A stretch of DNA of 64,000 nucleotides from Alphaproteobacteria bacterium (GTDB lineage Bacteria > Pseudomonadota > Alphaproteobacteria > Micavibrionales > Micavibrionaceae). The notes under the pieces are model-generated. The model made no database searches. It saw only the letters and a program-made list of their open reading frames with translations, and was not told where the DNA came from. The stretch spans positions 234,501 to 298,500 of the forward strand of contig NVTV01000001.1 in the NCBI GenBank assembly GCA_002401695.1, read 5' to 3'. A program made the position numbers and the translations under genes. Positions 1 to 64,000 of this stretch are shown piece after piece; within the stretch, counting starts at the first letter, position 1; every line of letters begins with the position of its first letter.

Positions 1-410
1 CCCTTGGAATAGGTATTCATGCGTCGGTTAAGTGCATCTGTATCTAAGGCCAAAGCCTGCGCCGCCGCAATCATTTCACCCTTATCGAATTTCTGGTTAT
101 AAAGCTGTAGAGAAAACCGCAAAAACTCCATACCGGTCAAAAACCACGGAGGTTCAAATTTTTCCGGCAAATAAGACAGTTGGGCTTTACTCTGTTTACT
201 CGTTTTATTTTGTCCAAATATAGAAATTTGCCCGTGATCTTGCTCACGCAAGCCCAAAATAGATTTGATTAACGTTGTTTTCCCCGCACCATTAAGCCCC
301 ATCAAACCAAATATTTCACCTGGTTGAACAGTCAAACAAATATCATTAATGGCTGATTTTCCTGCATATGCAACGCAGACATTTTCAATAAGCAGTGCGG
401 GGTTACTCAC
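1..410 (-). CDS. ABC transporter ATP-binding protein (partial, N-terminal part)
   Basis: This is the N-terminal ~137 residues of an ABC ATPase whose remainder lies beyond the left edge. Translating the minus strand from a GTG at 410 gives a Walker A motif (GLNGAGKTTLIKS, about residues 40-52), a Q-loop region (LSYLPEKFEPPW), and at the very edge the beginning of the signature motif (NTYSKG). The SYLPE..P pattern is typical of export-type or copper/NosF/CcmA-like ATPases that pair with a separate ABC-2 permease. The GTG start has an AAGG about 9 bases upstream and lies 45 bases after the stop of the preceding pilus-type gene, so it may be the last gene of that transcript. The substrate cannot be told from this fragment. 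Confidence 0.85.
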   Translation of the reverse strand, partial: MSNPALLIENVCVAYAGKSAINDICLTVQPGEIFGLMGLNGAGKTTLIKSILGLREQDHGQISIFGQNKTSKQSKAQLSYLPEKFEPPWFLTGMEFLRFSLQLYNQKFDKGEMIAAAQALALDTDALNRRMNTYSK

Positions 411-455
411 GGTCTTAGCCTTACTTGTAAATTTTATATCGAAATCGTTGTTCCC

Positions 456-989
456 CTATCCGGGAAGGAAAACTCTGGCATCAAGGTTAAAGCGCTGATG
501 CGCACGTAGACGTAGGGGAAATATTTGCTTGGTATATTCATCCAACCATTTAATCTCAATGTAATCTTCAAAGACCTGAAGATCGAGAACCTCTTTCGGA
601 ACCGCGTCAGGCGTAACACGCTGCCCATTAATCCAAATAACCCATTCGTTCTTTTTTGTATAAAGAATACCGCCCAAAGTGATGTCACGTGGACCCGGAT
701 CCGGCTCAAAATCATCACCTCTATCCAGAGCATCAAGCTCTGCCTGCGTCGGGGGACGAACAACACCTCTCGATTTTTGTGCCTCTAAAATTGCCTTAAA
801 CTGCCAATAAGTAAAAAATAAAGAAGGGATTCTTTCAATAGAAAACTTAGGATTTGCAACGGTTTTAGGTGCAGTCATTGTACCACGATTATGACCATCT
901 TGCGCATGTGCGCCAAAGGGCTGACCGACAGCAACAAAAGCCAGCACGATGAGGAAAGCCGTATAAAATATCTTTGTCTTATGTTTCAT
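456..989 (-). CDS. Secreted PilP/MshK/GspC-like pilus or secretion protein
   Basis: A 177-aa protein with an N-terminal signal peptide or anchor (about residues 5-30, ending near GAHAQ). The C-terminal half (GGILYTKKNEWVIWINGQR ... RFNLDARVFLPG) has the pattern of MshK, PilP and GspC homology-region proteins, small beta domains that link the inner-membrane platform to the secretin. It is the last gene of an operon that encodes the pilus/T2SS motor and platform, which supports this role; family assignment is by pattern and context only. The second ATG (989) is chosen because an AAGGA lies 7 bases before it, whereas it lies only one base before the ATG at 995. Confidence 0.6.
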   Translation of the reverse strand: MKHKTKIFYTAFLIVLAFVAVGQPFGAHAQDGHNRGTMTAPKTVANPKFSIERIPSLFFTYWQFKAILEAQKSRGVVRPPTQAELDALDRGDDFEPDPGPRDITLGGILYTKKNEWVIWINGQRVTPDAVPKEVLDLQVFEDYIEIKWLDEYTKQIFPLRLRAHQRFNLDARVFLPG

Positions 990-1015
990 AATCATATCCT
1001 TACTGATCCAACCCC

Positions 1016-1657
1016 TTACTGAGATTTTTTCATTATGACTTGAGATTCAGGAATAATCGTGCGCCACGACATTAAAATTTCTGCACTCACCAAAACAGGG
1101 TTTGTTCCCGATGCGATTGCACGCAAAACGGGCGAACTGACATCCCGTGTACGGTTTATTTTTATCCCATCCAAAGACAAATGCCCCGGAAAAGAACGCT
1201 TTGCCAATTCAATATACCGATAAACAGACGCATCATCAAATGCTTCCAGTTTAATTTCGATCGGGCTCATCAACACTTTATGATTGGCTTTTTTAGCCTC
1301 CGCATTGTCTTGAACAAAACCAGGCTTAACACTGACAACCGCAGATATTACTTTGGATTTATCTTGGATAACACTCAAAAATACTTTGGCCTCACTGCGT
1401 CCCTGCGCTGAGAATAACCCTTTGGCTTTCAGCGCATCGAAACGATCTTGTTGTTGGTCCAACTGCTCAAACTCAATTTGCATACGATCAATATCGAACT
1501 GAACGGCATTCACTTGTGATCGTAAAGTGCGCAGACGACGCTCTGACATTTCTTCTTCCGGCATTGCATATAAATAAACTCCGGCAGCCAAAGCGACATT
1601 CACACTTATAAGTATAAATAAAATGATTATTCGCTTAATTCCGATGACCTGTATCAT
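1016..1657 (-). CDS. PilO/GspM-like inner-membrane platform protein
   Basis: A 213-aa bitopic protein with one N-terminal membrane segment (about residues 9-31), then a coiled coil rich in Glu, Gln and Arg (about 35-80), then an alpha/beta domain. This is the layout of PilO and GspM, which dimerise with PilN/GspL to form the inner-membrane assembly platform of type IV pili and type II secretion. Its start codon overlaps the stop of the upstream PilM–PilN-like gene by 4 bases (ATGA), so the two are probably translationally coupled. There is no strong sequence motif in this family; the call rests on topology and on its place between the PilMN and PilP-like genes. Confidence 0.6.
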   Translation of the reverse strand: MIQVIGIKRIIILFILISVNVALAAGVYLYAMPEEEMSERRLRTLRSQVNAVQFDIDRMQIEFEQLDQQQDRFDALKAKGLFSAQGRSEAKVFLSVIQDKSKVISAVVSVKPGFVQDNAEAKKANHKVLMSPIEIKLEAFDDASVYRYIELAKRSFPGHLSLDGIKINRTRDVSSPVLRAIASGTNPVLVSAEILMSWRTIIPESQVIMKKSQ

Positions 1658-3246
1658 TGTTCTGGCCCCTCAATACTAATCTCTGCCACATAATCCTGTG
1701 AAACAGAATTTTTCTTCGCATCACCCGTTTCCACAACGATTTCTTCGCTATATTCATAATCTTCAAGCAATTTTGTAACGTTAATGACGTGATCCGGAAG
1801 GGCTGTCTGCAAACGTACGCTCAAAGACCTTACCTCTGCATTCCCTTTTTTCGCATTTGTTGTGCTTGGAAATGTCATTTGCATATTGGCAACAAATAAA
1901 GGGCTCTCTGAGCCACCATTGAGAATTCTTTGCGCCAAGCCGCCGCGCTTCCCGCGCTTAAGATCAAAACGATCTATGCGCATATCACGCCCCAAAGCCA
2001 CACCAATATTATAAAATAACGGTAAAATATTTATCTGCTTATGCTCCCAAGAATTGTAAACAGCCAAAGAGCTTTGTATGAGCTGAATATTATAACCCAA
2101 ATCTGTCTTACGTTTCACCTCTTTACTATACTGCAAGTCCAACTGCCCCTTACGATGAGAGATATCATCTATATCGGTTTTTATTTCAGAGATGGACTGC
2201 ATACTATTCAAAAATTGATACCCCAAGAAAACGCTCAAGAAGATCATAAAGAATGAGGCAAGGGCTGCCATTTGCCGCGGCTGGGATACACGGTCAATCT
2301 GCTTTGCCTTCATCGGCAAAATGAAACGGCTTTTACGGCCAATCCACGCCAAATGCATCGCAGTTGCGTGATATGCGGTATTCCCAGTGCCCAAATTTAA
2401 CTTTAAAGAATCCGCAGCATCGTCGGATGTAAGAGAATAGAAATTACACGGAGCATCTATTAACTCACTGACGAGATCCCCAGTTCCCGGCTCGGATATT
2501 AGTATGACATTTAATCCATCAGACGAATCAAAACCAAAACGCGATAAATAACTCATCGTAGCTTGAAATTCCTGATAGACATCTTTTGCCCACAAGACAG
2601 GGTCATCATCAGTTTCCGCAATCGGCGTCATCCGTGTTAAAGCAAGTTCACCATTACGGATAACAATTTGACGTAAGCCGCCATTTTGATGCTGCCCCAT
2701 AAATATTGTCCAGTGCGGCTTATCCTCCCCCTTTGGAGAGAGCTTATCCGACAATTTCTTAATCATATCAGAGGATTCAACGGGCAATAAACAAAAGCCT
2801 GCCACAGGAGCCAAGGACAAACGCGTCGCATTCATTGTTTTTGTGAAAGAATCGCTGGCCGGCACTGCTGCAAAAATGTAGACATCCCCGCCTAACGAGT
2901 TTGCCGTTTTCTTTATTTTTTCCTTCAAAGGAAGCGCCGCGCGCACAGGATAATTCGGAAAAGCTACTTTCAGCTTTCTTTTAACAATGCTCTGCTTATC
3001 CAAAGCACTCACATGGGGCACTTTTTCTTTTCTATAGTGCTGTTCAACCATATCATTAAGGATAAGAACCGGCTTTCCGCCGCAATCCTTAGAAATAATA
3101 ATCGCCACACTGTCTTCGAAATCATCGGCAGACCATGGCACCGCCTCAATAAACTTCACACCCTTGGAATCTACAGTGTAGATGAGAAGTGCCTCATCCG
3201 AAATCATGAGGATCGTTCTTGATGGTGCTAGAATAGATAAAGACAT
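1654..3246 (-). CDS. PilM–PilN-type fusion (GspL-like) platform protein
   Basis: A 530-aa protein with a cytoplasmic actin-like N-terminal domain (about residues 1-300), one membrane segment (about 325-347, AALASFFMIFLSVFLGYQF), a coiled coil, and a PilN-like periplasmic domain (about 400-525). In T4P systems PilM and PilN are usually two proteins; in T2SS the same parts are fused as GspL. The arrangement here is therefore GspL-like, although the ORF is longer than usual GspL (about 400 aa). The frame can be read from a TTG at 3261, but the ATG at 3246 gives a more ordinary start. It sits 18 bases after the GspF-like gene. Role: couples the ATPase to the assembly platform. Function is inferred. 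Confidence 0.6.
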   Translation of the reverse strand: MSLSILAPSRTILMISDEALLIYTVDSKGVKFIEAVPWSADDFEDSVAIIISKDCGGKPVLILNDMVEQHYRKEKVPHVSALDKQSIVKRKLKVAFPNYPVRAALPLKEKIKKTANSLGGDVYIFAAVPASDSFTKTMNATRLSLAPVAGFCLLPVESSDMIKKLSDKLSPKGEDKPHWTIFMGQHQNGGLRQIVIRNGELALTRMTPIAETDDDPVLWAKDVYQEFQATMSYLSRFGFDSSDGLNVILISEPGTGDLVSELIDAPCNFYSLTSDDAADSLKLNLGTGNTAYHATAMHLAWIGRKSRFILPMKAKQIDRVSQPRQMAALASFFMIFLSVFLGYQFLNSMQSISEIKTDIDDISHRKGQLDLQYSKEVKRKTDLGYNIQLIQSSLAVYNSWEHKQINILPLFYNIGVALGRDMRIDRFDLKRGKRGGLAQRILNGGSESPLFVANMQMTFPSTTNAKKGNAEVRSLSVRLQTALPDHVINVTKLLEDYEYSEEIVVETGDAKKNSVSQDYVAEISIEGPEQ

Positions 3247-3264
3247 GTGAAAAACACTCAAAAA

Positions 3265-4545
3265 TTAAAAATCGGACATATTACCCAGGTTCATATAGAT
3301 AGGCCCTAAAGACCCAGCAGCGATCCAGACAATCACCAACGCAAGTATAATGGTTAATGTCGGTTGAATCATCTCAATTAATGCATCAATCGCCTCATCG
3401 ACATCTTTTGTATAGAATTCCGAGACCTGATCCAGCACGACAGCGAGATTACCGGATTCCTCTCCGATCTTCACCATACGTATAACCATGCTTGGAAATT
3501 CACCCGAAGCATTCAGCGCATCGGAAAGCGGGCTGCCGGATTGGACGTATATTTCGACCCCTTCCATTGCATCAATAAGCGCAAGATTACTGACTGTTTT
3601 TCGCGCGGATTTCAATGCACCGATGACATCAATACCACTGGCAAAAAGCGATGCAAAAGTCTGTGAATAACGTGCGATTGTTATCTTTCTAATCAAATTT
3701 CCAGCGATAGGAGCAACAAGAAGCAGCGAATCAATCTTATATGCAACAGTATCAGATGATTTTCTCAACGTTATAAATGAGACAGCGATGAGAATAGGCG
3801 TCAGCAATACAATAATCATACCATAGACTGGCAAACCCAATATATAGAACTGTGGCTGCACAAAAAAGTTGGATGTTGCAATCAGCCATACTGAAAACCA
3901 CGGTAATTCAAGATCAAGGTATTTCAAGAACCCAACAATTTGCGGCACCACAACACTCATCATAAAAGTAACAACACCCATAACAACAGCCCCTGTAATC
4001 ATCGGGCTACGCGTTGCCTTCTTAACTTTTGTCTGCATCGCGTCAACCCATTTCAAGTAACGCACCAATTGCAGATAAACGGAGGTTAAATCCCCTGTAT
4101 CTTCCCCCGATTGAATGAGAGAAATATAAAGTGCCTTAAAAACCTTCGGATGCTTATCCAGAGCCTCGGACAAAGCCGCACCATCACGCACATCACGATG
4201 TATCTCACTCATCATATCGCGCATTTGGTCATTTTCCGCACCATCACGAATATCAGACAAAGCATCAAGCAACGGCACACCAGCACTTTGCATTTGCTCC
4301 ATATGAATAAAAAACTGAATAAGATCTCTTAGTAGGATCTTATTCCGCGCAAGGCCGGATAAAAATGTCTTTTTCTTGCTTAAGGTAGAACATTGAACAA
4401 GTTCCAGTCCCGCAGTTTGAAGCTGATTATATAAATCCACTTCATTGACAGCAGATAAAGTCCCCCGAACCGGGCGACCTCTCACATTGACAGCTCTGTA
4501 CTTATAACGTTCGATGCTCTGCACCTTATTTAAGTTAAAAATCAA
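3265..4545 (-). CDS. GspF/PilC-type inner-membrane platform protein
   Basis: A 426-aa polytopic protein with two T2SSF domains, each about 120 residues (roughly 75-200 and 280-400). Family patterns are clear: IHMEQMQSAGVPLLDAL, IQSGEDTGDLTSVYLQL in the first repeat and FASLFASGIDVIGAL, VKIGEESGNL in the second. Three membrane segments follow the usual plan, with a C-terminal one (TIILALVIVWIAAGSLGPI). The protein is the rotor/platform that works with the GspE/PilB ATPase. The frame opens with a TTG at 4545; a GTG at 4524 would place the start five residues before the usual YKYRAV opening, so the exact start is uncertain. It follows the ATPase gene by 31 bases. Confidence 0.9.
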   Translation of the reverse strand: MIFNLNKVQSIERYKYRAVNVRGRPVRGTLSAVNEVDLYNQLQTAGLELVQCSTLSKKKTFLSGLARNKILLRDLIQFFIHMEQMQSAGVPLLDALSDIRDGAENDQMRDMMSEIHRDVRDGAALSEALDKHPKVFKALYISLIQSGEDTGDLTSVYLQLVRYLKWVDAMQTKVKKATRSPMITGAVVMGVVTFMMSVVVPQIVGFLKYLDLELPWFSVWLIATSNFFVQPQFYILGLPVYGMIIVLLTPILIAVSFITLRKSSDTVAYKIDSLLLVAPIAGNLIRKITIARYSQTFASLFASGIDVIGALKSARKTVSNLALIDAMEGVEIYVQSGSPLSDALNASGEFPSMVIRMVKIGEESGNLAVVLDQVSEFYTKDVDEAIDALIEMIQPTLTIILALVIVWIAAGSLGPIYMNLGNMSDF

Positions 4546-4576
4546 ATTTAGTTAGAAAAACTCAAGACGAAGGAAA

Positions 4577-6520
4577 CTATACTCTGAGATCAACAACTTT
4601 TGCCAATGCAGCAAAATCAGTAATACCCTCCAACACTTTTAGAATGCCATCGTCTCGCAAACTTTTGAAGCCCTTTTTTAACGCAAGTGCTTTTAATTCT
4701 GCTTTTGATTCATTCTTTGCCACAATTTCGTCCAGATCTTCATCAAATAAAAGGATCTCAACAACCGCAACGCGCCCTTTATAGCCCTTATTCATGCAAG
4801 CACTGCATCCATCTTCAGGTGCTTTATATATTTGAGGGGCATCGGCCACATCAACACCTAAAATTTCGCATTCATGCGCATCCGCTGTATATTCAATCTT
4901 GCAACTCTTACACAGACGTCGCGCAAGACGCTGTGCGAAGACAGCGGTAATCGCGCCGGCAATCATTCCGGGTTTCATTCCTAAATCAAGCAAACGCGGA
5001 ATTGCACCAAAAGAATCATTCGTATGCAAAGATGTATAAACCTGATGCCCCGTCATCGCGGCTTTCAACGCCATCTCTGCTGTAGTTTTATCGCGAATTT
5101 CACCAATAAAGATAATATCGGGATCTTGACGGAGCAAGGCCTTAATACCATCAGCAAACTCAAGAATTCCTTCACGTACGTGCGTTTGGCGAATCATTGG
5201 CAATGTGTATTCCACAGGATCTTCTAATGTCTGTATATTCACCTCAACATCATTAATCTCATTCAACATAGAATAAAGAGACGTTGTTTTACCGCTTCCT
5301 GTTGGTCCGGTTACAATAATAATGCCCTCGGGCTTTGAATTTGCATGGGCTATCTTGACCATATTCGCTTCACTAAAGCCAAGGTCACTGAGCGGCATAA
5401 TGCTTGAGCTCTTATCAAGAACCCGCAAAACAATATTTTCACCATGAACAGTTGGCAAAGAAGACACACGAAAATCTGCTTCACGCCCGCCAATACTCAT
5501 ACCAAAACGGCCATCCTGCGGCGTTAATTTATCCGCGATATTCATTTCGGACATGATTTTTAAGCGCTGTGATATCCCACTCCAATGCTGTTTATGCAAA
5601 ATTTGTGCAGTAAACAAAACACCATCCAAACGGTATCTTAAGCGAACAAAGTTATCTTCCGGCTCAAAATGCAAGTCAGACGCCCCAAGTTTAACAGCGT
5701 CAAAAACCAGCGCATTAACAAGACGCACAATCGGATGGGTGAATGCTTCGCTTTCATCCAGAGAAGCGACATCTTGTTGTTCTCCGCCCTCTTCCAACTC
5801 ATCCATAATACCTTTTATGGAGCTCGCATAGCCATAGGCCGCATCTATTGCTTCCGACAAAATCGCCGAAGTCGTAACCATAGGCTTGATTTGAATGCCT
5901 TTAGGCAAAAATCGGCGTAATGTATCTAAGGCAACGACATCATAAGGATCAGACATCGCCACATGAACTTCACCCTCACCCTCATCCAGCAAAATAGGTA
6001 ACACTTGATGCTGCACCGCTATATTTTTATCCAGTAAAGCAAGGGCATCACCATCAACAATCGTATTGCGAGGATCAAAGACACCAAAACCAGACGTTTC
6101 AGCAAGGAAAACCGTCAAGGCATCTTCTTCAATAAAACCAAGGGAAACAAGTATCTCCCCAAGCATTTTACCGGAGATTTTCTTTTCCTGTAAGGCAACA
6201 TTCAACTGATCTTCGGTAATAAGCCCCATGGAAACCATACGTTCCCCCATACGGCCTTTACCTGGATCATCATTTTGTTTTTGATCGCCTGTTGTCTGCA
6301 GACCACCTGCAACTGTTTGTAATGCCGTACCTGTATTGTCAGGCGCGGCGACACTATCCTCAACGATTTCTACGGATATAGCCTCAAGGTTTTCAATTTC
6401 AGTCTCATCGACAACAAACGCGACACCCTCGACATCGTTATCAACGCCTAGGTTATCAACGTCCGGCTTTATAACCGTACTATCATCTTCGTCTATTACT
6501 ACCAGTTCAATATCATCCAT
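4577..6520 (-). CDS. GspE/PilB-type secretion or pilus assembly ATPase
   Basis: A 647-aa hexameric motor ATPase for type II secretion or type IV pilus assembly. After an acidic N-terminal stretch (residues 1-85) comes a T2SSE N-terminal domain (about 88-150, GERMVSMGLITEDQL), then the ATPase core with Walker A GPTGSGKT (405-412), the Asp box (TLEDPVEY), Walker B DPDIIFIGEIRD (466-477) and the His box (TGHQVYTSLHTND). Four cysteines in two CxxC pairs (537/540 and 572/575) form the zinc finger that separates assembly ATPases of this type from PilT retraction ATPases. It is the first gene of the minus-strand operon with GspF-, PilMN-, PilO- and PilP-like genes. No secretin or pilin gene is visible in the window. 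Confidence 0.92.
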   Translation of the reverse strand: MDDIELVVIDEDDSTVIKPDVDNLGVDNDVEGVAFVVDETEIENLEAISVEIVEDSVAAPDNTGTALQTVAGGLQTTGDQKQNDDPGKGRMGERMVSMGLITEDQLNVALQEKKISGKMLGEILVSLGFIEEDALTVFLAETSGFGVFDPRNTIVDGDALALLDKNIAVQHQVLPILLDEGEGEVHVAMSDPYDVVALDTLRRFLPKGIQIKPMVTTSAILSEAIDAAYGYASSIKGIMDELEEGGEQQDVASLDESEAFTHPIVRLVNALVFDAVKLGASDLHFEPEDNFVRLRYRLDGVLFTAQILHKQHWSGISQRLKIMSEMNIADKLTPQDGRFGMSIGGREADFRVSSLPTVHGENIVLRVLDKSSSIMPLSDLGFSEANMVKIAHANSKPEGIIIVTGPTGSGKTTSLYSMLNEINDVEVNIQTLEDPVEYTLPMIRQTHVREGILEFADGIKALLRQDPDIIFIGEIRDKTTAEMALKAAMTGHQVYTSLHTNDSFGAIPRLLDLGMKPGMIAGAITAVFAQRLARRLCKSCKIEYTADAHECEILGVDVADAPQIYKAPEDGCSACMNKGYKGRVAVVEILLFDEDLDEIVAKNESKAELKALALKKGFKSLRDDGILKVLEGITDFAALAKVVDLRV

Positions 6521-6665
6521 ATAGATCGCTACACCTTTAGCTTTGTGCTTTTATTACTTTAAAATTTATCAAAAAATACGCAGTGTAGAAACATAGCCAA
6601 GACAGGCCATTGCCCCTTTCTATCAGGAAAAGGTTAACATTTCATGTAAGATCAGCTTTAAACAA

Positions 6666-6694
6666 TAAAAAAGGCGAGCATAACAGCTCACCTT
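6666..6694 (-). terminator. Rho-independent terminator after glutamine synthetase
   Basis: On the minus strand GGTGAGC and GCTCGCC (7 pairs with one G-T) enclose a 6-base loop and are followed by six Ts. It lies 23 bases past the glnII stop. The other strand also ends in a short T run, so it may work both ways. Confidence 0.75.
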
Positions 6695-6716
6695 TTATAA
6701 TAATTATGTTGGAATA

Positions 6717-7829
6717 TTATTCCGCAGCAACAGCAATCTTATCTGCTTTTTCACGAGGCCATGACGTAAATGTCATCACAGACTCATCAACACCGCAAAT
6801 TGTCGTACACAAACGTGCAGAAACAAGATATGGATCGGAGTTTGCACCCGGACGGCGATCTTCAAGATAGCCATAGCCCTGTTGAGCAACCAATTGTGGA
6901 ATACGGATAGAACATCCGCGATCCGCAGTGCCCGCTCTGAACGTATTGATATCACACGTTTCATGCGCGCCCGTTAAACGACGATCCAGCGCATGACCAT
7001 ACAGTTTAATATGCTGCTGATGCTTTTCACTCAATGCTTTGATTGCGGCATCAATAGCCTCTTTGCCCTTTGCCTTATCGCGCGTATCATTTGTAGAGAA
7101 GTTAGTGTGCATTCCTGCACCATTCCAATCGCCTAAAATAGGCTTGTTATGTATAGAAACGGTTACACCATAATCTTCGGCAATGCGATACAACAACCAA
7201 CGCGCAATCCAAACATCATCAGATGCTTTCATTGCGCCCGCGTCTTCGGTTCCACCACGATAACCAATTTGGAATTCCCATTGTCCGGGCATAACCTCCG
7301 CATTGATACCATAAAATAGAAGACCAATATCAAGACAGGCTTGTGCATGCTCTTCTACAATATCACGGCCATAGGCTTCATCCGCGCCAACGCCACAATA
7401 ATACGGGCCTTGAGGGCCGGGGAAACCTTGCTCTGGCCAACCAAGAGGCTGACGCGCTTTAAACAATGTATATTCTTGTTCAAAACCACACCATGGGTCT
7501 TGCTCTGCCGCACCGGCATCAAGCACAGCGCGTAGTTGTGCGCGTGAATTAGAGACATGCGGTGTTCCATCAGGGTTATAGACTTCTGCCATAACAAGAT
7601 AATTGCCGTCGCCGCGAATAGGATCAGGCACAAAATATACAGGCTTAAGGATGCAATCAGAATCGCTTCCCTCTGCTTGCAATGTTGATGATCCGTCAAA
7701 GCTCCACTCCGGGAAATCTTCAATCGATGGCTTTGACCCCAAATCCACGACACGCGCTTTTGAACGCAATTGGCGTGTAGGTAGGGCACCATCCAGCCAT
7801 ATATATTCAGCTAAAGTAAAATTAGACAT
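6717..7829 (-). CDS. glnII: Glutamine synthetase, class II (eukaryote-like)
   Basis: Makes glutamine from glutamate, ammonia and ATP. At 370 aa it is far shorter than GlnA type I (about 470 aa) and carries GSII motifs: YIWLDG and WSFDGSST near the N-terminus, GPQGPYYCGVG, the metal-binding MPGQWEFQIG, GDWNGAGMHTNFST and the ATP-site region TADRGCSIRIP. GSII forms pentamer pairs, is not adenylylated, and occurs in eukaryotes, actinomycetes and some alphaproteobacteria. The frame can be read from 7841, but a GGAGAG lies 5 bases before the ATG at 7829, and that start gives the usual short lead before YIWLDG. It stands alone, with a terminator downstream and palindromes upstream. Confidence 0.95.
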   Translation of the reverse strand: MSNFTLAEYIWLDGALPTRQLRSKARVVDLGSKPSIEDFPEWSFDGSSTLQAEGSDSDCILKPVYFVPDPIRGDGNYLVMAEVYNPDGTPHVSNSRAQLRAVLDAGAAEQDPWCGFEQEYTLFKARQPLGWPEQGFPGPQGPYYCGVGADEAYGRDIVEEHAQACLDIGLLFYGINAEVMPGQWEFQIGYRGGTEDAGAMKASDDVWIARWLLYRIAEDYGVTVSIHNKPILGDWNGAGMHTNFSTNDTRDKAKGKEAIDAAIKALSEKHQQHIKLYGHALDRRLTGAHETCDINTFRAGTADRGCSIRIPQLVAQQGYGYLEDRRPGANSDPYLVSARLCTTICGVDESVMTFTSWPREKADKIAVAAE

Positions 7830-7845
7830 TAAACTCTCCATTGTT

Positions 7846-7885
7846 CGATATTATTTTTATATCGCGAAGCGTCACATATTCTGTG
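7846..7885 (-). promoter_or_regulatory. Paired palindromes upstream of glnII
   Basis: Two inverted repeats lie in the 109-base gap before glnII: CGATAT/ATATCG (7846-7864, 7-base spacer), ending about 17 bases from the start codon, and CACA/TGTG (7873-7885, 5-base spacer). The first could fold in the leader RNA; either could be an operator. No consensus sigma-54 site was seen. Function is a guess. Confidence 0.3.
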
Positions 7886-7938
7886 TATAAAATCAACTTT
7901 TTAAGAAAATTTCAAAACGCAATGGAACTCAACGTGTT

Positions 7939-8559
7939 TCACGGAGTAGCGGCAACCATTTCAAAGAGCACTTTCTTAAGTCTTTCTTCAAAACTTTCAA
8001 CAAGTTTTTTATCAGCTTCCGGAACATTTTGTGCAGAGCGCAACAAATCCAGATTTTTTTCAACAATCGCCCGACGTTCAGGATCCAGCTTATCCAGCAT
8101 ACCCGGCGGTAACGCCGATATCAAATCATCGTATCCTGTCTGCGTTGCCGTAGAGTTTTCAGTAAAATGCGCCAACATCACCCGATCACCAATACTCGCC
8201 CAATCCTCGGCACTGGTAAAACGATAAACGGGGGTGTTCTCCACAGTCGGATTATGTGAGTATCCGGTAACAATCACCGTAAGTCTATCATAATAGGCAG
8301 GCGTATCTTTCTGCATAATGCGAACATTTTCAACAAATATCGGCATATTTTTTTGAGCTATTAATTTAGGGTCATACTTAAAGAATGAAACAACGCCTGC
8401 CGCTTTCATTTCCTCGGATAAAGAATGCAATACCTTTTGAGATCCAATAAAGGCTGCAACCTCACTTTTCTTTAAACGCTTCGGTTCTCCGGCAACAGAG
8501 ACACCGGAAAAAGTCATCAACACACACACCAATAATAATGTAAGTTTAACAATATTCAT
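7939..8559 (-). CDS. Secreted protein of unknown function
   Basis: A 206-aa protein with a clear signal peptide (MNIVKLTLLLVCVLMTFSG, cleavage likely after SVAG) and a hydrophilic, mostly helical mature part with no Cys. I do not recognise a family. The frame extends upstream to 8655, but the ATG at 8559 has a near-perfect AAGGAGGA 9 bases before it and gives the signal peptide at the N-terminus. The gene lies between the rpoD terminator and glnII, so it is probably its own unit. Likely periplasmic. Confidence 0.85.
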   Translation of the reverse strand: MNIVKLTLLLVCVLMTFSGVSVAGEPKRLKKSEVAAFIGSQKVLHSLSEEMKAAGVVSFFKYDPKLIAQKNMPIFVENVRIMQKDTPAYYDRLTVIVTGYSHNPTVENTPVYRFTSAEDWASIGDRVMLAHFTENSTATQTGYDDLISALPPGMLDKLDPERRAIVEKNLDLLRSAQNVPEADKKLVESFEERLKKVLFEMVAATP

Positions 8560-8599
8560 TTGAACATCCTCCTTATAAGAATTTATAAAAACAGATGAA

Positions 8600-8619
8600 A
8601 GGAGCCTGATTAAGCTCCT
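8600..8619 (-). terminator. Likely rpoD terminator hairpin
   Basis: AGGAGC and GCTCCT on the minus strand enclose an 8-base loop, 26 bases past the rpoD stop. The following T run is broken (TTTCATCTGTTTTT), so it may be weak. Confidence 0.45.
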
Positions 8620-8644
8620 CCCCGAAAAATATAAGTAGAATACT

Positions 8645-10669
8645 TTAAGTATCAAGAAAGCTGCGCAATTTACGGCTACGGCTTGGATGCTTCAGCTTAC
8701 GCAACGCTTTTGCTTCGATCTGACGAATACGTTCACGCGTCACGTGGAACTGTTGCCCAACTTCTTCCAAAGTATGATCGGTATTCATACCAATACCAAA
8801 ACGCATACGAAGAACACGCTCTTCACGCGGGGTCAGTGAGGCAAGCACGCGCGTTGTTGTTTCACGCAAGTTCGAGTGAATGGCACTATCAACCGGCAAA
8901 ATCGCATTTGTATCTTCGATGAAATCACCCAGCGACGAATCTTCTTCATCCCCGATTGGTGTTTCAAGAGAAACAGGCTCTTTCGCGATCTTTAAAACCT
9001 TACGAACTTTATCCAAAGGCATATGTAGGCGTTCAGCTAATTCTTCGGGTGTTGGCTCGCGACCAATTTCATGCATCATCTGACGAGAGGTGCGCACAAG
9101 TTTATTGATCGTTTCAATCATATGCACAGGAATGCGGATAGTCCGCGCCTGATCTGCGATAGAACGCGTAATCGCCTGCCTGATCCACCATGTCGCATAG
9201 GTCGAGAATTTATAACCGCGGCGATATTCAAATTTATCAACGGCTTTCATCAAACCGATATTACCCTCTTGGATCAAATCAAGAAATTGAAGACCGCGAT
9301 TTGTGTATTTTTTCGCAATCGAAATCACCAAACGCAAATTCGCCTCGACCATTTCTTTTTTCGCGCGTGCAGCTTCTTTTTCACCTTTTTGAACCGTACC
9401 GACAATGCGGCGCCATTCACCAATCGGCAGCATCGCATCCTCGGAAATCAATGCAATATGGTCGCGCATTTTTTGAACTTTTTCGCCATGTTTCTCAGTA
9501 AAAGCAGCCCAGCCTTTACCCTTTAACGTCCCAACACGTTGCAACCATGCAGGATCAAGTTCATTGCCATAATGTTCTTTAAGGAAATCCTCGCGCTTAA
9601 CCTTACACTCAACGGCCAGACGCATAATCTTACCTTCAATGCTAACCAGCTCGCGGTTCATGCTGTAAAGCCGATCAATCAATTGCTCAATCCGTGCATT
9701 ATTCAAATGCACTTCATTCATCAAAGCAATCATCTCGTCTTTAAGTTTATCGTATTTTTTATTGGCTGCGGCCTCAGGCTCTTCACCTTTTTGCAACGCG
9801 CCAAGACGCTCTTGCTGAACCTTTTGCATTTTTTTGTAGGTTTTCTGGATGTTCCCAAAGATCTCAAAAACTTGGGGAGAAAGCTCTTCTTCCATTACAG
9901 AAAGAGAAACATTACCTTCATCTTCATCGTCGTCGGTAGACTCGCCTTCGGCATTTTCGCCATCTTCAGATTTTTCATCATCCTCTGAAGTTTCATCTTC
10001 TTCACCTGCTTCGGCTTTTTTGGCATCTTCGATTTTCTTCGCCGCAAGAGCCTCTGCAGCAGCTTTAGCCAAACCCTCTGCGGTTGCGTCAACTTCGGGG
10101 CCTTTATATGTCGCATCAAGGTCAATAACCTCGCGCAGCAAAATATCACCCTCTTGAAGTGCCTTATACCACGCAATCAACGATTCAATGGCGAGTGGGC
10201 TTTCGCACATCCCGCCGATCATCATACCGCGTCCAGCTTCGATGCGTTTGGCAATTGCAATCTCGCCTTCACGGGAAAGCAACTCAACCGCGCCCATTTC
10301 GCGCAAATACATCCGCACAGGATCATCTGTGCGCCCCGTATCATCATCCGCGATATTACCGCCTGATTCGTATTCCTCATCACTGTCAGATTTGGACTTT
10401 TTGTCCGTATCCACAGCAGGTGCATCTTCCATCTTATCAACAAGCGTAACCCCGCCATCAGCAAGCGCAGCCATCGCATCTTCGATTTGCTCGGGCGTTA
10501 CATTCTCAGCAGGCAACGCCTTGTTAAATGCATCAAAGGTAATTGCACCTTTTTCTTTGCCCTCACCAACAAGTTTTTTGACAACACGCGCCATTGCCGC
10601 CTTTGTCATAGGCTTTGACGCCTTTTTGTCTTTCGTTTTTTTATCACTCACAGCAGTATTTCCAGCCAT
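8645..10669 (-). CDS. rpoD: RNA polymerase sigma factor RpoD (sigma-70)
   Basis: The primary sigma factor, which directs RNA polymerase to housekeeping promoters. The 674-aa protein has region 1.1 at the N-terminus, region 1.2 ([12 protein letters not shown]), a long non-conserved region, region 2 ([20 protein letters not shown] and [17 protein letters not shown]), region 3, and region 4 with the -35 helix-turn-helix ([20 protein letters not shown]). The non-conserved region holds a very acidic low-complexity stretch (about residues 215-257, mostly Glu, Asp and Ser), longer than usual and probably disordered. The gene follows dnaG on the same strand with a 108-base gap, an old arrangement of the macromolecular synthesis operon in alphaproteobacteria. 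Confidence 0.97.
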
Positions 10670-10777
10670 ATTAAAAGATACCTATATAAAACCCGATTAA
10701 GGGTAATCCTAAATTAAATGAATTTCAAAGTGTTATAATGCGTTTGACGCCTTTATTCCTAAAAAAAATAAAACCGG

Positions 10778-12628
10778 CTATATTTCGTCATCAGCCGTCT
10801 TCATTAATAATAAATTTCTTAGCTTTTCCTCATCTTCCTCACAGGAAACATGTCTCCATCCGCTTTGTATCTCATCCCCCAGCCCTGCACTATGTCCATC
10901 TTGCCAAGATTTTAGCCATAAAGCCTGAACATCTTCCTCTTTCGCAGACGGAGAACAAAAAGATGCGTGAACATATACAGATTCGTTACAGATGTCACCT
11001 ATTTCTTGTGCAAAACCTGAATTTTTTAGTTGCTCAATCAAAACCTTACGCTCAATTAACGGGTCATCAGACAAAATACCCATAATATTTTGCCGTAAAC
11101 GATCCAATGCGACATCACTTAAAGTCAATTCACACAACGCATCTTCTATCCCTTCAAAAATATGAGGGTGGTTAATAACCGCAGCCAATAAGGCATGCGT
11201 AAAGAGGCGCGCCGCACGATTTTTCGTGGATGGCGGACGCATAGGAATGGCCGCCCCGCCCTGATTACGAGGTTTACCGTACCCGCCGAAATCGCGCTTC
11301 TTGAACCCATACTCTTTGCGCTTAAAGAATGTTTCCGAAACTTTTTCGCGCAGCTGTGATTTGTAATGAACCTGTACTTCCTGATTCGCAACATGCGCAA
11401 CTTCATTTTCAAGTTGTTTAATGACTCCGGCGCGCAGCTCGGGCGTTTTGAATACCCGTCCTTGCGTATAGAAATTCCAGATAAAATCAAACAACGAGAC
11501 CGAGCTTCCCAATATTTTTTGGAATCCTTTCACACCGGAAGATTTTATCAAACTGTCAGGGTCTTCTCCATCGGGCATAAATGCAAAATTAACACTGCGC
11601 CCCGGCTCTAATAAAGGCAACAAACGCTCCGATGCGCGCCGCGCCGCTTTGCGCCCTGCATTATCGCCATCAAAGCAAAGCAACGGGATCTTGGTAAAAT
11701 CTGGAATCATCTTCCACATTGATATCAGCTGTTCTTCTGTTACCGCTGTCCCCATCGGGGCGAGCGCGCCGCGAATCCCTGCTTGCGCGCAGGCAATCAC
11801 ATCAAGATACCCCTCGACCAAGACCAATGTTTGCCCCTCTGCTGCGGCGCGTCTTGCCGTTGGCTCGCCATAGAGCATGCTTCCTTTATGAAACAACACC
11901 GTTTCCGAAGAATTTATATATTTAGGTGGAACAAAATCACCGCGCTGTGGTGGTCTTAAATGCTCAGGCAACACCCGCCCACCAAAGGCAACCGTGCGCC
12001 CACGGCGATCCGGCACAGGAAACATGACACGATCACGAAAGAATGCGTAAGGATCACCGCCACGGGTTGAGGGTCTTAACACCCCCGCCTTTATCATGTC
12101 CTTGTCTGTATAATCCTTCGCGGCAAGAAACTTACGTAACACTTGCCCGTCATCAGGGGCAAAACCAACTCTGAATTCTGCAATAATCTCTTGCGACACT
12201 CCGCGCTCTAATAGGTAATTCAACGCATCAACATTGCGCGAATCACGTAAACACTCCTCAAAGAAAGTGGTTGTCTCGTCCAGCAGCTCATAGAGGTCTT
12301 TTTCTTGTCTCGCCTTTGCTGCGGCTTGCGGGGTTTGTTTGGGAACCTGCATGCCTGCCTCGGCCGCCAAGGTCTCTACCGCGTCCATAAAAGCCAAATT
12401 ATCGTGCTTCATAATGAAGCCGATCACATCCCCATGCGCGCCGCATCCGAAACAGTGATAAAACTGCTTATCATCATTAATTGTGAAAGATGGGCTTTTT
12501 TCGCTATGAAACGGACAACAAGCCTTTGATTCGCGCCCAGCGCGCGTCACTTTAATCCTGCGCCCTATAATCTCGGACAAAGTCAGGCGATTGCGGAGTT
12601 CATCCAAAAAGTGCGGGCTGAGTGACAT
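10778..12628 (-). CDS. dnaG: DNA primase
   Basis: Makes RNA primers at the replication fork. The 616-aa protein has the CHC2 zinc finger at the N-terminus (CCPFHSEKSPSF ... YHCFGCGAHGD, about residues 36-66), the RNA polymerase/TOPRIM domain (LVEGYLDVIACAQAG about 268-282 and LCFDGDNAGRKAA about 315-327), and a C-terminal part expected to bind the DnaB helicase. Length is usual for the family. A 5-pair hairpin at its 3' end (CGGCT/AGCCG) is followed on the minus strand by a T-rich run, a possible weak terminator before rpoD. Confidence 0.97.
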   Translation of the reverse strand: MSLSPHFLDELRNRLTLSEIIGRRIKVTRAGRESKACCPFHSEKSPSFTINDDKQFYHCFGCGAHGDVIGFIMKHDNLAFMDAVETLAAEAGMQVPKQTPQAAAKARQEKDLYELLDETTTFFEECLRDSRNVDALNYLLERGVSQEIIAEFRVGFAPDDGQVLRKFLAAKDYTDKDMIKAGVLRPSTRGGDPYAFFRDRVMFPVPDRRGRTVAFGGRVLPEHLRPPQRGDFVPPKYINSSETVLFHKGSMLYGEPTARRAAAEGQTLVLVEGYLDVIACAQAGIRGALAPMGTAVTEEQLISMWKMIPDFTKIPLLCFDGDNAGRKAARRASERLLPLLEPGRSVNFAFMPDGEDPDSLIKSSGVKGFQKILGSSVSLFDFIWNFYTQGRVFKTPELRAGVIKQLENEVAHVANQEVQVHYKSQLREKVSETFFKRKEYGFKKRDFGGYGKPRNQGGAAIPMRPPSTKNRAARLFTHALLAAVINHPHIFEGIEDALCELTLSDVALDRLRQNIMGILSDDPLIERKVLIEQLKNSGFAQEIGDICNESVYVHASFCSPSAKEEDVQALWLKSWQDGHSAGLGDEIQSGWRHVSCEEDEEKLRNLLLMKTADDEI

Positions 12629-12695
12629 ATATTGAGTTCTAACAAAATTATAACTATTCGACCATAGACATAATTACAAAAAATTTAGGTCTAAT

Positions 12696-12724
12696 TTGCA
12701 TAAAATTCGAAATAAGTGTATATT
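12696..12724 (+). promoter_or_regulatory. Predicted sigma-70 promoter for the 39-aa gene
   Basis: TTGCAT (12696-12701), a 17-base spacer and TATATT (12719-12724) match a housekeeping promoter well. It would start RNA near 12731, about 78 bases before the small gene. The bases from 12629 to 12695, between dnaG and this site, hold nothing else I recognise. Confidence 0.5.
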
Positions 12725-12808
12725 TGAATGAATAAATGCATATTAATACTTACTTTAGTGAAAAATATGTGCGATAAGATCGGTGATAATAGGAACTAGG
12801 AGAAGGCT

Positions 12809-12928
12809 ATGCCTGAAATCTTTACAAAAAATCAAAAATTCAACGTTATTGAATACGGTGAAAACTGTAGTTCTTTCCCACTTTGGGACAAGTTGAAGCT
12901 AAAGATTCAAAATTTCTTCAAGAAATAA
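12809..12928 (+). CDS. Small protein, 39 aa, unknown function
   Basis: A 40-codon frame from ATG to TAA with an excellent ribosome binding site (AGGAGAAGG, 2 bases before ATG at its end, AGGAG about 8 bases before). The product begins MPEIFTKNQKFNVIEYGENC and ends in a basic amphipathic-looking tail (KLKLKIQNFFKK). It has one Cys and a single Trp. A sigma-70-like promoter lies upstream and a strong terminator directly downstream, so the whole forms a complete transcription unit in the 378-base gap between dnaG and gatB/yqeY. No family recognised. The Cys and the basic helical tail would fit a small membrane-associated or regulatory peptide, but this is a guess. Confidence 0.6.
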   Translation: MPEIFTKNQKFNVIEYGENCSSFPLWDKLKLKIQNFFKK

Positions 12929-12952
12929 ATTCCTAAATATAATAATCTGCTT

Positions 12953-12986
12953 CCAAACCTGAAATGTCTGTTTCAGGTTTTTTTGT
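12953..12986 (+). terminator. Rho-independent terminator after the 39-aa gene
   Basis: AACCTGAAA and TTTCAGGTT (9 perfect pairs, short TGTCTG-type loop) followed by a run of Ts. It ends the small plus-strand unit; the opposite-strand gatB/yqeY gene stops at 13007 and may use it too. Confidence 0.8.
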
Positions 12987-13006
12987 TGTCTTTTCCATGA
13001 ATAATT

Positions 13007-13465
13007 TTAGGCCAGCTTAACCTTTGTAACGCCGCCAGCCTTGCCCATATCGACCTGCCCTGCATAATCAGCACGCAAAACGCCCATGATTTTCCCCATA
13101 TCCTTGATAGAGTCCGCACCAAGATCAGCGATAATACCATCGATAATCTCTGACACTTCATCATCGGAGAGTTGTTTCGGCATAAAAGTGCGAATCACAT
13201 CGATTTCAGTTTCTTCGCGTTCGGCCAGATCATCTCGACCAGCCTCACTATATGTTTTAGAAGATTCCTGACGTTGTTTCACCATCGATTGCAACATCAA
13301 TAAAATCATTGCATCACTCACGCCATCCGCCTGCCCGTTTTCACGCTCTGCAATATCGCGATCTTTAAGCGCAGCCATGATTAAACGAATTGTCGCAAGG
13401 GCAATTTTATCCTTATTTTTCAACGCTTCTTTCATCGCTGTACTAATTTCTGTCCGCTTATCCAT
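13007..13465 (-). CDS. yqeY: GatB/YqeY domain protein
   Basis: A 152-aa YqeY family protein, made of the C-terminal helical domain also found in the GatB subunit of Glu-tRNA(Gln) amidotransferase and thought to bind tRNA. Typical features: DKRTEISTAMKEALKNKDK at the N-terminus, LRLIMAALKDRDIA-like segment, SMVKQRQESSKTYSEAGRDDL in the middle and GKIMGVLRADYAGQVDM near the end. The ATG at 13465 is preferred over a TTG at 13489 because AAGGA lies 8 bases before it. The gene is divergent from carA across an 88-base gap, as in many alphaproteobacteria. Confidence 0.93.
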   Translation of the reverse strand: MDKRTEISTAMKEALKNKDKIALATIRLIMAALKDRDIAERENGQADGVSDAMILLMLQSMVKQRQESSKTYSEAGRDDLAEREETEIDVIRTFMPKQLSDDEVSEIIDGIIADLGADSIKDMGKIMGVLRADYAGQVDMGKAGGVTKVKLA

Positions 13466-13553
13466 TTTTTTCCTTTTCTTTTTGTTCAAAACCCATTAGG
13501 AACTGTGTCTCTAGCAGGTACTGTCTAAACAAAGTTGCTGGAGCATATCACCA

Positions 13554-14726
13554 ATGTCTGATTTTACTAATACAAAACGCCCCCCTAATGCAACCGCTGT
13601 TGTTATTTTATCCGATGGAACTTTGTTCTGGGGACATGGCATTGGTGCGGAAAACAAGTCAATTGGTGAAATTTGCTTTAACACCTCGATGACCGGCTAT
13701 CAGGAAATAATGACTGATCCGAGTTATGCGGGACAAATCATCACTTTCACATTCCCCCATATTGGTAATGTCGGCACAAATTCCGAAGATATCGAGACAA
13801 TTACCCCAGCGGCGCGTGGCCTTATTATTCGCGAAGATATAACTTCCCCATCAAACTGGCGTTCAAATAAAAATTTCGATGCGTGGCTGAAAGACCATAA
13901 CCTTGTGGGGATCAGCGGTATTGATACACGCGCCCTGACCAGACGCATAAGAGACCTTGGCGCGCCAAACGGAATTATCGCGCACAGCCAAGATGGCAAG
14001 TTCGATCTGGACGCCCTGTATGAAGAAGCAAAAAACTGGCACGGACTGGAAGGCGCAGATCTGGCTAAAGACGTTTCCTGCACCCAGAGCTATACTTGGG
14101 ACGAAGCATTGTGGAGCGCAGAAGGCGGCTATGCCCGTCAAGAAAACTCGACCCACAAAGTCGTTGCCGTTGATTTCGGTGCAAAACGCAATATCTTGCG
14201 CTGCCTCGCCGCAGCAGGATGTGATGTAACGGTTGTGCCTGCAAATGCAACTGCCGAAGAGATACTTGCCCATAAGCCTGATGGTGTATTCCTATCCAAT
14301 GGCCCAGGCGATCCGGCGGCAACAGGTGAATACGCCGTGCCGATGGTGCAAGATTTACTGGAAAAGAATATACCGATTTTCGGCATTTGCCTCGGCCACC
14401 AAATTCTTGCGCTGGCATTAGGCTGTAAAACAGAGAAAATGCACCTTGGACATCGCGGCGCGAATCAGCCCGTGCAAGACATCAAGACCGGACGCGTTGA
14501 AATCACATCACAAAACCATGGCTTTGTGGTTGTCGCCGACACACTGCCTGAGAATGTATCACAATCACATATCAGCCTGTTTGACGGATCAAACGAAGGC
14601 ATAACCGTAGAGGGAAAACCTGTGTTTTCGGTGCAATACCACCCTGAAGCCTCCCCCGGGCCACAAGACAGCCATTATTTATTTGATCGCTTCATGGACA
14701 ATATTAAAACTGCGAAAGCCGCATAG
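13554..14726 (+). CDS. carA: Carbamoyl-phosphate synthase small (glutaminase) subunit
   Basis: Releases ammonia from glutamine and passes it to CarB to make carbamoyl phosphate for pyrimidines and arginine. The 390-aa protein has the CPSase small-chain N-terminal domain (GTLFWGHGIGAE, TSMTGYQEIMTDPSYAGQ) and a class I amidotransferase domain with the nucleophile Cys in FGICLGHQILALALG and the His/Glu pair in QYHPEASPGP. A GGAG lies 10 bases before the start. It is followed after 3 bases by a carbonic anhydrase gene and then carB, so all three are very likely co-transcribed. No pyrimidine attenuator was seen in the short leader. Confidence 0.97.
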   Translation: MSDFTNTKRPPNATAVVILSDGTLFWGHGIGAENKSIGEICFNTSMTGYQEIMTDPSYAGQIITFTFPHIGNVGTNSEDIETITPAARGLIIREDITSPSNWRSNKNFDAWLKDHNLVGISGIDTRALTRRIRDLGAPNGIIAHSQDGKFDLDALYEEAKNWHGLEGADLAKDVSCTQSYTWDEALWSAEGGYARQENSTHKVVAVDFGAKRNILRCLAAAGCDVTVVPANATAEEILAHKPDGVFLSNGPGDPAATGEYAVPMVQDLLEKNIPIFGICLGHQILALALGCKTEKMHLGHRGANQPVQDIKTGRVEITSQNHGFVVVADTLPENVSQSHISLFDGSNEGITVEGKPVFSVQYHPEASPGPQDSHYLFDRFMDNIKTAKAA

Positions 14727-14729
14727 AAA

Positions 14730-15374
14730 ATGACACAGGATCTTATAAAAGGATTGGAAGCATTTAAACGCGATCAATACAGTGACGCGGGTGAAAATTT
14801 AATGCCGCGCCTTGTGAAAGAAGGACAATCACCCAAGTATTTTATTATCAGCTGTATCGATTCACGCTCCAACCCCAGCACAATTTTCCGGACACAACCC
14901 GGATCATTCTTTGCACATAAAGCCATGGGCGCGATTGTTCGCCCCTATAAACAAGGCACCGCACTTTCTGCGGCGTTGCAGTTTGCATTAAACCATAACA
15001 ACGTTAAACAAATTATTGTCTTAGGACATACAAACTGCGGTGCAATTCAAGCACTTGTAGAGAATCTTGATGATCCTGAAATATCCAGCTTCATCAATGT
15101 AGTGAAAGATGCATTAACCAAAGCCCAGACATGTTGCAATGAACACAATAAAATCATCGCACGCACAGAACAAGAAGTTGTCCTTGAAAGTGTTGAAAAC
15201 CTTAAAAATTACCCCTCTGTAAAACAGGCACTACAAGAAAAACGTGTCACAATCTCACCATGGATTTTCGACATGGAAGAAGGCAACCTGTTAGAACACA
15301 ATACCAACAGCAATGAATTTGAAATCATAAGCACCAATGAACCTATAAAAGAGGATCACAAAAACCATGCCTAA
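14730..15374 (+). CDS. Beta-class carbonic anhydrase between carA and carB
   Basis: Interconverts CO2 and bicarbonate. The 214-aa protein keeps the beta-CA zinc site: Cys and Asp/Arg dyad in CIDSRSNP (about residues 42-49) and His/Cys in GHTNCGA (about 100-106). It is diverged elsewhere; the usual RNAGN segment reads HKAMGA. The start is 3 bases after the carA stop and the end overlaps the carB start by 8 bases, so translation of the three genes is probably coupled. CarB uses bicarbonate as substrate, so a dedicated anhydrase in this operon is chemically sensible. That functional link is inference; the overlap and motifs are seen directly. Confidence 0.9.
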
Positions 15375-18300
15375 ACGTACCGACATAAAATCCATCTGTA
15401 TTATCGGCGCTGGCCCCATTGTTATTGGGCAAGCTTGTGAATTTGATTACTCCGGAACGCAAGCCTGTAAGGCACTGCGCGAAGAAGGATATCGCATTGT
15501 CCTGATTAACTCCAATCCTGCGACCATCATGACCGACCCTGATATGGCCGACGCAACATATGTTGAACCGATCACCCCCGCTGTTGTTACAAAGATATTA
15601 GAAAAAGAACGCCCTGATGCTCTTCTACCAACGATGGGCGGACAAACAGCCCTGAATACGGCATTAGCCTTGGATGAAGACGGAACACTAGAACGTTTAG
15701 GCATTGAGCTGATCGGCGCACGCGCAGAAGTTATCGACAAGGCAGAAGACCGCGAGAAATTTAAAGTCTGTATGGATGAACTAGGCCTCGAATCCGCGAA
15801 CTCTATGTCTGTACATAACATGGACGAAGCCAAAGAAGCCCTAGAGAAAATCGGTCTTCCAGCGATTATGCGCCCTTCCTTTACTATGGGTGGCACAGGC
15901 GGCGGTATTGCTTACAACAAAGATGATTACGAGCGCATCGTCCGCGATGGTCTTGATGCATCCCCAACAACAGAAGTTCTGGTTGAAGAATCTCTACTCG
16001 GTTGGAAAGAATTTGAAATGGAAGTGGTTCGCGATAAGAACGACAATTGTATAATTATTTGTTCCATTGAAAATATTGACCCAATGGGTGTGCATACTGG
16101 TGATTCTATCACTGTTGCCCCTGCCCTGACCCTAACCGATAAAGAATATCAAATTATGCGTAATGCCTCTCTTAAGGTTTTGCGCGGTATTGGCGTTGAG
16201 ACGGGCGGATCAAACGTGCAGTTTGCCCTGAACCCTGATGATGGGCGCATGATTGTGATCGAAATGAACCCACGTGTTTCAAGATCATCGGCGCTGGCCT
16301 CTAAGGCCACGGGTTTCCCTATTGCCAAAATCGCAGCAAAACTAGCGGTCGGTTATACGCTGGATGAACTGGATAACGACATCACAGGCGGTAAGATCCC
16401 TGCGAGTTTCGAGCCCACAATTGACTACATCGTCACAAAAGTACCACGCTTTGCTTTCGAAAAGTTCAAAGGCAGTGATGCCTATCTGACCACGTCAATG
16501 AAATCCGTTGGTGAAGCGATGTCCATCGGTCGCTGCTTCGAAGAATCGTTGCAAAAAGCCATGCGCTCTTTAGAAAAAGGCCTGACAGGTCTTAGCCCGA
16601 TTTACATTGGCGGCGCGGATGATGAAAATCCTGACGCACAAAAAGATGCTCTATTAGCAGCCATTGCGAAACCAACACCCCAGCGTATCTTGTATATCGC
16701 ACAAGGTTTCCGCCACGGCCTGTCACTGGAAAAAATACACGCGATCTCTAAATATGACCCATGGTTTTTGGAGCGCATCGAGAATATTATCAACGCAGAA
16801 AAAGGTATCCTTGATAACGGCCTGCCTGTTGATGCACAAGGATGGATGGCGATTAAACGCCTTGGGTTCTCTGATGCACAACTCGCAGATCTGGTTGGTG
16901 TTACCGAAGAAAACGTCCGTACTGCCCGCCTGACACATGATGTGCGCCCCGTATACAAACGCGTGGATAGCTGCGCCGCAGAAATCCCGTCAGAAACGCC
17001 GTATCTTTATTCCACTTATGAAGGTAACGGATTAGAGCCTGCAGAAAATGAAATCAATGCAACAGACCGCGAGAAAATAATCATCCTCGGCGGAGGCCCA
17101 AACCGTATTGGCCAAGGGATTGAATTCGATTATTGCTGCGTTCATGCGGCGTATGCCCTGAAAGAAGCAGGTTACGAAACCATTATGGTGAATTGTAACC
17201 CCGAAACCGTTTCCACCGACTATGACACCTCTGACCGTCTGTATTTTGAGCCATTAACCGAAGAAGACGTTATTGAGCTTATAAAGGCCGAGCAAGGCAA
17301 CGGCAGCGTAAAAGGCGTGATTGTACAACTTGGTGGGCAAACACCGCTTAAACTGGCTCAAACGCTGCTGGATAACAACATTCCGATCCTTGGAACCGAC
17401 CCAGATGCGATTGATTTGGCGGAAGACCGTGAACGCTTTCAACAATTGCTGATCGATTTAGACCTGAAGCAACCTTCAAACGGCCTCGCCCGCACAAAAG
17501 AAGAAGCGATGGATATTGCCGAAGGCATTGGCTTCCCACTGGTTATTCGCCCGTCTTATGTTTTAGGCGGCCAAGGCATGGAAATCGTCCATAGCCTATC
17601 CGAGCTAGAGCGTTATATAAGCACTGCGGTTAAAGTATCAGGCGACTCCCCTGTTTTGCTTGATCGTTATCTGAAAAGCGCGATTGAGCTGGACGTTGAC
17701 GCACTATGTGATGGAGAAGATGTTTATGTCACAGGCATCATGGAACACATCGAAGAAGCCGGCATTCACTCCGGTGATTCTGCGTGTGTTCTACCGCCGC
17801 ATTCCCTATCTGCCGAAACCATGAAGAACATTAACGAACAAACCATCACATTGGCCAAAGCTCTAAATGTTAAAGGGCTGATGAATGTTCAGTTCGCTAT
17901 TCGTAAACATGATGAAACAGGCGAAGACGAGATTTATATTATCGAAGTTAATCCACGCGCATCCCGTACAGTACCTTTCGTTGCTAAAGCAACGGGTGTT
18001 CCTGTTGCAAAAATTGCGGCGCGGATTATGGCTGGTGAGAAACTCAGCGCTTTTTCCGACATCCTTGTCGGGATGAGTGATCAACATTACGCCGTGAAAA
18101 CCCCCGTATTCCCGTTCAATAAATTCCCCGGCGTTGACCCATTGCTAGGCCCTGAAATGAAATCAACAGGCGAAGTGATCGGACTGGACAAAGATTTGGC
18201 ACATGCCATCGCAAAATCCCAGATCGGCGCAGGCAGTAACTTGCCCACCAGCGGAACAGTCTTTATCTCCGTTAAGGATGAAGATAAAGACGCCCTATTG

Positions 18301-18672
18301 CCGCTTGCAAAAGAATTGGCAGACATAGGCTTCGACATTGTAGCAACAGGCGGCACGTGTCGTTTCCTAAATGAACATAGCATCAAAGCCAATCACATCA
18401 ATAAAGTGATGGAAGGTCAACCACACGTCATCGATTCCATCATTAATGGTGATATTAATCTGGTCATCAATACCACAACCAAAAGCACACAAGCCGTATC
18501 GGATTCATCATCCATCAGACGGATGGCTCTGATGAATAAAATCCCTTACTACACGTTGATTACTGCGGCGACGGCAACAGTAAAGGCGATTCATGCGCTA
18601 AAAGACCGTGACATTGATGTCGCGCCCCTACAAAGCTATTTCGTGAATAAGGACAAAAGCAAAGCAGCTTGA
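15367..18672 (+). CDS. carB: Carbamoyl-phosphate synthase large subunit
   Basis: Makes carbamoyl phosphate from bicarbonate, ammonia from CarA and two ATP. The 1101-aa protein has the usual duplicated ATP-grasp halves: the first starts at [18 protein letters not shown], the second at [18 protein letters not shown] (about residue 575), with an MGS-like regulatory domain at the C-terminus (about 960-1095, [15 protein letters not shown]). The start codon lies inside the end of the upstream carbonic anhydrase gene. A strong terminator follows about 60 bases after the stop, closing the carA–anhydrase–carB unit. Confidence 0.98.
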
Positions 18673-18731
18673 CCAATTTTCAAGATTGCGCTAGCCTGTC
18701 CTCTCTCGCAAGAGGAAGTATATAATAAAAT

Positions 18732-18767
18732 CCCGCCCTTAGTTTACTTGGGCGGGCTTTGTTTTTT
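18732..18767 (+). terminator. Rho-independent terminator after carB
   Basis: CCCGCCC and GGGCGGG (7 perfect GC pairs, 11-base loop) followed by CTTTGTTTTTT. A textbook intrinsic terminator for the carA–anhydrase–carB operon. Confidence 0.92.
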
Positions 18768-18817
18768 AGATTAAGAAAACAGTATAACCTACTGAAATAT
18801 AACCAAGGATAAGTGAA

Positions 18818-19291
18818 ATGGAACAAGTTCCCGTCACCAAAATAGGGTTCACAAGACTAACGAAAGAGCTGCACAATTTAAAATCCGTACAGCGCCCGGA
18901 AGTCATTGCCTCAATCGCCGTCGCACGCGAACATGGCGATTTAAAAGAAAACGCCGAATACCATGCGGCACGTGAACAGCAGAGCTTTATCGAGGGTCGT
19001 ATCAGAGAACTTGAATCCGTTACCGGACGTGCACAAGTCATTGACCCAAAAGAACTCAGCGGTAATACAATTAGATTCAGCGCAACCGTAACCGTGGTTG
19101 ATGAAGAAACAGATGATGAAGAAACCTATCAAATTGTAGGTGATTACGAATCCGACATGGATAACGGAAAACTATCTATCTCCGCGCCTGTCGCCCGCGC
19201 CCTGATTGGTAAAACCGAAGGTGATTCCGTTGCAGTTAAAACCCCCAAAGGCACACGGGATTACGAAATTTTAAAAGTCGAATATAAATAA
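18818..19291 (+). CDS. greA: Transcription elongation factor GreA
   Basis: Rescues backtracked RNA polymerase by stimulating transcript cleavage. The 157-aa protein has the N-terminal coiled-coil domain with the conserved tip ([20 protein letters not shown]) carrying the acidic residues that reach the polymerase active site, and a C-terminal FKBP-like domain ([16 protein letters not shown]). The start has AAGGA 8 bases upstream. In alphaproteobacteria greA commonly follows carB, as here. Confidence 0.96.
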
Positions 19292-19308
19292 CAGAAAGCA
19301 CCAACACG

Positions 19309-20028
19309 ATGGGAAAACAATCCAACCTCTTTTTTCTTGGCCTGTTCCTTGCCATCGGGCTTGCATCCTGCGGATATTTCATTGGTCAGACGATGTATAA
19401 TGCAAAAGTTGCACTCAACACCGCAGAGGCCAAAGGACTGGCCGAACGTCGCGTTCGCGCAGATCGTGCAAATTGGGTTATTCGCTTCACTGTTGTAGAC
19501 AAAAAGAAATCCGCGATTCCGCGCCTATACAAAGAAGCAGAAGCACATCAAAGCACCATTATTGCCATGCTCAAGGAATACGGCTTTGAAGATAGTGAAA
19601 TGAATATTGGCGTGATTGACTATTACAATCACAAATTTCGGGACAATAACCAAGTATTAGTAGAGCAAAGCCACCAGCTAACGGGCTCTATCCATATTGA
19701 AACGAACAAAATAGAGAAAATATCGGCGGCACGTGCGGCGGTTGGGAAACTAATCACCAAAGGCATCAACATCCAGAACGAAGCCCCGCAATATCGCTTC
19801 ACCAAGCTAAACGAGATAAAGCCTGCGATGCTGAAAGAGGCAACAAAGAACGCCCGCCTTGCCGCAAATGAGTTTGCGCAGAATGCAGGCGTTACCGTTG
19901 GTGGCATCAGAAATGCCCATCAGGGCAGCTTCTACGTACGTGACGCAGGCCAAGATTATGGTGATACGGCGAAAATAGATAAAGATGTGCGCGTGGTGAC
20001 GACCATCACATTCTATTTAACGGATTAA
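19309..20028 (+). CDS. SIMPL domain (DUF541) protein
   Basis: A 239-aa exported protein with an N-terminal hydrophobic segment (about residues 7-30) and a SIMPL/DUF541 domain over the rest (about 40-238). The typical beginning AKGLAERRVRADRANWVI and the segment RAAVGKLITKGI are visible. The sequence LASC at about residue 19-22 could be a lipobox, but the hydrophobic run continues past it, so a plain membrane anchor is equally likely. SIMPL proteins are periplasmic and of loosely defined function (stress and oxidative resistance in several bacteria). It follows greA by 17 bases and may be co-transcribed. Confidence 0.85.
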   Translation: MGKQSNLFFLGLFLAIGLASCGYFIGQTMYNAKVALNTAEAKGLAERRVRADRANWVIRFTVVDKKKSAIPRLYKEAEAHQSTIIAMLKEYGFEDSEMNIGVIDYYNHKFRDNNQVLVEQSHQLTGSIHIETNKIEKISAARAAVGKLITKGINIQNEAPQYRFTKLNEIKPAMLKEATKNARLAANEFAQNAGVTVGGIRNAHQGSFYVRDAGQDYGDTAKIDKDVRVVTTITFYLTD

Positions 20029-20040
20029 GTACCTCCCTGC

Positions 20041-20289
20041 CTAAACAAGTGTACTTAAACGTTCAATATCCGGTGACAATGTTGCTGATTGATCTTTCGA
20101 AAGCTGATCAGAAGCCTGTTTTGCTGTGGCTTCGACTTGGGCAAGGAGTGCCTCTTCCGAAATTTTAACTTCATCTGTGGCGCGTACTTCGGCAACCTCT
20201 TCAGACTTTTGATTTTCTTCTGATTTCTGCGTTCTATCAACCGATGAAACGCGCGATATTTGACCGGATGAACCGACTGAATCAACCAT
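20041..20289 (-). CDS. Small protein with FlgM-like pattern, unknown function
   Basis: An 82-aa hydrophilic protein, mostly Ser, Glu, Gln and Lys in the first half (likely disordered), with DEVKISEEALLAQVEATAKQ in the second half and SPDIERLSTLV at the end. The DxVxISxxA pattern recalls anti-sigma factor FlgM and small flagellar-associated proteins of alphaproteobacteria, but the match is short and weak. AGGAG lies 9 bases before the ATG, which supports expression. The end converges on the SIMPL gene with a 12-base gap. Confidence 0.65.
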   Translation of the reverse strand: MVDSVGSSGQISRVSSVDRTQKSEENQKSEEVAEVRATDEVKISEEALLAQVEATAKQASDQLSKDQSATLSPDIERLSTLV

Positions 20290-20361
20290 AATTTATACTC
20301 CTGATACCCTAAACTTATATACTACCCTGCTGTATTCTATCCATAATACATAAATCTAAGG

Positions 20362-21171
20362 TTAATGACAGCATTTTACTTTCCAGAATATACGTAGAAT
20401 TTTGAAGGCTGGTGGTTGCTGTAACTTTGGCGACATCACCATGTAACCATTAGAGACAATTTGCCGGAAATATATGTCGCTAATGGCGATGAAAGCCTTA
20501 AGCATTGTATTTCCTTGTGATTTAACATCAATAAAACGACTTTCCGTCACGTCCTGAACCAGAGAAACCACGCTACCCTGCCCCACCTCTTCAAATAGAG
20601 TGTCTTTCGTAACGTCATATTTTCTCATTAAGTCCTGAGGCAGTAAGATATGCCCCTGCCGTGCATTATGCGCCGTTGCCCGTAATATTCCGGCCAAGGT
20701 ATAATTAACCGCCACAGGACGCACGATGTCCTCACCCAACGTCTCACCACAAATTTGCGCTGCCAAGCACAATAAAGGCGTGGTGGTAAAATCCGCATAA
20801 TGGATAAGTCCCTCCATATTTTCAGGAGAAACGCCCTCCAAATCAAATTCTCGCGCATAAATCAACTTATCAAAATGTGCGCGCGGCAAGTTATGGCGCT
20901 CTATTGCCTCTGCCAATGGCTTTAAAACCTCATGCTCCGGCACAGCGTTACCATCGTAAACACCTGCAATCGCATCACGCCACCATTGCAACCTGATTAA
21001 ACCAAGCGTCGTATCACTCACCACATCACGGGTTTTTGCAATCTCGTAATTAAAGGCAAACAACGCCCACAAGTCTGCGCGTCTATCCGATGGCGCAAAC
21101 ATAGAGACCAAGTAACGATCCGCATCATGCGCACGCACCAAATCGCCACAGTAATTTTTCTGCATATCCAC
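20362..21171 (-). CDS. Phytoene/squalene synthase-like protein (NDUFAF6 type)
   Basis: A 269-aa member of the trans-isoprenyl diphosphate synthase superfamily. The first Asp-rich motif is present (RDVVSD, about residue 47-52), followed by LIRLQWWRDAI. The second Asp motif of true phytoene and squalene synthases is missing: where those have a D-rich ILRDxxED segment this one reads GILRATAHNARQGHILLP. The same loss is found in NDUFAF6, a mitochondrial complex I assembly factor. An NDUFAF3/Mth938 homologue lies nearby at 24157. A complex I assembly role is therefore a good guess, and carotenoid synthesis unlikely. Confidence 0.85.
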   Translation of the reverse strand: MDMQKNYCGDLVRAHDADRYLVSMFAPSDRRADLWALFAFNYEIAKTRDVVSDTTLGLIRLQWWRDAIAGVYDGNAVPEHEVLKPLAEAIERHNLPRAHFDKLIYAREFDLEGVSPENMEGLIHYADFTTTPLLCLAAQICGETLGEDIVRPVAVNYTLAGILRATAHNARQGHILLPQDLMRKYDVTKDTLFEEVGQGSVVSLVQDVTESRFIDVKSQGNTMLKAFIAISDIYFRQIVSNGYMVMSPKLQQPPAFKILRIFWKVKCCH

Positions 21172-21265
21172 GTATATAGCTCTTCCAGAATTTGAACAAA
21201 GTCTCTATTATCATTTTTTTATCTCTATGAACAGTACACAGAACATAATCGCACAGGAGACAACA

Positions 21266-21883
21266 ATGACATTTGAACTTCCCGAACTTCCCTACGCCTA
21301 CGACGCGCTTGGCCCTTACATGTCCGCCGAGACGTTAGAATTCCACCATGACAAGCACCACAATGCCTATGTTGTGAATGGTAATAAAATTCTGGAAGGC
21401 CTGCCAAATATGGGCAAGACACTGGAAGAAGTCGTCTTGAACGCGCATAAGCAAGGCGAAGCAGGCTTGTTTAACAATGCAGGACAACATTGGAACCACA
21501 AATTATTCTGGGAATGGATGAAGCCAAATGGCGGCGGCGATCGCCCCGGCAACCTTGAGACCGCAATCACAGACAGCTTCGGCTCGTTCGATGAATTTCG
21601 CGGACAGTTTATTCAAGCAGGCCTAACACAATTCGGCTCCGGCTGGTGTTGGTTGGTTTTGAATGCTGACGGTAAATTGGAAGTTACAAAAACGCCCAAT
21701 GGTGAAAACCCGCTGATTAACGGACAAACAGCCATACTGGGTTGTGACGTGTGGGAGCATAGCTACTACATCGATTACCGCAATGCGCGTCCGAAATATA
21801 TGGAAGCCTTCGTTGATAACCTAGTTAACTGGGAATTCGTGACCGAGCTGTTCGAGAAAGGCCCGATCAAAATCGCGGCATAG
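21266..21883 (+). CDS. sodB: Superoxide dismutase, Fe-type
   Basis: Converts superoxide to oxygen and hydrogen peroxide. The 205-aa protein has the Fe/Mn SOD metal ligands: His in LEFHHDKHHNAYV (about residue 27), His in GQHWNHKLFW (about 75), and Asp/His in CDVWEHSYYIDY (about 160-164). AGLTQFGSGWCWL and AGQHWNH favour the iron type. The frame runs back to 21227, but the ATG at 21266 has AGGAGA 7 bases upstream and gives the standard MTFELPELPYAYDAL opening. A terminator follows 30 bases after the stop. Confidence 0.96.
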   Translation: MTFELPELPYAYDALGPYMSAETLEFHHDKHHNAYVVNGNKILEGLPNMGKTLEEVVLNAHKQGEAGLFNNAGQHWNHKLFWEWMKPNGGGDRPGNLETAITDSFGSFDEFRGQFIQAGLTQFGSGWCWLVLNADGKLEVTKTPNGENPLINGQTAILGCDVWEHSYYIDYRNARPKYMEAFVDNLVNWEFVTELFEKGPIKIAA

Positions 21884-21909
21884 AATAAGAACAAATTACA
21901 ACAATAGAA

Positions 21910-21937
21910 AAAGGGAGCTATAAACGGCTCCCTTTTG
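21910..21937. terminator. Bidirectional terminator between sodB and the repeat protein
   Basis: AAAAGGGAGC and GGCTCCCTTTT flank a short loop between two convergent genes. A-run on the left and T-run on the right make it usable from both directions. Confidence 0.8.
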
Positions 21938-21961
21938 ATTATCTGGTTTATATTGAATAAC

Positions 21962-24058
21962 TTAGGCCTTCATACCTGTCAGGCTAACATCAGGCGATGC
22001 ATCATCTATCGCAAGATCCATACCATCAACGCCGGCAAGCTCTGCCTTAAATTCCTCTATTTGTGCATCCACGCTGTCGGCATTACTGGCAATATCACCA
22101 AAAGCCGCACTGTTCACATTAACAGCCACCACTTCACGTATAGAAGATCTTGCATCTTTAAAGGTCGCAGGATCCTTTGCATAGTCAGAAATAATTTCCG
22201 CATGCTTTGTTAGACCTTTATCATTCAAAAAATCAACAGCTTGTGCCGCTTGCTGTTGCAGCACCTCTGGACTAACAGCAAAATTATTCAAATATCTAAG
22301 CACCTGACCAACATCACGGTTAATCTGCGACATTGATGCATTGCTTTGAAGGTCTCTATCAATTTGATTAAGAAGAGTATCCAGCGGAGAAGATCCTCTT
22401 CCCTCATTTATCTCTGATTGAGCCTTTATTAAGCCATCCCGTAATTCAGAAGGTATTTTGTCGGAAGGAAGGCCAAGAGCATCAAGTTTAGCACGCAATT
22501 CACTGGCAAACTGTTCAGGCGTGACAGAAACGTCAGGCTCTTCTTCATTTGCCGCGGCTTCCCATGCTCGGTTTGCGTCCTGATCCGCAGGCGATAGCGT
22601 CGGCGCACTTAAAGCCGCAACCTCGCGCAGCGCAGTGCGAACATCCCTGTACGTTGAGGGGTCATCCGCATAACCGGAGAGTAGCGCCGCGTGCTTTGTT
22701 AATCCTTGAGCATTCAGATAATCAATCGCGCTGCTTGCCTCCGATTTAAACAAATTCTTATCACCAGATATACTATCAAGATATCTATGAACCTGACCGA
22801 CATCGCGGTTCACTTGAGAAATTCGTTCGCCATTTTCAACATCTCCACCCACAACATCAAGCAAAGATTGTAATTTAGAGCTGGCCTCTGCACCACTTGA
22901 TACAGGCACCGCCGCTGGTGGTGTTGCCACTGGCGCTGCAGGATTACGTTGCTGGACTTGATCTAAATATGTTTTAGGGTCAGTTCCTGCATTCTGCTCC
23001 TCTGCAAGAGCATAAGATGCGATGATATCACGATGTTCCGGAAACAAAATAATCAGAGAATCCACATTATCCATCGCCGCAGAGTCTCCCGTCAAAGTTC
23101 CCTTTGCCAAATTACCTGCAATATCATCAAAACCTCTGGTTAACATCGGAATTTCATTCGCTCTAAAGGCACTGTTTGGATCCGCCTGCCCAGAGCCAGA
23201 ATTAATAATGCCTTGCATCTTACTTCCATAGCCAAGATCAACAGGCGCTGGCGCGGTGGCTGGCGCCGCGGGTGCTGCATCTTGTGGAGCAATCAATCTT
23301 GTCTCCAAACTAAGGTTAGAAGTACTAGACAACACGCTCGCATTATCAATTTCGATGGATGGTGCAACCGCCCCACCTTGCGTAACCAGCAAGCGACTGA
23401 TACTCGCACCGACATCGTTAATCAAAATGCCTGTAGTCGACCTCTTATTGGATTCCTCCGCCGCCTCACTATCGATATGAGAGATTAGTTGATAACCTTC
23501 CAACTGCTGCTTCAAATCATCCGCAGAAACATTACCATCTGCAATAACGTTGTTAGGCACGGTCGCGGTATCATATTTAGCAGCGGCATTATTTTCAGGT
23601 TCCGTAGAACGCGAACGTCTTGCACTTCTTGATGATATGGCAGTTTCCTGCGCAACCTGCGCCGCACTGACAATTTCACCTGTCTCAACATTAAAAATAA
23701 CATTCGTTACACTATCTGCCGCCACTTCACGATTATCCAAATCAGGGTTCACATAAACTGATTCTCCGGTATTCATCTTTCCTGATGGGCCGCCGGGTAT
23801 CTGTGCATAAATTTCATTCACTTGATTCTCGGTTAAAAGAGTAACTTTCGAGAACGGCGCGCCCGCCTCATCACGTGACATCCACGCGGAATAATATGTA
23901 TCATCAACCTTCACAATCAGAGGGTTTCCATCCTCTCCCTTCATGGAGTGGTAAAGAAAGTCAGCAGGATACGTACCCACAACATCTTCACGTTGTTCCG
24001 ATAATAATTTTTGAATATCTTGTGTAAGACCTTCAGTACTACTGGAAGAATCAGCCAT
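21962..24058 (-). CDS. Large protein with three ~90-aa repeats, unknown function
   Basis: A 698-aa protein with no signal peptide, no membrane segment and no Cys in the parts read. Residues 25-130 look like a folded domain (YHSMKGEDGNPLIVKVDDTY, an intermolecular-type beta pattern). Residues 130-275 are Ala/Ser/Pro-rich. Then come three helical repeats: about 278-370 (diverged), 393-483 and 557-646. The last two share QxNRDVGQVxRYL, AxDxLNxxGLTKHA and SxYAxDPxTxxDxRxxxREV. The third ends in an acidic tail. I do not recognise a family. It interrupts the usual Mth938–phytoene-synthase-like neighbourhood and converges on sodB. Confidence 0.85.
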   Translation of the reverse strand: MADSSSSTEGLTQDIQKLLSEQREDVVGTYPADFLYHSMKGEDGNPLIVKVDDTYYSAWMSRDEAGAPFSKVTLLTENQVNEIYAQIPGGPSGKMNTGESVYVNPDLDNREVAADSVTNVIFNVETGEIVSAAQVAQETAISSRSARRSRSTEPENNAAAKYDTATVPNNVIADGNVSADDLKQQLEGYQLISHIDSEAAEESNKRSTTGILINDVGASISRLLVTQGGAVAPSIEIDNASVLSSTSNLSLETRLIAPQDAAPAAPATAPAPVDLGYGSKMQGIINSGSGQADPNSAFRANEIPMLTRGFDDIAGNLAKGTLTGDSAAMDNVDSLIILFPEHRDIIASYALAEEQNAGTDPKTYLDQVQQRNPAAPVATPPAAVPVSSGAEASSKLQSLLDVVGGDVENGERISQVNRDVGQVHRYLDSISGDKNLFKSEASSAIDYLNAQGLTKHAALLSGYADDPSTYRDVRTALREVAALSAPTLSPADQDANRAWEAAANEEEPDVSVTPEQFASELRAKLDALGLPSDKIPSELRDGLIKAQSEINEGRGSSPLDTLLNQIDRDLQSNASMSQINRDVGQVLRYLNNFAVSPEVLQQQAAQAVDFLNDKGLTKHAEIISDYAKDPATFKDARSSIREVVAVNVNSAAFGDIASNADSVDAQIEEFKAELAGVDGMDLAIDDASPDVSLTGMKA
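22121..22390 (-). repeat. Protein repeat C in the 698-aa gene
   Basis: Encodes residues 557-646. Key shared positions: SQINRDVGQVLRYL, AVDFLNDKGLTKHA, SDYAKDPATFKDARSSIREV. Confidence 0.85.
22610..22882 (-). repeat. Protein repeat B in the 698-aa gene
   Basis: Encodes residues 393-483. Key shared positions: SQVNRDVGQVHRYL, AIDYLNAQGLTKHA, SGYADDPSTYRDVRTALREV. Confidence 0.85.
22949..23227 (-). repeat. Diverged protein repeat A in the 698-aa gene
   Basis: Encodes residues 278-370. Shares GSKMQGIIN with SSKLQSLLD and HRDIIASYA...DPKTYLDQV with HAALLSGYADDPSTYRDV, but has a five-residue insertion and has lost the NRDVGQV core. Confidence 0.55.
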
Positions 24059-24065
24059 AATAACA

Positions 24066-24097
24066 ACCCTATATTTTTATATTTATTTTTATAGGGT
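24066..24097. promoter_or_regulatory. Perfect 8-base inverted repeat upstream of the 698-aa gene
   Basis: ACCCTATA (24066-24073) and TATAGGGT (24090-24097), separated by 16 T/A bases. It ends 8 bases from the start codon of the repeat protein and follows the Mth938 gene by about 60 bases. It may be an operator or a leader hairpin; there is no T run on the minus strand that would make it a standard terminator. Confidence 0.4.
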
Positions 24098-24156
24098 GAA
24101 TTGTACAATAAACAGAGCATAAAAAGCAAGGAAAACGCATTTATGTGCCTCAACCA

Positions 24157-24540
24157 TCACGCAGTAAGCAACGCACACACCACACGTCGCCCTTCAGCCA
24201 TCAAAACATTATAGGTTCTGCACGCTGCGCCTGTATCCATAACATCAACTGATATACCTGATTTTTTAAGCTCTGCCCTTAAGGCGGGTAGAATAAAAGT
24301 CATGGTTTTCCCACATCCTAAAAGAACAACATCTATATGCTCGCTGCGCTCTATCAATGATGAAAAATGCTGAAGGTTTAAATCTGCAATATCGGTGATA
24401 TCACCAATATCCCAAGGCGCGGCTTCATCAACGCTTACAAGCAGTGCATGATCGTAACGCACCCCGCTAACCTTAAACACACCATTGGCGTAGGATTGAA
24501 TAACCTGACTCCCTTTGCGGATAAGGGGCGTAACATCCAT
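24157..24540 (-). CDS. Mth938-like (DUF498/NDUFAF3-type) protein
   Basis: A 127-aa single-domain protein of the Mth938 fold. Typical features: FKVSGVRYDHALLV, VVLLGCGKTM in the centre and VDVMDTGAACRTYNVLMAEG near the C-terminus. The human homologue NDUFAF3 takes part in complex I assembly; in alphaproteobacteria this gene regularly follows secF, and here it starts 3 bases after it. With the NDUFAF6-like gene at 20362 it suggests a complex I assembly module tied to the Sec operon. That role is inference by homology. Confidence 0.9.
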   Translation of the reverse strand: MDVTPLIRKGSQVIQSYANGVFKVSGVRYDHALLVSVDEAAPWDIGDITDIADLNLQHFSSLIERSEHIDVVLLGCGKTMTFILPALRAELKKSGISVDVMDTGAACRTYNVLMAEGRRVVCALLTA

Positions 24541-24543
24541 CGC

Positions 24544-25527
24544 TTAGATCACTTCCGGTGCGCCTGCTTCGGCGGCTTTATCAGATGGCGGCGCGCCACG
24601 ACGAACATTCATCAACAACAAAACAGGTGACGCCACAAAAACAGAGGAATACGTACCAATGATAATCCCGAAGATCAACGCATAGACAAACCCACGAATA
24701 ACCTCTCCGCCAAAGGTATAGAGGGCAACCAAAGCAAGCAGCGTGGTCAGCGATGTCATCAATGTCCGCGATAAAGTTTGATTAACCGAGATGTTAAACA
24801 GCTCCAGCAATGGCTTTTTCTTATATTTACGCAAATTCTCGCGCACGCGGTCAAACACAACCACCGTGTCATTAATCGAATATCCCGCAATCATCAAAAG
24901 TGCGGCAACAGTAGAGAGATTAAATTCCATCTGCATCAATGCAAACAAGCCAATTGTCGCTATCGCATCATGCCCAAGGGCGATAATCGCCGCAACCCCG
25001 AACTGCCACTCGAAACGAAACCAGATATAGGTCAAAATACCAAGCAACGAGAAAATAATCGCGTAGAGCCCTTTTATTTTAAGCTCCTCACCGACTTGCG
25101 GGCCAACATATTCTATACGCCTATAATCGACTGTTTGCCCTTCAAACGCCTCGTCCAGAGTTTCACGGACAAGCTCAATCGCGACCTCATTTGGCTCCTC
25201 ATCCCCCTTTTGCCAGTCAGCAGATTTTTTCTGCGCCGGAAGACGAATAAGAAGATCATCAATCTGACCAAATTCCTGAATAGAGATCGAGCCCAAATCA
25301 AGATCATTCAAAATTGTGCGGAGAGCCTCAATATTCGGTATAACAGGGGTGCGGATTTCAATCACCGTACCACCCGTGAAATCAATGCCCAAATTAAGAC
25401 CTCTTTGAACCGTAACACCAATAGAGCCAAGAACCAAAATAATCGAAAAGGCAAAAGCAAACATACGCATGCCGATGAAATTTACATTACAATCTTGAGG
25501 TACAAATCTTATTCCGCGCATATTCAT
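24544..25527 (-). CDS. secF: Protein translocase subunit SecF
   Basis: With SecD it uses the proton gradient to pull proteins through SecYEG on the periplasmic side. The 327-aa protein has six membrane segments, with the family signatures GLNLGIDFTGGTVIEIR after the first one, YVGPQVGEELKIKG before the second and GYSINDTVVVFDRVRENL in the fourth/fifth. GTYSSVFVASP marks the last segment. It lies 12 bases after secD and is followed at 3 bases by the Mth938 gene, so it is part of the yajC–secD–secF operon. Confidence 0.97.
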   Translation of the reverse strand: MNMRGIRFVPQDCNVNFIGMRMFAFAFSIILVLGSIGVTVQRGLNLGIDFTGGTVIEIRTPVIPNIEALRTILNDLDLGSISIQEFGQIDDLLIRLPAQKKSADWQKGDEEPNEVAIELVRETLDEAFEGQTVDYRRIEYVGPQVGEELKIKGLYAIIFSLLGILTYIWFRFEWQFGVAAIIALGHDAIATIGLFALMQMEFNLSTVAALLMIAGYSINDTVVVFDRVRENLRKYKKKPLLELFNISVNQTLSRTLMTSLTTLLALVALYTFGGEVIRGFVYALIFGIIIGTYSSVFVASPVLLLMNVRRGAPPSDKAAEAGAPEVI

Positions 25528-25539
25528 ATCAGTTACCCC

Positions 25540-27093
25540 TTAAATCGGTACAGTTTTGGGGTTGGTCTTTTTAATCCAAAGCACAACCAACAAACGCGTT
25601 ACAAAAATAGCCGAGAAAAACGATGTCAAAATCCCAACACCCAACGTAACAGAGAACCCTTTTATTGGCCCTGTTCCAAACGAGAACAAGATTATTGCGG
25701 CAATCAACGTTGTTAAATTCGAGTCAATGATCGTGGCCATCGCCCGTGAATACCCTGCATCGATGGAGGATAACGCCGAGCGACCCCCCGCAATTTCCTC
25801 GCGGATACGCTCAAAAATCAGGACATTCGCATCCACCGCCATACCAACCGTCAAAACGATACCCGCAATACCCGGCAATGTTAAGGTGGCCTGCAAGCTG
25901 GAAAGTATCGCAAGGATAAGCGCAATATTCACAACCAAAGCAACATTCGCCATCAAACCGAATAAACCATACCCGACAAACATGAAAACAAGCACAAAAG
26001 CCAAACCGATTAAGCTGGCCATTTTTCCTGCTGCTACGGAATCAGCCCCCAATGAAGGCCCGACAGAGCGTTCTTCCACCACTTTTAAGTCAGTCGGCAA
26101 TGCCCCTGCGCGTAATAACAAGGAAAGCTCGGCGGCTTCTTGAACATCAAAACCACCTGATATTTGCCCTTGCCCGCCGCAAATAGCTTCATTAATCACA
26201 GGCGCACTAATCACCTTATTATCAAGAACAATGGCAAAAGGCTTGCCCACGTTTTTACGGGTCACACTGCAAAACTTCCGTGCACCAGCGGCATTAAGGC
26301 GAAAACTAACAACCGCTTGACCATTTTGGTTAAAAGATGGCTGCGCATCATCCAACATATCCCCCGCGATAATCGCATGACGCTTTACATTAATTTTTCG
26401 CATCGGTGTATCGGCATAAGACAAGGAAACCTCACTTATCTTCCTTTTACCTTCACCGCCGACCAAATGAAAACCGAGTTTTGCCGTTTGCCCAACCAAA
26501 TCACGAAGCTGCTTAGAGTCCGCACCCGGAACCTGAATAACCACACGATTAAGCCCTTGACGCTGAATCACCGGCTCGGTTGTGCCCATCATATCAATGC
26601 GGCGGCGCACAACCTCAATCACTTGCGAAATCGTTTGGTCTTGCACCTGCGTAATATATGCTTCATCCATCAGTGCCGTAATCGTCGTGCCTAGCGTATC
26701 AATTGAAAGGATCAACCGTGGATCGGTGCGGCGGATCATTTTTTTGACCTCTTGCGCATCATCCGCGTTATCCAGAACAATACGCACACCGCGTTTAATC
26801 GTACTGACGCTTTGCTTTGCAATTTTTGCTTCTTTCAAAGATTTTTTAAAATCTTCGGCAAAGACCTCGGCGCGATCTTCAAAAACGGCATCAAGATCAA
26901 CCTCATACAACAAATGCGCGCCACCACGTAGATCAAGCCCAAGGTTCACCGTTTTCTTTGGCATCCAATCAGGCAAGGCTTCTTTCATCCATTGGTGCGT
27001 CTGCCCTCCGACAAAATTAGGAGAGCTATACGCAAAACCGTAAATACATACGGCTAAGATTAGAAAAATTTTCCAGCGGGCAATCTGTATCAT
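25540..27093 (-). CDS. secD: Protein translocase subunit SecD
   Basis: Partner of SecF in late steps of protein export. The 517-aa protein has an N-terminal membrane segment, the signature NLGLDLRGGAHLLYEVD (about residues 51-67), a periplasmic P1 domain with RIDMMGTTEPVIQRQG, and five C-terminal membrane segments with PGIAGIVLTVGMAVDANVLI and IFERIREE. Length is short but normal for alphaproteobacterial SecD. Lies 10 bases after yajC. Confidence 0.97.
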   Translation of the reverse strand: MIQIARWKIFLILAVCIYGFAYSSPNFVGGQTHQWMKEALPDWMPKKTVNLGLDLRGGAHLLYEVDLDAVFEDRAEVFAEDFKKSLKEAKIAKQSVSTIKRGVRIVLDNADDAQEVKKMIRRTDPRLILSIDTLGTTITALMDEAYITQVQDQTISQVIEVVRRRIDMMGTTEPVIQRQGLNRVVIQVPGADSKQLRDLVGQTAKLGFHLVGGEGKRKISEVSLSYADTPMRKINVKRHAIIAGDMLDDAQPSFNQNGQAVVSFRLNAAGARKFCSVTRKNVGKPFAIVLDNKVISAPVINEAICGGQGQISGGFDVQEAAELSLLLRAGALPTDLKVVEERSVGPSLGADSVAAGKMASLIGLAFVLVFMFVGYGLFGLMANVALVVNIALILAILSSLQATLTLPGIAGIVLTVGMAVDANVLIFERIREEIAGGRSALSSIDAGYSRAMATIIDSNLTTLIAAIILFSFGTGPIKGFSVTLGVGILTSFFSAIFVTRLLVVLWIKKTNPKTVPI

Positions 27094-27103
27094 GATAAAT
27101 TAA

Positions 27104-27547
27104 TTACGCTTTTTTAGTGTCTTTAGTCGTTTTTGTTTTTGACGCGGTTTTTGCTTCGGCCTTTTTCTTAGGCGCAGCCTTCTTTGTGTCACTCGCAACA
27201 GGCTTCAGCTCTGTCTTACCCTGTATCATAGAGCGCAGCGCCGTTACCTTTGTACCATTCCCAAGGTCTATCAAAACTTCCTTATCATCGATCAGCGTAT
27301 CAATCTTACCAACAAGACCACCGCCAGTTACAACGCGGTCACCTTTTTTAAGATCGGACAACATATCGCTGTGCTCCTTAAAGCGGCGTTGTTGTGGCAT
27401 GATAAGCAACACATAGAATAAGATAACCAACAAAACAATCGGCCCCATATTCCACAAGAAAGCCTCCATCGGTGTTGGCACATTCGCCAAATCGATCAAT
27501 TCTTCACTTGTTTCTGCTAACGCGGCATGTGCTTTGGAAATCAGCAT
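27104..27547 (-). CDS. yajC: Sec translocase accessory subunit YajC
   Basis: A 147-aa single-span membrane protein that joins the SecDF complex. It has one membrane segment (about residues 31-50, GPIVLLVILFYVLLIMPQQ) followed by RRFKEHSDMLSDLKKGDRVVTGGGLVGKI, cut here by family shape, and a beta domain. The C-terminal 30 residues are a Lys/Ala/Thr-rich tail (KKAAPKKKAEAKTASKTK), common in alphaproteobacteria and probably disordered. First gene of the yajC–secD–secF operon, 120 bases after the DUF3592 gene. Confidence 0.95.
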   Translation of the reverse strand: MLISKAHAALAETSEELIDLANVPTPMEAFLWNMGPIVLLVILFYVLLIMPQQRRFKEHSDMLSDLKKGDRVVTGGGLVGKIDTLIDDKEVLIDLGNGTKVTALRSMIQGKTELKPVASDTKKAAPKKKAEAKTASKTKTTKDTKKA

Positions 27548-27667
27548 AAAATGCTCCCTTATCCATTTAAAATCTATGTTAAGATCGCGAATATAAAGAC
27601 AATCACAACAAAGGCAAGCCTTGTTCGTATCCAGAGTTTAAATAATGCACTAGAAACAACCGAAATA

Positions 27668-29269
27668 TTATACGCGACGCCGATGTGTCATATAGCCAAA
27701 ACGTCGGGAAACTTGAAAACTGTAAATCGCGATCCACAAAAGAAGCAGAACCCCCGCTGCCAAACCACCACTTAACCCCCAATTAAAGACACCACGATCA
27801 ATTATCGCGTCCCTTGGCTTATCAGGATAATAGATAACGTCAACCGCATCGCCCCGTTTATACATAGGCGAACTTGCCCCAACGCTGTCTTTAAATTCAA
27901 CAGAGCGACCATTTTTATCAGCAAATGCGACAATCGCGTAATAGGTATAACCACTGCTATCCGAAGAGCTGGAATATTGGCTTTTTATGCGTACAACCTC
28001 CGCAGGTGCACGTACACCATTTTGCAAACGATCAATCATATCCAAACCGGAGTAATACGTTCCACCCGCAAGACCACACGCAATAACCAACATAATATAA
28101 CCCGATATCCGAGCACTCTTACTTTGAATTTTAAAACGTTTCAAAATCTCTTCTTTATCAAGAACCCGTCCCTTTAGTTCTTTCGGTTTAGTAGAAAAAT
28201 TCAGCGTAACCCCCTCACCCTGATGTTCATTCCATCCCTTTTTTATGTCCTGCCATGACATGCCTTTTGTTGCTTTTAAAATTTTACGACCAAGAAAAAT
28301 GATACCCACAACCAGTAGAACAAAGAACATATAATTAGCATCGAAGGTCGCCACAAACATATGGCCAATAAAAAGCCCGGGCAATAAAAAGACAAGACCA
28401 AATATAGGCAGAACCAGCGACGGACGCCTGACCTTTCCAGGACTATCGGGAAACACCATCAAATCCACGCGTTTCCCCGGTATTTTATTCAGTAAGCTAT
28501 TCGATCCCATTTCACCCATATGCTCCATACGATCACCATTAGGAGCGGCATATTCAAACACAGAATAATAAACTTCCCCGACATAGCTTTGAATAGAGTT
28601 TGGATCATTTTGCTTCTTATTTATACTGATGATAAGAAAAAAGAACCCTCCGAACATTGGCCCCACACAGATAAATATCAGTGCCTCAAGCATATTATGC
28701 CAGAAATCATCGATCACGAATATTTCAGGATCATTATGTTTGTAGTAAACACCGACCTTTTTTCCCACTGCAAAAGCAGGAGCCCCTCCATGACCTATTG
28801 CATCAGTTACATTCCAAACATGCCCATCATCATCCGTGAAACGTACAACCGCATTGTAAAGAGTATCACCGTCACTATCTCTGTGGGAATCATTACGCAC
28901 AACTTGCGCATCTGCGTACTTCCCCGTATTTATTAAGTGAATATAGCTCACGCTCAGATAAAGACCAACGCAGGTGAATATAAGCATAAAAACAGACAAG
29001 GCCACATAAATCCCACGGGGAACTTCCACAGGTTCTGGCTGATTTTCCTGTCTTGACAAAGACTGGACATCGTTTGTATTAGGCTTTCTTTTATTGGTTA
29101 CACGGACAGAATGTATCCGCCCCTTGACTCTATCGGCCTTTAAACGCCAATACAGCTCATAGCAGATTAGTCCTCCGCCAATGCCTATAAACACAAAAGC
29201 CATGAGGAAATACCCGATCTGAGTCCACGCAGAAACGCCATCAAAAATGATATTAAATAGAAAATCCAA
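27668..29269 (-). CDS. DUF3592 multi-repeat membrane protein
   Basis: A 533-aa membrane protein with about six membrane segments and two clear DUF3592-type domains: one at about residues 100-190 (GKYADAQVVRND ... FAVGKKVGVYYKHNDPEIFVI), the other at about 430-510 (RAPAEVVRIKSQY ... YKRGDAVDVIYYPDKPRDAII). A third, diverged copy may lie at about 230-290 (GKRVDLMVFPDSPGKVR). Each carries the NPxxP-like xxxVxVxYxPxxPxxAxI ending. DUF3592 proteins are envelope proteins of unknown function. The gene starts 2 bases after the LysM/M23 gene stop and lies where yajC would usually come next. Confidence 0.8.
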   Translation of the reverse strand: MDFLFNIIFDGVSAWTQIGYFLMAFVFIGIGGGLICYELYWRLKADRVKGRIHSVRVTNKRKPNTNDVQSLSRQENQPEPVEVPRGIYVALSVFMLIFTCVGLYLSVSYIHLINTGKYADAQVVRNDSHRDSDGDTLYNAVVRFTDDDGHVWNVTDAIGHGGAPAFAVGKKVGVYYKHNDPEIFVIDDFWHNMLEALIFICVGPMFGGFFFLIISINKKQNDPNSIQSYVGEVYYSVFEYAAPNGDRMEHMGEMGSNSLLNKIPGKRVDLMVFPDSPGKVRRPSLVLPIFGLVFLLPGLFIGHMFVATFDANYMFFVLLVVGIIFLGRKILKATKGMSWQDIKKGWNEHQGEGVTLNFSTKPKELKGRVLDKEEILKRFKIQSKSARISGYIMLVIACGLAGGTYYSGLDMIDRLQNGVRAPAEVVRIKSQYSSSSDSSGYTYYAIVAFADKNGRSVEFKDSVGASSPMYKRGDAVDVIYYPDKPRDAIIDRGVFNWGLSGGLAAGVLLLLWIAIYSFQVSRRFGYMTHRRRV

Positions 29270-29271
29270 AA

Positions 29272-30309
29272 TTACTTCTCCATATATTTAAACGGGTTCA
29301 GGGCGGACGTACCGCGGCGTACTTCAAAATGCAATTGCGGCGTAGAAACAGAGCCCGTTGACCCAATTTTACCCAACGAAGCCCCGCGTTTCAAAACTTG
29401 CCCCTTACGTACAGAGATACTATCAAGATGCCCATAGGCTGTCATCCATTGCCCATCATGACGTACAAGCACCAGATTACCGGACCCTTTCAGCGCATTA
29501 CCCGCATAAACCACAACGCCATTTTCCGCCGCTTTGACAGGGGTTCCGCGCGGCGCACTGATATTAATACCATCATTATGAAGCCCGCTTTTCTTTGCGC
29601 CATAACGCGATAAAACCTTGCCCCGCACAGGACGCAAGAATTTGTTGGAAGCGCGTTTCGGCGGTTTTCTCGTGACTTTGGAAATTTTCACATTTTTGGG
29701 TTTGGTGTAGCGCGGCTTACTTTGGGGCATCGGCACACCGTCTTTAATGATAGCTGGCTGTGGCTTCGCCTGTGGTTTCATATCCGGAATAACAACCCCA
29801 TCAGCAGTCGAACCTTTACTTGTCAAAACCGCGCCTTTTTCTACGATGGACGATTTTGCCGTCACAGTTTTTTTCTTAACCTTACGCGTTTTACGGGTGA
29901 CAGATGGCAAACGCAGCACTTGTCCCGCGCGCACAATATAAGGGGATTGAATATTATTCAGACGCGCGATCTCTGATGAATCCACACCAAATAAACGCGA
30001 GATACGATACAGCGTGTCCCCCGCTTGCACCTTATACTCTTGCGGCGGCGGCAAGCGCAATCGCTGCCCTTCATAAAGGATAAAGGGGGGCTGTAAACGG
30101 TTTAGAACAATAATATCACGCATAGGAAGGTGATATCTGTTCGATATACTATACAGCGTATCCCCCCTTACAACATTATGAACACCCGCACTGCCCGCCC
30201 CACTTTTTTGCCCATGATGCACAATCGGTGCAGGCACGCGAGAGCCCATACCCAAACACGACGTCAGGCATAACAGCATAATCAAAAGGAGTGGCGAACG
30301 AATGCTCAT
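29272..30309 (-). CDS. NlpD-like lipoprotein: two LysM domains and a degenerate M23 domain
   Basis: A 345-aa lipoprotein with signal peptide and lipobox (LLCLTSC), two LysM peptidoglycan-binding domains (VVRGDTLYSISNRYHLP and VQAGDTLYRISRLFGVD, about residues 45-85 and 92-135), a Lys/Pro-rich linker, and a LytM/M23 domain (about 225-345). Two of the four zinc ligands appear to be lost: the second ligand Asp is Asn (HNDGINI) and the HxH pair reads QLHF. This matches NlpD and EnvC, which do not cut peptidoglycan but switch on amidases at division. ATG 30309 is preferred to an in-frame GTG at 30324. Confidence 0.85.
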   Translation of the reverse strand: MSIRSPLLLIMLLCLTSCLGMGSRVPAPIVHHGQKSGAGSAGVHNVVRGDTLYSISNRYHLPMRDIIVLNRLQPPFILYEGQRLRLPPPQEYKVQAGDTLYRISRLFGVDSSEIARLNNIQSPYIVRAGQVLRLPSVTRKTRKVKKKTVTAKSSIVEKGAVLTSKGSTADGVVIPDMKPQAKPQPAIIKDGVPMPQSKPRYTKPKNVKISKVTRKPPKRASNKFLRPVRGKVLSRYGAKKSGLHNDGINISAPRGTPVKAAENGVVVYAGNALKGSGNLVLVRHDGQWMTAYGHLDSISVRKGQVLKRGASLGKIGSTGSVSTPQLHFEVRRGTSALNPFKYMEK

Positions 30310-30346
30310 CGCAATATGATACACGTATCACAAAGCGTGGTCATTA

Positions 30347-31036
30347 TTAATTTAACGCACCCGCCATGTCATTGGTTTCATTCGAAGTATCAGGCAATAA
30401 CGGAACAAAGCGCACGGGCATAACATCCTTAACCGCGTAAGCTTCTTCGCTTTCTTTCTTATAGAGCTTCAACATTTGATTACCTGGCTCACCCACGGGA
30501 ATAATCATCCGCCCGCCAACCTTGATTTGATCCATCAAAGCCTGTGGTGGTTTCTTACGCGCCGCCGCAGTGACTATAATTTTATCAAAAGGCGCTTGGC
30601 TTATATTATGCATCACAGGCCAGCCCTTCATCCCGTCCGCCGCAATCGCGGTGACGTTACGTAGTTTCAATTGCGTCAGGCGTTTTTCCGCATCAATCAA
30701 AAGGTGCTTATGGCGTTCAATCGTATAAACGCGGCGCGCCAAATGCGACAAAACCGCACATTGATAACCACAGCCCGTGCCGATTTCCAGCACTTTATCA
30801 CGATCAGATATTTCAAGCGCTTGCGTCATAAAGGCCACCACGAAAGGCTGGCTGATTGTTTGCCCTAACCCGATTGGCAGAGCCATATCCTCCCACGCTT
30901 GATCACGCGAATGGTACGGCACGAATATCTCGCGCGGGACACGTTCAATTGCGGAAAGCACATCCGTATCGACAATCCCTTTATTGCGCAAATCCATAAT
31001 CAGACGGATACGTTTATTGATATCTTGCGTGTTCAT
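30347..31036 (-). CDS. pcm: Protein-L-isoaspartate O-methyltransferase
   Basis: Repairs damaged isoaspartyl residues in proteins with S-adenosylmethionine. The 229-aa protein has the PCMT N-terminal region (IERVPREIFVPYHSRDQAWED), the substrate loop (LPIGLGQTISQPFVVAFMTQ) and SAM motif I (VLEIGTGCGYQCAVLS, about residues 81-96). Usual length for this family in alphaproteobacteria. It directly abuts the DUF4153 gene: the stop codon of that gene ends at the base before the pcm start. SurE, the usual neighbour between serS and pcm, is absent. Confidence 0.96.
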   Translation of the reverse strand: MNTQDINKRIRLIMDLRNKGIVDTDVLSAIERVPREIFVPYHSRDQAWEDMALPIGLGQTISQPFVVAFMTQALEISDRDKVLEIGTGCGYQCAVLSHLARRVYTIERHKHLLIDAEKRLTQLKLRNVTAIAADGMKGWPVMHNISQAPFDKIIVTAAARKKPPQALMDQIKVGGRMIIPVGEPGNQMLKLYKKESEEAYAVKDVMPVRFVPLLPDTSNETNDMAGALN

Positions 31037-32824
31037 CTATTCATCTTTCAAACGTAAGACAACATCAAAAGACAAACTGTTCAGCTTCACACTTTTATCC
31101 TCAAACTCTCCACCCATACTTTTAATGAAAATTCGCACTATTATTTTATCATTACTAATATCAATAAAAAGTGCATCTTTATTCCTAGAGTAATTTTTAT
31201 TCTGAATAACAAACTCATTTAAATTATGCCTAATGATAACATCATCTTCTAATTTAAAAATAAGATCACCCTGCTTATTTAATATAATGCGCAACGCACC
31301 CTTATCTTCGAAAACACAACTGATTTTAATTTTATCATCCTGCTTTTCGTCACGAGCATACACAGATTGATCATTCAATAAGAAATCATAGCCATCAATT
31401 TTTAACAATTTCTTATTTTGTACCCAGATATTAAAATTCTCACTATTATTCTTTCCAAGGTTATATTTGTTCACATATTCAAAACCCAGTTGCTTGGTCA
31501 TATTACCCGAATAACAATGATGTCCATACGACAAGTTTTCCTTTTGTGTATCAATAAACAACGGCCTTAAGACTGCATCACGCTCTGTCCTACACAAATA
31601 ATCGAGAATAGAACTGATACTCAAACGATCATCAAAAGGGATATCTTCTTTTGCTTTAACCACCTTACCATCGACAATCAAATCATGCTTAATCAGCAAC
31701 TTTTCAAGCCGTGAAAACTGGCTGCGCCCTGAAATACTAACCCCACCCCATGGGCCAAAAGAAGCAAACACCATCAACACCACCAACATCATTGGAATGG
31801 CTTTCAACGGTATCTTAGTAAAGCTATTACTAAGTGAAATCATCAGAAACCAAATGGCAGAAATCATCAGTAAATACCGTTGCTCCGTAATGCCATAGGC
31901 GCTTATCCGCTCCCATATTGCATAAAAATGAAAGCCCACAGGGATCAACAATGCAGGAAAGAATATCTTGTAAAATAACTTAAGTTGCAGCGACCCTTCC
32001 TCACGCAGAGGCCACGCGACCAAATAGGTAACAATCCCCGCCCCTGCAAAGCCACTAATCAACCATGCGAGATGCCCGTTTGGAACTTCTCCCGTCATGA
32101 TAATCTTACCGAAATAAGCGTACAGAATAAGCAAATACACAAACACCATCGGCGCGGAAATCCAGTTCACGATAAACTTCAAACCCGGTGGATCGTTGCA
32201 GTCTTCCTCTGTAAATTCGAACTTTTTCGGCACCCAACTCAACGCATAAACAGGCCCTAGAACCAGCGCAGCGAATGACCATATATCACCATATATTTCG
32301 CTTTTTATCCTCATATCGAATAAAACCTGAATAGCACCCAAAGCCGCGCTCAAGCCCCCTGCAAACATAATCAACGCCGCGTAAGACACAACAACGCCAA
32401 ACCACATTGTTCGATTAAAGAACCAAACGGATATATCATCGCCACTGGTTAAATATGGCGCAATCATAAGCCCCAACAATAACGCAGGCAGCACAAAAAG
32501 AAGATGAATAGCCCAAACCGACGACAAGGCAAACAAAGCGATAATTCCGCCCGCGACAATAAAGCTGATAATATAGTGCTTTACCGCGCTCCAGCCCTGA
32601 CTTTCGGACATCAATTTGGATATACCAAACCAGAAGTAACAACACCCGAGACTCGCGACAACGCGTGCGATGCTATCTTCTTTAAAATTAATAATGTCGT
32701 GAATACCGAGTATTACGATAAAAAACAGACCAAGCGCACACATAACCGGCAGAGGAAAACGCCGCACCGTCGCGTATAAATCCTCCAACGGCAATAATTT
32801 CTCAATCAGTTTTTGCATACCCAT
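31037..32824 (-). CDS. DUF4153 membrane protein
   Basis: A 595-aa inner-membrane protein with about ten to twelve hydrophobic segments in the first 370 residues and a soluble C-terminal part. Family patterns include VVSYAALIMFAGGLSAAL, the segment AYFGKIIMTGEVPNGHLAWLISGFAG with its conserved Pro-Gly, RISAYGITEQRYLLMI and QFSRLEKLLIKHDLI. Function of DUF4153 proteins is unknown. The last 170 codons (31037-31550) are strikingly AT-rich beside the rest, which may reflect a later-acquired or fast-evolving tail. It replaces surE between serS and pcm. Confidence 0.88.
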   Translation of the reverse strand: MGMQKLIEKLLPLEDLYATVRRFPLPVMCALGLFFIVILGIHDIINFKEDSIARVVASLGCCYFWFGISKLMSESQGWSAVKHYIISFIVAGGIIALFALSSVWAIHLLFVLPALLLGLMIAPYLTSGDDISVWFFNRTMWFGVVVSYAALIMFAGGLSAALGAIQVLFDMRIKSEIYGDIWSFAALVLGPVYALSWVPKKFEFTEEDCNDPPGLKFIVNWISAPMVFVYLLILYAYFGKIIMTGEVPNGHLAWLISGFAGAGIVTYLVAWPLREEGSLQLKLFYKIFFPALLIPVGFHFYAIWERISAYGITEQRYLLMISAIWFLMISLSNSFTKIPLKAIPMMLVVLMVFASFGPWGGVSISGRSQFSRLEKLLIKHDLIVDGKVVKAKEDIPFDDRLSISSILDYLCRTERDAVLRPLFIDTQKENLSYGHHCYSGNMTKQLGFEYVNKYNLGKNNSENFNIWVQNKKLLKIDGYDFLLNDQSVYARDEKQDDKIKISCVFEDKGALRIILNKQGDLIFKLEDDVIIRHNLNEFVIQNKNYSRNKDALFIDISNDKIIVRIFIKSMGGEFEDKSVKLNSLSFDVVLRLKDE

Positions 32825-32831
32825 ACGATAC

Positions 32832-34106
32832 CTAACCTTTCACGATTTTATCAATGCCACCCATATATGGCTTCAGGACTTCAGGAACGAAGACACCGCC
32901 ATCTGTTGGGTCGTAGTAATTTTCGATCACTGCGATTAAGGCACGGCCAACAGCGACACCGGAGCCATTTAATGTGTGAACGAAATTCGTTTCCTTTTCG
33001 CCTTTAACACGCGTACGTGCATTCATGCGGCGCGCTTGGAAATCTTTGCAGTTGGAGATAGAGGATACTTCTCTATATGTTTCTTGCCCCGGCAACCATA
33101 CCTCAATATCGTAAGTCTTGGTCGCGCCAAAGCCCGTATCACCGGAACATAATTTCACCGTGCGGAATGGTATCTCTAATTTCTTAAGCACATTTTCCGC
33201 GCAGCCTAACATACGTTCATGCTCTTGCTCGCTCTGATCTGCGGTGGTGATGCTGACCATTTCAACCTTATAGAATTGATGCTGACGCAACATGCCCTTT
33301 GTGTCTTTCCCTGCTGATCCTGCTTCTGATCTGAAACAAGATGTATGGGCGCAATAACGGTGTGGCAAGGTTTCCGTCTCCAAAATTTCCCCCGCAACCA
33401 TATTAGTGATCGGTACTTCCGCAGTTGGGATAAGGTAATGATCTGTTTCCCGTGTACTGAATTGATCTTCCGCAAATTTCGGCAATTGCCCCGTTCCGTA
33501 CAATGCATTTTCACGCACAAGTAAGGGCGGAGAAACCTCAGTCAAGCCGTGTTCAGCCGTATGCGTATCAAGGAAGAACTGCGCCAACGCACGCTCCATC
33601 CGCGCCATCGCACCCTTTAGGATCGTAAATCGCGCACCCGACATTTTGGCCGCTGTTTCAAAATCTATCAAACCGAGGGCTTCACCGATCTCCACATGGT
33701 CAGGGCCTTTTAGAGATTTAATCTCGCCCCATTTATGGATTTCAACATTATCCGCTTCATCCGCACCGTCGGGCACATCATCCGCCATCAAATTCGGCAA
33801 GCCAGAAAGCAAATCATTCAAAGCCTTACTCAAATCGCGCTCTTGCTCTTCCAATTCACCCATTTGGGTTTTAATCGCCGCAACTGCGTCCATTTGCGCC
33901 GAAGCATCACCGCCATCACGTTTAATCAGGCCAATCTTCTTGGATTCCTCATTACGCTTGGCTTGCAATTCCTGCAACGATGTTTGAATAGCGCGGCGTT
34001 TCTCGTCCAGCTTTAAGATTACTTTTGTCTGTGGATCTAACCCACGGCGGCTCCAGCCCTTATCGAACGTTTCCGGTTCATTTCTAATTGCGCGTATATC
34101 AAACAT
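32832..34106 (-). CDS. serS: Seryl-tRNA synthetase
   Basis: Charges tRNA-Ser. The 424-aa class II synthetase has the N-terminal tRNA-binding coiled coil (about residues 27-105), motif 2 ([20 protein letters not shown], about 265-284) and motif 3 ([19 protein letters not shown], about 380-398). Standard length. First gene of the minus-strand run serS–DUF4153–pcm–LysM/M23–DUF3592–yajC–secD–secF–Mth938, an extended version of a block conserved in alphaproteobacteria. Confidence 0.97.
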
Positions 34107-34218
34107 AGTTAACCCTTTTATTTTACACTAGGCATTATAAGTAAAAGCTGACACGATATTAGTAAAGCCCTAGCTTTTCTTATCCTAGTGAAAATACAAT
34201 GACGAACAGGCTACAATT

Positions 34219-35118
34219 GTGAAAAAAATAGTAAAACCCGATATTATTGCGCTTTGTAGCCCTAAAAACGCGCTGCCTGTTATTTTTGATTCGCCCCATA
34301 GCGGCACGATCTACCCCGAAGACTTCAAATATGATTGCGATTTACACGCCTTAAGGCGCATTGAAGACAAATATGTTGATGAATTATTCGCCCTCGCCCC
34401 TGATTACGGTGCAAAATTATTGCTCGCCCTGTTCCCGCGCAGCTATATTGACGTCAACCGCGCCGCAGATGATGTTGATGATACGCTATTTGAGGGGACA
34501 TGGCCGAAAGACGTACATGGCGCGATAAAACCCTCGTCACGCTCCAATTCAGGCATCGGGCTAATCGGACGTTTGATAAAACCAGGCTTTCCCATTTATG
34601 CGCGTAAACTAACGCCCGATGAAATCATGAACCGGATCAAAACCTATTATGAACCGTATCATGACACGCTGTGCACCATCCTTGATAAAGCCTATTATAA
34701 CCATGGGCAATTCTGGCACATTAACTGCCATTCCATGCCCAACAGCGCAGCCTATCCCAAACAAAATATAGCCATGATCGGTGGCGCGCCACAGCCAAGT
34801 GATATTGTTCTTGGTGATCGTGACGGGCAAAGCTGTGGTCGAGATTTCCTCTATGAATTACGCGATTTCTGGCGCAGCAAAGGATACCGCGTTACAATCA
34901 ATGACCCCTTTAAAGGGGTGGAGCTTATATCCCGTTACGCGCAACCAACGCGCGGGAAAAACAGCGTCCAGATAGAAATTAATCGCAGCCTATATATGAA
35001 TGAGAAAACGGGCGATAAATCCCGTAATTTTGATGTTATTAAAAATGATTGCACCAAAATGATCCGCTTTTGCACCGCTTTCGCACAAAGTAAACTCACC
35101 AGTATTGCAGCAGATTAA
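34219..35118 (+). CDS. N-formylglutamate amidohydrolase family protein
   Basis: A 299-aa member of the N-formylglutamate deformylase family (HutG-like), which hydrolyses formyl-glutamate in histidine breakdown or related N-acyl amino acids. Visible motifs: FDSPHSGTIYPEDF (about residues 23-36), RSYIDVNRAADDVDD (about 74-88), FWHINCHSMPN and VQIEINRSLYM near the C-terminus. No other hut gene is near, so the substrate remains open. GTG start at 34219. Its end overlaps the stop of the convergent 278-aa gene by 4 bases. Confidence 0.9.
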   Translation: MKKIVKPDIIALCSPKNALPVIFDSPHSGTIYPEDFKYDCDLHALRRIEDKYVDELFALAPDYGAKLLLALFPRSYIDVNRAADDVDDTLFEGTWPKDVHGAIKPSSRSNSGIGLIGRLIKPGFPIYARKLTPDEIMNRIKTYYEPYHDTLCTILDKAYYNHGQFWHINCHSMPNSAAYPKQNIAMIGGAPQPSDIVLGDRDGQSCGRDFLYELRDFWRSKGYRVTINDPFKGVELISRYAQPTRGKNSVQIEINRSLYMNEKTGDKSRNFDVIKNDCTKMIRFCTAFAQSKLTSIAAD

Positions 35119-35951
35119 ACAGATGGTTCATCTGGATCGGGTACGCCTTGAACATGTTCTTGCGGTATTTTACCTTCACGCAGACTTGCTGCCTCGAATT
35201 CGGTTAAATACTCATTCTCTACGCCCCAATCAATAGCCTCATGGCATTCATCCAAACGATCATTCTTGTGCAAGTTTTTGATATGCTCTATGGCAACAGC
35301 ACGCAAACCCTCAATACCTGCATCAAAAAATTTCTTTATTCTAGTAACAATTGAAGAACTGAGCAGCCCATTTTCTACTGAGGAATTCAAAAATTCATCA
35401 ACAATGTTCTCAATCTGCGCCCTCTCGTTCCAGATTTTAAAGGATGTATTTTCAACATCAAAAATATCACTCTCCAAAGAGTGTTTTGCCTGCATGACAT
35501 CAAAATCTTCATCCTCGGATTGACGCTCTGATATCTGATCTTTCCAATCACTACGCATACCCTCAACATGAGCCTTAAGCTCTGTGCGACTACTTGCATA
35601 TAGAGTTACAGGGACATCACCGCCCTGCTCTACAAAAAAGCGCCACTGCGCATTCGGCCAATCATTACGAATTTCACGAATTTCCACCGCCAATTGCTTC
35701 CTCGCATGTTCGATTTCTGCGGGTTGAGATATATACCCTCTATCCACGCGCTCATCCAACAGCCTGATTTGCCACTGACAATATTGTCTTTGATTTTCTG
35801 TTTCACTAAAAGTCAAAGGCTGCTTATTGCGCTCTAGCTGCGCATTTACAAACGCATTACCAAGCACCTCTTGCCCCTCTTCGGAATTTAAAAAATTCAG
35901 CCTGCGCCGCTTGGAAATAGAGAATATATTACTTTGATCGTTGTCAGACAT
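35115..35951 (-). CDS. Hypothetical protein, 278 aa
   Basis: A soluble, helix-rich protein, acidic overall, without signal peptide, membrane segment or a recognised motif. It has a basic patch near the N-terminus (SKRRRLNFLN). The region about 50-110 (RQYCQWQIRLLDERVDRGY ... ARKQLAVEIREIRNDW) and the C-terminal part look like coiled or bundled helices. Possibly cytoplasmic. Isolated between convergent and same-strand genes, with a 109-base gap to lipB. I do not recognise it. Confidence 0.75.
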   Translation of the reverse strand: MSDNDQSNIFSISKRRRLNFLNSEEGQEVLGNAFVNAQLERNKQPLTFSETENQRQYCQWQIRLLDERVDRGYISQPAEIEHARKQLAVEIREIRNDWPNAQWRFFVEQGGDVPVTLYASSRTELKAHVEGMRSDWKDQISERQSEDEDFDVMQAKHSLESDIFDVENTSFKIWNERAQIENIVDEFLNSSVENGLLSSSIVTRIKKFFDAGIEGLRAVAIEHIKNLHKNDRLDECHEAIDWGVENEYLTEFEAASLREGKIPQEHVQGVPDPDEPSV

Positions 35952-36060
35952 GTAACGTCATCCCGTTAATATTATTTAATCACCACATAATTATTATAAC
36001 TATATAATAATGCACGATAAATAATAATGCAAATTCAATATGATATACGCTTTAAGACGA

Positions 36061-36696
36061 TCAAAAGACGCCCTTAAACTTGGATTTTAATGCCGTATCC
36101 AAATCCTCCATAAACACATCTTTACCAAGCGCATGCAAGCTGGTCACACCATGTTCAGCAATACCGCAGGGAACGATCCCCTCGAAGTGCGACAAATCGG
36201 GGTTCACATTAATTGAAATACCGTGATATGTAACCCATTTACGAATACGTACACCAATCGCCGCGATTTTACTTTCGCTTCCATCGGGCATCACCACCCA
36301 AATACCGACGCGCCCTTCGCGCCGCTCTCCCTTAACATCGAATTCAGCTAGAGTTTGGATAATCCATTCCTCTAATAAACGAACATAGCCGCGAATATCA
36401 GGCTTGCCCCCTTGCCGTTGCTTTAGGTCCAGCATCACATAGGCAATACGTTGCCCCGGCCCGTGATATGTATGCTCCCCGCCGCGCCCTGTTTTATGCA
36501 CCGGAAAACGACTATCCAGTAAATCATCATCCTTCGCACTTGTCCCTGCGGTATAAAGAGATGGGTGTTCCAACAACCAAACAAGCTCATCCCCTGCCGA
36601 GCCTTGCTTATCACGAATATCCGCTATGCGTTTTTCCATGAACGGCACAGCATTTTCGTAAGGAATTAAGTCTTTTTCAGTGATCCATTGTGTCAT
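36061..36696 (-). CDS. lipB: Octanoyl-[ACP]:protein N-octanoyltransferase LipB
   Basis: Moves octanoate from acyl carrier protein onto lipoyl domains, the first step of lipoate synthesis. The 211-aa protein has the family signature [17 protein letters not shown] (about residues 75-91), the catalytic Lys in [18 protein letters not shown] and the catalytic Cys in [14 protein letters not shown]. The frame opens at a TTG (36732), but the ATG at 36696 gives the normal short N-terminus. Divergent from tRNA-Leu across about 120 bases. Confidence 0.94.
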
Positions 36697-36785
36697 GTAT
36701 ATGAAATAAGCATTATTTTTATTGCGCTGCAACGTTTTACTGACTTGCCCTGCGGTTTCAGATTTGTTATTCCTCTGGCATCATT

Positions 36786-36806
36786 ATCGTAGGTGTAACT
36801 TACGAT
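36786..36806. promoter_or_regulatory. Near-perfect 21-base palindrome upstream of tRNA-Leu
   Basis: ATCGTAGGT and ACTTACGAT pair over 9 positions (one G-T) around a 3-base loop. It ends 11 bases before the tRNA 5' end and lies in the divergent gap to lipB. May be an operator or a leader hairpin at the RNA start; no protein partner is suggested by the sequence. Confidence 0.35.
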
Positions 36807-36817
36807 TATTGGCGAGT

Positions 36818-36906
36818 GCGGCCGTGGCGGAATTGGTAGACGCGCAGCGTTGAGGTCGCTGTGGGAGTTAAATCCCGTGGAAGTTCGAGTCTTCTCGGCC
36901 GCACCA
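36818..36906 (+). tRNA. tRNA-Leu (GAG)
   Basis: A full cloverleaf with a long variable arm as in class II tRNAs. The acceptor stem GCGGCCG/CGGCCGC has 7 perfect pairs. The anticodon stem CAGCG/CGCTG holds the loop TTGAGGT, anticodon GAG (reads CUC and CUU). GTTCGAGTC forms the T loop, and CCA is encoded at 36904-36906. Confidence 0.97.
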
Positions 36907-36943
36907 TTTATTTGAATTTTAAAAATCACAGGGATTAGAACCG

Positions 36944-39286
36944 ATGGATAATAAGAAGCAAAAAGAAGCAGAAGAAGCAGCGTTCAGAGAATGTGCCTTA
37001 AATTATCATAAGGAGCCTACGCCCGGTAAAATCGCCATACGCGCAACCAAAGCAATGGCAACCGCGCGCGATCTTGCTCTGGCCTATTCCCCCGGTGTTG
37101 CCGCCCCTTGTGAAGAAATAGCCAAAGACCCTGCAAAGGCATATGACTATACATCCCGCGGAAATATTGTTGCCGTTATATCAAACGGAACAGCTGTTCT
37201 TGGCCTTGGAAACCTTGGAGCGCTTGCCTCTAAGCCTGTTATGGAAGGAAAGTCAGTCCTTTTCAAAAAATTCGCAAACATTGATTCTATCGATATCGAA
37301 GTCGATGAAACCGATGTTGATAAACTGGTTGATATCATTGCCTCACTAGAACCAACATTCGGCGGTATTAACCTTGAAGACTTCAAAGCCCCTGAGTGTT
37401 TTGAGCTTGAGCGTCGCCTTAAAGAGCGTTGTAAAATTCCTGTATTCCATGACGACCAACACGGAACAGCGATTATCGTAACCGCTGCTTTCACAAACTG
37501 GTTGCATTACTCCGGTCGTAATATCGAAGATATCCGCCTTGTAGCCTCCGGCGCGGGTGCGGCCTCTATCGCATGTTTGAACTTGCTGGTACATGCAGGG
37601 CTAAAACGCGAGAATATCATCGTATGTGATCGTAACGGCGTTGTTTATGAAGGCCGTACAGAAGGTATGGATCCACAAAAAGCAGCCTTCGCATCCAAAA
37701 CAAATGCACGCGAATTCGATGATGCGATTAAAGGCGCAGACGTATTCCTTGGCCTATCCGGCCCAGGCGTGATGAATAAAGAACATGTTGCAGGCATGGC
37801 GGATGCACCGCTGATTATGGCTTTGGCAAACCCGACACCAGAAATTATGCCTGAAGATGTTTACGAGGTAAAACCGGACGCAATCGTTTGTACGGGGCGT
37901 TCTGATTATACAAACCAAGTGAATAACGTGCTTTGTTTCCCATTCATTTTCCGTGGCGCGCTTGACGTTGGTGCCTCTACGATTAACGAAGCAATGAAAT
38001 TGGCCTGTGTCGATGCTCTCGCAGCTCTCGCACGTAAAGAAGCCGCAGCAGAGGTTGCCTCCGTTTACACAGATGAACATCTTACCTTTGGCCCTGAATA
38101 CCTTATTCCAAAACCATTTGATCCACGCCTGATTGTCGACCTGCCTATTGCCGTTGCGAAAGCTGCAATGGAAAGCGGCGTTGCGACACGTCCAATTGAA
38201 GATTTCGAAGCCTATGAGCATAAACTAAAACAATTCTTCTATCGCTCACAGCTTATCATGCGTCCGGTTTATACCCGTGCGCAAGAAGACCCAAAACGTG
38301 TTGTCCTATGTGAAGGCGAAGAAGAACGTGTTTTACAAGCAACACAGATTATCCTTGACGAGAAAATTGCAAGACCCATGCTTATCGGTCGTAAATCCGT
38401 TGTCGAAGAACGTATTGAACGCCTTGGCCTGCGCATGAAAGTTGGCGAAGATTTTGAGCTCACCGATCCACAAGATGATCCGCGTTATCGCGACTATTGG
38501 GAAACATATCATACAATTATGGAGCGTAACGGCATTTCACCTGATGATGCACAAACACGCGTGCGCACAAATGCAACAATCATTGGCGCACTTATGGTTT
38601 ATAAGGATCAAGCCGACGCGGTTATCTGTGGTACGCAAGGTAAGTTCCACCAACATCTGGAAGATATCAAAGATATCATCGGATTGAAGCCGGGCGTTGA
38701 AACCCCTGCAGCACTTAGCCCGCTATTGATTCCACGCGGAACATATTTTTTCTGTGACACACAGATTAATACGAACCCGACAATTGCCCAGATATCAGAA
38801 ATGACATTGCTGGCCGCCGAAGAAGTTCGCCGTTTTGGTATCGTACCAAGAGTAGCCCTGCTTTCTCATTCGAACTTTGGAACACTAGATTGTGAATCCT
38901 CACGCAAAATGCGCGCAGCCTACGCCGATATCCGCCGCAGAGACCCTGAACTGGAAATTGATGGAGAGATGCAGGCTGATACAGCTCTATCAGATGCTAT
39001 CCGTCAAAAAATTATGCCAAATTCAAGGCTCACAGAACCGGCAAACCTGTTTATTATGCCTAATGTCGAGGCTGCGAATATTGCCTTTAGTATGGTGAAA
39101 ACATTTTCTGATGGCGTTAGTATCGGCCCATTGCTGCTTGGTGCAGCTCGTCCGGCGCATGTTGTAACGCCAACAACATCAACACGCGGTATTGTTAATA
39201 TTGCAGCAATCGCAACGGTCGGATCACAAGTCTTTGACGGCTCCTCTGTTGATAATATTACCCACCGCCTCATTCATAGTGCATAA
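36944..39286 (+). CDS. maeB: NADP-dependent malic enzyme with phosphotransacetylase-like domain
   Basis: Converts malate to pyruvate and CO2 with reduction of NADP. The 780-aa protein is the bacterial hybrid type: a malic enzyme part at about residues 15-430 (LAYSPGVAAPCEEI, ISNGTAVLGLGNLGALASKP, HDDQHGTAIIVTAAFTNW, VASGAGAASIACLNLL) and a C-terminal phosphotransacetylase-like domain at about 440-775 (ILDEKIARPMLIGRK, MQADTALSDAI, MPNVEAANIAF). The second domain binds acetyl-CoA as a regulator and is not thought to be catalytic in these proteins. It follows tRNA-Leu by 37 bases. Confidence 0.96.
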   Translation: MDNKKQKEAEEAAFRECALNYHKEPTPGKIAIRATKAMATARDLALAYSPGVAAPCEEIAKDPAKAYDYTSRGNIVAVISNGTAVLGLGNLGALASKPVMEGKSVLFKKFANIDSIDIEVDETDVDKLVDIIASLEPTFGGINLEDFKAPECFELERRLKERCKIPVFHDDQHGTAIIVTAAFTNWLHYSGRNIEDIRLVASGAGAASIACLNLLVHAGLKRENIIVCDRNGVVYEGRTEGMDPQKAAFASKTNAREFDDAIKGADVFLGLSGPGVMNKEHVAGMADAPLIMALANPTPEIMPEDVYEVKPDAIVCTGRSDYTNQVNNVLCFPFIFRGALDVGASTINEAMKLACVDALAALARKEAAAEVASVYTDEHLTFGPEYLIPKPFDPRLIVDLPIAVAKAAMESGVATRPIEDFEAYEHKLKQFFYRSQLIMRPVYTRAQEDPKRVVLCEGEEERVLQATQIILDEKIARPMLIGRKSVVEERIERLGLRMKVGEDFELTDPQDDPRYRDYWETYHTIMERNGISPDDAQTRVRTNATIIGALMVYKDQADAVICGTQGKFHQHLEDIKDIIGLKPGVETPAALSPLLIPRGTYFFCDTQINTNPTIAQISEMTLLAAEEVRRFGIVPRVALLSHSNFGTLDCESSRKMRAAYADIRRRDPELEIDGEMQADTALSDAIRQKIMPNSRLTEPANLFIMPNVEAANIAFSMVKTFSDGVSIGPLLLGAARPAHVVTPTTSTRGIVNIAAIATVGSQVFDGSSVDNITHRLIHSA

Positions 39287-39312
39287 CAAGTCAAATGCGG
39301 TATAGTCACTAG

Positions 39313-39341
39313 CATCCCCTATCGGGGATGTTTATACTGTT
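39313..39341 (+). terminator. Hairpin between maeB and mgtE
   Basis: CATCCCC and GGGGATG (7 perfect pairs, TATC loop) followed by TTTATACTGTTTT. The T run is interrupted, so it may be an attenuator or a weak terminator for maeB. Confidence 0.6.
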
Positions 39342-39381
39342 TTCTGTGATATAAAAAACGCAATAAATTTAGGTCTTGTGC

Positions 39382-40785
39382 ATGAAATCCTTAGACGCAG
39401 ATCACACTTCCGGAAAGATCAACGCATCTCAGGAAGAGGTTAATACGCATCTACCCGATGAAGACATCAGGGAGATACTTGATGCCGCGAAATCACAGGA
39501 TTCAGACACGGTTTATGCCGCTCTAAAAGAACTCAGCCCTGCCGACGCGGCAGAATTACTTTCAAAAATTAAAGAGGATGACCGCCAAGAACTTCTATCT
39601 ATGTACGGCGAAGCCCTCGACCCGCAAATTTTTGCAGAGCTGGATCAAGAACTGAGCCGCGCCGTACTCGCAACCATGCCAACAGCCAGTGTTGTCGAAA
39701 TAATTTCAGAGCTGGAGAGTGATGATGCGCTGCTGCTGGTTGAAACCCTTAAACCCGATATCCAAAAAGAGGTTATCAATCGGTTATCGACAAAAGACAG
39801 GCTGGCATTGGAAGAAGGGCTTAGTTTCCCTGAAGACAGTGCGGGTCGCCTTATGCGCCGCGAATTGGTTGCTATACCAGAATTCTGGACGGTAGGAAAA
39901 AGCATAGATTACCTGCGCACATCAACAGAAACCCTGCCGGAAGATTTCTTCGACCTATTCATTATAAACCCATCTCATCACCTAACAGGGGTAATACCGT
40001 TGAGCCGTCTTATCCGATCCGGCAGAGACGAAAAAATCCAGGATTTACAAATAGAAGGCACACACTCCATCCCTGCAGAAATGGATCAGGAAGAAGTCGC
40101 CCATCTATTCCGCCGCGATAACATCGTTTCCGCGCCTGTGATTGATGATGACGGCCGCTTGATCGGTATGATCACCATTGATGACATCATTGATGTTATT
40201 GACGAAGAAGCACAAGAAGACTTATTGCGCATGGTTGGTGTAGGTCACAGTGACCTCTATCACGCAGTTATTGCAACGGCTAATACACGTTTTAAATGGC
40301 TATTTGTGAATCTGCTTACAGCAATTTTGGCATCGATTGTTATTTCATTCTTCGGTGCAACAATCGAACAAATAATCGCCCTTGCCGTCTTAATGCCCAT
40401 CGTTGCATCAATGGGTGGGAATGCAGGGACACAAGCCCTTACCGTTGCCGTGCGCGCGATTGCGACGCACGAAATCTCCGAGACAAACACATGGCGCGTT
40501 ATCTGGAAAGAAACCCTTGTCGGGCTTTTGAACGGTATATTATTTGCGGTTTTAACAGGGGTTATTGCCGCACTTTGGTTCCAATTACCAATACTGGGCG
40601 TTGTTATTGCCCTTGCCATGACGATTAACCTAATCGTTGCCGGCTTATTTGGTGCAGGTATTCCACTTCTGCTGCATCGCATGGGCAGCGACCCCGCCGT
40701 TTCATCCACTGTATTACTGACAACCATCACCGATGTCGTTGGATTTTTATCCTTTTTAGGGCTGGCTACATTACTTATGACCTAA
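39382..40785 (+). CDS. mgtE: Magnesium transporter MgtE
   Basis: A Mg2+ channel gated by cytoplasmic magnesium. The 467-aa protein has the MgtE N domain (about residues 50-150, LSPADAAELLSKI and GRLMRRELVAIPEFWTVG at its end), two CBS domains (about 160-285, APVIDDDGRLIGMITIDDIIDV) and five C-terminal membrane segments (about 310-465) with PIVASMGGNAGTQALTVAVR, the selectivity region of the family. ATG 39382 is chosen over a TTG two codons upstream. Confidence 0.96.
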   Translation: MKSLDADHTSGKINASQEEVNTHLPDEDIREILDAAKSQDSDTVYAALKELSPADAAELLSKIKEDDRQELLSMYGEALDPQIFAELDQELSRAVLATMPTASVVEIISELESDDALLLVETLKPDIQKEVINRLSTKDRLALEEGLSFPEDSAGRLMRRELVAIPEFWTVGKSIDYLRTSTETLPEDFFDLFIINPSHHLTGVIPLSRLIRSGRDEKIQDLQIEGTHSIPAEMDQEEVAHLFRRDNIVSAPVIDDDGRLIGMITIDDIIDVIDEEAQEDLLRMVGVGHSDLYHAVIATANTRFKWLFVNLLTAILASIVISFFGATIEQIIALAVLMPIVASMGGNAGTQALTVAVRAIATHEISETNTWRVIWKETLVGLLNGILFAVLTGVIAALWFQLPILGVVIALAMTINLIVAGLFGAGIPLLLHRMGSDPAVSSTVLLTTITDVVGFLSFLGLATLLMT

Positions 40786-40871
40786 CACTTAAAAGAAGCA
40801 TCGAAACGTTTGTAATTAACCTTAAAATAAAATATAAGTACGACCCAATAGAAACAACTCGATATAAAGAT

Positions 40872-41405
40872 ATGTCCGCTGCAAAATTAGAAAAACCAAG
40901 TCTGGAACATAAAAAAAGCTACATTCAGGCTTTGCGTGAATTTCAAGAAGAAGGACGCTATACCTTTTTGGATATTCAAGACATTGAAAGTAACTTCGAA
41001 GATTTCATTCAGAAATTGAATGAGGGTAAAAAGAATTTACACAAGCCCTATGAAGACTGGGTAGAGCCGGTATCTGAAACAGTTTTATGGCTAATGAAGG
41101 AAAACGAATTTATTGGAACGCTCAATATCCGTCACCGTCTGAACTGGCATTTGGAAAAATGGGGGGGTCATCTAAACTTTATTATCCGCCCTTCTATGCG
41201 CGGCAAAGGCTTTGGTAAAAAACTATTACAAAAAGCCATCCCTTATATTTCCTATCTTGGAATTGAGCGCGCGTTAATTACGATCTCTCCTGACGATACA
41301 GCAGGCAACAAAATCATTAAATTCTGCGGCGCAGAGTTTGAAGACACACTTCCCGCAACAGATAAATTCCCCGAACGCAATCGCTATTGGCTTGATTGCA
41401 CCTAA
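40872..41405 (+). CDS. GNAT family N-acetyltransferase
   Basis: A 177-aa acetyltransferase with the acetyl-CoA loop in IIRPSMRGKGFGKKLLQKA (about residues 108-126) and the GNAT C-terminal pattern GNKIIKFCGAEFEDTL. Similar proteins with LNIRHRLNWHLEKWGGHLN are found widely in bacteria; the substrate is unknown. It ends 8 bases before the penicillin-binding protein start, so the two may be co-transcribed. Confidence 0.88.
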   Translation: MSAAKLEKPSLEHKKSYIQALREFQEEGRYTFLDIQDIESNFEDFIQKLNEGKKNLHKPYEDWVEPVSETVLWLMKENEFIGTLNIRHRLNWHLEKWGGHLNFIIRPSMRGKGFGKKLLQKAIPYISYLGIERALITISPDDTAGNKIIKFCGAEFEDTLPATDKFPERNRYWLDCT

Positions 41406-41413
41406 TTAGTTCC

Positions 41414-43360
41414 ATGACAAAAGCAAAAAATAAAATCGCAAAGAAGAAGAAAAAAGGGTCCAAGAAAAAGAACCTGAAACGCTCCCTCTTTTTTCGTTTT
41501 TGCAAATGGATGTTGGTTTTGGGGTTATGGGCAGGAATATTCTTAAGCGGCGTTATCCTCTGGTATGCCAAAGACCTGCCCGACATAACTAAATCCGCAA
41601 CGTTTGAGCGCCGTGCCTCCATCATTATCAAAGCCGCCGACGGTTTTACAATCGCCCGTTATGGCGAGAGTAAGGGCAAAAACATCCATGTAGATGAAAT
41701 CCCCGACTACCTTATTCATGCCATTCTAGCCACCGAAGACAGGCGTTTCTACGATCACCCCGGTATTGATGTTCTTGGGATCACCCGCGCGATGATGGTT
41801 AATATAAGCAAAGGCAGGTTTGTTCAAGGTGGCTCCACCATAACGCAGCAACTCGCCAAAAACCTGTTCCTCACCCATGACCGAAAACTGGCGCGTAAAA
41901 TCAAAGAAGCTCTACTAGCTTTGTGGCTAGAGCGCGAGCTTAGCAAAAATCAAATCCTTAGTGCCTATATGAACCGCGTTTATTTGGGCTCAGGCACCTA
42001 TGGCGTTGATGCCGCAGCGCATCTATATTTTGGCAAAGCCGCCCAAGACGTGAACCTACGTGAAGCCGCAATTTTAGCAGGCCTGCTGAAAGCCCCATCC
42101 AGATATTCCCCCCACAACAGCGCCACCCGCGCCAAAGAACGCTCCGACGTTGTGATCGCCGCGATGAAGGATGCAGGCTATATCACCCAAGCGGATATGA
42201 CCGAGGAAAACCTATTACTTTCTCTCCCCCACAAGACATCAAAAACCGGACAAAATGCACGTTATTTTACCGATTGGGTGATTGACGGCATAGATGATCT
42301 GGTCGGCAATCCCGGCATGGACATGATCATCGAAACAACCCTTGATGCAGGCTTGCAACAACGCGCATATCAAAGCCTGACCAGCGCGATAGACAACGCC
42401 GAGGAATTGCAATTCGTATCGCAAGGAGCAGTAATATCACTCAGCCCTGATGGCGCGATTTTGGCCATGGTCGGCGGCTACGATTACGGGCAAAGCCAGT
42501 TCAACAGAACCACACAAGCAAAACGCGCACCCGGCTCGGCTTTTAAGCCTTTCGTCTATTTAAGCGCACTTGAAAAAGGATGGAAACCCAGCGATGAAAT
42601 ACTAGACGCGCCCATAACAACAGGCACATACCGTCCGAAAAATTTCGCAAATAAATATTACGGCACCGTGACACTGGAAACCGCGCTGGCAAAATCAATG
42701 AACACCGCGACGGTACGCCTCGCAAAAAAAGTCGGCATTGGCTCTATCCTTAAAACCGCAAAAAGCCTTGGCTTTGTTTCAAAAATGGAACGAGACTTGA
42801 GCCTTACACTCGGCAGTTCAGGAATATCTATGCTGGAAATGGCAACAGGCTACGCTGTTTTAGCCAATGGCGGATACCGCATATTCCCCTACGCCATTAC
42901 CCGTATAACAAATGGTGAGGGGCGCGTTTTATTCAACCGAGCTGTGCCAAAATCATATCAATCTATTATCCGCCCCAAACATGTGCGTGCAATCTCATCC
43001 ATGATGGAAACTGTAATTAACGAAGGAACCGGCCGCCGCGCCCGTCTGCCCTTCCCCGCATCGGGTAAAACAGGCACATCACAAAACAGCCGCGATGCAT
43101 GGTTTGTGGGCTATACCGGCAAAGTCGTCTCTGTTGTATGGCTGGGCAATGATGATAACAGCCCGATGCGCCGCATCACCGGTGGTGGTCTGCCTGCCGA
43201 AATCTGGCGTGATGTTATGTTGTATGGTAATCAAAACCGCGCGCCCATCACACTATTAGGTGCAAAAGGTGGTGGCATTTCGGAGCTGTTAGGCCGCCTC
43301 ATCTCTAACCACACACCAATAGAAAGAAAAGACGGCGATTATTCTAATTTGAATGACTGA
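41414..43360 (+). CDS. Class A penicillin-binding protein (PBP1)
   Basis: A bifunctional peptidoglycan synthase with glycosyltransferase and transpeptidase activities. The 648-aa protein has a very basic cytoplasmic N-terminus (residues 1-25, mostly Lys), one membrane segment (about 31-53), the GT51 domain (ATEDRRFYDHPGIDVLGI, GGSTITQQLAKNLF, about 95-160), and the transpeptidase domain with the SxxK motif (KRAPGSAFKPF), SxN motif (KSMNTATVR) and KTG motif (SGKTGTSQN). It is shorter than E. coli PBP1a (850 aa) and lacks its OB insert, as in many PbpC/MrcA-like alphaproteobacterial proteins. ATG 41414 is chosen over an upstream TTG. Confidence 0.94.
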   Translation: MTKAKNKIAKKKKKGSKKKNLKRSLFFRFCKWMLVLGLWAGIFLSGVILWYAKDLPDITKSATFERRASIIIKAADGFTIARYGESKGKNIHVDEIPDYLIHAILATEDRRFYDHPGIDVLGITRAMMVNISKGRFVQGGSTITQQLAKNLFLTHDRKLARKIKEALLALWLERELSKNQILSAYMNRVYLGSGTYGVDAAAHLYFGKAAQDVNLREAAILAGLLKAPSRYSPHNSATRAKERSDVVIAAMKDAGYITQADMTEENLLLSLPHKTSKTGQNARYFTDWVIDGIDDLVGNPGMDMIIETTLDAGLQQRAYQSLTSAIDNAEELQFVSQGAVISLSPDGAILAMVGGYDYGQSQFNRTTQAKRAPGSAFKPFVYLSALEKGWKPSDEILDAPITTGTYRPKNFANKYYGTVTLETALAKSMNTATVRLAKKVGIGSILKTAKSLGFVSKMERDLSLTLGSSGISMLEMATGYAVLANGGYRIFPYAITRITNGEGRVLFNRAVPKSYQSIIRPKHVRAISSMMETVINEGTGRRARLPFPASGKTGTSQNSRDAWFVGYTGKVVSVVWLGNDDNSPMRRITGGGLPAEIWRDVMLYGNQNRAPITLLGAKGGGISELLGRLISNHTPIERKDGDYSNLND

Positions 43361-43376
43361 ATAGCATCCCTCTATC

Positions 43377-43796
43377 TTACGAACTCAAAACATCTTCCTT
43401 AATAATATGATGAACATGGCGGAAAGAGGCAAAGCTCGGCTGCTGCTGATGCGTAAACCATTGGTCGCGCAGCGCCATCATTTCCTTGCTCGGCGCGCCG
43501 ATATCCCAACCGCAACGCATCAACGCATTATCTATATAATCCAGAAATTCAATCGGAAACGCAATCCTCGGCGCACGTAAGCCCATCTCAACCAGTGCCT
43601 TTGCTGTATGCGCATCACTGATATCCATCATGTCCGCCGTAAACTGGATAGCGGATAATATCTTTATTTCCGCCCGACTGACGGGAACATGGCGCATATG
43701 CCCCATAAAGCGCGTATAGATTCTCCATTGCTCTGGCGTGACATGCGCTTTATCGGGTTGCGGTAGAGTGATTTTATCTGTTTCAATCTTAAACAT
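43377..43796 (-). CDS. Hypothetical protein, 139 aa
   Basis: A small soluble protein, mostly helical, with several His, Met and Trp residues and one Cys. No signal peptide or membrane segment. The ATG at 43796 has AAGGAG 9 bases before it; the frame also opens at 43847, which would add 17 residues without a good ribosome site. Convergent with the PBP gene at a 16-base gap. I do not recognise a family. Confidence 0.7.
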   Translation of the reverse strand: MFKIETDKITLPQPDKAHVTPEQWRIYTRFMGHMRHVPVSRAEIKILSAIQFTADMMDISDAHTAKALVEMGLRAPRIAFPIEFLDYIDNALMRCGWDIGAPSKEMMALRDQWFTHQQQPSFASFRHVHHIIKEDVLSS

Positions 43797-43933
43797 AGCT
43801 CTCAACTCCTTCAATATGTGATGGTCAGAAAGTGACCTTCGATACATCCAGCATGGAAGCTATTCTTTAACAGAATCTTAATTTCGGGGATTTGGGCGTT
43901 TTTCCCTGTGGGTTAAAACCAAGCGTTTTCGGC

Positions 43934-44368
43934 TTAACTCGTTGGTATACCTTGCCTTGCCAGCTCATCCGCGCGTTCATTCCCTGGATCGCCTGCATGC
44001 CCCTTAACCCAGATCATTTCAACATTATGCGCCTGAACCAGTGTGTCGATTCGCTGCCACAGATCTTTATTCTTCACGGGTTTTTTGGAGGCAGTCTTCC
44101 AGTTTTTGGCTTTCCAACCCTCCATCCACTCGGTAATTCCTTGCAAGACATACTTGCTGTCCGTGTATATTTTCACGTCCGAGCGTTTCTTCAGCGCGGT
44201 TAAAGCCTCAATCACCGCCATCATTTCCATACGGTTGTTGGTCGTGTCCAGCTCACCGCCAAACAGCTCCTTTTTATGTCCGCCCGCGCGCATCAAAACG
44301 CCCCAGCCCCCAGGCCCCGGATTACCACTGCACGCGCCATCTGTATAAATAATAATCGGGTTCGCCAT
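43934..44368 (-). CDS. rnhA: Ribonuclease HI
   Basis: Degrades the RNA strand of RNA/DNA hybrids. The 144-aa protein carries the four acidic catalytic residues: Asp in [18 protein letters not shown] (about residue 9), Glu in NRMEMMAV (about 47), Asp in [12 protein letters not shown] (about 69) and Asp in GNERADELA (about 133). Standard length. Its start overlaps the end of the P-loop protein gene, so the ispH–P-loop–rnhA genes form one operon. Confidence 0.97.
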
Positions 44369-45123
44369 TATGCTTCCAAAGCCTTTGCTATGATGTCTGT
44401 AAATTCCTCGGGAGATTTCAGGTCTTTAAACGCCGCAGCATTAATCGTCACCCCATACAAATCCGCCAGCCTTTGATATTTCGGTTTACGCGCCTCGAAC
44501 AATAACGGAAAAACCCAACGCGAGAAATCATCGGGCGTCATTGCCTCAACGCCGCTGATATTAAATTCGCTTAAAAATTCTTTTAATTTTTGTTTCAGAA
44601 ATGCGGGCGGAAAGAATAACGGCTTGGGATAATCACGCGCACGCTGTAACACGATTTGTTCTTCCTGCGCATCAGTTCTAAGATAGACGAACAATGTCTG
44701 CGTGCCTATTTTCTTCATCAATGCCTCATCTTCAACCTCGCAAAGACTGCCCGTTGAATCATGAATGAAGTGTCCTTGCACTTTATCAAGCACATCCCCC
44801 ATAGCATCCAAAGCCGCAATTTCCGCATCGTAATACGCCTTCTGCCGCGCCTTAAATAAGTCCAGCGCAAAGCCGCCCTGTTCCACATCACCCAACTTCC
44901 CCAGATATTCAGACAACGCACCAATATCATCCGCCGTAACGGGACCAACGCCGAAAAGCTCTTCTTTCAGATATTCTACACCGATCACATAATCACAGGA
45001 ATAGTTAGTCCACCCCCATGCCTCTAACTGGCAAGATATATGTGTTTTCCCCGCACCTGACATGCCAAGCAGCGTTATGGCCTTCTTCGGTGAATTTCTA
45101 AACTCTTCTGCGGTGATTTTCAT
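44368..45123 (-). CDS. P-loop kinase-like protein, unknown substrate
   Basis: A 251-aa cytoplasmic protein with a good Walker A near the N-terminus ([13 protein letters not shown], about residues 18-30) and the segment [15 protein letters not shown], a possible Walker B/acidic motif. The start of the protein, with a P-loop followed by an acidic [10 protein letters not shown], resembles shikimate/nucleotide-kinase-like P-loop proteins, but no standard kinase family is certain. It lies 2 bases after ispH and overlaps rnhA by 1 base. In many alphaproteobacteria the gene between ispH and rnhA is thrB (homoserine kinase, a different fold). Confidence 0.75.
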
Positions 45124-45125
45124 TA

Positions 45126-46076
45126 TTATGCCACTGTTAAAATTCTGGGGACTTTGAAGTTCACATTTTCCTGTGTAATAGATACTTCCTCTAACGTGAC
45201 GTTGAAATAGGTGCGCGCCTTTTCAATCACTTCATCCACGAGATTTTCCGGCGCGGACGCCCCCGCGCTTAAACCCAGAGTATTCACTCCAACCAGCCAA
45301 GCCCAATCCACCTCATCAACGCGTTGCACCAACATTGATTTCGGACAACCATTTAACGCAGCCACCTCCACCAAGCGATTAGAGTTCGATGAATTCGGCG
45401 AACCCAAAACCATAACCGCATCACTCATCGGTGCAATGGCCTTCATCGCCGCTTGACGATTGGTCGTGGCATAGCAGATATCTTCTTTACGCGGCCCTTT
45501 AATTTCGGGAAAGCGCGCCTGCAACGCCGCAACGACATCCGCCGTATCATCAACAGATAGCGTCGTTTGCGTGCAATACGCCAAGTTTGTTTGATCTTCA
45601 ACTTCCAAAGCATTTACATCGGCAACATCCTCTACCAAGATAACCGCACCTTCTGGCAATTGCCCCATTGTGCCGATTACCTCAGGATGTCCCTCATGCC
45701 CGATCAAAACCACCTGATCACCTAATTTATGATGGCGTTCAGCCTCTCTATGAACCTTGCTCACCAAGGGGCAGGTTGCATCGATATAAAACATGTTCCG
45801 CTCTTTTGCGCGTTGCGGAACGGATTTCGCCACACCATGCGCAGAGAAAATAACCGGTTGCCCGTCATTAGGAATTTCACTTAAATCCTCAACGAAAATA
45901 GCCCCCTTCTCCCGCAAGGAATCCACGACAAATTTATTATGCACGATTTCGTGACGCACATAGACAGGCGAACCATATTTCTGCAACGCCAACTCCACGA
46001 TTTGTATCGCACGATCAACCCCTGCACAAAACCCACGCGGCGCCGCCAATACTATTTTTAAATCTCTCTTTTCCAT
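45126..46076 (-). CDS. ispH: 4-hydroxy-3-methylbut-2-enyl diphosphate reductase
   Basis: Last step of the non-mevalonate isoprenoid pathway, making IPP and DMAPP with a [4Fe-4S] cluster. The 316-aa protein has the three cluster cysteines ([34 protein letters not shown]) and the substrate His residues ([25 protein letters not shown]). Usual length. First gene of the ispH–P-loop–rnhA operon; divergent from a lipoprotein gene. Dxs and IspA of the same pathway are encoded 2-5 kb away on the other strand. Confidence 0.97.
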
Positions 46077-46133
46077 GCCCCCTTATAGGGAATTATTTAT
46101 AAAGAATCCATCCCCTTGCCTATTCTTGATTTG

Positions 46134-46161
46134 TTGCGTATTCTGTAGGGAAGAATATACT
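46134..46161 (+). promoter_or_regulatory. Predicted sigma-70 promoter of the lipoprotein gene
   Basis: TTGCGT (46134-46139), a 16-base spacer and TATACT (46156-46161), 25 bases before the GTG start. The -10 is good, the -35 fair. Confidence 0.4.
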
Positions 46162-46186
46162 CCCCCCAAATCAGGAATACATACTG

Positions 46187-46831
46187 GTGAAACACACAAA
46201 ACATATAACTCTATTCCTTTGCCTCATAAGCCTGAGCGCGTGCCAAACATTAACCAGCCTTCAAGATGATGTTAGCGATTTAGCTGCGGGGGAGCTTCCC
46301 CCCACACATATGCTGGGCGGAACGACAGAGTCTCTGCTCGCCAGCCCATGCCCACAAGTCGAACTGGTCAGCGACCTCAGCTCACTCAGCGATTTTTCCA
46401 ACCCTAATAAACCTATCGAGAAGAACTTGATTTCGCGCGTCAGCCTAAACAGCGCGGCAAGCACCTGTAAACTTGCATCAAAAAGTGCCATTGTTGACCT
46501 AACATTGATCTTCGATGGTATCCTTGGCAAAAAAGGCAGACAAAAATCCTCAGACAAACCGTTCTTTTCTTATCCATTTTTTGTTGCAGTCACAGCCCCC
46601 AATGGGAAAATCATGGCGAAGGAAATCTTTGCGGCTTCACTAACTTATGATGCAAACGAAAACACGCATACTTACTTTGAAAAGCTAAGACAGATTATTC
46701 CAATCAAAAACAAAGTCCATGCCAACCACTATAAAGTCCTTATCGGCTTTCAAGTGACACCGGATCAACTCGCCTATAACCGTGAGCATATGGTGCCTGT
46801 TCCCGAAAAGAAGAATAAAGAAAATAAGTAA
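46187..46831 (+). CDS. Lipoprotein of unknown function
   Basis: A 214-aa exported protein with a short signal peptide and lipobox (FLCLISLSAC, about residues 10-19). The mature part has a pair of further cysteines (SPCPQ and STCKL), a segment DLTLIFDGILGKKGRQ, and SYPFFVAVTAPNGKIMAKEIF, which looks like a beta-sandwich strand pattern. This layout recalls lipoproteins of unknown function in alphaproteobacteria; no family name can be given. GTG start at 46187 with AGGA 11 bases before. Upstream of gmhA by 14 bases. Confidence 0.85.
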   Translation: MKHTKHITLFLCLISLSACQTLTSLQDDVSDLAAGELPPTHMLGGTTESLLASPCPQVELVSDLSSLSDFSNPNKPIEKNLISRVSLNSAASTCKLASKSAIVDLTLIFDGILGKKGRQKSSDKPFFSYPFFVAVTAPNGKIMAKEIFAASLTYDANENTHTYFEKLRQIIPIKNKVHANHYKVLIGFQVTPDQLAYNREHMVPVPEKKNKENK

Positions 46832-46845
46832 GGATTATATGCTTA

Positions 46846-47436
46846 ATGTCTGCGTTTAATATGAATGATTACTGGCAAGCTGAAATGCGCGACCATCTGG
46901 AAACCGCACAAAAAACCGCCGATGCCCTGCAAGATGATTTTCAGCACGTCCTTGATGCCTGCGTCAAAGCCATCCGTTCAGGCAACAAAATTATGTTCTT
47001 CGGCAACGGAGGCAGCGCCGCCGATGCGCAGCACCTCGCCACCGAACTGACCGTGCGTTTCATCAATGACCGCGCCCCAATTGCAGCAATTGCCCTGACC
47101 ACCGACACATCAACATTAACAGCAGCAGGCAACGACTTTGGCTTCGACCATATTTTTTCGCGCCAGATTGATGCGCTTGGCAATGCAGGAGACGTCGTAA
47201 TCGCACTCAGCACCTCCGGTAAAAGCCCGAACATCATCAAAGCCCTCGAAACAGCGCGCGCCAAAAGCATCATCACCATCGGCGTTTCAGGACGCGATGG
47301 CGGTGCTATGCCCCCTCTTTGCAATCATATGTTAATCGCCCCCTCAAACAGCACTGCCCGCATTCAGGAAATGCATATTCTGCTCGGCCATATGCTCTGC
47401 GGCGGACTGGAACAATCCTTAGGGCTTGGGTCTTAA
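46846..47436 (+). CDS. gmhA: Sedoheptulose-7-phosphate isomerase
   Basis: First step of ADP-heptose synthesis for the lipopolysaccharide core. The 196-aa SIS-domain protein has the family signatures FFGNGGSAADAQHLATELT (about residues 48-66), TDTSTLTAAGNDFGFDHIF, VIALSTSGKSPNIIKAL and a C-terminal EMHILLGHMLCGGLEQ with metal-binding His/Glu residues. A role as DiaA is less likely because heptose-isomerase-specific segments are kept. It follows the lipoprotein gene. A 12-pair hairpin spans its stop codon. Confidence 0.93.
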   Translation: MSAFNMNDYWQAEMRDHLETAQKTADALQDDFQHVLDACVKAIRSGNKIMFFGNGGSAADAQHLATELTVRFINDRAPIAAIALTTDTSTLTAAGNDFGFDHIFSRQIDALGNAGDVVIALSTSGKSPNIIKALETARAKSIITIGVSGRDGGAMPPLCNHMLIAPSNSTARIQEMHILLGHMLCGGLEQSLGLGS

Positions 47437-47445
47437 GGATTGTTC
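47410..47445 (+). promoter_or_regulatory. 12-pair perfect hairpin across the gmhA stop codon
   Basis: GAACAATCCTTA (47410-47421) and TAAGGATTGTTC (47434-47445) are perfect inverted copies; three more inner pairs are possible. The stop codon lies in the right arm. No T run follows, so a standard terminator is not supported; an RNA-stability or processing hairpin is a fair guess. Confidence 0.6.
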
Positions 47446-47551
47446 AGTATTCTCTTTACAACAAAACGAAAAACTTAACACTTGAGCGAAACGTCGTTTT
47501 GGCTTACAATCCGCTGCGTTTAACCATAAATTTTATAAACAGAGTATCATA

Positions 47552-47797
47552 ATGACAGGACAGAAATCGGTAGAAGCGCTGAGCTTTGAAGAAGCGTTAG
47601 TAGAGCTGGAAAACATTGTTAGAAGCTTGGAAACCGGAGAATCCGCATTGGAAGATTCCATTACGTCCTATGAACGCGGCATTGCCTTAAAGGCACATTG
47701 CGAAAACAAGCTCCGTGATGCACAGGCAAAAATTGAAAAAATATCCATCGGCAATGATGGTTCAATAACAACACAACCCCTAGATTCGGAAGAATAA
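47552..47797 (+). CDS. xseB: Exodeoxyribonuclease VII small subunit
   Basis: An 81-aa partner of XseA in exonuclease VII, which degrades single-stranded DNA. Typical family features: LSFEEALVELENIVRSLETG followed by LEDSITSYERGIALKAHCE and KLRDAQAKIEKI. First gene of the xseB–ispA unit; the ispA start is 3 bases after its stop. Confidence 0.95.
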   Translation: MTGQKSVEALSFEEALVELENIVRSLETGESALEDSITSYERGIALKAHCENKLRDAQAKIEKISIGNDGSITTQPLDSEE

Positions 47798-47800
47798 AAC

Positions 47801-48712
47801 ATGGCACCGTCCCTAAGAGATGCACATCCTGAATTACAAAGTGAAATGAACGCCGTATCTGAGGCAATCAATAAGACCATTGGTCGCCTTTTGCCCGAGA
47901 CCGATCTACCGGAAAATCACCTTTATGATGCGATGCGCCACGGCACTTTAAGCGGCGGCAAGCGATTGCGCCCGTTTCTTGTGATGCATTCTGCGGCACT
48001 GTTCAATGTTGATCCTGCGCGCGCGCGTCGCGTTGCTGCAGCGTTAGAATTTATCCATTGTTATTCTTTGATCCATGATGATTTACCATCTATGGATGAT
48101 GCCGCGCTTCGCCGTGGAAAACCAACTGTGCATATCCAATATGATGAGGCGACAGCAATCCTTGCGGGGGATGCACTCCTCACCTTGGCATTTGAGGTTT
48201 TAAGCGAAAATGAAACCCATGAAGACCCGCGCGTACGTTGTGAGTTAATCCAAACCCTTGCAAGAGCATCGGGTGGTCATGGTATGGTCGGCGGTCAAAT
48301 GCTCGATCTTCTGGCGGAAAAACAAGAATTTGATCTGGGCACAATCTCACGCCTGCAACGCATGAAGACCGGAAAATTAATGGCTTTTGCTTGTGAAGCA
48401 GGTGCAATTATCGGCAAGGCCGGCGGCCCGCAAAAACGCGCTTTATGTAACTATGCACATGATCTTGGCTTGGCTTTCCAAGTCACCGACGATATCCTTG
48501 ATGTTGAAGCTGACCCACAAGATACAGGCAAAGACACAGGCAAAGACGCAGATGCAGGCAAAGCAACTTTTGTCTCCGCAATGGGTAAAGAACAAGCCAA
48601 AGAGCGCGCAGAAATGCTGGTTCACCAAGCCATAGGGCATTTAAAAATATTCGAAGGCCGTGCAGAAATGCTGAAAGAGCTTGCACTCTATGTTCTGGAA
48701 CGCCGCGCATGA
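47801..48712 (+). CDS. ispA: Farnesyl/geranyl diphosphate synthase
   Basis: Condenses IPP with allylic diphosphates to make farnesyl diphosphate. The 303-aa protein has the two Asp-rich motifs: DDLPSMDD (about residues 92-99) and DDILDVEAD (about 228-236), plus SGGKRLRPFLV near the N-terminus and the substrate-binding RMKTGKLMAFACEAG. A short Gly-Lys-Asp repeat (DTGKDTGKDADAGKA) in the loop after the second motif is a local expansion. Co-transcribed with xseB; the next gene overlaps its stop by 4 bases. Confidence 0.96.
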   Translation: MAPSLRDAHPELQSEMNAVSEAINKTIGRLLPETDLPENHLYDAMRHGTLSGGKRLRPFLVMHSAALFNVDPARARRVAAALEFIHCYSLIHDDLPSMDDAALRRGKPTVHIQYDEATAILAGDALLTLAFEVLSENETHEDPRVRCELIQTLARASGGHGMVGGQMLDLLAEKQEFDLGTISRLQRMKTGKLMAFACEAGAIIGKAGGPQKRALCNYAHDLGLAFQVTDDILDVEADPQDTGKDTGKDADAGKATFVSAMGKEQAKERAEMLVHQAIGHLKIFEGRAEMLKELALYVLERRA

Positions 48713-49005
48713 AAGCCAATCTGATTTTGAACCAAAGCAACGAAATTGCTTTTATGTATGGTGAAGATCTTGGGTTCGAGCCTGAATGGGCCTCTATTGA
48801 CGTTGAACATGGTGAACTTTATATCGCCGAGATTGGCGAAACAGGCGAAGGTAAGCACATAAAATTAGACTCAATAAAACAAGAAATATACGAACGCATT
48901 CTGCCTGATACGCAAATATTACTCGTCCGCGTGAAAGACAGCGACATTACAAAGCCCGAGCACACAGCATGGGTTCCTCTGATGATCACGCAAAAAATAC
49001 TATAA
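48709..49005 (+). CDS. Hypothetical protein, 98 aa
   Basis: A small acidic protein, beta-rich, with no signal or membrane segment. Its ATG overlaps the ispA stop (ATGA), so it is translationally coupled to ispA. Sequence features: LGFEPEWASIDVEHGELYIAE and a C-terminal TAWVPLMITQKIL. I do not recognise a family. Lies between ispA and dxs, where most alphaproteobacteria have no gene. Confidence 0.78.
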   Translation: MKANLILNQSNEIAFMYGEDLGFEPEWASIDVEHGELYIAEIGETGEGKHIKLDSIKQEIYERILPDTQILLVRVKDSDITKPEHTAWVPLMITQKIL

Positions 49006-49067
49006 ATTTGCTTCTTTCTCTTTAAATCACTATAATTTAAGAATAGATATAATTCAGGAAAATCAAC

Positions 49068-49382
49068 ATGAACAACCAAATGTCAGCACCACAAGATGAG
49101 CAACCAGGTTTAGACGAGTCTGATATCCTGCCGTTGCAGCAAGAAGACCGCTCTGCTGATAATCCGATGGGCACTGTTATGAATTTCCTCGGGCTTGCGG
49201 TTATGGCGGATTTAACGGTCAGCACACTCGAAACTGTTGGCGCGATGGATGGCGGGCTGGATATGACCGCGATAACGCCCGTTGTTGTTATCGAACCTAT
49301 GCCTGACCTGGACTTTGGAATAGAATCTCCAATGGGTGGAATAGGTGCGCCATCAATATCGACGCCATCATTCACAGCATAA
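49068..49382 (+). CDS. Hypothetical protein, 104 aa
   Basis: A small protein, acidic and Met/Pro/Gly-rich, starting with a hydrophilic Gln/Asp-rich stretch (about residues 1-33), then a mildly hydrophobic segment (MGTVMNFLGLAVMADLTV, about 34-51) and a low-complexity tail ending in SISTPSFTA. AGGA lies 9 bases before the start. The segment might associate with a membrane. No family recognised. Lies between the ispA-linked small gene and dxs. Confidence 0.6.
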   Translation: MNNQMSAPQDEQPGLDESDILPLQQEDRSADNPMGTVMNFLGLAVMADLTVSTLETVGAMDGGLDMTAITPVVVIEPMPDLDFGIESPMGGIGAPSISTPSFTA

Positions 49383-49476
49383 ATATAGCACTTTCCTTTA
49401 AATAATATCACCGGAATGCGGCTTTGAGTAAGAAATGCTTTGCCCGAATGTTGTCTTTAGGTTAAAAAGACACACG

Positions 49477-51444
49477 ATGAGACAAGCACAACAAAAACAA
49501 ACCGAAATGCCGCAGAGCCATGAAGCCGAATCCTTACTTGATTCTGTTGAATTCCCAAGCGATATAAAATGCTTTACCGACCAAGAACTCATACAGCTTT
49601 CAGATGATGTGCGCAGGCATATGGTCGTCAATGTCGCCAAAACAGGCGGACATTTAGGCGCAGGTTTAGGCGTTGTGGAACTGGCTGTTGCGCTGCACGC
49701 GGTATTTAATACACCAAAAGACCGCATTATCTGGGATGTCGGACATCAATCCTATCCCCACAAAATCCTGACCGGACGTAAAAACCAAATGCATACACTG
49801 CGCCAAGGTGGCGGCCTGTCCGGCTTTACCAAGCGTAGCGAAAGCGAATACGACCCCTTTGGCGCGGCGCATAGCTCTACCTCTATTTCTGCCGGATTAG
49901 GCATGGCGGTTGCCCGCGACCTATCCAAGTTGCTTGAAGACAACGAAGATCAAGAACACGATAAACATGTAATCGCCGTGATTGGCGATGGTGCAATGTC
50001 TGCGGGCATGGCTTATGAAGCCATGAATAACGCAGGCGCACAAACCATTAACGGTAAGAAAAGCCGCCTGATTGTAATCTTAAATGACAATGAAATGTCC
50101 ATTGCTCCGCCCGTTGGCGCGATGAGCAGACATCTAACAAAAATAGTATCCTCAAAACCCTATATCACCGCCCGTGAGCTTGGTAAAAAAATCACCGACA
50201 TCCTGCCATCTCCCATACGCCACGTTGCAAAACGCGCAGAAGAAAGCGCACGGATGGCACTGGGCAGCGGCACAATGTTCGAAGAGATGGGCTTCTACTA
50301 TATCGGGCCCGTGGATGGTCATAACCTTGAACACTTGTTGCCTATTCTACGTAATATCCGCGACAGCGACCACGAAGGCCCTGTATTGATCCACGTGATC
50401 ACACAAAAAGGTAAGGGCTATCTCCCTGCCGAAAATTCAAAAGATAAAATGCATGGCGTAAAGAAATTCGATGTCATCACAGGCGCGCAAGCCAAATCAA
50501 AACCCTCCGCGCCCAGCTATACCAATGTTTATGCCGATACTTTGATTGCACTGGCACGTAAAGATACAAAGATTGTCGGCATCACGGCCGCGATGCCCTG
50601 TGGTACAGGTATGGATGCCTTTGCACAAGAATTCCCAGAACGCACATTCGATGTCGGCATTGCCGAACAACACGCCGTAACATTTGCCGCAGGCATGGCA
50701 ACAGAAGGATACAAACCCTTCGTCACCATATATTCAACATTCCTGCAACGCGCCTATGATCAAGTTGTTCACGATGTCGCCATCCAGAATATCCCCGTAC
50801 GCTTTGCAATAGATCGCGCAGGACTGGTTGGCGCAGATGGACAAACACATGCGGGCAGTTTCGATATCGCCTATTTAGGGTGTTTACCAAATTTCGTAAT
50901 TATGGCACCTGCCGATGAAGCCGAGCTGATGCACATGGTAGCCACAGCCGCGGCATATAACGATGGCCCAATTGCTTTCCGTTATCCACGCGGTGAAGGC
51001 GTTGGCATAGACCTTCCGGAGACACCTGAAATCCTGCCTATCGGAAAAGGTCGTATTATCCAAAAAGGTAAAAAGATTGCCCTGCTTTCTCTAGGCACAC
51101 GTTTGGAGGAATGCAAAAGTGCAGCAGCCATACTGAAAGATAAACTCGGGCTTGAAGTCACAATTGCCGATGCTCGCTTTGCCAAACCATTGGATACGGA
51201 AATGCTGGCGCAGCTTGCTAAAAATCACGATGCCTTGATCACGATCGAGGAAGGCGCGCGCGGCGGATTTGGCACGTATGTTCTGGAACACCTCTCTAGC
51301 CAAGGCTTGATGGATAAGGGGCTAAAGGTACGAACAATGACCCTGCCCGATACCTTTCAGGATCACGATACGCCGTCTATACAATATGATGAAGCAGGTT
51401 TAACCGCACACCATATTGCGACCCTTGCCTCTTCCCTCATTTAG
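49477..51444 (+). CDS. dxs: 1-deoxy-D-xylulose-5-phosphate synthase
   Basis: First and rate-limiting step of the non-mevalonate isoprenoid pathway, thiamine-diphosphate dependent, from pyruvate and glyceraldehyde-3-phosphate. The 655-aa protein has the substrate/ThDP regions [19 protein letters not shown], the ThDP motif [18 protein letters not shown] (about residues 170-187), [18 protein letters not shown], and the transketolase Pyr domain with [14 protein letters not shown] and [15 protein letters not shown]. The frame runs back to 49435; ATG 49477 gives a normal length but the ribosome site is weak, so the start is uncertain. Confidence 0.96.
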
Positions 51445-51460
51445 AACTAGAATTATTTAA

Positions 51461-52210
51461 ATGACGATCGAAAAACCAACAATCATGATATTCGATATGG
51501 ACGGGACAGCCGTAAGGCATATAAATCCACGTCTTTTGCATCTCCTCGAATTTCTTGATGGCATTTGCTATAAGCTGTCCAAACTATTCGCTTGGCTTTT
51601 TAAGCGTGGCGCAAAGGGACGCATGGTGCCCGAATGGCATGACCCTGAATGGATTAACCCGACCAAGAAAAAACCTAGATTACTCGTCCATCGCGCAATT
51701 CATAAAGTGCGCCGTAAACCGGTTGAACAAATCGTGCAGCCCTGTCCCGGCCTGTATGATGTTCTGGATCTTCTAACCGAGAATAATATTCCGATCGGTC
51801 TGGTCAGTAATGGCCTCGGCAAAGGCTATGGCCATGATATTTTAAAGAAATTTGACCTTAATCACTATTTCAAAGCAACTGTATTTCGCGAAGACCTAAA
51901 AAATTCAAAACCAAATCCAGAGCCTGTTTTACTTGCACTAAAACGCATGGAGATCGAGCCAAAAGATGATGACGTTATCTGGTTCTTAGGCGACCGCCAT
52001 AAAGATGTTATTACCGCGCTGGCGGCAGATAAACTTGTAAAAGGGAACGTTATGCCAATCGCCGTGGCATTAAGTGCCTCTGTTGGAATAATAGAAAACA
52101 ACCTTGGCTCCGATCATATTATCATGTCATTCCATGATATGTATGACCAACTTCGCCAAATGTTTGAAGAAGACAAAAAGTCACAGCACAAAAACGCAGC
52201 AACAGCCTAG
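51461..52210 (+). CDS. HAD-family hydrolase
   Basis: A 249-aa HAD-superfamily phosphatase-like protein with motif I FDMDGTA (about residues 11-17), motif II LVSNGLGKG, motif III Lys in DLKNSKPNPEP and motif IV FLGDRHKDVITA. An insert between motifs I and II (about 35-85, WLFKRGAKGRMVPEWHDPEW) is basic and hydrophobic and could form a cap or contact a membrane. PGP-like (phosphoglycolate phosphatase) or similar small-molecule phosphatase; substrate unknown. It follows dxs by 16 bases. Confidence 0.88.
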   Translation: MTIEKPTIMIFDMDGTAVRHINPRLLHLLEFLDGICYKLSKLFAWLFKRGAKGRMVPEWHDPEWINPTKKKPRLLVHRAIHKVRRKPVEQIVQPCPGLYDVLDLLTENNIPIGLVSNGLGKGYGHDILKKFDLNHYFKATVFREDLKNSKPNPEPVLLALKRMEIEPKDDDVIWFLGDRHKDVITALAADKLVKGNVMPIAVALSASVGIIENNLGSDHIIMSFHDMYDQLRQMFEEDKKSQHKNAATA

Positions 52211-52215
52211 GTTTT

Positions 52216-54138
52216 TTATTTAATTTTTATCGGCGCATAAACACTGTTTTGTGAATTCTGCATAATCATAAATTCTGAAATAACAGGTTGAAACTCACGT
52301 AAGATTGTCGCCTGTATACCCATAATTTTACCCGCTGCAACTTGACCTTCAAGCAATTGAACGAACTTCTCTATCGGCGTTAAAGGCTTTGGCAAGATCA
52401 CAACATCGACATCATGACGATCCGTGCCACCCGCCTGCACCGCGGCATAATCCAGTGCCTCATTCAAACCACCAAACTGATCGGCAATCCCGATTTTAAC
52501 CGCGCTGGTACCAACCCATACGCGACCGCGGGCAATCTTATCGACTTGTTTAATGCTCATGTTACGCCCTTTTGCAACACGTGCGATAAAACTGTCATAA
52601 ATATGATCCAGCATTAAATTCATGCGCGCAGCTTCACTTTTAGAGAACGGCGTATTCATAGAAAACATTGCGGCGTTTTTGCCTTCGTTTATGCGCTCCC
52701 AATTCACGCCTAAATTCTCCCACAATTTCTGGGCGGAAACCTTGCCGCCCAACACACCGATAGACCCTGTAATCGTTGTTGGAAGAACAAAAATTTCATC
52801 CGCAGAAGCAGAAATCCAATATCCACCGGATGCTGCCATTGGCCCCATAGAGACGGTAATCGTCTTGCCTTCTTCTTGAACAATCTCTACCGCGCGTAAA
52901 ATTGTTTCCGAGGCAACGGGCGAACCACCGGGGCTATCCACCCGCAAAACAACAGCATCAATATCCTCATCATAAGCCGCACGCAATAACGCGCCGGAAA
53001 TTTTATCTGCCGCCGCAACGCCGCCGCCCATCACACCAGCGCGCACAGAGGCACTGCTACCATCCGTATCCACAATCGCACCCACCGCATAAATCAATGC
53101 AACGCGCGGAATATCACTCGCCTTCTCCTTTGTAAGTAATGCGTCAGTAATCGCATTATCCCGCACCGTAATTTTATTCATATATTTATCAAAGTTGATA
53201 TAGGTCAGCGTCTCGCTTTTCGGTTCACCCGTTACGCGCATGCTAATCTGCTCAACCAGCTTATCCGCATAATCAACCTTATCAACAAGACCAATATCCA
53301 ACGCTTCATCAGCCAGCAACATTCCGCGATCAACAAACGACTTAAACGCCGCAACAGTAACATCCCTGTCTTGTGCAATATCCTTACTCAACACATCGTA
53401 GATATCTGTGATCAGTGCCTGCATAGCGCGCCGATTTGCTTCCGACATCTCTGAATTGGTTAGGCTTTCATACGCACTCTTATACTCTTTGCGTTGAAAG
53501 AATTGCGGCTCTATACCGATCTTGTCCAGAACATCACGCAGAAACGGCATCTCCGCACTTAAACCCGTAATCATAAGATTACCCATGGGCTGTATCCATA
53601 TTTCATCGAAACTGGCGGCAAGATAATACCCACCGAGGCCTGTATCGTATGACGGCGCATAGATATAGGCGAACTTACCGCTTTTCCGAAAGCTCTTAAT
53701 CGCCGCGCGTAACTCTTCAATATGCGCAACAGCGTAATGCCCTTGCGTCAAATGCGCATAAATCCCTTCAACCCGCGGATCGTTTTTTGCATTTTCAATA
53801 GCATCTGTGAAGGTCTTCATTGTCTTGATATTATTGCTGAAAGAATCCGCAAACCCCGAATCTACGGGAAGGTCGCCAAGCGCGCCATCCAGATCCATAT
53901 ACAGCACCATTTGTTCCGGCAATTCCACATTCATATTCATATCATCAACAACTGAAGAAACCATCCATGTCGTCAAAATCACCAATAACAAGACGCTTGC
54001 ACCAATCAGCATGCAGGTTTTCTTTAAAGCCATCCACAAAATCGGCCATACACGCCATTTAATCTTAGGCTTTTTCACCACCTTAGGAACAGATGAGCTG
54101 TAGAGGTTCTTACGTCTTGACCAAGGATCTTTTTTCAT
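52216..54138 (-). CDS. sppA: Signal peptide peptidase SppA, 67 kDa type
   Basis: A membrane serine protease that degrades leftover signal peptides. The 640-aa protein has a membrane segment near the N-terminus (about residues 30-57), and two tandem S49 peptidase domains: an N-terminal half carrying the catalytic Lys (QRKEYKSAYESL) and a C-terminal half with the Ser nucleophile (MGPMAASGGYWISASADEIF) and VLRVDSPGGSPVASETI. The two-domain layout is that of E. coli SppA. Convergent with the HAD gene at a 5-base gap. Confidence 0.95.
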   Translation of the reverse strand: MKKDPWSRRKNLYSSSVPKVVKKPKIKWRVWPILWMALKKTCMLIGASVLLLVILTTWMVSSVVDDMNMNVELPEQMVLYMDLDGALGDLPVDSGFADSFSNNIKTMKTFTDAIENAKNDPRVEGIYAHLTQGHYAVAHIEELRAAIKSFRKSGKFAYIYAPSYDTGLGGYYLAASFDEIWIQPMGNLMITGLSAEMPFLRDVLDKIGIEPQFFQRKEYKSAYESLTNSEMSEANRRAMQALITDIYDVLSKDIAQDRDVTVAAFKSFVDRGMLLADEALDIGLVDKVDYADKLVEQISMRVTGEPKSETLTYINFDKYMNKITVRDNAITDALLTKEKASDIPRVALIYAVGAIVDTDGSSASVRAGVMGGGVAAADKISGALLRAAYDEDIDAVVLRVDSPGGSPVASETILRAVEIVQEEGKTITVSMGPMAASGGYWISASADEIFVLPTTITGSIGVLGGKVSAQKLWENLGVNWERINEGKNAAMFSMNTPFSKSEAARMNLMLDHIYDSFIARVAKGRNMSIKQVDKIARGRVWVGTSAVKIGIADQFGGLNEALDYAAVQAGGTDRHDVDVVILPKPLTPIEKFVQLLEGQVAAGKIMGIQATILREFQPVISEFMIMQNSQNSVYAPIKIK

Positions 54139-54159
54139 CTTTTTCTCTTATAAATAAAA

Positions 54160-55245
54160 TTACAGGCACTGCGCTTTATGGCGCAACCAATGATCAGCAA
54201 GCACGCAAGCCATCATCGCCTCCACCACTGGAACACCGCGAATTCCCACACAAGGATCATGCCGTCCCTTCGTTATGATTTCGGTTTCCGTCCCATCCAT
54301 ATCAATAGTTTTACGCGGCATAAGGATAGAGCTGGTCGGTTTAAAACCAACGCGCGCCACAATGTCCTGACCGGAAGAAAGACCGCCCAAAATACCGCCT
54401 GCATGGTTCGAAAGGAATGTAGGCTTACCATCATCCCCTATTCTCATCTCATCCGCATTTTCTTCACCGCCAAAGGCCACGGTGTCAAACCCAGAGCCAA
54501 TTTCAACAGCTTTAACCGCATTGATACTCATCATGGCTTTGGCGATATCTGCGTCCAGCTTATCATAAACTGGGGCGCCAAGCCCTGCGGGAATACCGCT
54601 GGCATGGACTTCAACAAGTGCGCCTGCGCTGGAGCCATTCTTACGCACACCATCAAGATAGCGCGCCCAATCTTCCGCCGCCTGCGCATCAGGGGAGAAA
54701 AACGGGTTTTGCGTCACCTGATCCCAATCCCAATTATCACGGTTTAGCGTTTCAGTGCCAACCTGCACAACACACGCACGGATTTTCACCTCTGCGCCTA
54801 TTTGATGTTCCAAAACCTTACGCGCCACCGCACCCGCAGCAACACGCATCGCCGTCTCACGCGCGGAAGAACGCCCGCCGCCACGATAATCACGAATGCC
54901 ATATTTCTCATTATAGGTAAAATCAGCATGACCCGGACGGAATTTGTCTTTTATATCGCTGTAATCTTTAGATTTCTGATCTGTATTATGGATCAACAAA
55001 CCAATCGGCGTGCCAGTTGTCATCCCCTCAAACACACCGGATAGGATTTGCACTTCATCCGCCTCTCTACGTTGCGTCGTATGGCGATTTTGACCCGGCT
55101 TGCGTAAATCGAGGAATTGCTGAATATAGGCCTCATCCAAAGGAATACGCGGTGACACACCATCGACAACGCACCCAATCGCCGTCCCGTGGCTCTCACC
55201 AAAAGTTGTGTATTGGAATAAAGTCCCGAAACGATTACCTGACAT
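54160..55245 (-). CDS. aroC: Chorismate synthase
   Basis: Last step of the shikimate pathway, FMN-dependent, giving chorismate. The 361-aa protein has the three family signatures: [20 protein letters not shown] (about residues 14-33), a central [19 protein letters not shown] and the C-terminal [19 protein letters not shown]. Usual length. It lies 3 bases after the thioesterase gene on the same strand. Confidence 0.97.
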
Positions 55246-55248
55246 ACT

Positions 55249-55710
55249 CTAACCTATCTTAATATTTTCTTTTTGTGTGCTGAGCGTCCCTTGTTCAATC
55301 ACCGCGACAGTTAAACGAGAGATCGCTGTGCGCTTGCCTGTGGCTTCTTCATGCATATCAATTTGCCATACTTGCGTCCGCCGCCCAACATGTAAGGGCG
55401 CACACGTCCCGACAACGTGGCCTTGCGTCACCGCGCGAATATGATTGACGTTAATTTCCAAACCAACAGCGCGAAATTTATCAGGATCAACAGTCATCCA
55501 TGCCGCAACGCTGCCCAAGCTCTCTGCCAGAACGCAGCTTGCGCCGCCATGTAAAATGCCAAAGGGCTGCATTGTGCGATGATCAACGGGAATACGGCCT
55601 GTTAAAAAATCGTCTCCGATTTCCAGAAACTCAAAGCCAATATGCTCCCCCATATTTGCACTACGCAATCCCTGAAGGTAATCAATTTTGTAATCTTTAA
55701 ACCAGATCAT
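55249..55710 (-). CDS. PaaI-type hotdog thioesterase
   Basis: A 153-aa protein with the PaaI/4-hydroxybenzoyl-CoA thioesterase hotdog pattern: TMQPFGILHGGASCVLAESLGSVAAW, shortened here to GILHGGASCVLAESLGS (about residues 50-66), and LEINVNHIRAVTQGHVVG after it. Resembles YdiI/MenI and EntH-type acyl-CoA thioesterases that act on menaquinone or siderophore intermediates. The exact substrate is open. It lies 12 bases after the small secreted protein gene. Confidence 0.9.
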   Translation of the reverse strand: MIWFKDYKIDYLQGLRSANMGEHIGFEFLEIGDDFLTGRIPVDHRTMQPFGILHGGASCVLAESLGSVAAWMTVDPDKFRAVGLEINVNHIRAVTQGHVVGTCAPLHVGRRTQVWQIDMHEEATGKRTAISRLTVAVIEQGTLSTQKENIKIG

Positions 55711-55722
55711 TTAAATCTATCC

Positions 55723-56067
55723 TTAATCCAACAAATGCGGAAGAATTCCATCAACATCCGACTTCACACACCGCACTCCAATCTCTTTGAGATCAGAAGC
55801 TTTTCGCTCCATATAAATACCATGATATACTGATGCAAACGTTATTACGTTATCTGGTTTTTCTGACTGCCTTAGCATCTTCATAAAAGGTAAGAAACTT
55901 TTTTTACGCCAATCCAAGCCACACCACTCAGCAATCGCAGAAACTTCACCTCGAGATTTTATCTGCACCCGTTCTTCATCAGATATAGGTGAAGCCGCAT
56001 AAGAATCAAAACCAACGAGGAAAATTAGCCCTGCTATAACAAGCCGAACAATATTGTTCTGTGACAC
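55723..56067 (-). CDS. Small secreted protein of unknown function
   Basis: A 114-aa protein with an N-terminal signal peptide (VIAGLIFLVGFDSYA, cleavage likely after YAAS). The mature part has two Cys (EWCGLDW and GVRCVKS) that may form a disulfide. No family recognised; the shape recalls small helical periplasmic proteins of alphaproteobacteria. A GTG at 56067 with GAGG 9 bases upstream is preferred; a further GTG at 56082 would overlap the fabI end. Overlaps or abuts fabI and may be co-transcribed with it. Confidence 0.75.
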   Translation of the reverse strand: MSQNNIVRLVIAGLIFLVGFDSYAASPISDEERVQIKSRGEVSAIAEWCGLDWRKKSFLPFMKMLRQSEKPDNVITFASVYHGIYMERKASDLKEIGVRCVKSDVDGILPHLLD

Positions 56068-56068
56068 G

Positions 56069-56920
56069 TTAGGCCGCCTCACCCTTATCTTTGGGTATCA
56101 TGCTCTGTAATAAGTCTGCTGTTTCCGCGACGCTGTCCACCGCGAGCATACCAACAGTGTGATAACCGCTATCCACGTGCAAGGTTTCTCCTGTCACGCC
56201 GCTGCCCAAATCAGACAGCAAGAACAAACCAGAACGCCCGATATCCTCAATAGTCACATTGCGTTTCAATGGCGCATTCAGCTCGTTCCATTTAAGGATA
56301 AAGCGGAAATCACCGATACCACTGGCCGCCAGTGTTTTAATCGGCCCCGCAGAAATCGCATTCACACGGATATTATCTTTTCCAAGATCCGCCGCCAGAT
56401 ATTTCACAGAAGCCTCCAAAGCCGCCTTTGCCACGCCCATGACATTGTAATGCGGCATAACTTGTTCCGCGCCATAATATGTAAGGGTCAACAATGAACC
56501 ACCCTCGGTCATAAGAGGGGCTGCGCGCTGCGCCACTGCGGTGAAGGAATAAACAGATATATCCATCGTGCGAAGGAAATTGTCACGTGAGGTATTCAAA
56601 TACAGGCCATCCAATTCATTCTTATCGGAAAAAGCAATCGCATGAACAACAAAATCAATCTTACCCCACTGCTTTTCTATTTCTGAAAAGGTCGCGTCAA
56701 TACTGGATTCATCGGTAACATCACATGGTAGAATAATTTCGGAACCAACACGCTCTGCCAAGGGCTTAACGCGTTTTAACAACGCATCCCCCTGATAGGT
56801 AAAGGCGAGTTCAGCGCCATTTTCAGCAGCTGCCTTCGCAATGCCCCATGCAATGGATCGCTCGTTCGCAACGCCCATTATAAGACCACGTTTTCCTTTT
56901 AAAAAATCACTCTTCATCAT
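56069..56920 (-). CDS. fabI: Enoyl-[ACP] reductase (NADH)
   Basis: Final reduction step of each cycle of type II fatty acid synthesis; target of triclosan and isoniazid-like drugs. The 283-aa short-chain dehydrogenase homologue has the nucleotide-binding start KRGLIMGVANERSIAWGIAK, the active-site Tyr-x6-Lys in LTYYGAEQVMPHYNVMGVAK (about residues 150-169), and the SAGPIKTLAASGI segment typical of FabI. It is divergent from the 491-aa gene across a 195-base gap. Confidence 0.96.
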   Translation of the reverse strand: MMKSDFLKGKRGLIMGVANERSIAWGIAKAAAENGAELAFTYQGDALLKRVKPLAERVGSEIILPCDVTDESSIDATFSEIEKQWGKIDFVVHAIAFSDKNELDGLYLNTSRDNFLRTMDISVYSFTAVAQRAAPLMTEGGSLLTLTYYGAEQVMPHYNVMGVAKAALEASVKYLAADLGKDNIRVNAISAGPIKTLAASGIGDFRFILKWNELNAPLKRNVTIEDIGRSGLFLLSDLGSGVTGETLHVDSGYHTVGMLAVDSVAETADLLQSMIPKDKGEAA

Positions 56921-57115
56921 TCAACTTCTTTATTATTTATAATTTTCAGCAATTTAACATCGTACACATTTACACTCTACAGTCCAGAGTAAGCATGCAT
57001 ATTCATCAAATTAACCTGTAAAAAAATCACCACCCCCTTATTGTATAAATAAAATTCTGTTACAGTAGATCAGACTGCGTAATCCCATTTCTCGAACATT
57101 GAAAATTAAAGTAAA

Positions 57116-58591
57116 ATGAGTGTTGATTACAAAACAGCAAAACACATTTGCAATGTCATACGCAGGCAAATACAGAGTGGATTCCCTGATCTCTATATCA
57201 ATTTTATTGTCCATGCAGAAGATAAACGAAAGCAAGCCTTCTCGAAAGAAAAGGAAGATCTTTCAGGCCACCCTGCCGGTGACTTCGCAATTAATCACTT
57301 ACAAGACCCACAATATATGGGCATACTTGAAAAAAACAGATCGTGCTTTTCTATACTCGCATATGATAAACAGCCTGGTTTCTTAGGGTTTTTTCAGAGC
57401 AACTCTTATCTGTCTATTTTCTTCATAAACCATGAACGCTTTCAAAATGAAGACAATCTGCGCAATCATGCCTTCCATTTGGCATGGCACGCGATCGCCC
57501 TCTATAGAAATGTTATGGACACAGAGATCAAGGGAAGCGACAACACCACAGATTTATTTAAAGACAGCAACAATATTTTGCGAACGGATATGACATCCGC
57601 CCAATGGAAGCACCGCAATCTACAAGCTGACATCTTTTCTGCAAGTATCCAAACACTACAGGGGCGCGGGAACACGCTGGATGTTTTATCAAAACAAAGG
57701 ATGTCCGATACATTGCATGCAACGCCTGGATTTGTCGCAGAAAACTTCCCTTTTCCTGTCTGCCTAGATACGCTCGATTTCGTTTTCAAAAATAAAATAA
57801 GCCAATATAAGAAGAGCAAAAAATCGATAATAGCAGCAACAGAAATAGCTGAGGAAATAGGAAAGGCATATGACGACTCTTCGATAGAACAATGGCGAAG
57901 CTTTTCTATACCGGCGCAAGAAATGGCATGGCTAGGACACAGCCCGAAAAGCATCCTAGGCGCCGCCATCTACACCAGTGAGAACACTTATGCACAGTCA
58001 ATCGCCGACATGCTCGCAGAGCGGATGGATATTAAGCCAGAGGTTATATCCACATCACAAGAATACAACCCATTCACGGCTCAAGAAGCAAACGAGCGCA
58101 TTCATAAAAAACAATGCAATCAGTTAATTGATAGTATTTTGAATAAAATCCATGAAGAAAAAAATCACGCAATTATTATGGAGGTTATACAAAAGCAAAA
58201 TATATTCTTACAAAACACATCCTTGATCGGATGGTGTTCAAGCGCCCTTATTCAAACAAAAATTTATATAGAGCAAAGCGACTTATCCAATGATATTGTC
58301 GGCATTCTCAAACATGCAAGAACCGTTTTCCAAGAAGAAGTAGACTCAATCCCGTGGGATACACTTATGCATTTCTCACGCGCCCTATTCAATCATCGGC
58401 GGAACCATATAAATCAGACGATGGATGATATTATAAATATTGCCGATGAAAATGACGAATTTGCATCCATTTATCATGTTCTAACCACTGTAAATAACGC
58501 GCAAAACAAAACAGAGGCAAATGACGGTGAGCTTGACCCAACGCCTAATATTTCCAATTTTATAAGCCCTAACGCAATAAAAGGTGCATAA
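57116..58591 (+). CDS. Hypothetical protein, 491 aa
   Basis: A soluble, helix-rich protein with no signal peptide or membrane segment. A notable His cluster occurs at about residues 118-125 (HAFHLAWH), following a beta-like part with FLGFFQSNSYLSIFFINHE (about 89-107). The C-terminal third is rich in Asn, Gln, Asp and Glu. I do not recognise a family. The His cluster could bind a metal, but no standard metallopeptidase or phosphohydrolase motif is complete. It stands alone between fabI and a bidirectional terminator, and its codon use looks more AT-rich than that of its neighbours by eye. Confidence 0.8.
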   Translation: MSVDYKTAKHICNVIRRQIQSGFPDLYINFIVHAEDKRKQAFSKEKEDLSGHPAGDFAINHLQDPQYMGILEKNRSCFSILAYDKQPGFLGFFQSNSYLSIFFINHERFQNEDNLRNHAFHLAWHAIALYRNVMDTEIKGSDNTTDLFKDSNNILRTDMTSAQWKHRNLQADIFSASIQTLQGRGNTLDVLSKQRMSDTLHATPGFVAENFPFPVCLDTLDFVFKNKISQYKKSKKSIIAATEIAEEIGKAYDDSSIEQWRSFSIPAQEMAWLGHSPKSILGAAIYTSENTYAQSIADMLAERMDIKPEVISTSQEYNPFTAQEANERIHKKQCNQLIDSILNKIHEEKNHAIIMEVIQKQNIFLQNTSLIGWCSSALIQTKIYIEQSDLSNDIVGILKHARTVFQEEVDSIPWDTLMHFSRALFNHRRNHINQTMDDIINIADENDEFASIYHVLTTVNNAQNKTEANDGELDPTPNISNFISPNAIKGA

Positions 58592-58611
58592 ACCTCCTTA
58601 CGTTTAAAAAT

Positions 58612-58655
58612 AAAAACCGCGGCCATAGAACAAAAGGTTCAGGACGCGGCTTTTT
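58612..58655. terminator. Bidirectional terminator between the 491-aa gene and the 17 kDa lipoprotein gene
   Basis: AAAAACCGCG and CGCGGCTTTTT form the outer stem (one C bulged) and GAAC/GTTC an inner one. A run and T run lie on either side, as expected for two convergent genes. Confidence 0.75.
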
Positions 58656-58678
58656 AAATTTTTATACTGAAAGGGTTA

Positions 58679-59155
58679 TTAACTTTTAATTTCCCAACTA
58701 CCATCCGGTTGCTTACACGCGGTGCCATAGGCTGACTCCTCATGACCACCAACATAGATTGTTTGCTGATACTCACGGCAATATTTACCGCTCTCGCTGT
58801 AACCGTCTTTGGTTGCGACCACATCACCGGAATTACCACTGTCTGGATTATTCCATGAAATCGTTTCACCAATCGGTGCGCTTTGCACATCATAGGTTGC
58901 TTGTGACATATACTGTCTATCAGCACTATCCAAGGATTTACCAATTTCACTACCAACCAGAGTTCCAAGCAGAACGCCTGCGCCAGTCGCCCAAAGCTGA
59001 CCACTGCCGCCGCCAAGTTTCGACCCTAACAGTCCGCCAATAATCGCGCCACTACCGGCACCGATCATCTGTTTATTCCCTGCGCCCTGATATGATTCAC
59101 ACGCGCTTAGTCCAAGTGTGGATACAACCATCATTAAAAGTGCTAAATTTTTCAT
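58679..59155 (-). CDS. 17 kDa surface antigen-type lipoprotein (glycine zipper)
   Basis: A 158-aa outer-membrane lipoprotein with a signal peptide and lipobox (STLGLSAC), a glycine-zipper segment (about residues 31-70, IGAGSGAIIGGLLGSKLG and AGVLLGTLVGSEIGKSL) and a C-terminal beta domain with two cysteines (KYCREYQQTI and GTACKQPDGSWEI). It matches the Rickettsia 17 kDa antigen family in order, size and the REYQQTI...ACxxxDGxW pattern. These proteins are anchored in the outer membrane; their function is not settled. Divergent from pdxH. Confidence 0.93.
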   Translation of the reverse strand: MKNLALLMMVVSTLGLSACESYQGAGNKQMIGAGSGAIIGGLLGSKLGGGSGQLWATGAGVLLGTLVGSEIGKSLDSADRQYMSQATYDVQSAPIGETISWNNPDSGNSGDVVATKDGYSESGKYCREYQQTIYVGGHEESAYGTACKQPDGSWEIKS

Positions 59156-59192
59156 CTGTGTCTACTTTCATTCCTAAGTTAACAAAGTTTGT

Positions 59193-59221
59193 TTGAGTTC
59201 GAGAGTATATCCATTTATAAA
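59193..59221 (+). promoter_or_regulatory. Predicted sigma-70 promoter of pdxH
   Basis: TTGAGT (59193-59198), a 17-base spacer and TATAAA (59216-59221). A 10-base palindrome ATGAATTCAT (59222-59231) lies at the expected RNA start. About 40 bases before the pdxH start. Confidence 0.5.
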
Positions 59222-59268
59222 ATGAATTCATAGAAGATATACGAATAAAAAAATAGGAACCTTCGAAA

Positions 59269-59865
59269 ATGAATATAAAAACCTCTGACGATCCCGTCGC
59301 CTTATTCAAAAGCTGGCTTTCAGAAGCGACAAAAGACGAAATAAATGACCCAAACGCAATGGCCTTGGCAACATGCGGTAAAGATGGGAAACCCTCTGTC
59401 CGTATGATCTTGCTGAAACAATTTGACGAGAACGGGTTTAAGTTTCATACAAATAAAGAGAGTCAAAAGGGAGAAGAGCTGAGCCAAACCCCCTACGCCG
59501 CACTTTGCTTTCACTGGAAATCTCTGCGCAAACAAGTACGCGCGGAAGGTAGGATAGAAATGGTTACAGAAAAAGAGGCCGATGACTATTTCTCGAACCG
59601 CCCCTATGAACGACAAATCGGCGCATGGGCATCACAACAATCAAGACCACTGGAAAGCCGCGCACATCTGGAAAAAAAAATCAAAGAACTGCAGGCCCAA
59701 TACCCCAAAGGCACAACCGTGCCTCGCCCTTCATACTGGGTTGGGTATCGCCTGATCCCACAAACAATAGAATTCTGGTGGGATAATCCTGACCGATTAC
59801 ATGATCGTCTGAAATACACAAAGAACAACGATGAGAATTGGGATATTCAGCGTCTCTACCCTTGA
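59269..59865 (+). CDS. pdxH: Pyridoxine/pyridoxamine 5'-phosphate oxidase
   Basis: Makes pyridoxal 5'-phosphate, FMN-dependent. The 198-aa protein has NAMALATCGKDGKPSVRMIL (about residues 27-46), the FMN-binding LLKQFDENGFKFHTN segment, the signature FHWKSLRKQVRAEG, RPYERQIGAWASQQS and the C-terminal PSYWVGYRLIPQTIEFWW with the dimerisation domain after it. Usual length. It is followed by htpG after 60 bases. Confidence 0.97.
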   Translation: MNIKTSDDPVALFKSWLSEATKDEINDPNAMALATCGKDGKPSVRMILLKQFDENGFKFHTNKESQKGEELSQTPYAALCFHWKSLRKQVRAEGRIEMVTEKEADDYFSNRPYERQIGAWASQQSRPLESRAHLEKKIKELQAQYPKGTTVPRPSYWVGYRLIPQTIEFWWDNPDRLHDRLKYTKNNDENWDIQRLYP

Positions 59866-59925
59866 TTCTTCGCCCGATACCATCCATAAAGAGGCAGATA
59901 CACTATTTAATGGAGTTTGGGCATT

Positions 59926-61884
59926 ATGAGCGCACAAGAAGAACACATCGAAGAAAAAGCAGAAGAGCAGCAAGAACAACAAAGTTTCAGCACAGATGTG
60001 TCGCGCCTTTTGGATATCGTTGCCAATGCCCTCTACACCAATCAGGATGTGTTTTTACGGGAGCTGGTTTCAAATGCCGCCGATGCTTGTGATCGCCTAC
60101 GCTATGATTCTATCGCATCCCCTGACCTGATTAAAGATAACCCTGATTTTCGTATCTGCGTCTATAAAGACACCACAAACCGCACAATAACTGTTGTCGA
60201 TAACGGCGTTGGCATGGATAAAGCCGAACTGATCGAAAACTTGGGTACAATCGCAAAATCCGGTACAGCCGCACTGACAGAAAAAATGAAGGAAGCCGGC
60301 GACGACACCGATAAACTAAAACTTATCGGGCAATTCGGTGTTGGGTTCTATTCCAGCTATATGGTTGCTCATAAAACCCAAGTGGTCAGCCGCAAAGCCG
60401 GCAGTGATGATATATGGCTTTGGGTGTCCGATGGGAAAACCGGATTTACAATACGTGAAGCCAATGAAGCCGAAGCCGCCCGTCTGGATGGTCAACGCGG
60501 CACATCCATCACTCTGGATATAAAAGACGAAGCCTGTGAATTCCTTTTGGATCAGAAAATTGAATCCACCGTGAAAGAATACTCGGATCACATCAGCGTC
60601 CCTATTTTCTTGGGCGCACCCGCCGAAGTGGCAAAAGACAAAGACGCGACAGCCATAAACAGTGCATCTGCCCTTTGGATGCGATCAAAAAGTGACATCA
60701 CAGAAAAAGACTATAACGATTTTTATACTCATATATCCAGCAATATTGATGAACCGCTTATGACATCGCACTGGAATGTAGAAGGCGCGATTGAATTCAC
60801 GTCCCTACTCTATATTCCTACACAAAAACCTTGGGATTTATTTGATCCGGGTCGCAAGAACATCGTCAAGTTGTATGTACGCCGTATATTCATCACTGAT
60901 GACATGGACGCGCTGATGTACCCGTGGCTGCGTTTTATGCGCGGCGTGATCGACAGTGAAGACCTGCCCCTGAATATCAGTCGGGAAACGCTGCAATATA
61001 ATTTGACCATCGAGAAAATTAAAAATGCCGTGGCGCGACGTATTCTAGGTGACCTTGATAAACTATCACGTAATGATCCCCCTGCTTTTTCTCTATTTTG
61101 GGGACAATTTGGCTCGGCTATAAAAGAAGGGCTATACGACTCCCCCCTCCATCGCGAAGGCTTGCTTAAAATTTGTCGTTTTTATTCCACCCATGATGAT
61201 GGCGAAAAATTTGTAACCTTGGAAGATTACGTATCACGTATGAAAGAAGGTCAGGAAGAGATTTACTATATCAGCGGCGACAGCCTTAAAAGCATAAAAA
61301 ACAGCCCACAAGCCGAAGGCTTCAAAGCCAAAGGGATCGAAGTACTCTATCTCACCGACACCATTGATGATTTCTGGCTTCAAAGCATTTTGGACTATAA
61401 GGGCAAAACATTTAAATCCATCACCAAGGGCGATATCGACTTTGATAAAATAGCCCCCAAAGAGGATAAAAAGGATGACGATAAAAAAGAGGAAGAAACA
61501 TCCGAAGAACAACAAAAATCTACAGATGCTTTAATTACGAAGTTTCAAGAAATATTAAAGGGACAAGTGCATAACGTACGCCCATCAAAACGCCTAACCG
61601 ATTCTGCCGTTTGCTTGGTCGCACCCGATGAAGGCGTCGATATGCATATGGAACAAGTTCTGAAGATAAATCAAAAATATCAGGCCAGCACTAAGCCTGT
61701 GCTTGAGATAAACGTAAAACATAACCTGATTAAAACGCTGGCAGCATCTTGTGAAAATGGTGATGATGTTACCGATGCGGCTTACCTACTGTTCGATCAA
61801 GCCAAGATTATTCAGGGACAATCCGTTGATGATTTATCAGCCTTTGCGCGCAGAATGTCAGACTTCATGAACAAAGCGATTTAA
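59926..61884 (+). CDS. htpG: Molecular chaperone HtpG (Hsp90)
   Basis: Bacterial Hsp90, an ATP-driven folding chaperone. The 652-aa protein has the GHKL ATPase domain (LYTNQDVFLRELVSNAADA, VDNGVGMDKAELIENLGTIA, FGVGFYSSYMV), the middle domain with LYVRRIFITDDMDAL and DSEDLPLNISRETLQ, a Lys/Glu/Asp-rich charged linker (about residues 505-530) and a C-terminal dimerisation domain. A GGAG lies 10 bases before the ATG at 59926; a TTG three codons earlier is also in frame. No CIRCE element was seen upstream, but the leader is short. Confidence 0.97.
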   Translation: MSAQEEHIEEKAEEQQEQQSFSTDVSRLLDIVANALYTNQDVFLRELVSNAADACDRLRYDSIASPDLIKDNPDFRICVYKDTTNRTITVVDNGVGMDKAELIENLGTIAKSGTAALTEKMKEAGDDTDKLKLIGQFGVGFYSSYMVAHKTQVVSRKAGSDDIWLWVSDGKTGFTIREANEAEAARLDGQRGTSITLDIKDEACEFLLDQKIESTVKEYSDHISVPIFLGAPAEVAKDKDATAINSASALWMRSKSDITEKDYNDFYTHISSNIDEPLMTSHWNVEGAIEFTSLLYIPTQKPWDLFDPGRKNIVKLYVRRIFITDDMDALMYPWLRFMRGVIDSEDLPLNISRETLQYNLTIEKIKNAVARRILGDLDKLSRNDPPAFSLFWGQFGSAIKEGLYDSPLHREGLLKICRFYSTHDDGEKFVTLEDYVSRMKEGQEEIYYISGDSLKSIKNSPQAEGFKAKGIEVLYLTDTIDDFWLQSILDYKGKTFKSITKGDIDFDKIAPKEDKKDDDKKEEETSEEQQKSTDALITKFQEILKGQVHNVRPSKRLTDSAVCLVAPDEGVDMHMEQVLKINQKYQASTKPVLEINVKHNLIKTLAASCENGDDVTDAAYLLFDQAKIIQGQSVDDLSAFARRMSDFMNKAI

Positions 61885-61941
61885 TACGCACAAAACTACA
61901 ATAATAAAGTAACGGAAATAAGGTAACGGATTTAAACTTGA

Positions 61942-63360
61942 TTAATTACTACAAGTACCGTTAAGGCCAATGTTTGCTGGTGGATTGAAAACACACCCCG
62001 GCGCAGAACAAATGGCATCAATATATTGTACACCGCTAGGCAAAACCACGATATACCCCGTTTTAATCGGCGTAAGAGCGCTACAACTGGAACTATCCTG
62101 TAGATCTAAGAAATGTAAATACATATCAACACCACCATTTGATGATGCGGGGCTTGCATTCGGCGGTGGATTAGCACCTGTATAAGCACTATCCCATGTT
62201 GGACTGTCATTAAACACAAGACCAAGGCCAGATATAAAAGTAGATATATCCAATCCCGATGGAAGACCATGCACAACAACGTCACATAAAAACTCACCTC
62301 CACTTGGCCAGTCCGGCTCACCATTCGCAGCTGGTATATCACAATACTCCTGAGGAAGGCCATTCTTCACACGATACTGCGTTTGCTCTTTCTTCCTATA
62401 ATCGTCACCAGCCGCCGCCATATCGTGATACCGCTCTAACGTATAGAAACTATCATGTTCTCCTCCGGGCGGTGGTAAGGAAGCTGGAGGAAACGGTGGT
62501 GCTTCTGGAGGTGTTTCTATAGGGGTGTCAGGAAGCGTGACATGCCTATGCGATTCAGTGGCAAAATCATAACATTTGGTTCTGTTCCACAAATCATTCA
62601 TTTTGGTGCAACCGTTATAATTACCACTATCACTGACATCACCATCAGCGTTACCAGCAGATATTCGTGACCATGCCACTCCGGTAGAGTAAGGAAGTGG
62701 CGGCGACGGCTGAGGCGGGGGAGTAACATTTATAGCACGAGCCCCAAGCATATCGCCCGAGAAATGCTCAAGATAATATTGCTTTGTGCCTTCAGCTGCA
62801 CAAGCAACCAAAAGCGGATTATTTAGAATATCCAGAGCAAGACCAGCAACCGTTACACCATCCACCAACTGATCCAGAACAAGCACCTCAAGCACAGCGG
62901 TCATAATCAACCCGCCAGACCCACTGCCGCCATGAAAAAGAGCCGACGGCACAAAGAGTGGCGAAGGAATCAATGGCTCGGCGTTAAGCACAGTTTGATC
63001 AAGACTCAGTATCCCGTATATAACAGAAACCCCCAAAGGAGCGGCACCTTGAGAGTAACGCGGATGGCTGGGGAAATGACTATCCGCATGTGATCCTAAT
63101 TCATCAAGAAACGAATCAAAACATGTCATCTCCAAAACACTGTCAGGACGTGGAAATAAATTTTGATTTTGTGTGACTTCGCGCTGCGCTTCCATCCATG
63201 CTCTATCTTTTAAAACATCCCAAAATTCGGGGTCACAAGTATTGCGCCCTGTGCCAAAAAGCGCAGGCGTTGTAATGGGTACACTCGCAGCGTAACTTTC
63301 CTGAAAAACAGAAAGTATCATAAAAAATGAAATGCATAGAATACGTAATAAAAGAAACAA
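61942..63360 (-). CDS. Secreted Cys- and Pro-rich protein, unknown function
   Basis: A 472-aa exported protein with a signal peptide (ILCISFFMILSVFQESYA, cleavage likely near residue 24). The mature protein has 11 cysteines, mostly in the C-terminal half (for example CTKMNDLWNRTKC, CDIP, FLCDVV, SSSCS, ICSAPGCVF, GTCSN), and two Pro-rich linkers (PPPQPSPPLP and PPEAPPFPPASLPPPGG). The first part (about 25-215) has a longer hydrophobic segment near LIMTAVLEVLVLDQLVDGV. I do not recognise a family. The layout suggests a disulfide-stabilised surface or periplasmic protein with separable domains. A role in conjugation or secretion cannot be shown here. Confidence 0.8.
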   Translation of the reverse strand: MFLLLRILCISFFMILSVFQESYAASVPITTPALFGTGRNTCDPEFWDVLKDRAWMEAQREVTQNQNLFPRPDSVLEMTCFDSFLDELGSHADSHFPSHPRYSQGAAPLGVSVIYGILSLDQTVLNAEPLIPSPLFVPSALFHGGSGSGGLIMTAVLEVLVLDQLVDGVTVAGLALDILNNPLLVACAAEGTKQYYLEHFSGDMLGARAINVTPPPQPSPPLPYSTGVAWSRISAGNADGDVSDSGNYNGCTKMNDLWNRTKCYDFATESHRHVTLPDTPIETPPEAPPFPPASLPPPGGEHDSFYTLERYHDMAAAGDDYRKKEQTQYRVKNGLPQEYCDIPAANGEPDWPSGGEFLCDVVVHGLPSGLDISTFISGLGLVFNDSPTWDSAYTGANPPPNASPASSNGGVDMYLHFLDLQDSSSCSALTPIKTGYIVVLPSGVQYIDAICSAPGCVFNPPANIGLNGTCSN

Positions 63361-63444
63361 ACTAAATTCCCAAACTAAAAAATAAAAACCGTCACAGACA
63401 CCTTAACATATTGCAAAAGCATCTGCATAGTTTTGAATTTTTAT

Positions 63445-63876
63445 TTATAACACCCCTTGATAATGCTGATCGGCTATATCCTGCATATCATCATCCGAAA
63501 ACTCAAAATACCGCCCCAACTCCTCTATAATGATTTGCCGAAGAACAGATTGTAAATCTTCTTCCGTTTCACACCACATATCTAATAACGAACGCCTATA
63601 TAACACTAAAACATCATCATCATTTGCAACTTTTCGCTCAATTCCCGGGGAAATTTCCTTACCGTTTTTATACAGAGCCAAGAGATCAAAAGGATCATCC
63701 AAATTGAGATCCCCTTGTACAGTCTCATCAACAATCTCTTCAATAAGAATGACAAGCCCTTCACAATGTTGCAGCAATTCCTCTGGCATGCCCTGTAATA
63801 AACCAACAGCCAACGTTTCCAAGTCCTCAAGACTGGGCGGAACCGTATGATTCATGATGATACTCTGGCATTCCAT
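63445..63876 (-). CDS. DUF1025-family metallopeptidase homologue with degenerate active site
   Basis: A 143-aa protein of the small zincin-like DUF1025 family. The general pattern is clear: PPSLEDLETLAVGLLQGMPE at the N-terminus, DPFDLLALYKNG in the middle, LYRRSLLDMWCETEEDLQSV and FSDDDMQDI at the end. Where active members read HExGHHFGFSDDDM, this one reads EELGRYFEFSDDDM: the two zinc-binding His of HExxH are Glu and Arg. A minus-strand reading of the DNA confirms both codons (GAG, CGG). The catalytic Glu remains. It probably lacks protease activity. GAGG lies 8 bases before the start. Confidence 0.88.
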   Translation of the reverse strand: MECQSIIMNHTVPPSLEDLETLAVGLLQGMPEELLQHCEGLVILIEEIVDETVQGDLNLDDPFDLLALYKNGKEISPGIERKVANDDDVLVLYRRSLLDMWCETEEDLQSVLRQIIIEELGRYFEFSDDDMQDIADQHYQGVL

Positions 63877-64000
63877 AAAAAACCTCGGATGAGAAGTGCA
63901 AAAAATAAATACAATGTATCAATATGATAAGGTGAGTCGCACAATTGAACAATAGATGAAGTAAAAACGTCCTCATAAATAATATTTTTGAAATAAAAAC

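Follow-up and report, generated by a model that had tools for sequence, protein, structure and literature searches.

The closest described relatives of the carbonic anhydrase (CA) reported here are beta-class enzymes of the plant and CcaA kind, represented by the pea enzyme (PDB 1EKJ) and Synechocystis CcaA (5SWC). Other systems invite comparison: E. coli Can (YadF), which supplies biosynthetic bicarbonate, together with CynT-like CAs; the transporter SbtA with its PII-like partner SbtB, known from cyanobacterial CO2 concentration; and mitochondrial CA VA, an alpha-class enzyme. According to one source (PMC6022934), CA VA supplies bicarbonate to carbamoyl-phosphate synthetase I, the urea cycle is disrupted in people deficient in CA VA, and the N-terminal half of CarB makes carbamate from ATP, bicarbonate and ammonia. 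Two further papers report that yeast CA mutants require raised CO2 partly owing to carbamoyl-phosphate synthetase (PMC9320139), and that Campylobacter jejuni relies for CO2 hydration on CanB, a CA that promotes growth (PMC5438104). For CA VA the coupling is by compartment, whereas at the locus described below it would be by operon. The literature searched, which leaves most subscription journals outside, yielded among the matches listed no paper on a CA gene within carAB.

The window, meaning the whole 64,000-nucleotide stretch of DNA that was analysed, carries a beta-CA gene between the two genes for carbamoyl-phosphate synthase. The features of this locus are as follows.

13554..14726, + strand: carA, carbamoyl-phosphate synthase small (glutaminase) subunit; PF00988 175 bits and TIGR01368 471 bits, both above cut-offs
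14730..15374, + strand: beta-class CA of 214 aa, member of the slot ("car-linked") clade by Pfam match, model and tree
14853..14867, + strand: first zinc/catalytic motif, C42-x-D44-x-R46, from translation and alignment
14916..14933, + strand: HKAMGA loop, residues 63-68, replacing RNxAN, from alignment A1 and site counts
15027..15038, + strand: second zinc motif, H100-x-x-C103, from translation and alignment
15350..15355, + strand: AGAGGA, candidate carB ribosome-binding site within the CA gene, read from the sequence
15367..18672, + strand: carB, carbamoyl-phosphate synthase large subunit; PRK05294 1713 bits, TIGR01369 1495 bits
18724..18768, + strand: hairpin and T-run 3' of carB, likely operon terminator; fold -16.2 kcal/mol, z -3.2

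All three genes are read head to tail on the + strand, and their products score well above curated Pfam cut-offs, with CPSase_sm_chain/GATase domains in CarA and CPSase L domains in CarB. The open reading frame coordinates bear out the first-pass annotation, which placed the CA start 3 bases past the carA stop and an 8-base overlap between the CA gene and carB. A yqeY-like gene lies divergently upstream of the locus and greA lies downstream. Direct reading found no AGGAG-like element 5' of the CA start at 14730, so translation of the CA may depend on that of carA. The candidate ribosome-binding site of carB is located 11 bases upstream of that gene. The annotation also held that one terminator serves the set. 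The hairpin and T-run after carB agree with this; none of 200 shuffles folded equally well. However, a terminator consensus scan restricted to loops of 3-8 did not return this hairpin; its output over the two strands was 11 weak sites, against 6.6 expected, and 4 of those on the + strand lie inside the three genes. A single terminator for carA-CA-carB is thus plausible but unproven.

The identification of the middle frame as a beta-CA with Cys-Asp-Arg and His-Cys zinc motifs, also made in the annotation, is secure. The protein matches PF00484 with 129.4 bits against a cut-off of 25.7, and translation and alignment place the intact Cys/His/Cys zinc ligands and the Asp-Arg pair at C42, D44, R46, H100 and C103. 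An AlphaFold2 model of the protein has a pLDDT of 90.7. In Foldseek searches with this model the best PDB matches were the beta-CAs 5swc and 1ekj, and the best 50 rows were all beta-CA entries. The fold is shared with the plant and CcaA enzymes (TM 0.75-0.84 for the 11 top chains), as are the zinc ligands, the Asp-Arg pair and a conserved Gln before the first Cys, but sequence identity to those chains is only 25-27%. The window protein also differs from them in carrying HKAMGA where they have RNxAN, and in the position of its gene within carAB. These features predict that the window CA is catalytically active.

E. coli Can and the CynT-like enzymes share the Pfam Pro_CA domain with the window CA, which reaches only 63.2 bits with PRK10437, the carbonate dehydratase model, where 251 bits are required. 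The residues that we take to be Trp39 and Gly41 of HiCA, the bicarbonate-inhibited type, correspond to Ile39 and Ser41 in the window CA. Assignment to the bicarbonate-inhibited type II, as in HiCA and E. coli Can, was rejected on the basis of these pocket residues and the unreached equivalog cut-off.

The first-pass annotation was right that HKAMGA stands in place of the usual segment, and the substitution proved general among CAs of the slot type. We use "slot" for the gap between carA and carB, G and L handles for genomes and loci, and f1-f5 for the five families of the order. Of 55 slot-type rows, 41 have K at position 64, 48 have M at position 66 and 49 have A at position 68. At the same sites the 28 other CAs have mostly R (26), V/A/I (27) and N (18). 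The loop characterises the window-type subgroup; other CAs carry RNxAN. On the alignment, M66 matches the position that is presumably Val184 of the pea enzyme, and F85 matches what we take to be pea Tyr205.

Of the 53 slot-type rows whose motifs can be read, 50 keep the full catalytic set C/D/R/H/C. Values of dN/dS were 0.05-0.13, at high dS, for four pairs of related slot CAs, and a fifth pair was saturated; the protein is under purifying selection in those four pairs of relatives. Two slot homologues have lost the zinc ligands and remain open frames: one in L042, with C-E-C-N-S at the five positions, and one in L149 (near 6741-7361), with D-D-A-H-S. In L038 a second tandem CA copy in the carA-carB gap (L038_2) has Cys in place of the catalytic Arg.

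L042, 5077-5769, - strand: CA homologue without zinc ligands, in the carA-carB gap

The model of the L042 protein nevertheless has the fold of a beta-CA (pLDDT 83.9) and finds beta-CAs as its best PDB matches, an outcome favoured by the intact CAs contained in the alignment from which it was modelled.

The annotation had proposed a search of carA-X-carB neighbourhoods for the same insert. Of 61 genomes first drawn from the window's family, 30 contain a window-type CA (at least 48% identity over the matched part). In 25 of these 30 the gene has carA on one side and carB on the other within a single contig, and in three (G023, and G044 and G053 near contig ends) it adjoins only carB; carA of G023 is 269 kb away from the CA-carB pair. 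In the remaining two, G018 and G060, the CA gene is near neither carA nor carB on the contig examined. A wider set comprised 119 genomes of the order with a completeness of 85% or more. Of these, 50 (48 in f1, 2 in f3) have a same-strand Pro_CA gene upstream of carB at a distance of no more than 6.5 kb. Six more (G007, G009, G028, G081, G095 and G102) have carA and then a CA gene, which the searches left unpaired with carB on broken contigs. A CA is thus found at carAB in 56 of 119 genomes, distributed as 54/91 in f1, 2/6 in f3, 0/7 in f2, 0/13 in f4 and 0/2 in f5.

Both flanks are present on one contig in 51 of these 119 genomes, including G078, where the carA end is a 22-aa match at the contig edge. 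Five more show one side only per contig: G023, G044 and G053 on the carB side, G102 on the carA side, and G046, which has two CAs on two contigs, one beside carA and one beside carB. The other 63 genomes have no CA at carAB, although contig breaks may hide some, and these absences are scattered on the CarB tree. In G055, which belongs to the window's genus, carA and carB (L162) are 47 bases apart and no CA separates them; the slot of G022 is also without a CA. In 16 of 31 readable loci (the window and 30 others), no more than 20 bases lie between the carA stop and the CA start, or the two genes overlap. As in the window, the CA genes of L027, L028, L039 and L047 overlap carB by 8 bases. At L045 (G037 C33) the matches to CarA and to CarB run across different frames, which probably reflects sequencing or assembly errors.

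Among the matches listed, none of 100 genomes of the class outside the order has a CA and carB closer than 17 kb. This control counted only CAs found with the A1 profile at E ≤1e-15, in genomes for which carB was also on record, so that other CA types could be missed; outside-order genomes are often in many contigs, and breaks can hide linkage both inside and outside the order. In a scan of other phyla (80 loci, tblastn E ≤1e-8, some loci short, not a census), carA or carB was within about 6 kb of the CA in 5 of 6 Micavibrio-type loci and in none of 74 others, again among the matches listed. NCBI taxonomy places Micavibrio in Bdellovibrionota.

The arrangement is therefore not general across the class. 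An ordinary chance neighbour is ruled out by the presence of a CA at carAB in 56 of 119 genomes inside the order against 0 of 100 outside it, among the matches listed. The gene does not lie at random places in relatives, the outcome that the annotation had named as contrary to its reading; its position is conserved across genera and in families f1 and f3. We propose to call this group the carAB-associated CA subfamily.

The slot also holds other genes. The loci used for this gap analysis were mostly chosen for having a CA there, and the list of inserts is not a frequency count.

L062:2297-3298, + strand, and L062:3295-3648, - strand: SbtA and a convergent PII-like gene; also in L043, L145, L157 and L158
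L055:237-1904, - strand: transporter of the SulP family with a STAS domain, located in G047 between carA and the CA gene
L143:1865-2626, + strand: PEMT/LmtA-like protein of 253 aa in the slot; also in L028, L032, L041, L046 and L067

A family search found an SbtA-type sodium/bicarbonate transporter in the slot of five genomes (G030, G057, G035, G071 and G074), with 297 and 299 bits to PF05982 in the two tested. Each is accompanied by a PII-family gene on the opposite strand (PF00543 in two tested), which by analogy may be SbtB; in these relatives a pair resembling that known from cyanobacteria stands beside carAB. SbtA is present in 12 of the 119 order genomes, five of which have it in the slot; a case in G105 lies at contig ends and was not counted. 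CA and SbtA occur together in G035, G071 and G074. In G030 and G057, which have SbtA, genome searches gave no beta-CA match, and in G030 no alpha-CA match either. The neighbours of slot SbtA, a PII-like gene in all five and a GNAT-like gene in three, suggest a single insertion in their common line.

The SulP transporter of L055 was considered as a BicA-type transporter and rejected, with 264 bits against a BicA cut-off of 880. The PEMT/LmtA-like protein occurs at six loci, two of which apparently belong to one genome, and the L143 copy reaches 199 bits with the LmtA model of Leptospira, below its cut-off of 325. Further slot genes, judged by the look of their sequences only, are GxxExxY-like, GNAT-like, DnaQ-like and spermidine-synthase-like, the last with no Pfam match. 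Many unrelated inserts were seen in this gap (L023, L026, L032, L049, L043, L060, L157, L063, L154 and L158), and the junction seems tolerant of insertion.

A CA tree was built from 82 of 85 rows, leaving out the fragments L053_2, L151 and L051; its free rows were a 30-row sample made up of 20 loci, L002, L034, L061 and 7 rows from six further loci. The CarB tree kept 52 of 58 rows, omitting those that were short or without an initial Met. A single clade of 55, with support (96/78) just under the strict mark, takes in every one of the 52 slot rows of the CA tree. Its three non-slot members are L172 of family f4 and two CAs for which carAB was not seen nearby, L034 and L061; two f2 CAs join next (99/85).

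The window CA groups with those of L029, L043, L060, L157, L064 and L158 (100/92), several of which sit elsewhere on the CarB tree. The full-length CarBs closest to that of the window are from L146 and L162 (both 87%), and L162 has no CA while the L146 CA is 32% identical. Conversely, the closest CAs to the window's (62-64%) adjoin CarBs of 71-79%. Across 37 relatives, CA and CarB identity to the window gave a Spearman coefficient of -0.24 (p=0.15), whereas CarA and CarB identity gave 0.48 (p=0.003). Vertical inheritance of the window's CA with its CarB is supported neither by the two trees nor by the identity correlation. The simplest reading is that the CA, whose identity does not follow that of CarB, seems to have been exchanged between lineages while keeping its place at the junction, perhaps through recombination in the flanking car genes.

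The window genome encodes two other CAs: an alpha-CA (G000:C10:12146-12763) and a second beta-CA (L002:1384-2073, on G000 C1). The latter reads CSDAQ, with Gln for the catalytic Arg, and adjoins a LysR regulator and a CitMHS-type transporter. Searches for alpha- and beta-CAs found no other beta-CA in 46 of the 56 slot-CA genomes, and neither another beta-CA nor an alpha-CA in 34 of 56. The slot CA therefore probably serves general bicarbonate supply in those 46 genomes as well, and a role confined to CarB is unlikely there.

The explanation that we consider probable is that an active beta-CA is co-expressed with CarA and CarB and keeps bicarbonate non-limiting for arginine and pyrimidine synthesis. 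CA, CarA and CarB would share a single message whose translation is closely spaced or coupled, and the CA would convert CO2 to bicarbonate whenever carbamoyl-phosphate synthase is produced. The first substrate of CarB would then not be limiting for either pathway at ambient CO2, and co-production would tie supply to demand; in most slot-CA relatives the same protein would probably serve other bicarbonate users too. The explanation is favoured by the conserved position, the intact catalytic residues, the low dN/dS values and the five slots with SbtA, including that of G030 with its lack of an alpha- or beta-CA match, and by the missing catalytic Arg in the window's other beta-CA. Against it stand the unrelated slot genes, the 63 genomes with no CA at carAB, the alpha-CA and second beta-CA of the window genome, the two zinc-less homologues and the copy without the catalytic Arg, and the unlinked cases in G023, G018 and G060. 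The coupling to carbamoyl-phosphate synthesis proposed in the annotation is thus supported in part, by gene order, conserved position and SbtA. It is narrowed by the absence of the arrangement elsewhere in the class (0/100 among the matches listed), by the improbability of a CarB-only role in 46 of the 56 genomes, and by the 3 of 53 readable rows without the full catalytic set.

Alternatively, the junction could be an insertion-tolerant spot in a well-expressed operon, where a housekeeping CA landed once with no mutual dependence. The unrelated slot genes support this, as do the 46 genomes in which no other beta-CA was found, so that the slot CA must serve general needs; the single clade of 52 slot rows and three others would allow one old insertion followed by inheritance. 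Against it, 56 of the 119 genomes have a CA at carAB and five slots hold SbtA, another bicarbonate gene, in a count across the order that covers these two kinds of insert. In addition, the identity of the CA does not follow that of CarB while that of CarA does, so that the CA seems to have been exchanged or replaced and yet keeps its place. We regard this account as unlikely. Less credible again, and in our judgement doubtful, is a bolder proposal in which the junction is a dedicated bicarbonate-supply slot of the order, with CA and SbtA/SbtB cassettes gained, lost and exchanged in place, and in which the CA-like product is an accessory subunit of the synthase whose zinc-less versions are kept.

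A role for the CA as a third, bound subunit of carbamoyl-phosphate synthase, passing bicarbonate to the N-terminal half of CarB, is very improbable. Tight gene coupling and a subfamily of its own would fit such a subunit, and open frames for zinc-less proteins in L042 and L149, the former still modelled with the CA fold, would be expected if binding matters apart from catalysis. But the CA varies independently of CarB, the closely related CarB of L162 adjoins no CA, and bicarbonate diffuses fast, so that channelling is not needed. There is scarcely any likelihood that the HKAMGA loop signals a different reaction on the beta-CA fold, for example hydrolysis of CS2 or COS. The loop is altered in most slot proteins, including M66 at the pea Val184 position, and CS2 hydrolase is a distant match (E 5e-4). 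Yet 49-50 of the 53 readable slot rows retain the zinc ligands, the Asp-Arg pair and the Gln that corresponds to pea Gln151, the closest solved relatives are CAs, and the carAB and SbtA context fits bicarbonate.

If the bicarbonate-supply reading holds, the gene order, with a CA or in a few relatives SbtA between the car genes, suggests that substrate supply has been built into the operon. It may offer a testable route to more carbamoyl-phosphate in engineered strains. The relatives with a CA, SbtA, both, a zinc-less CA or nothing in the slot constitute a natural experiment. Mutants have usually been the basis for inferring which of the bicarbonate-consuming steps becomes growth-limiting under slow CO2 hydration; here a natural gene order, with two kinds of bicarbonate gene in one operon slot, points to carbamoyl-phosphate synthesis.
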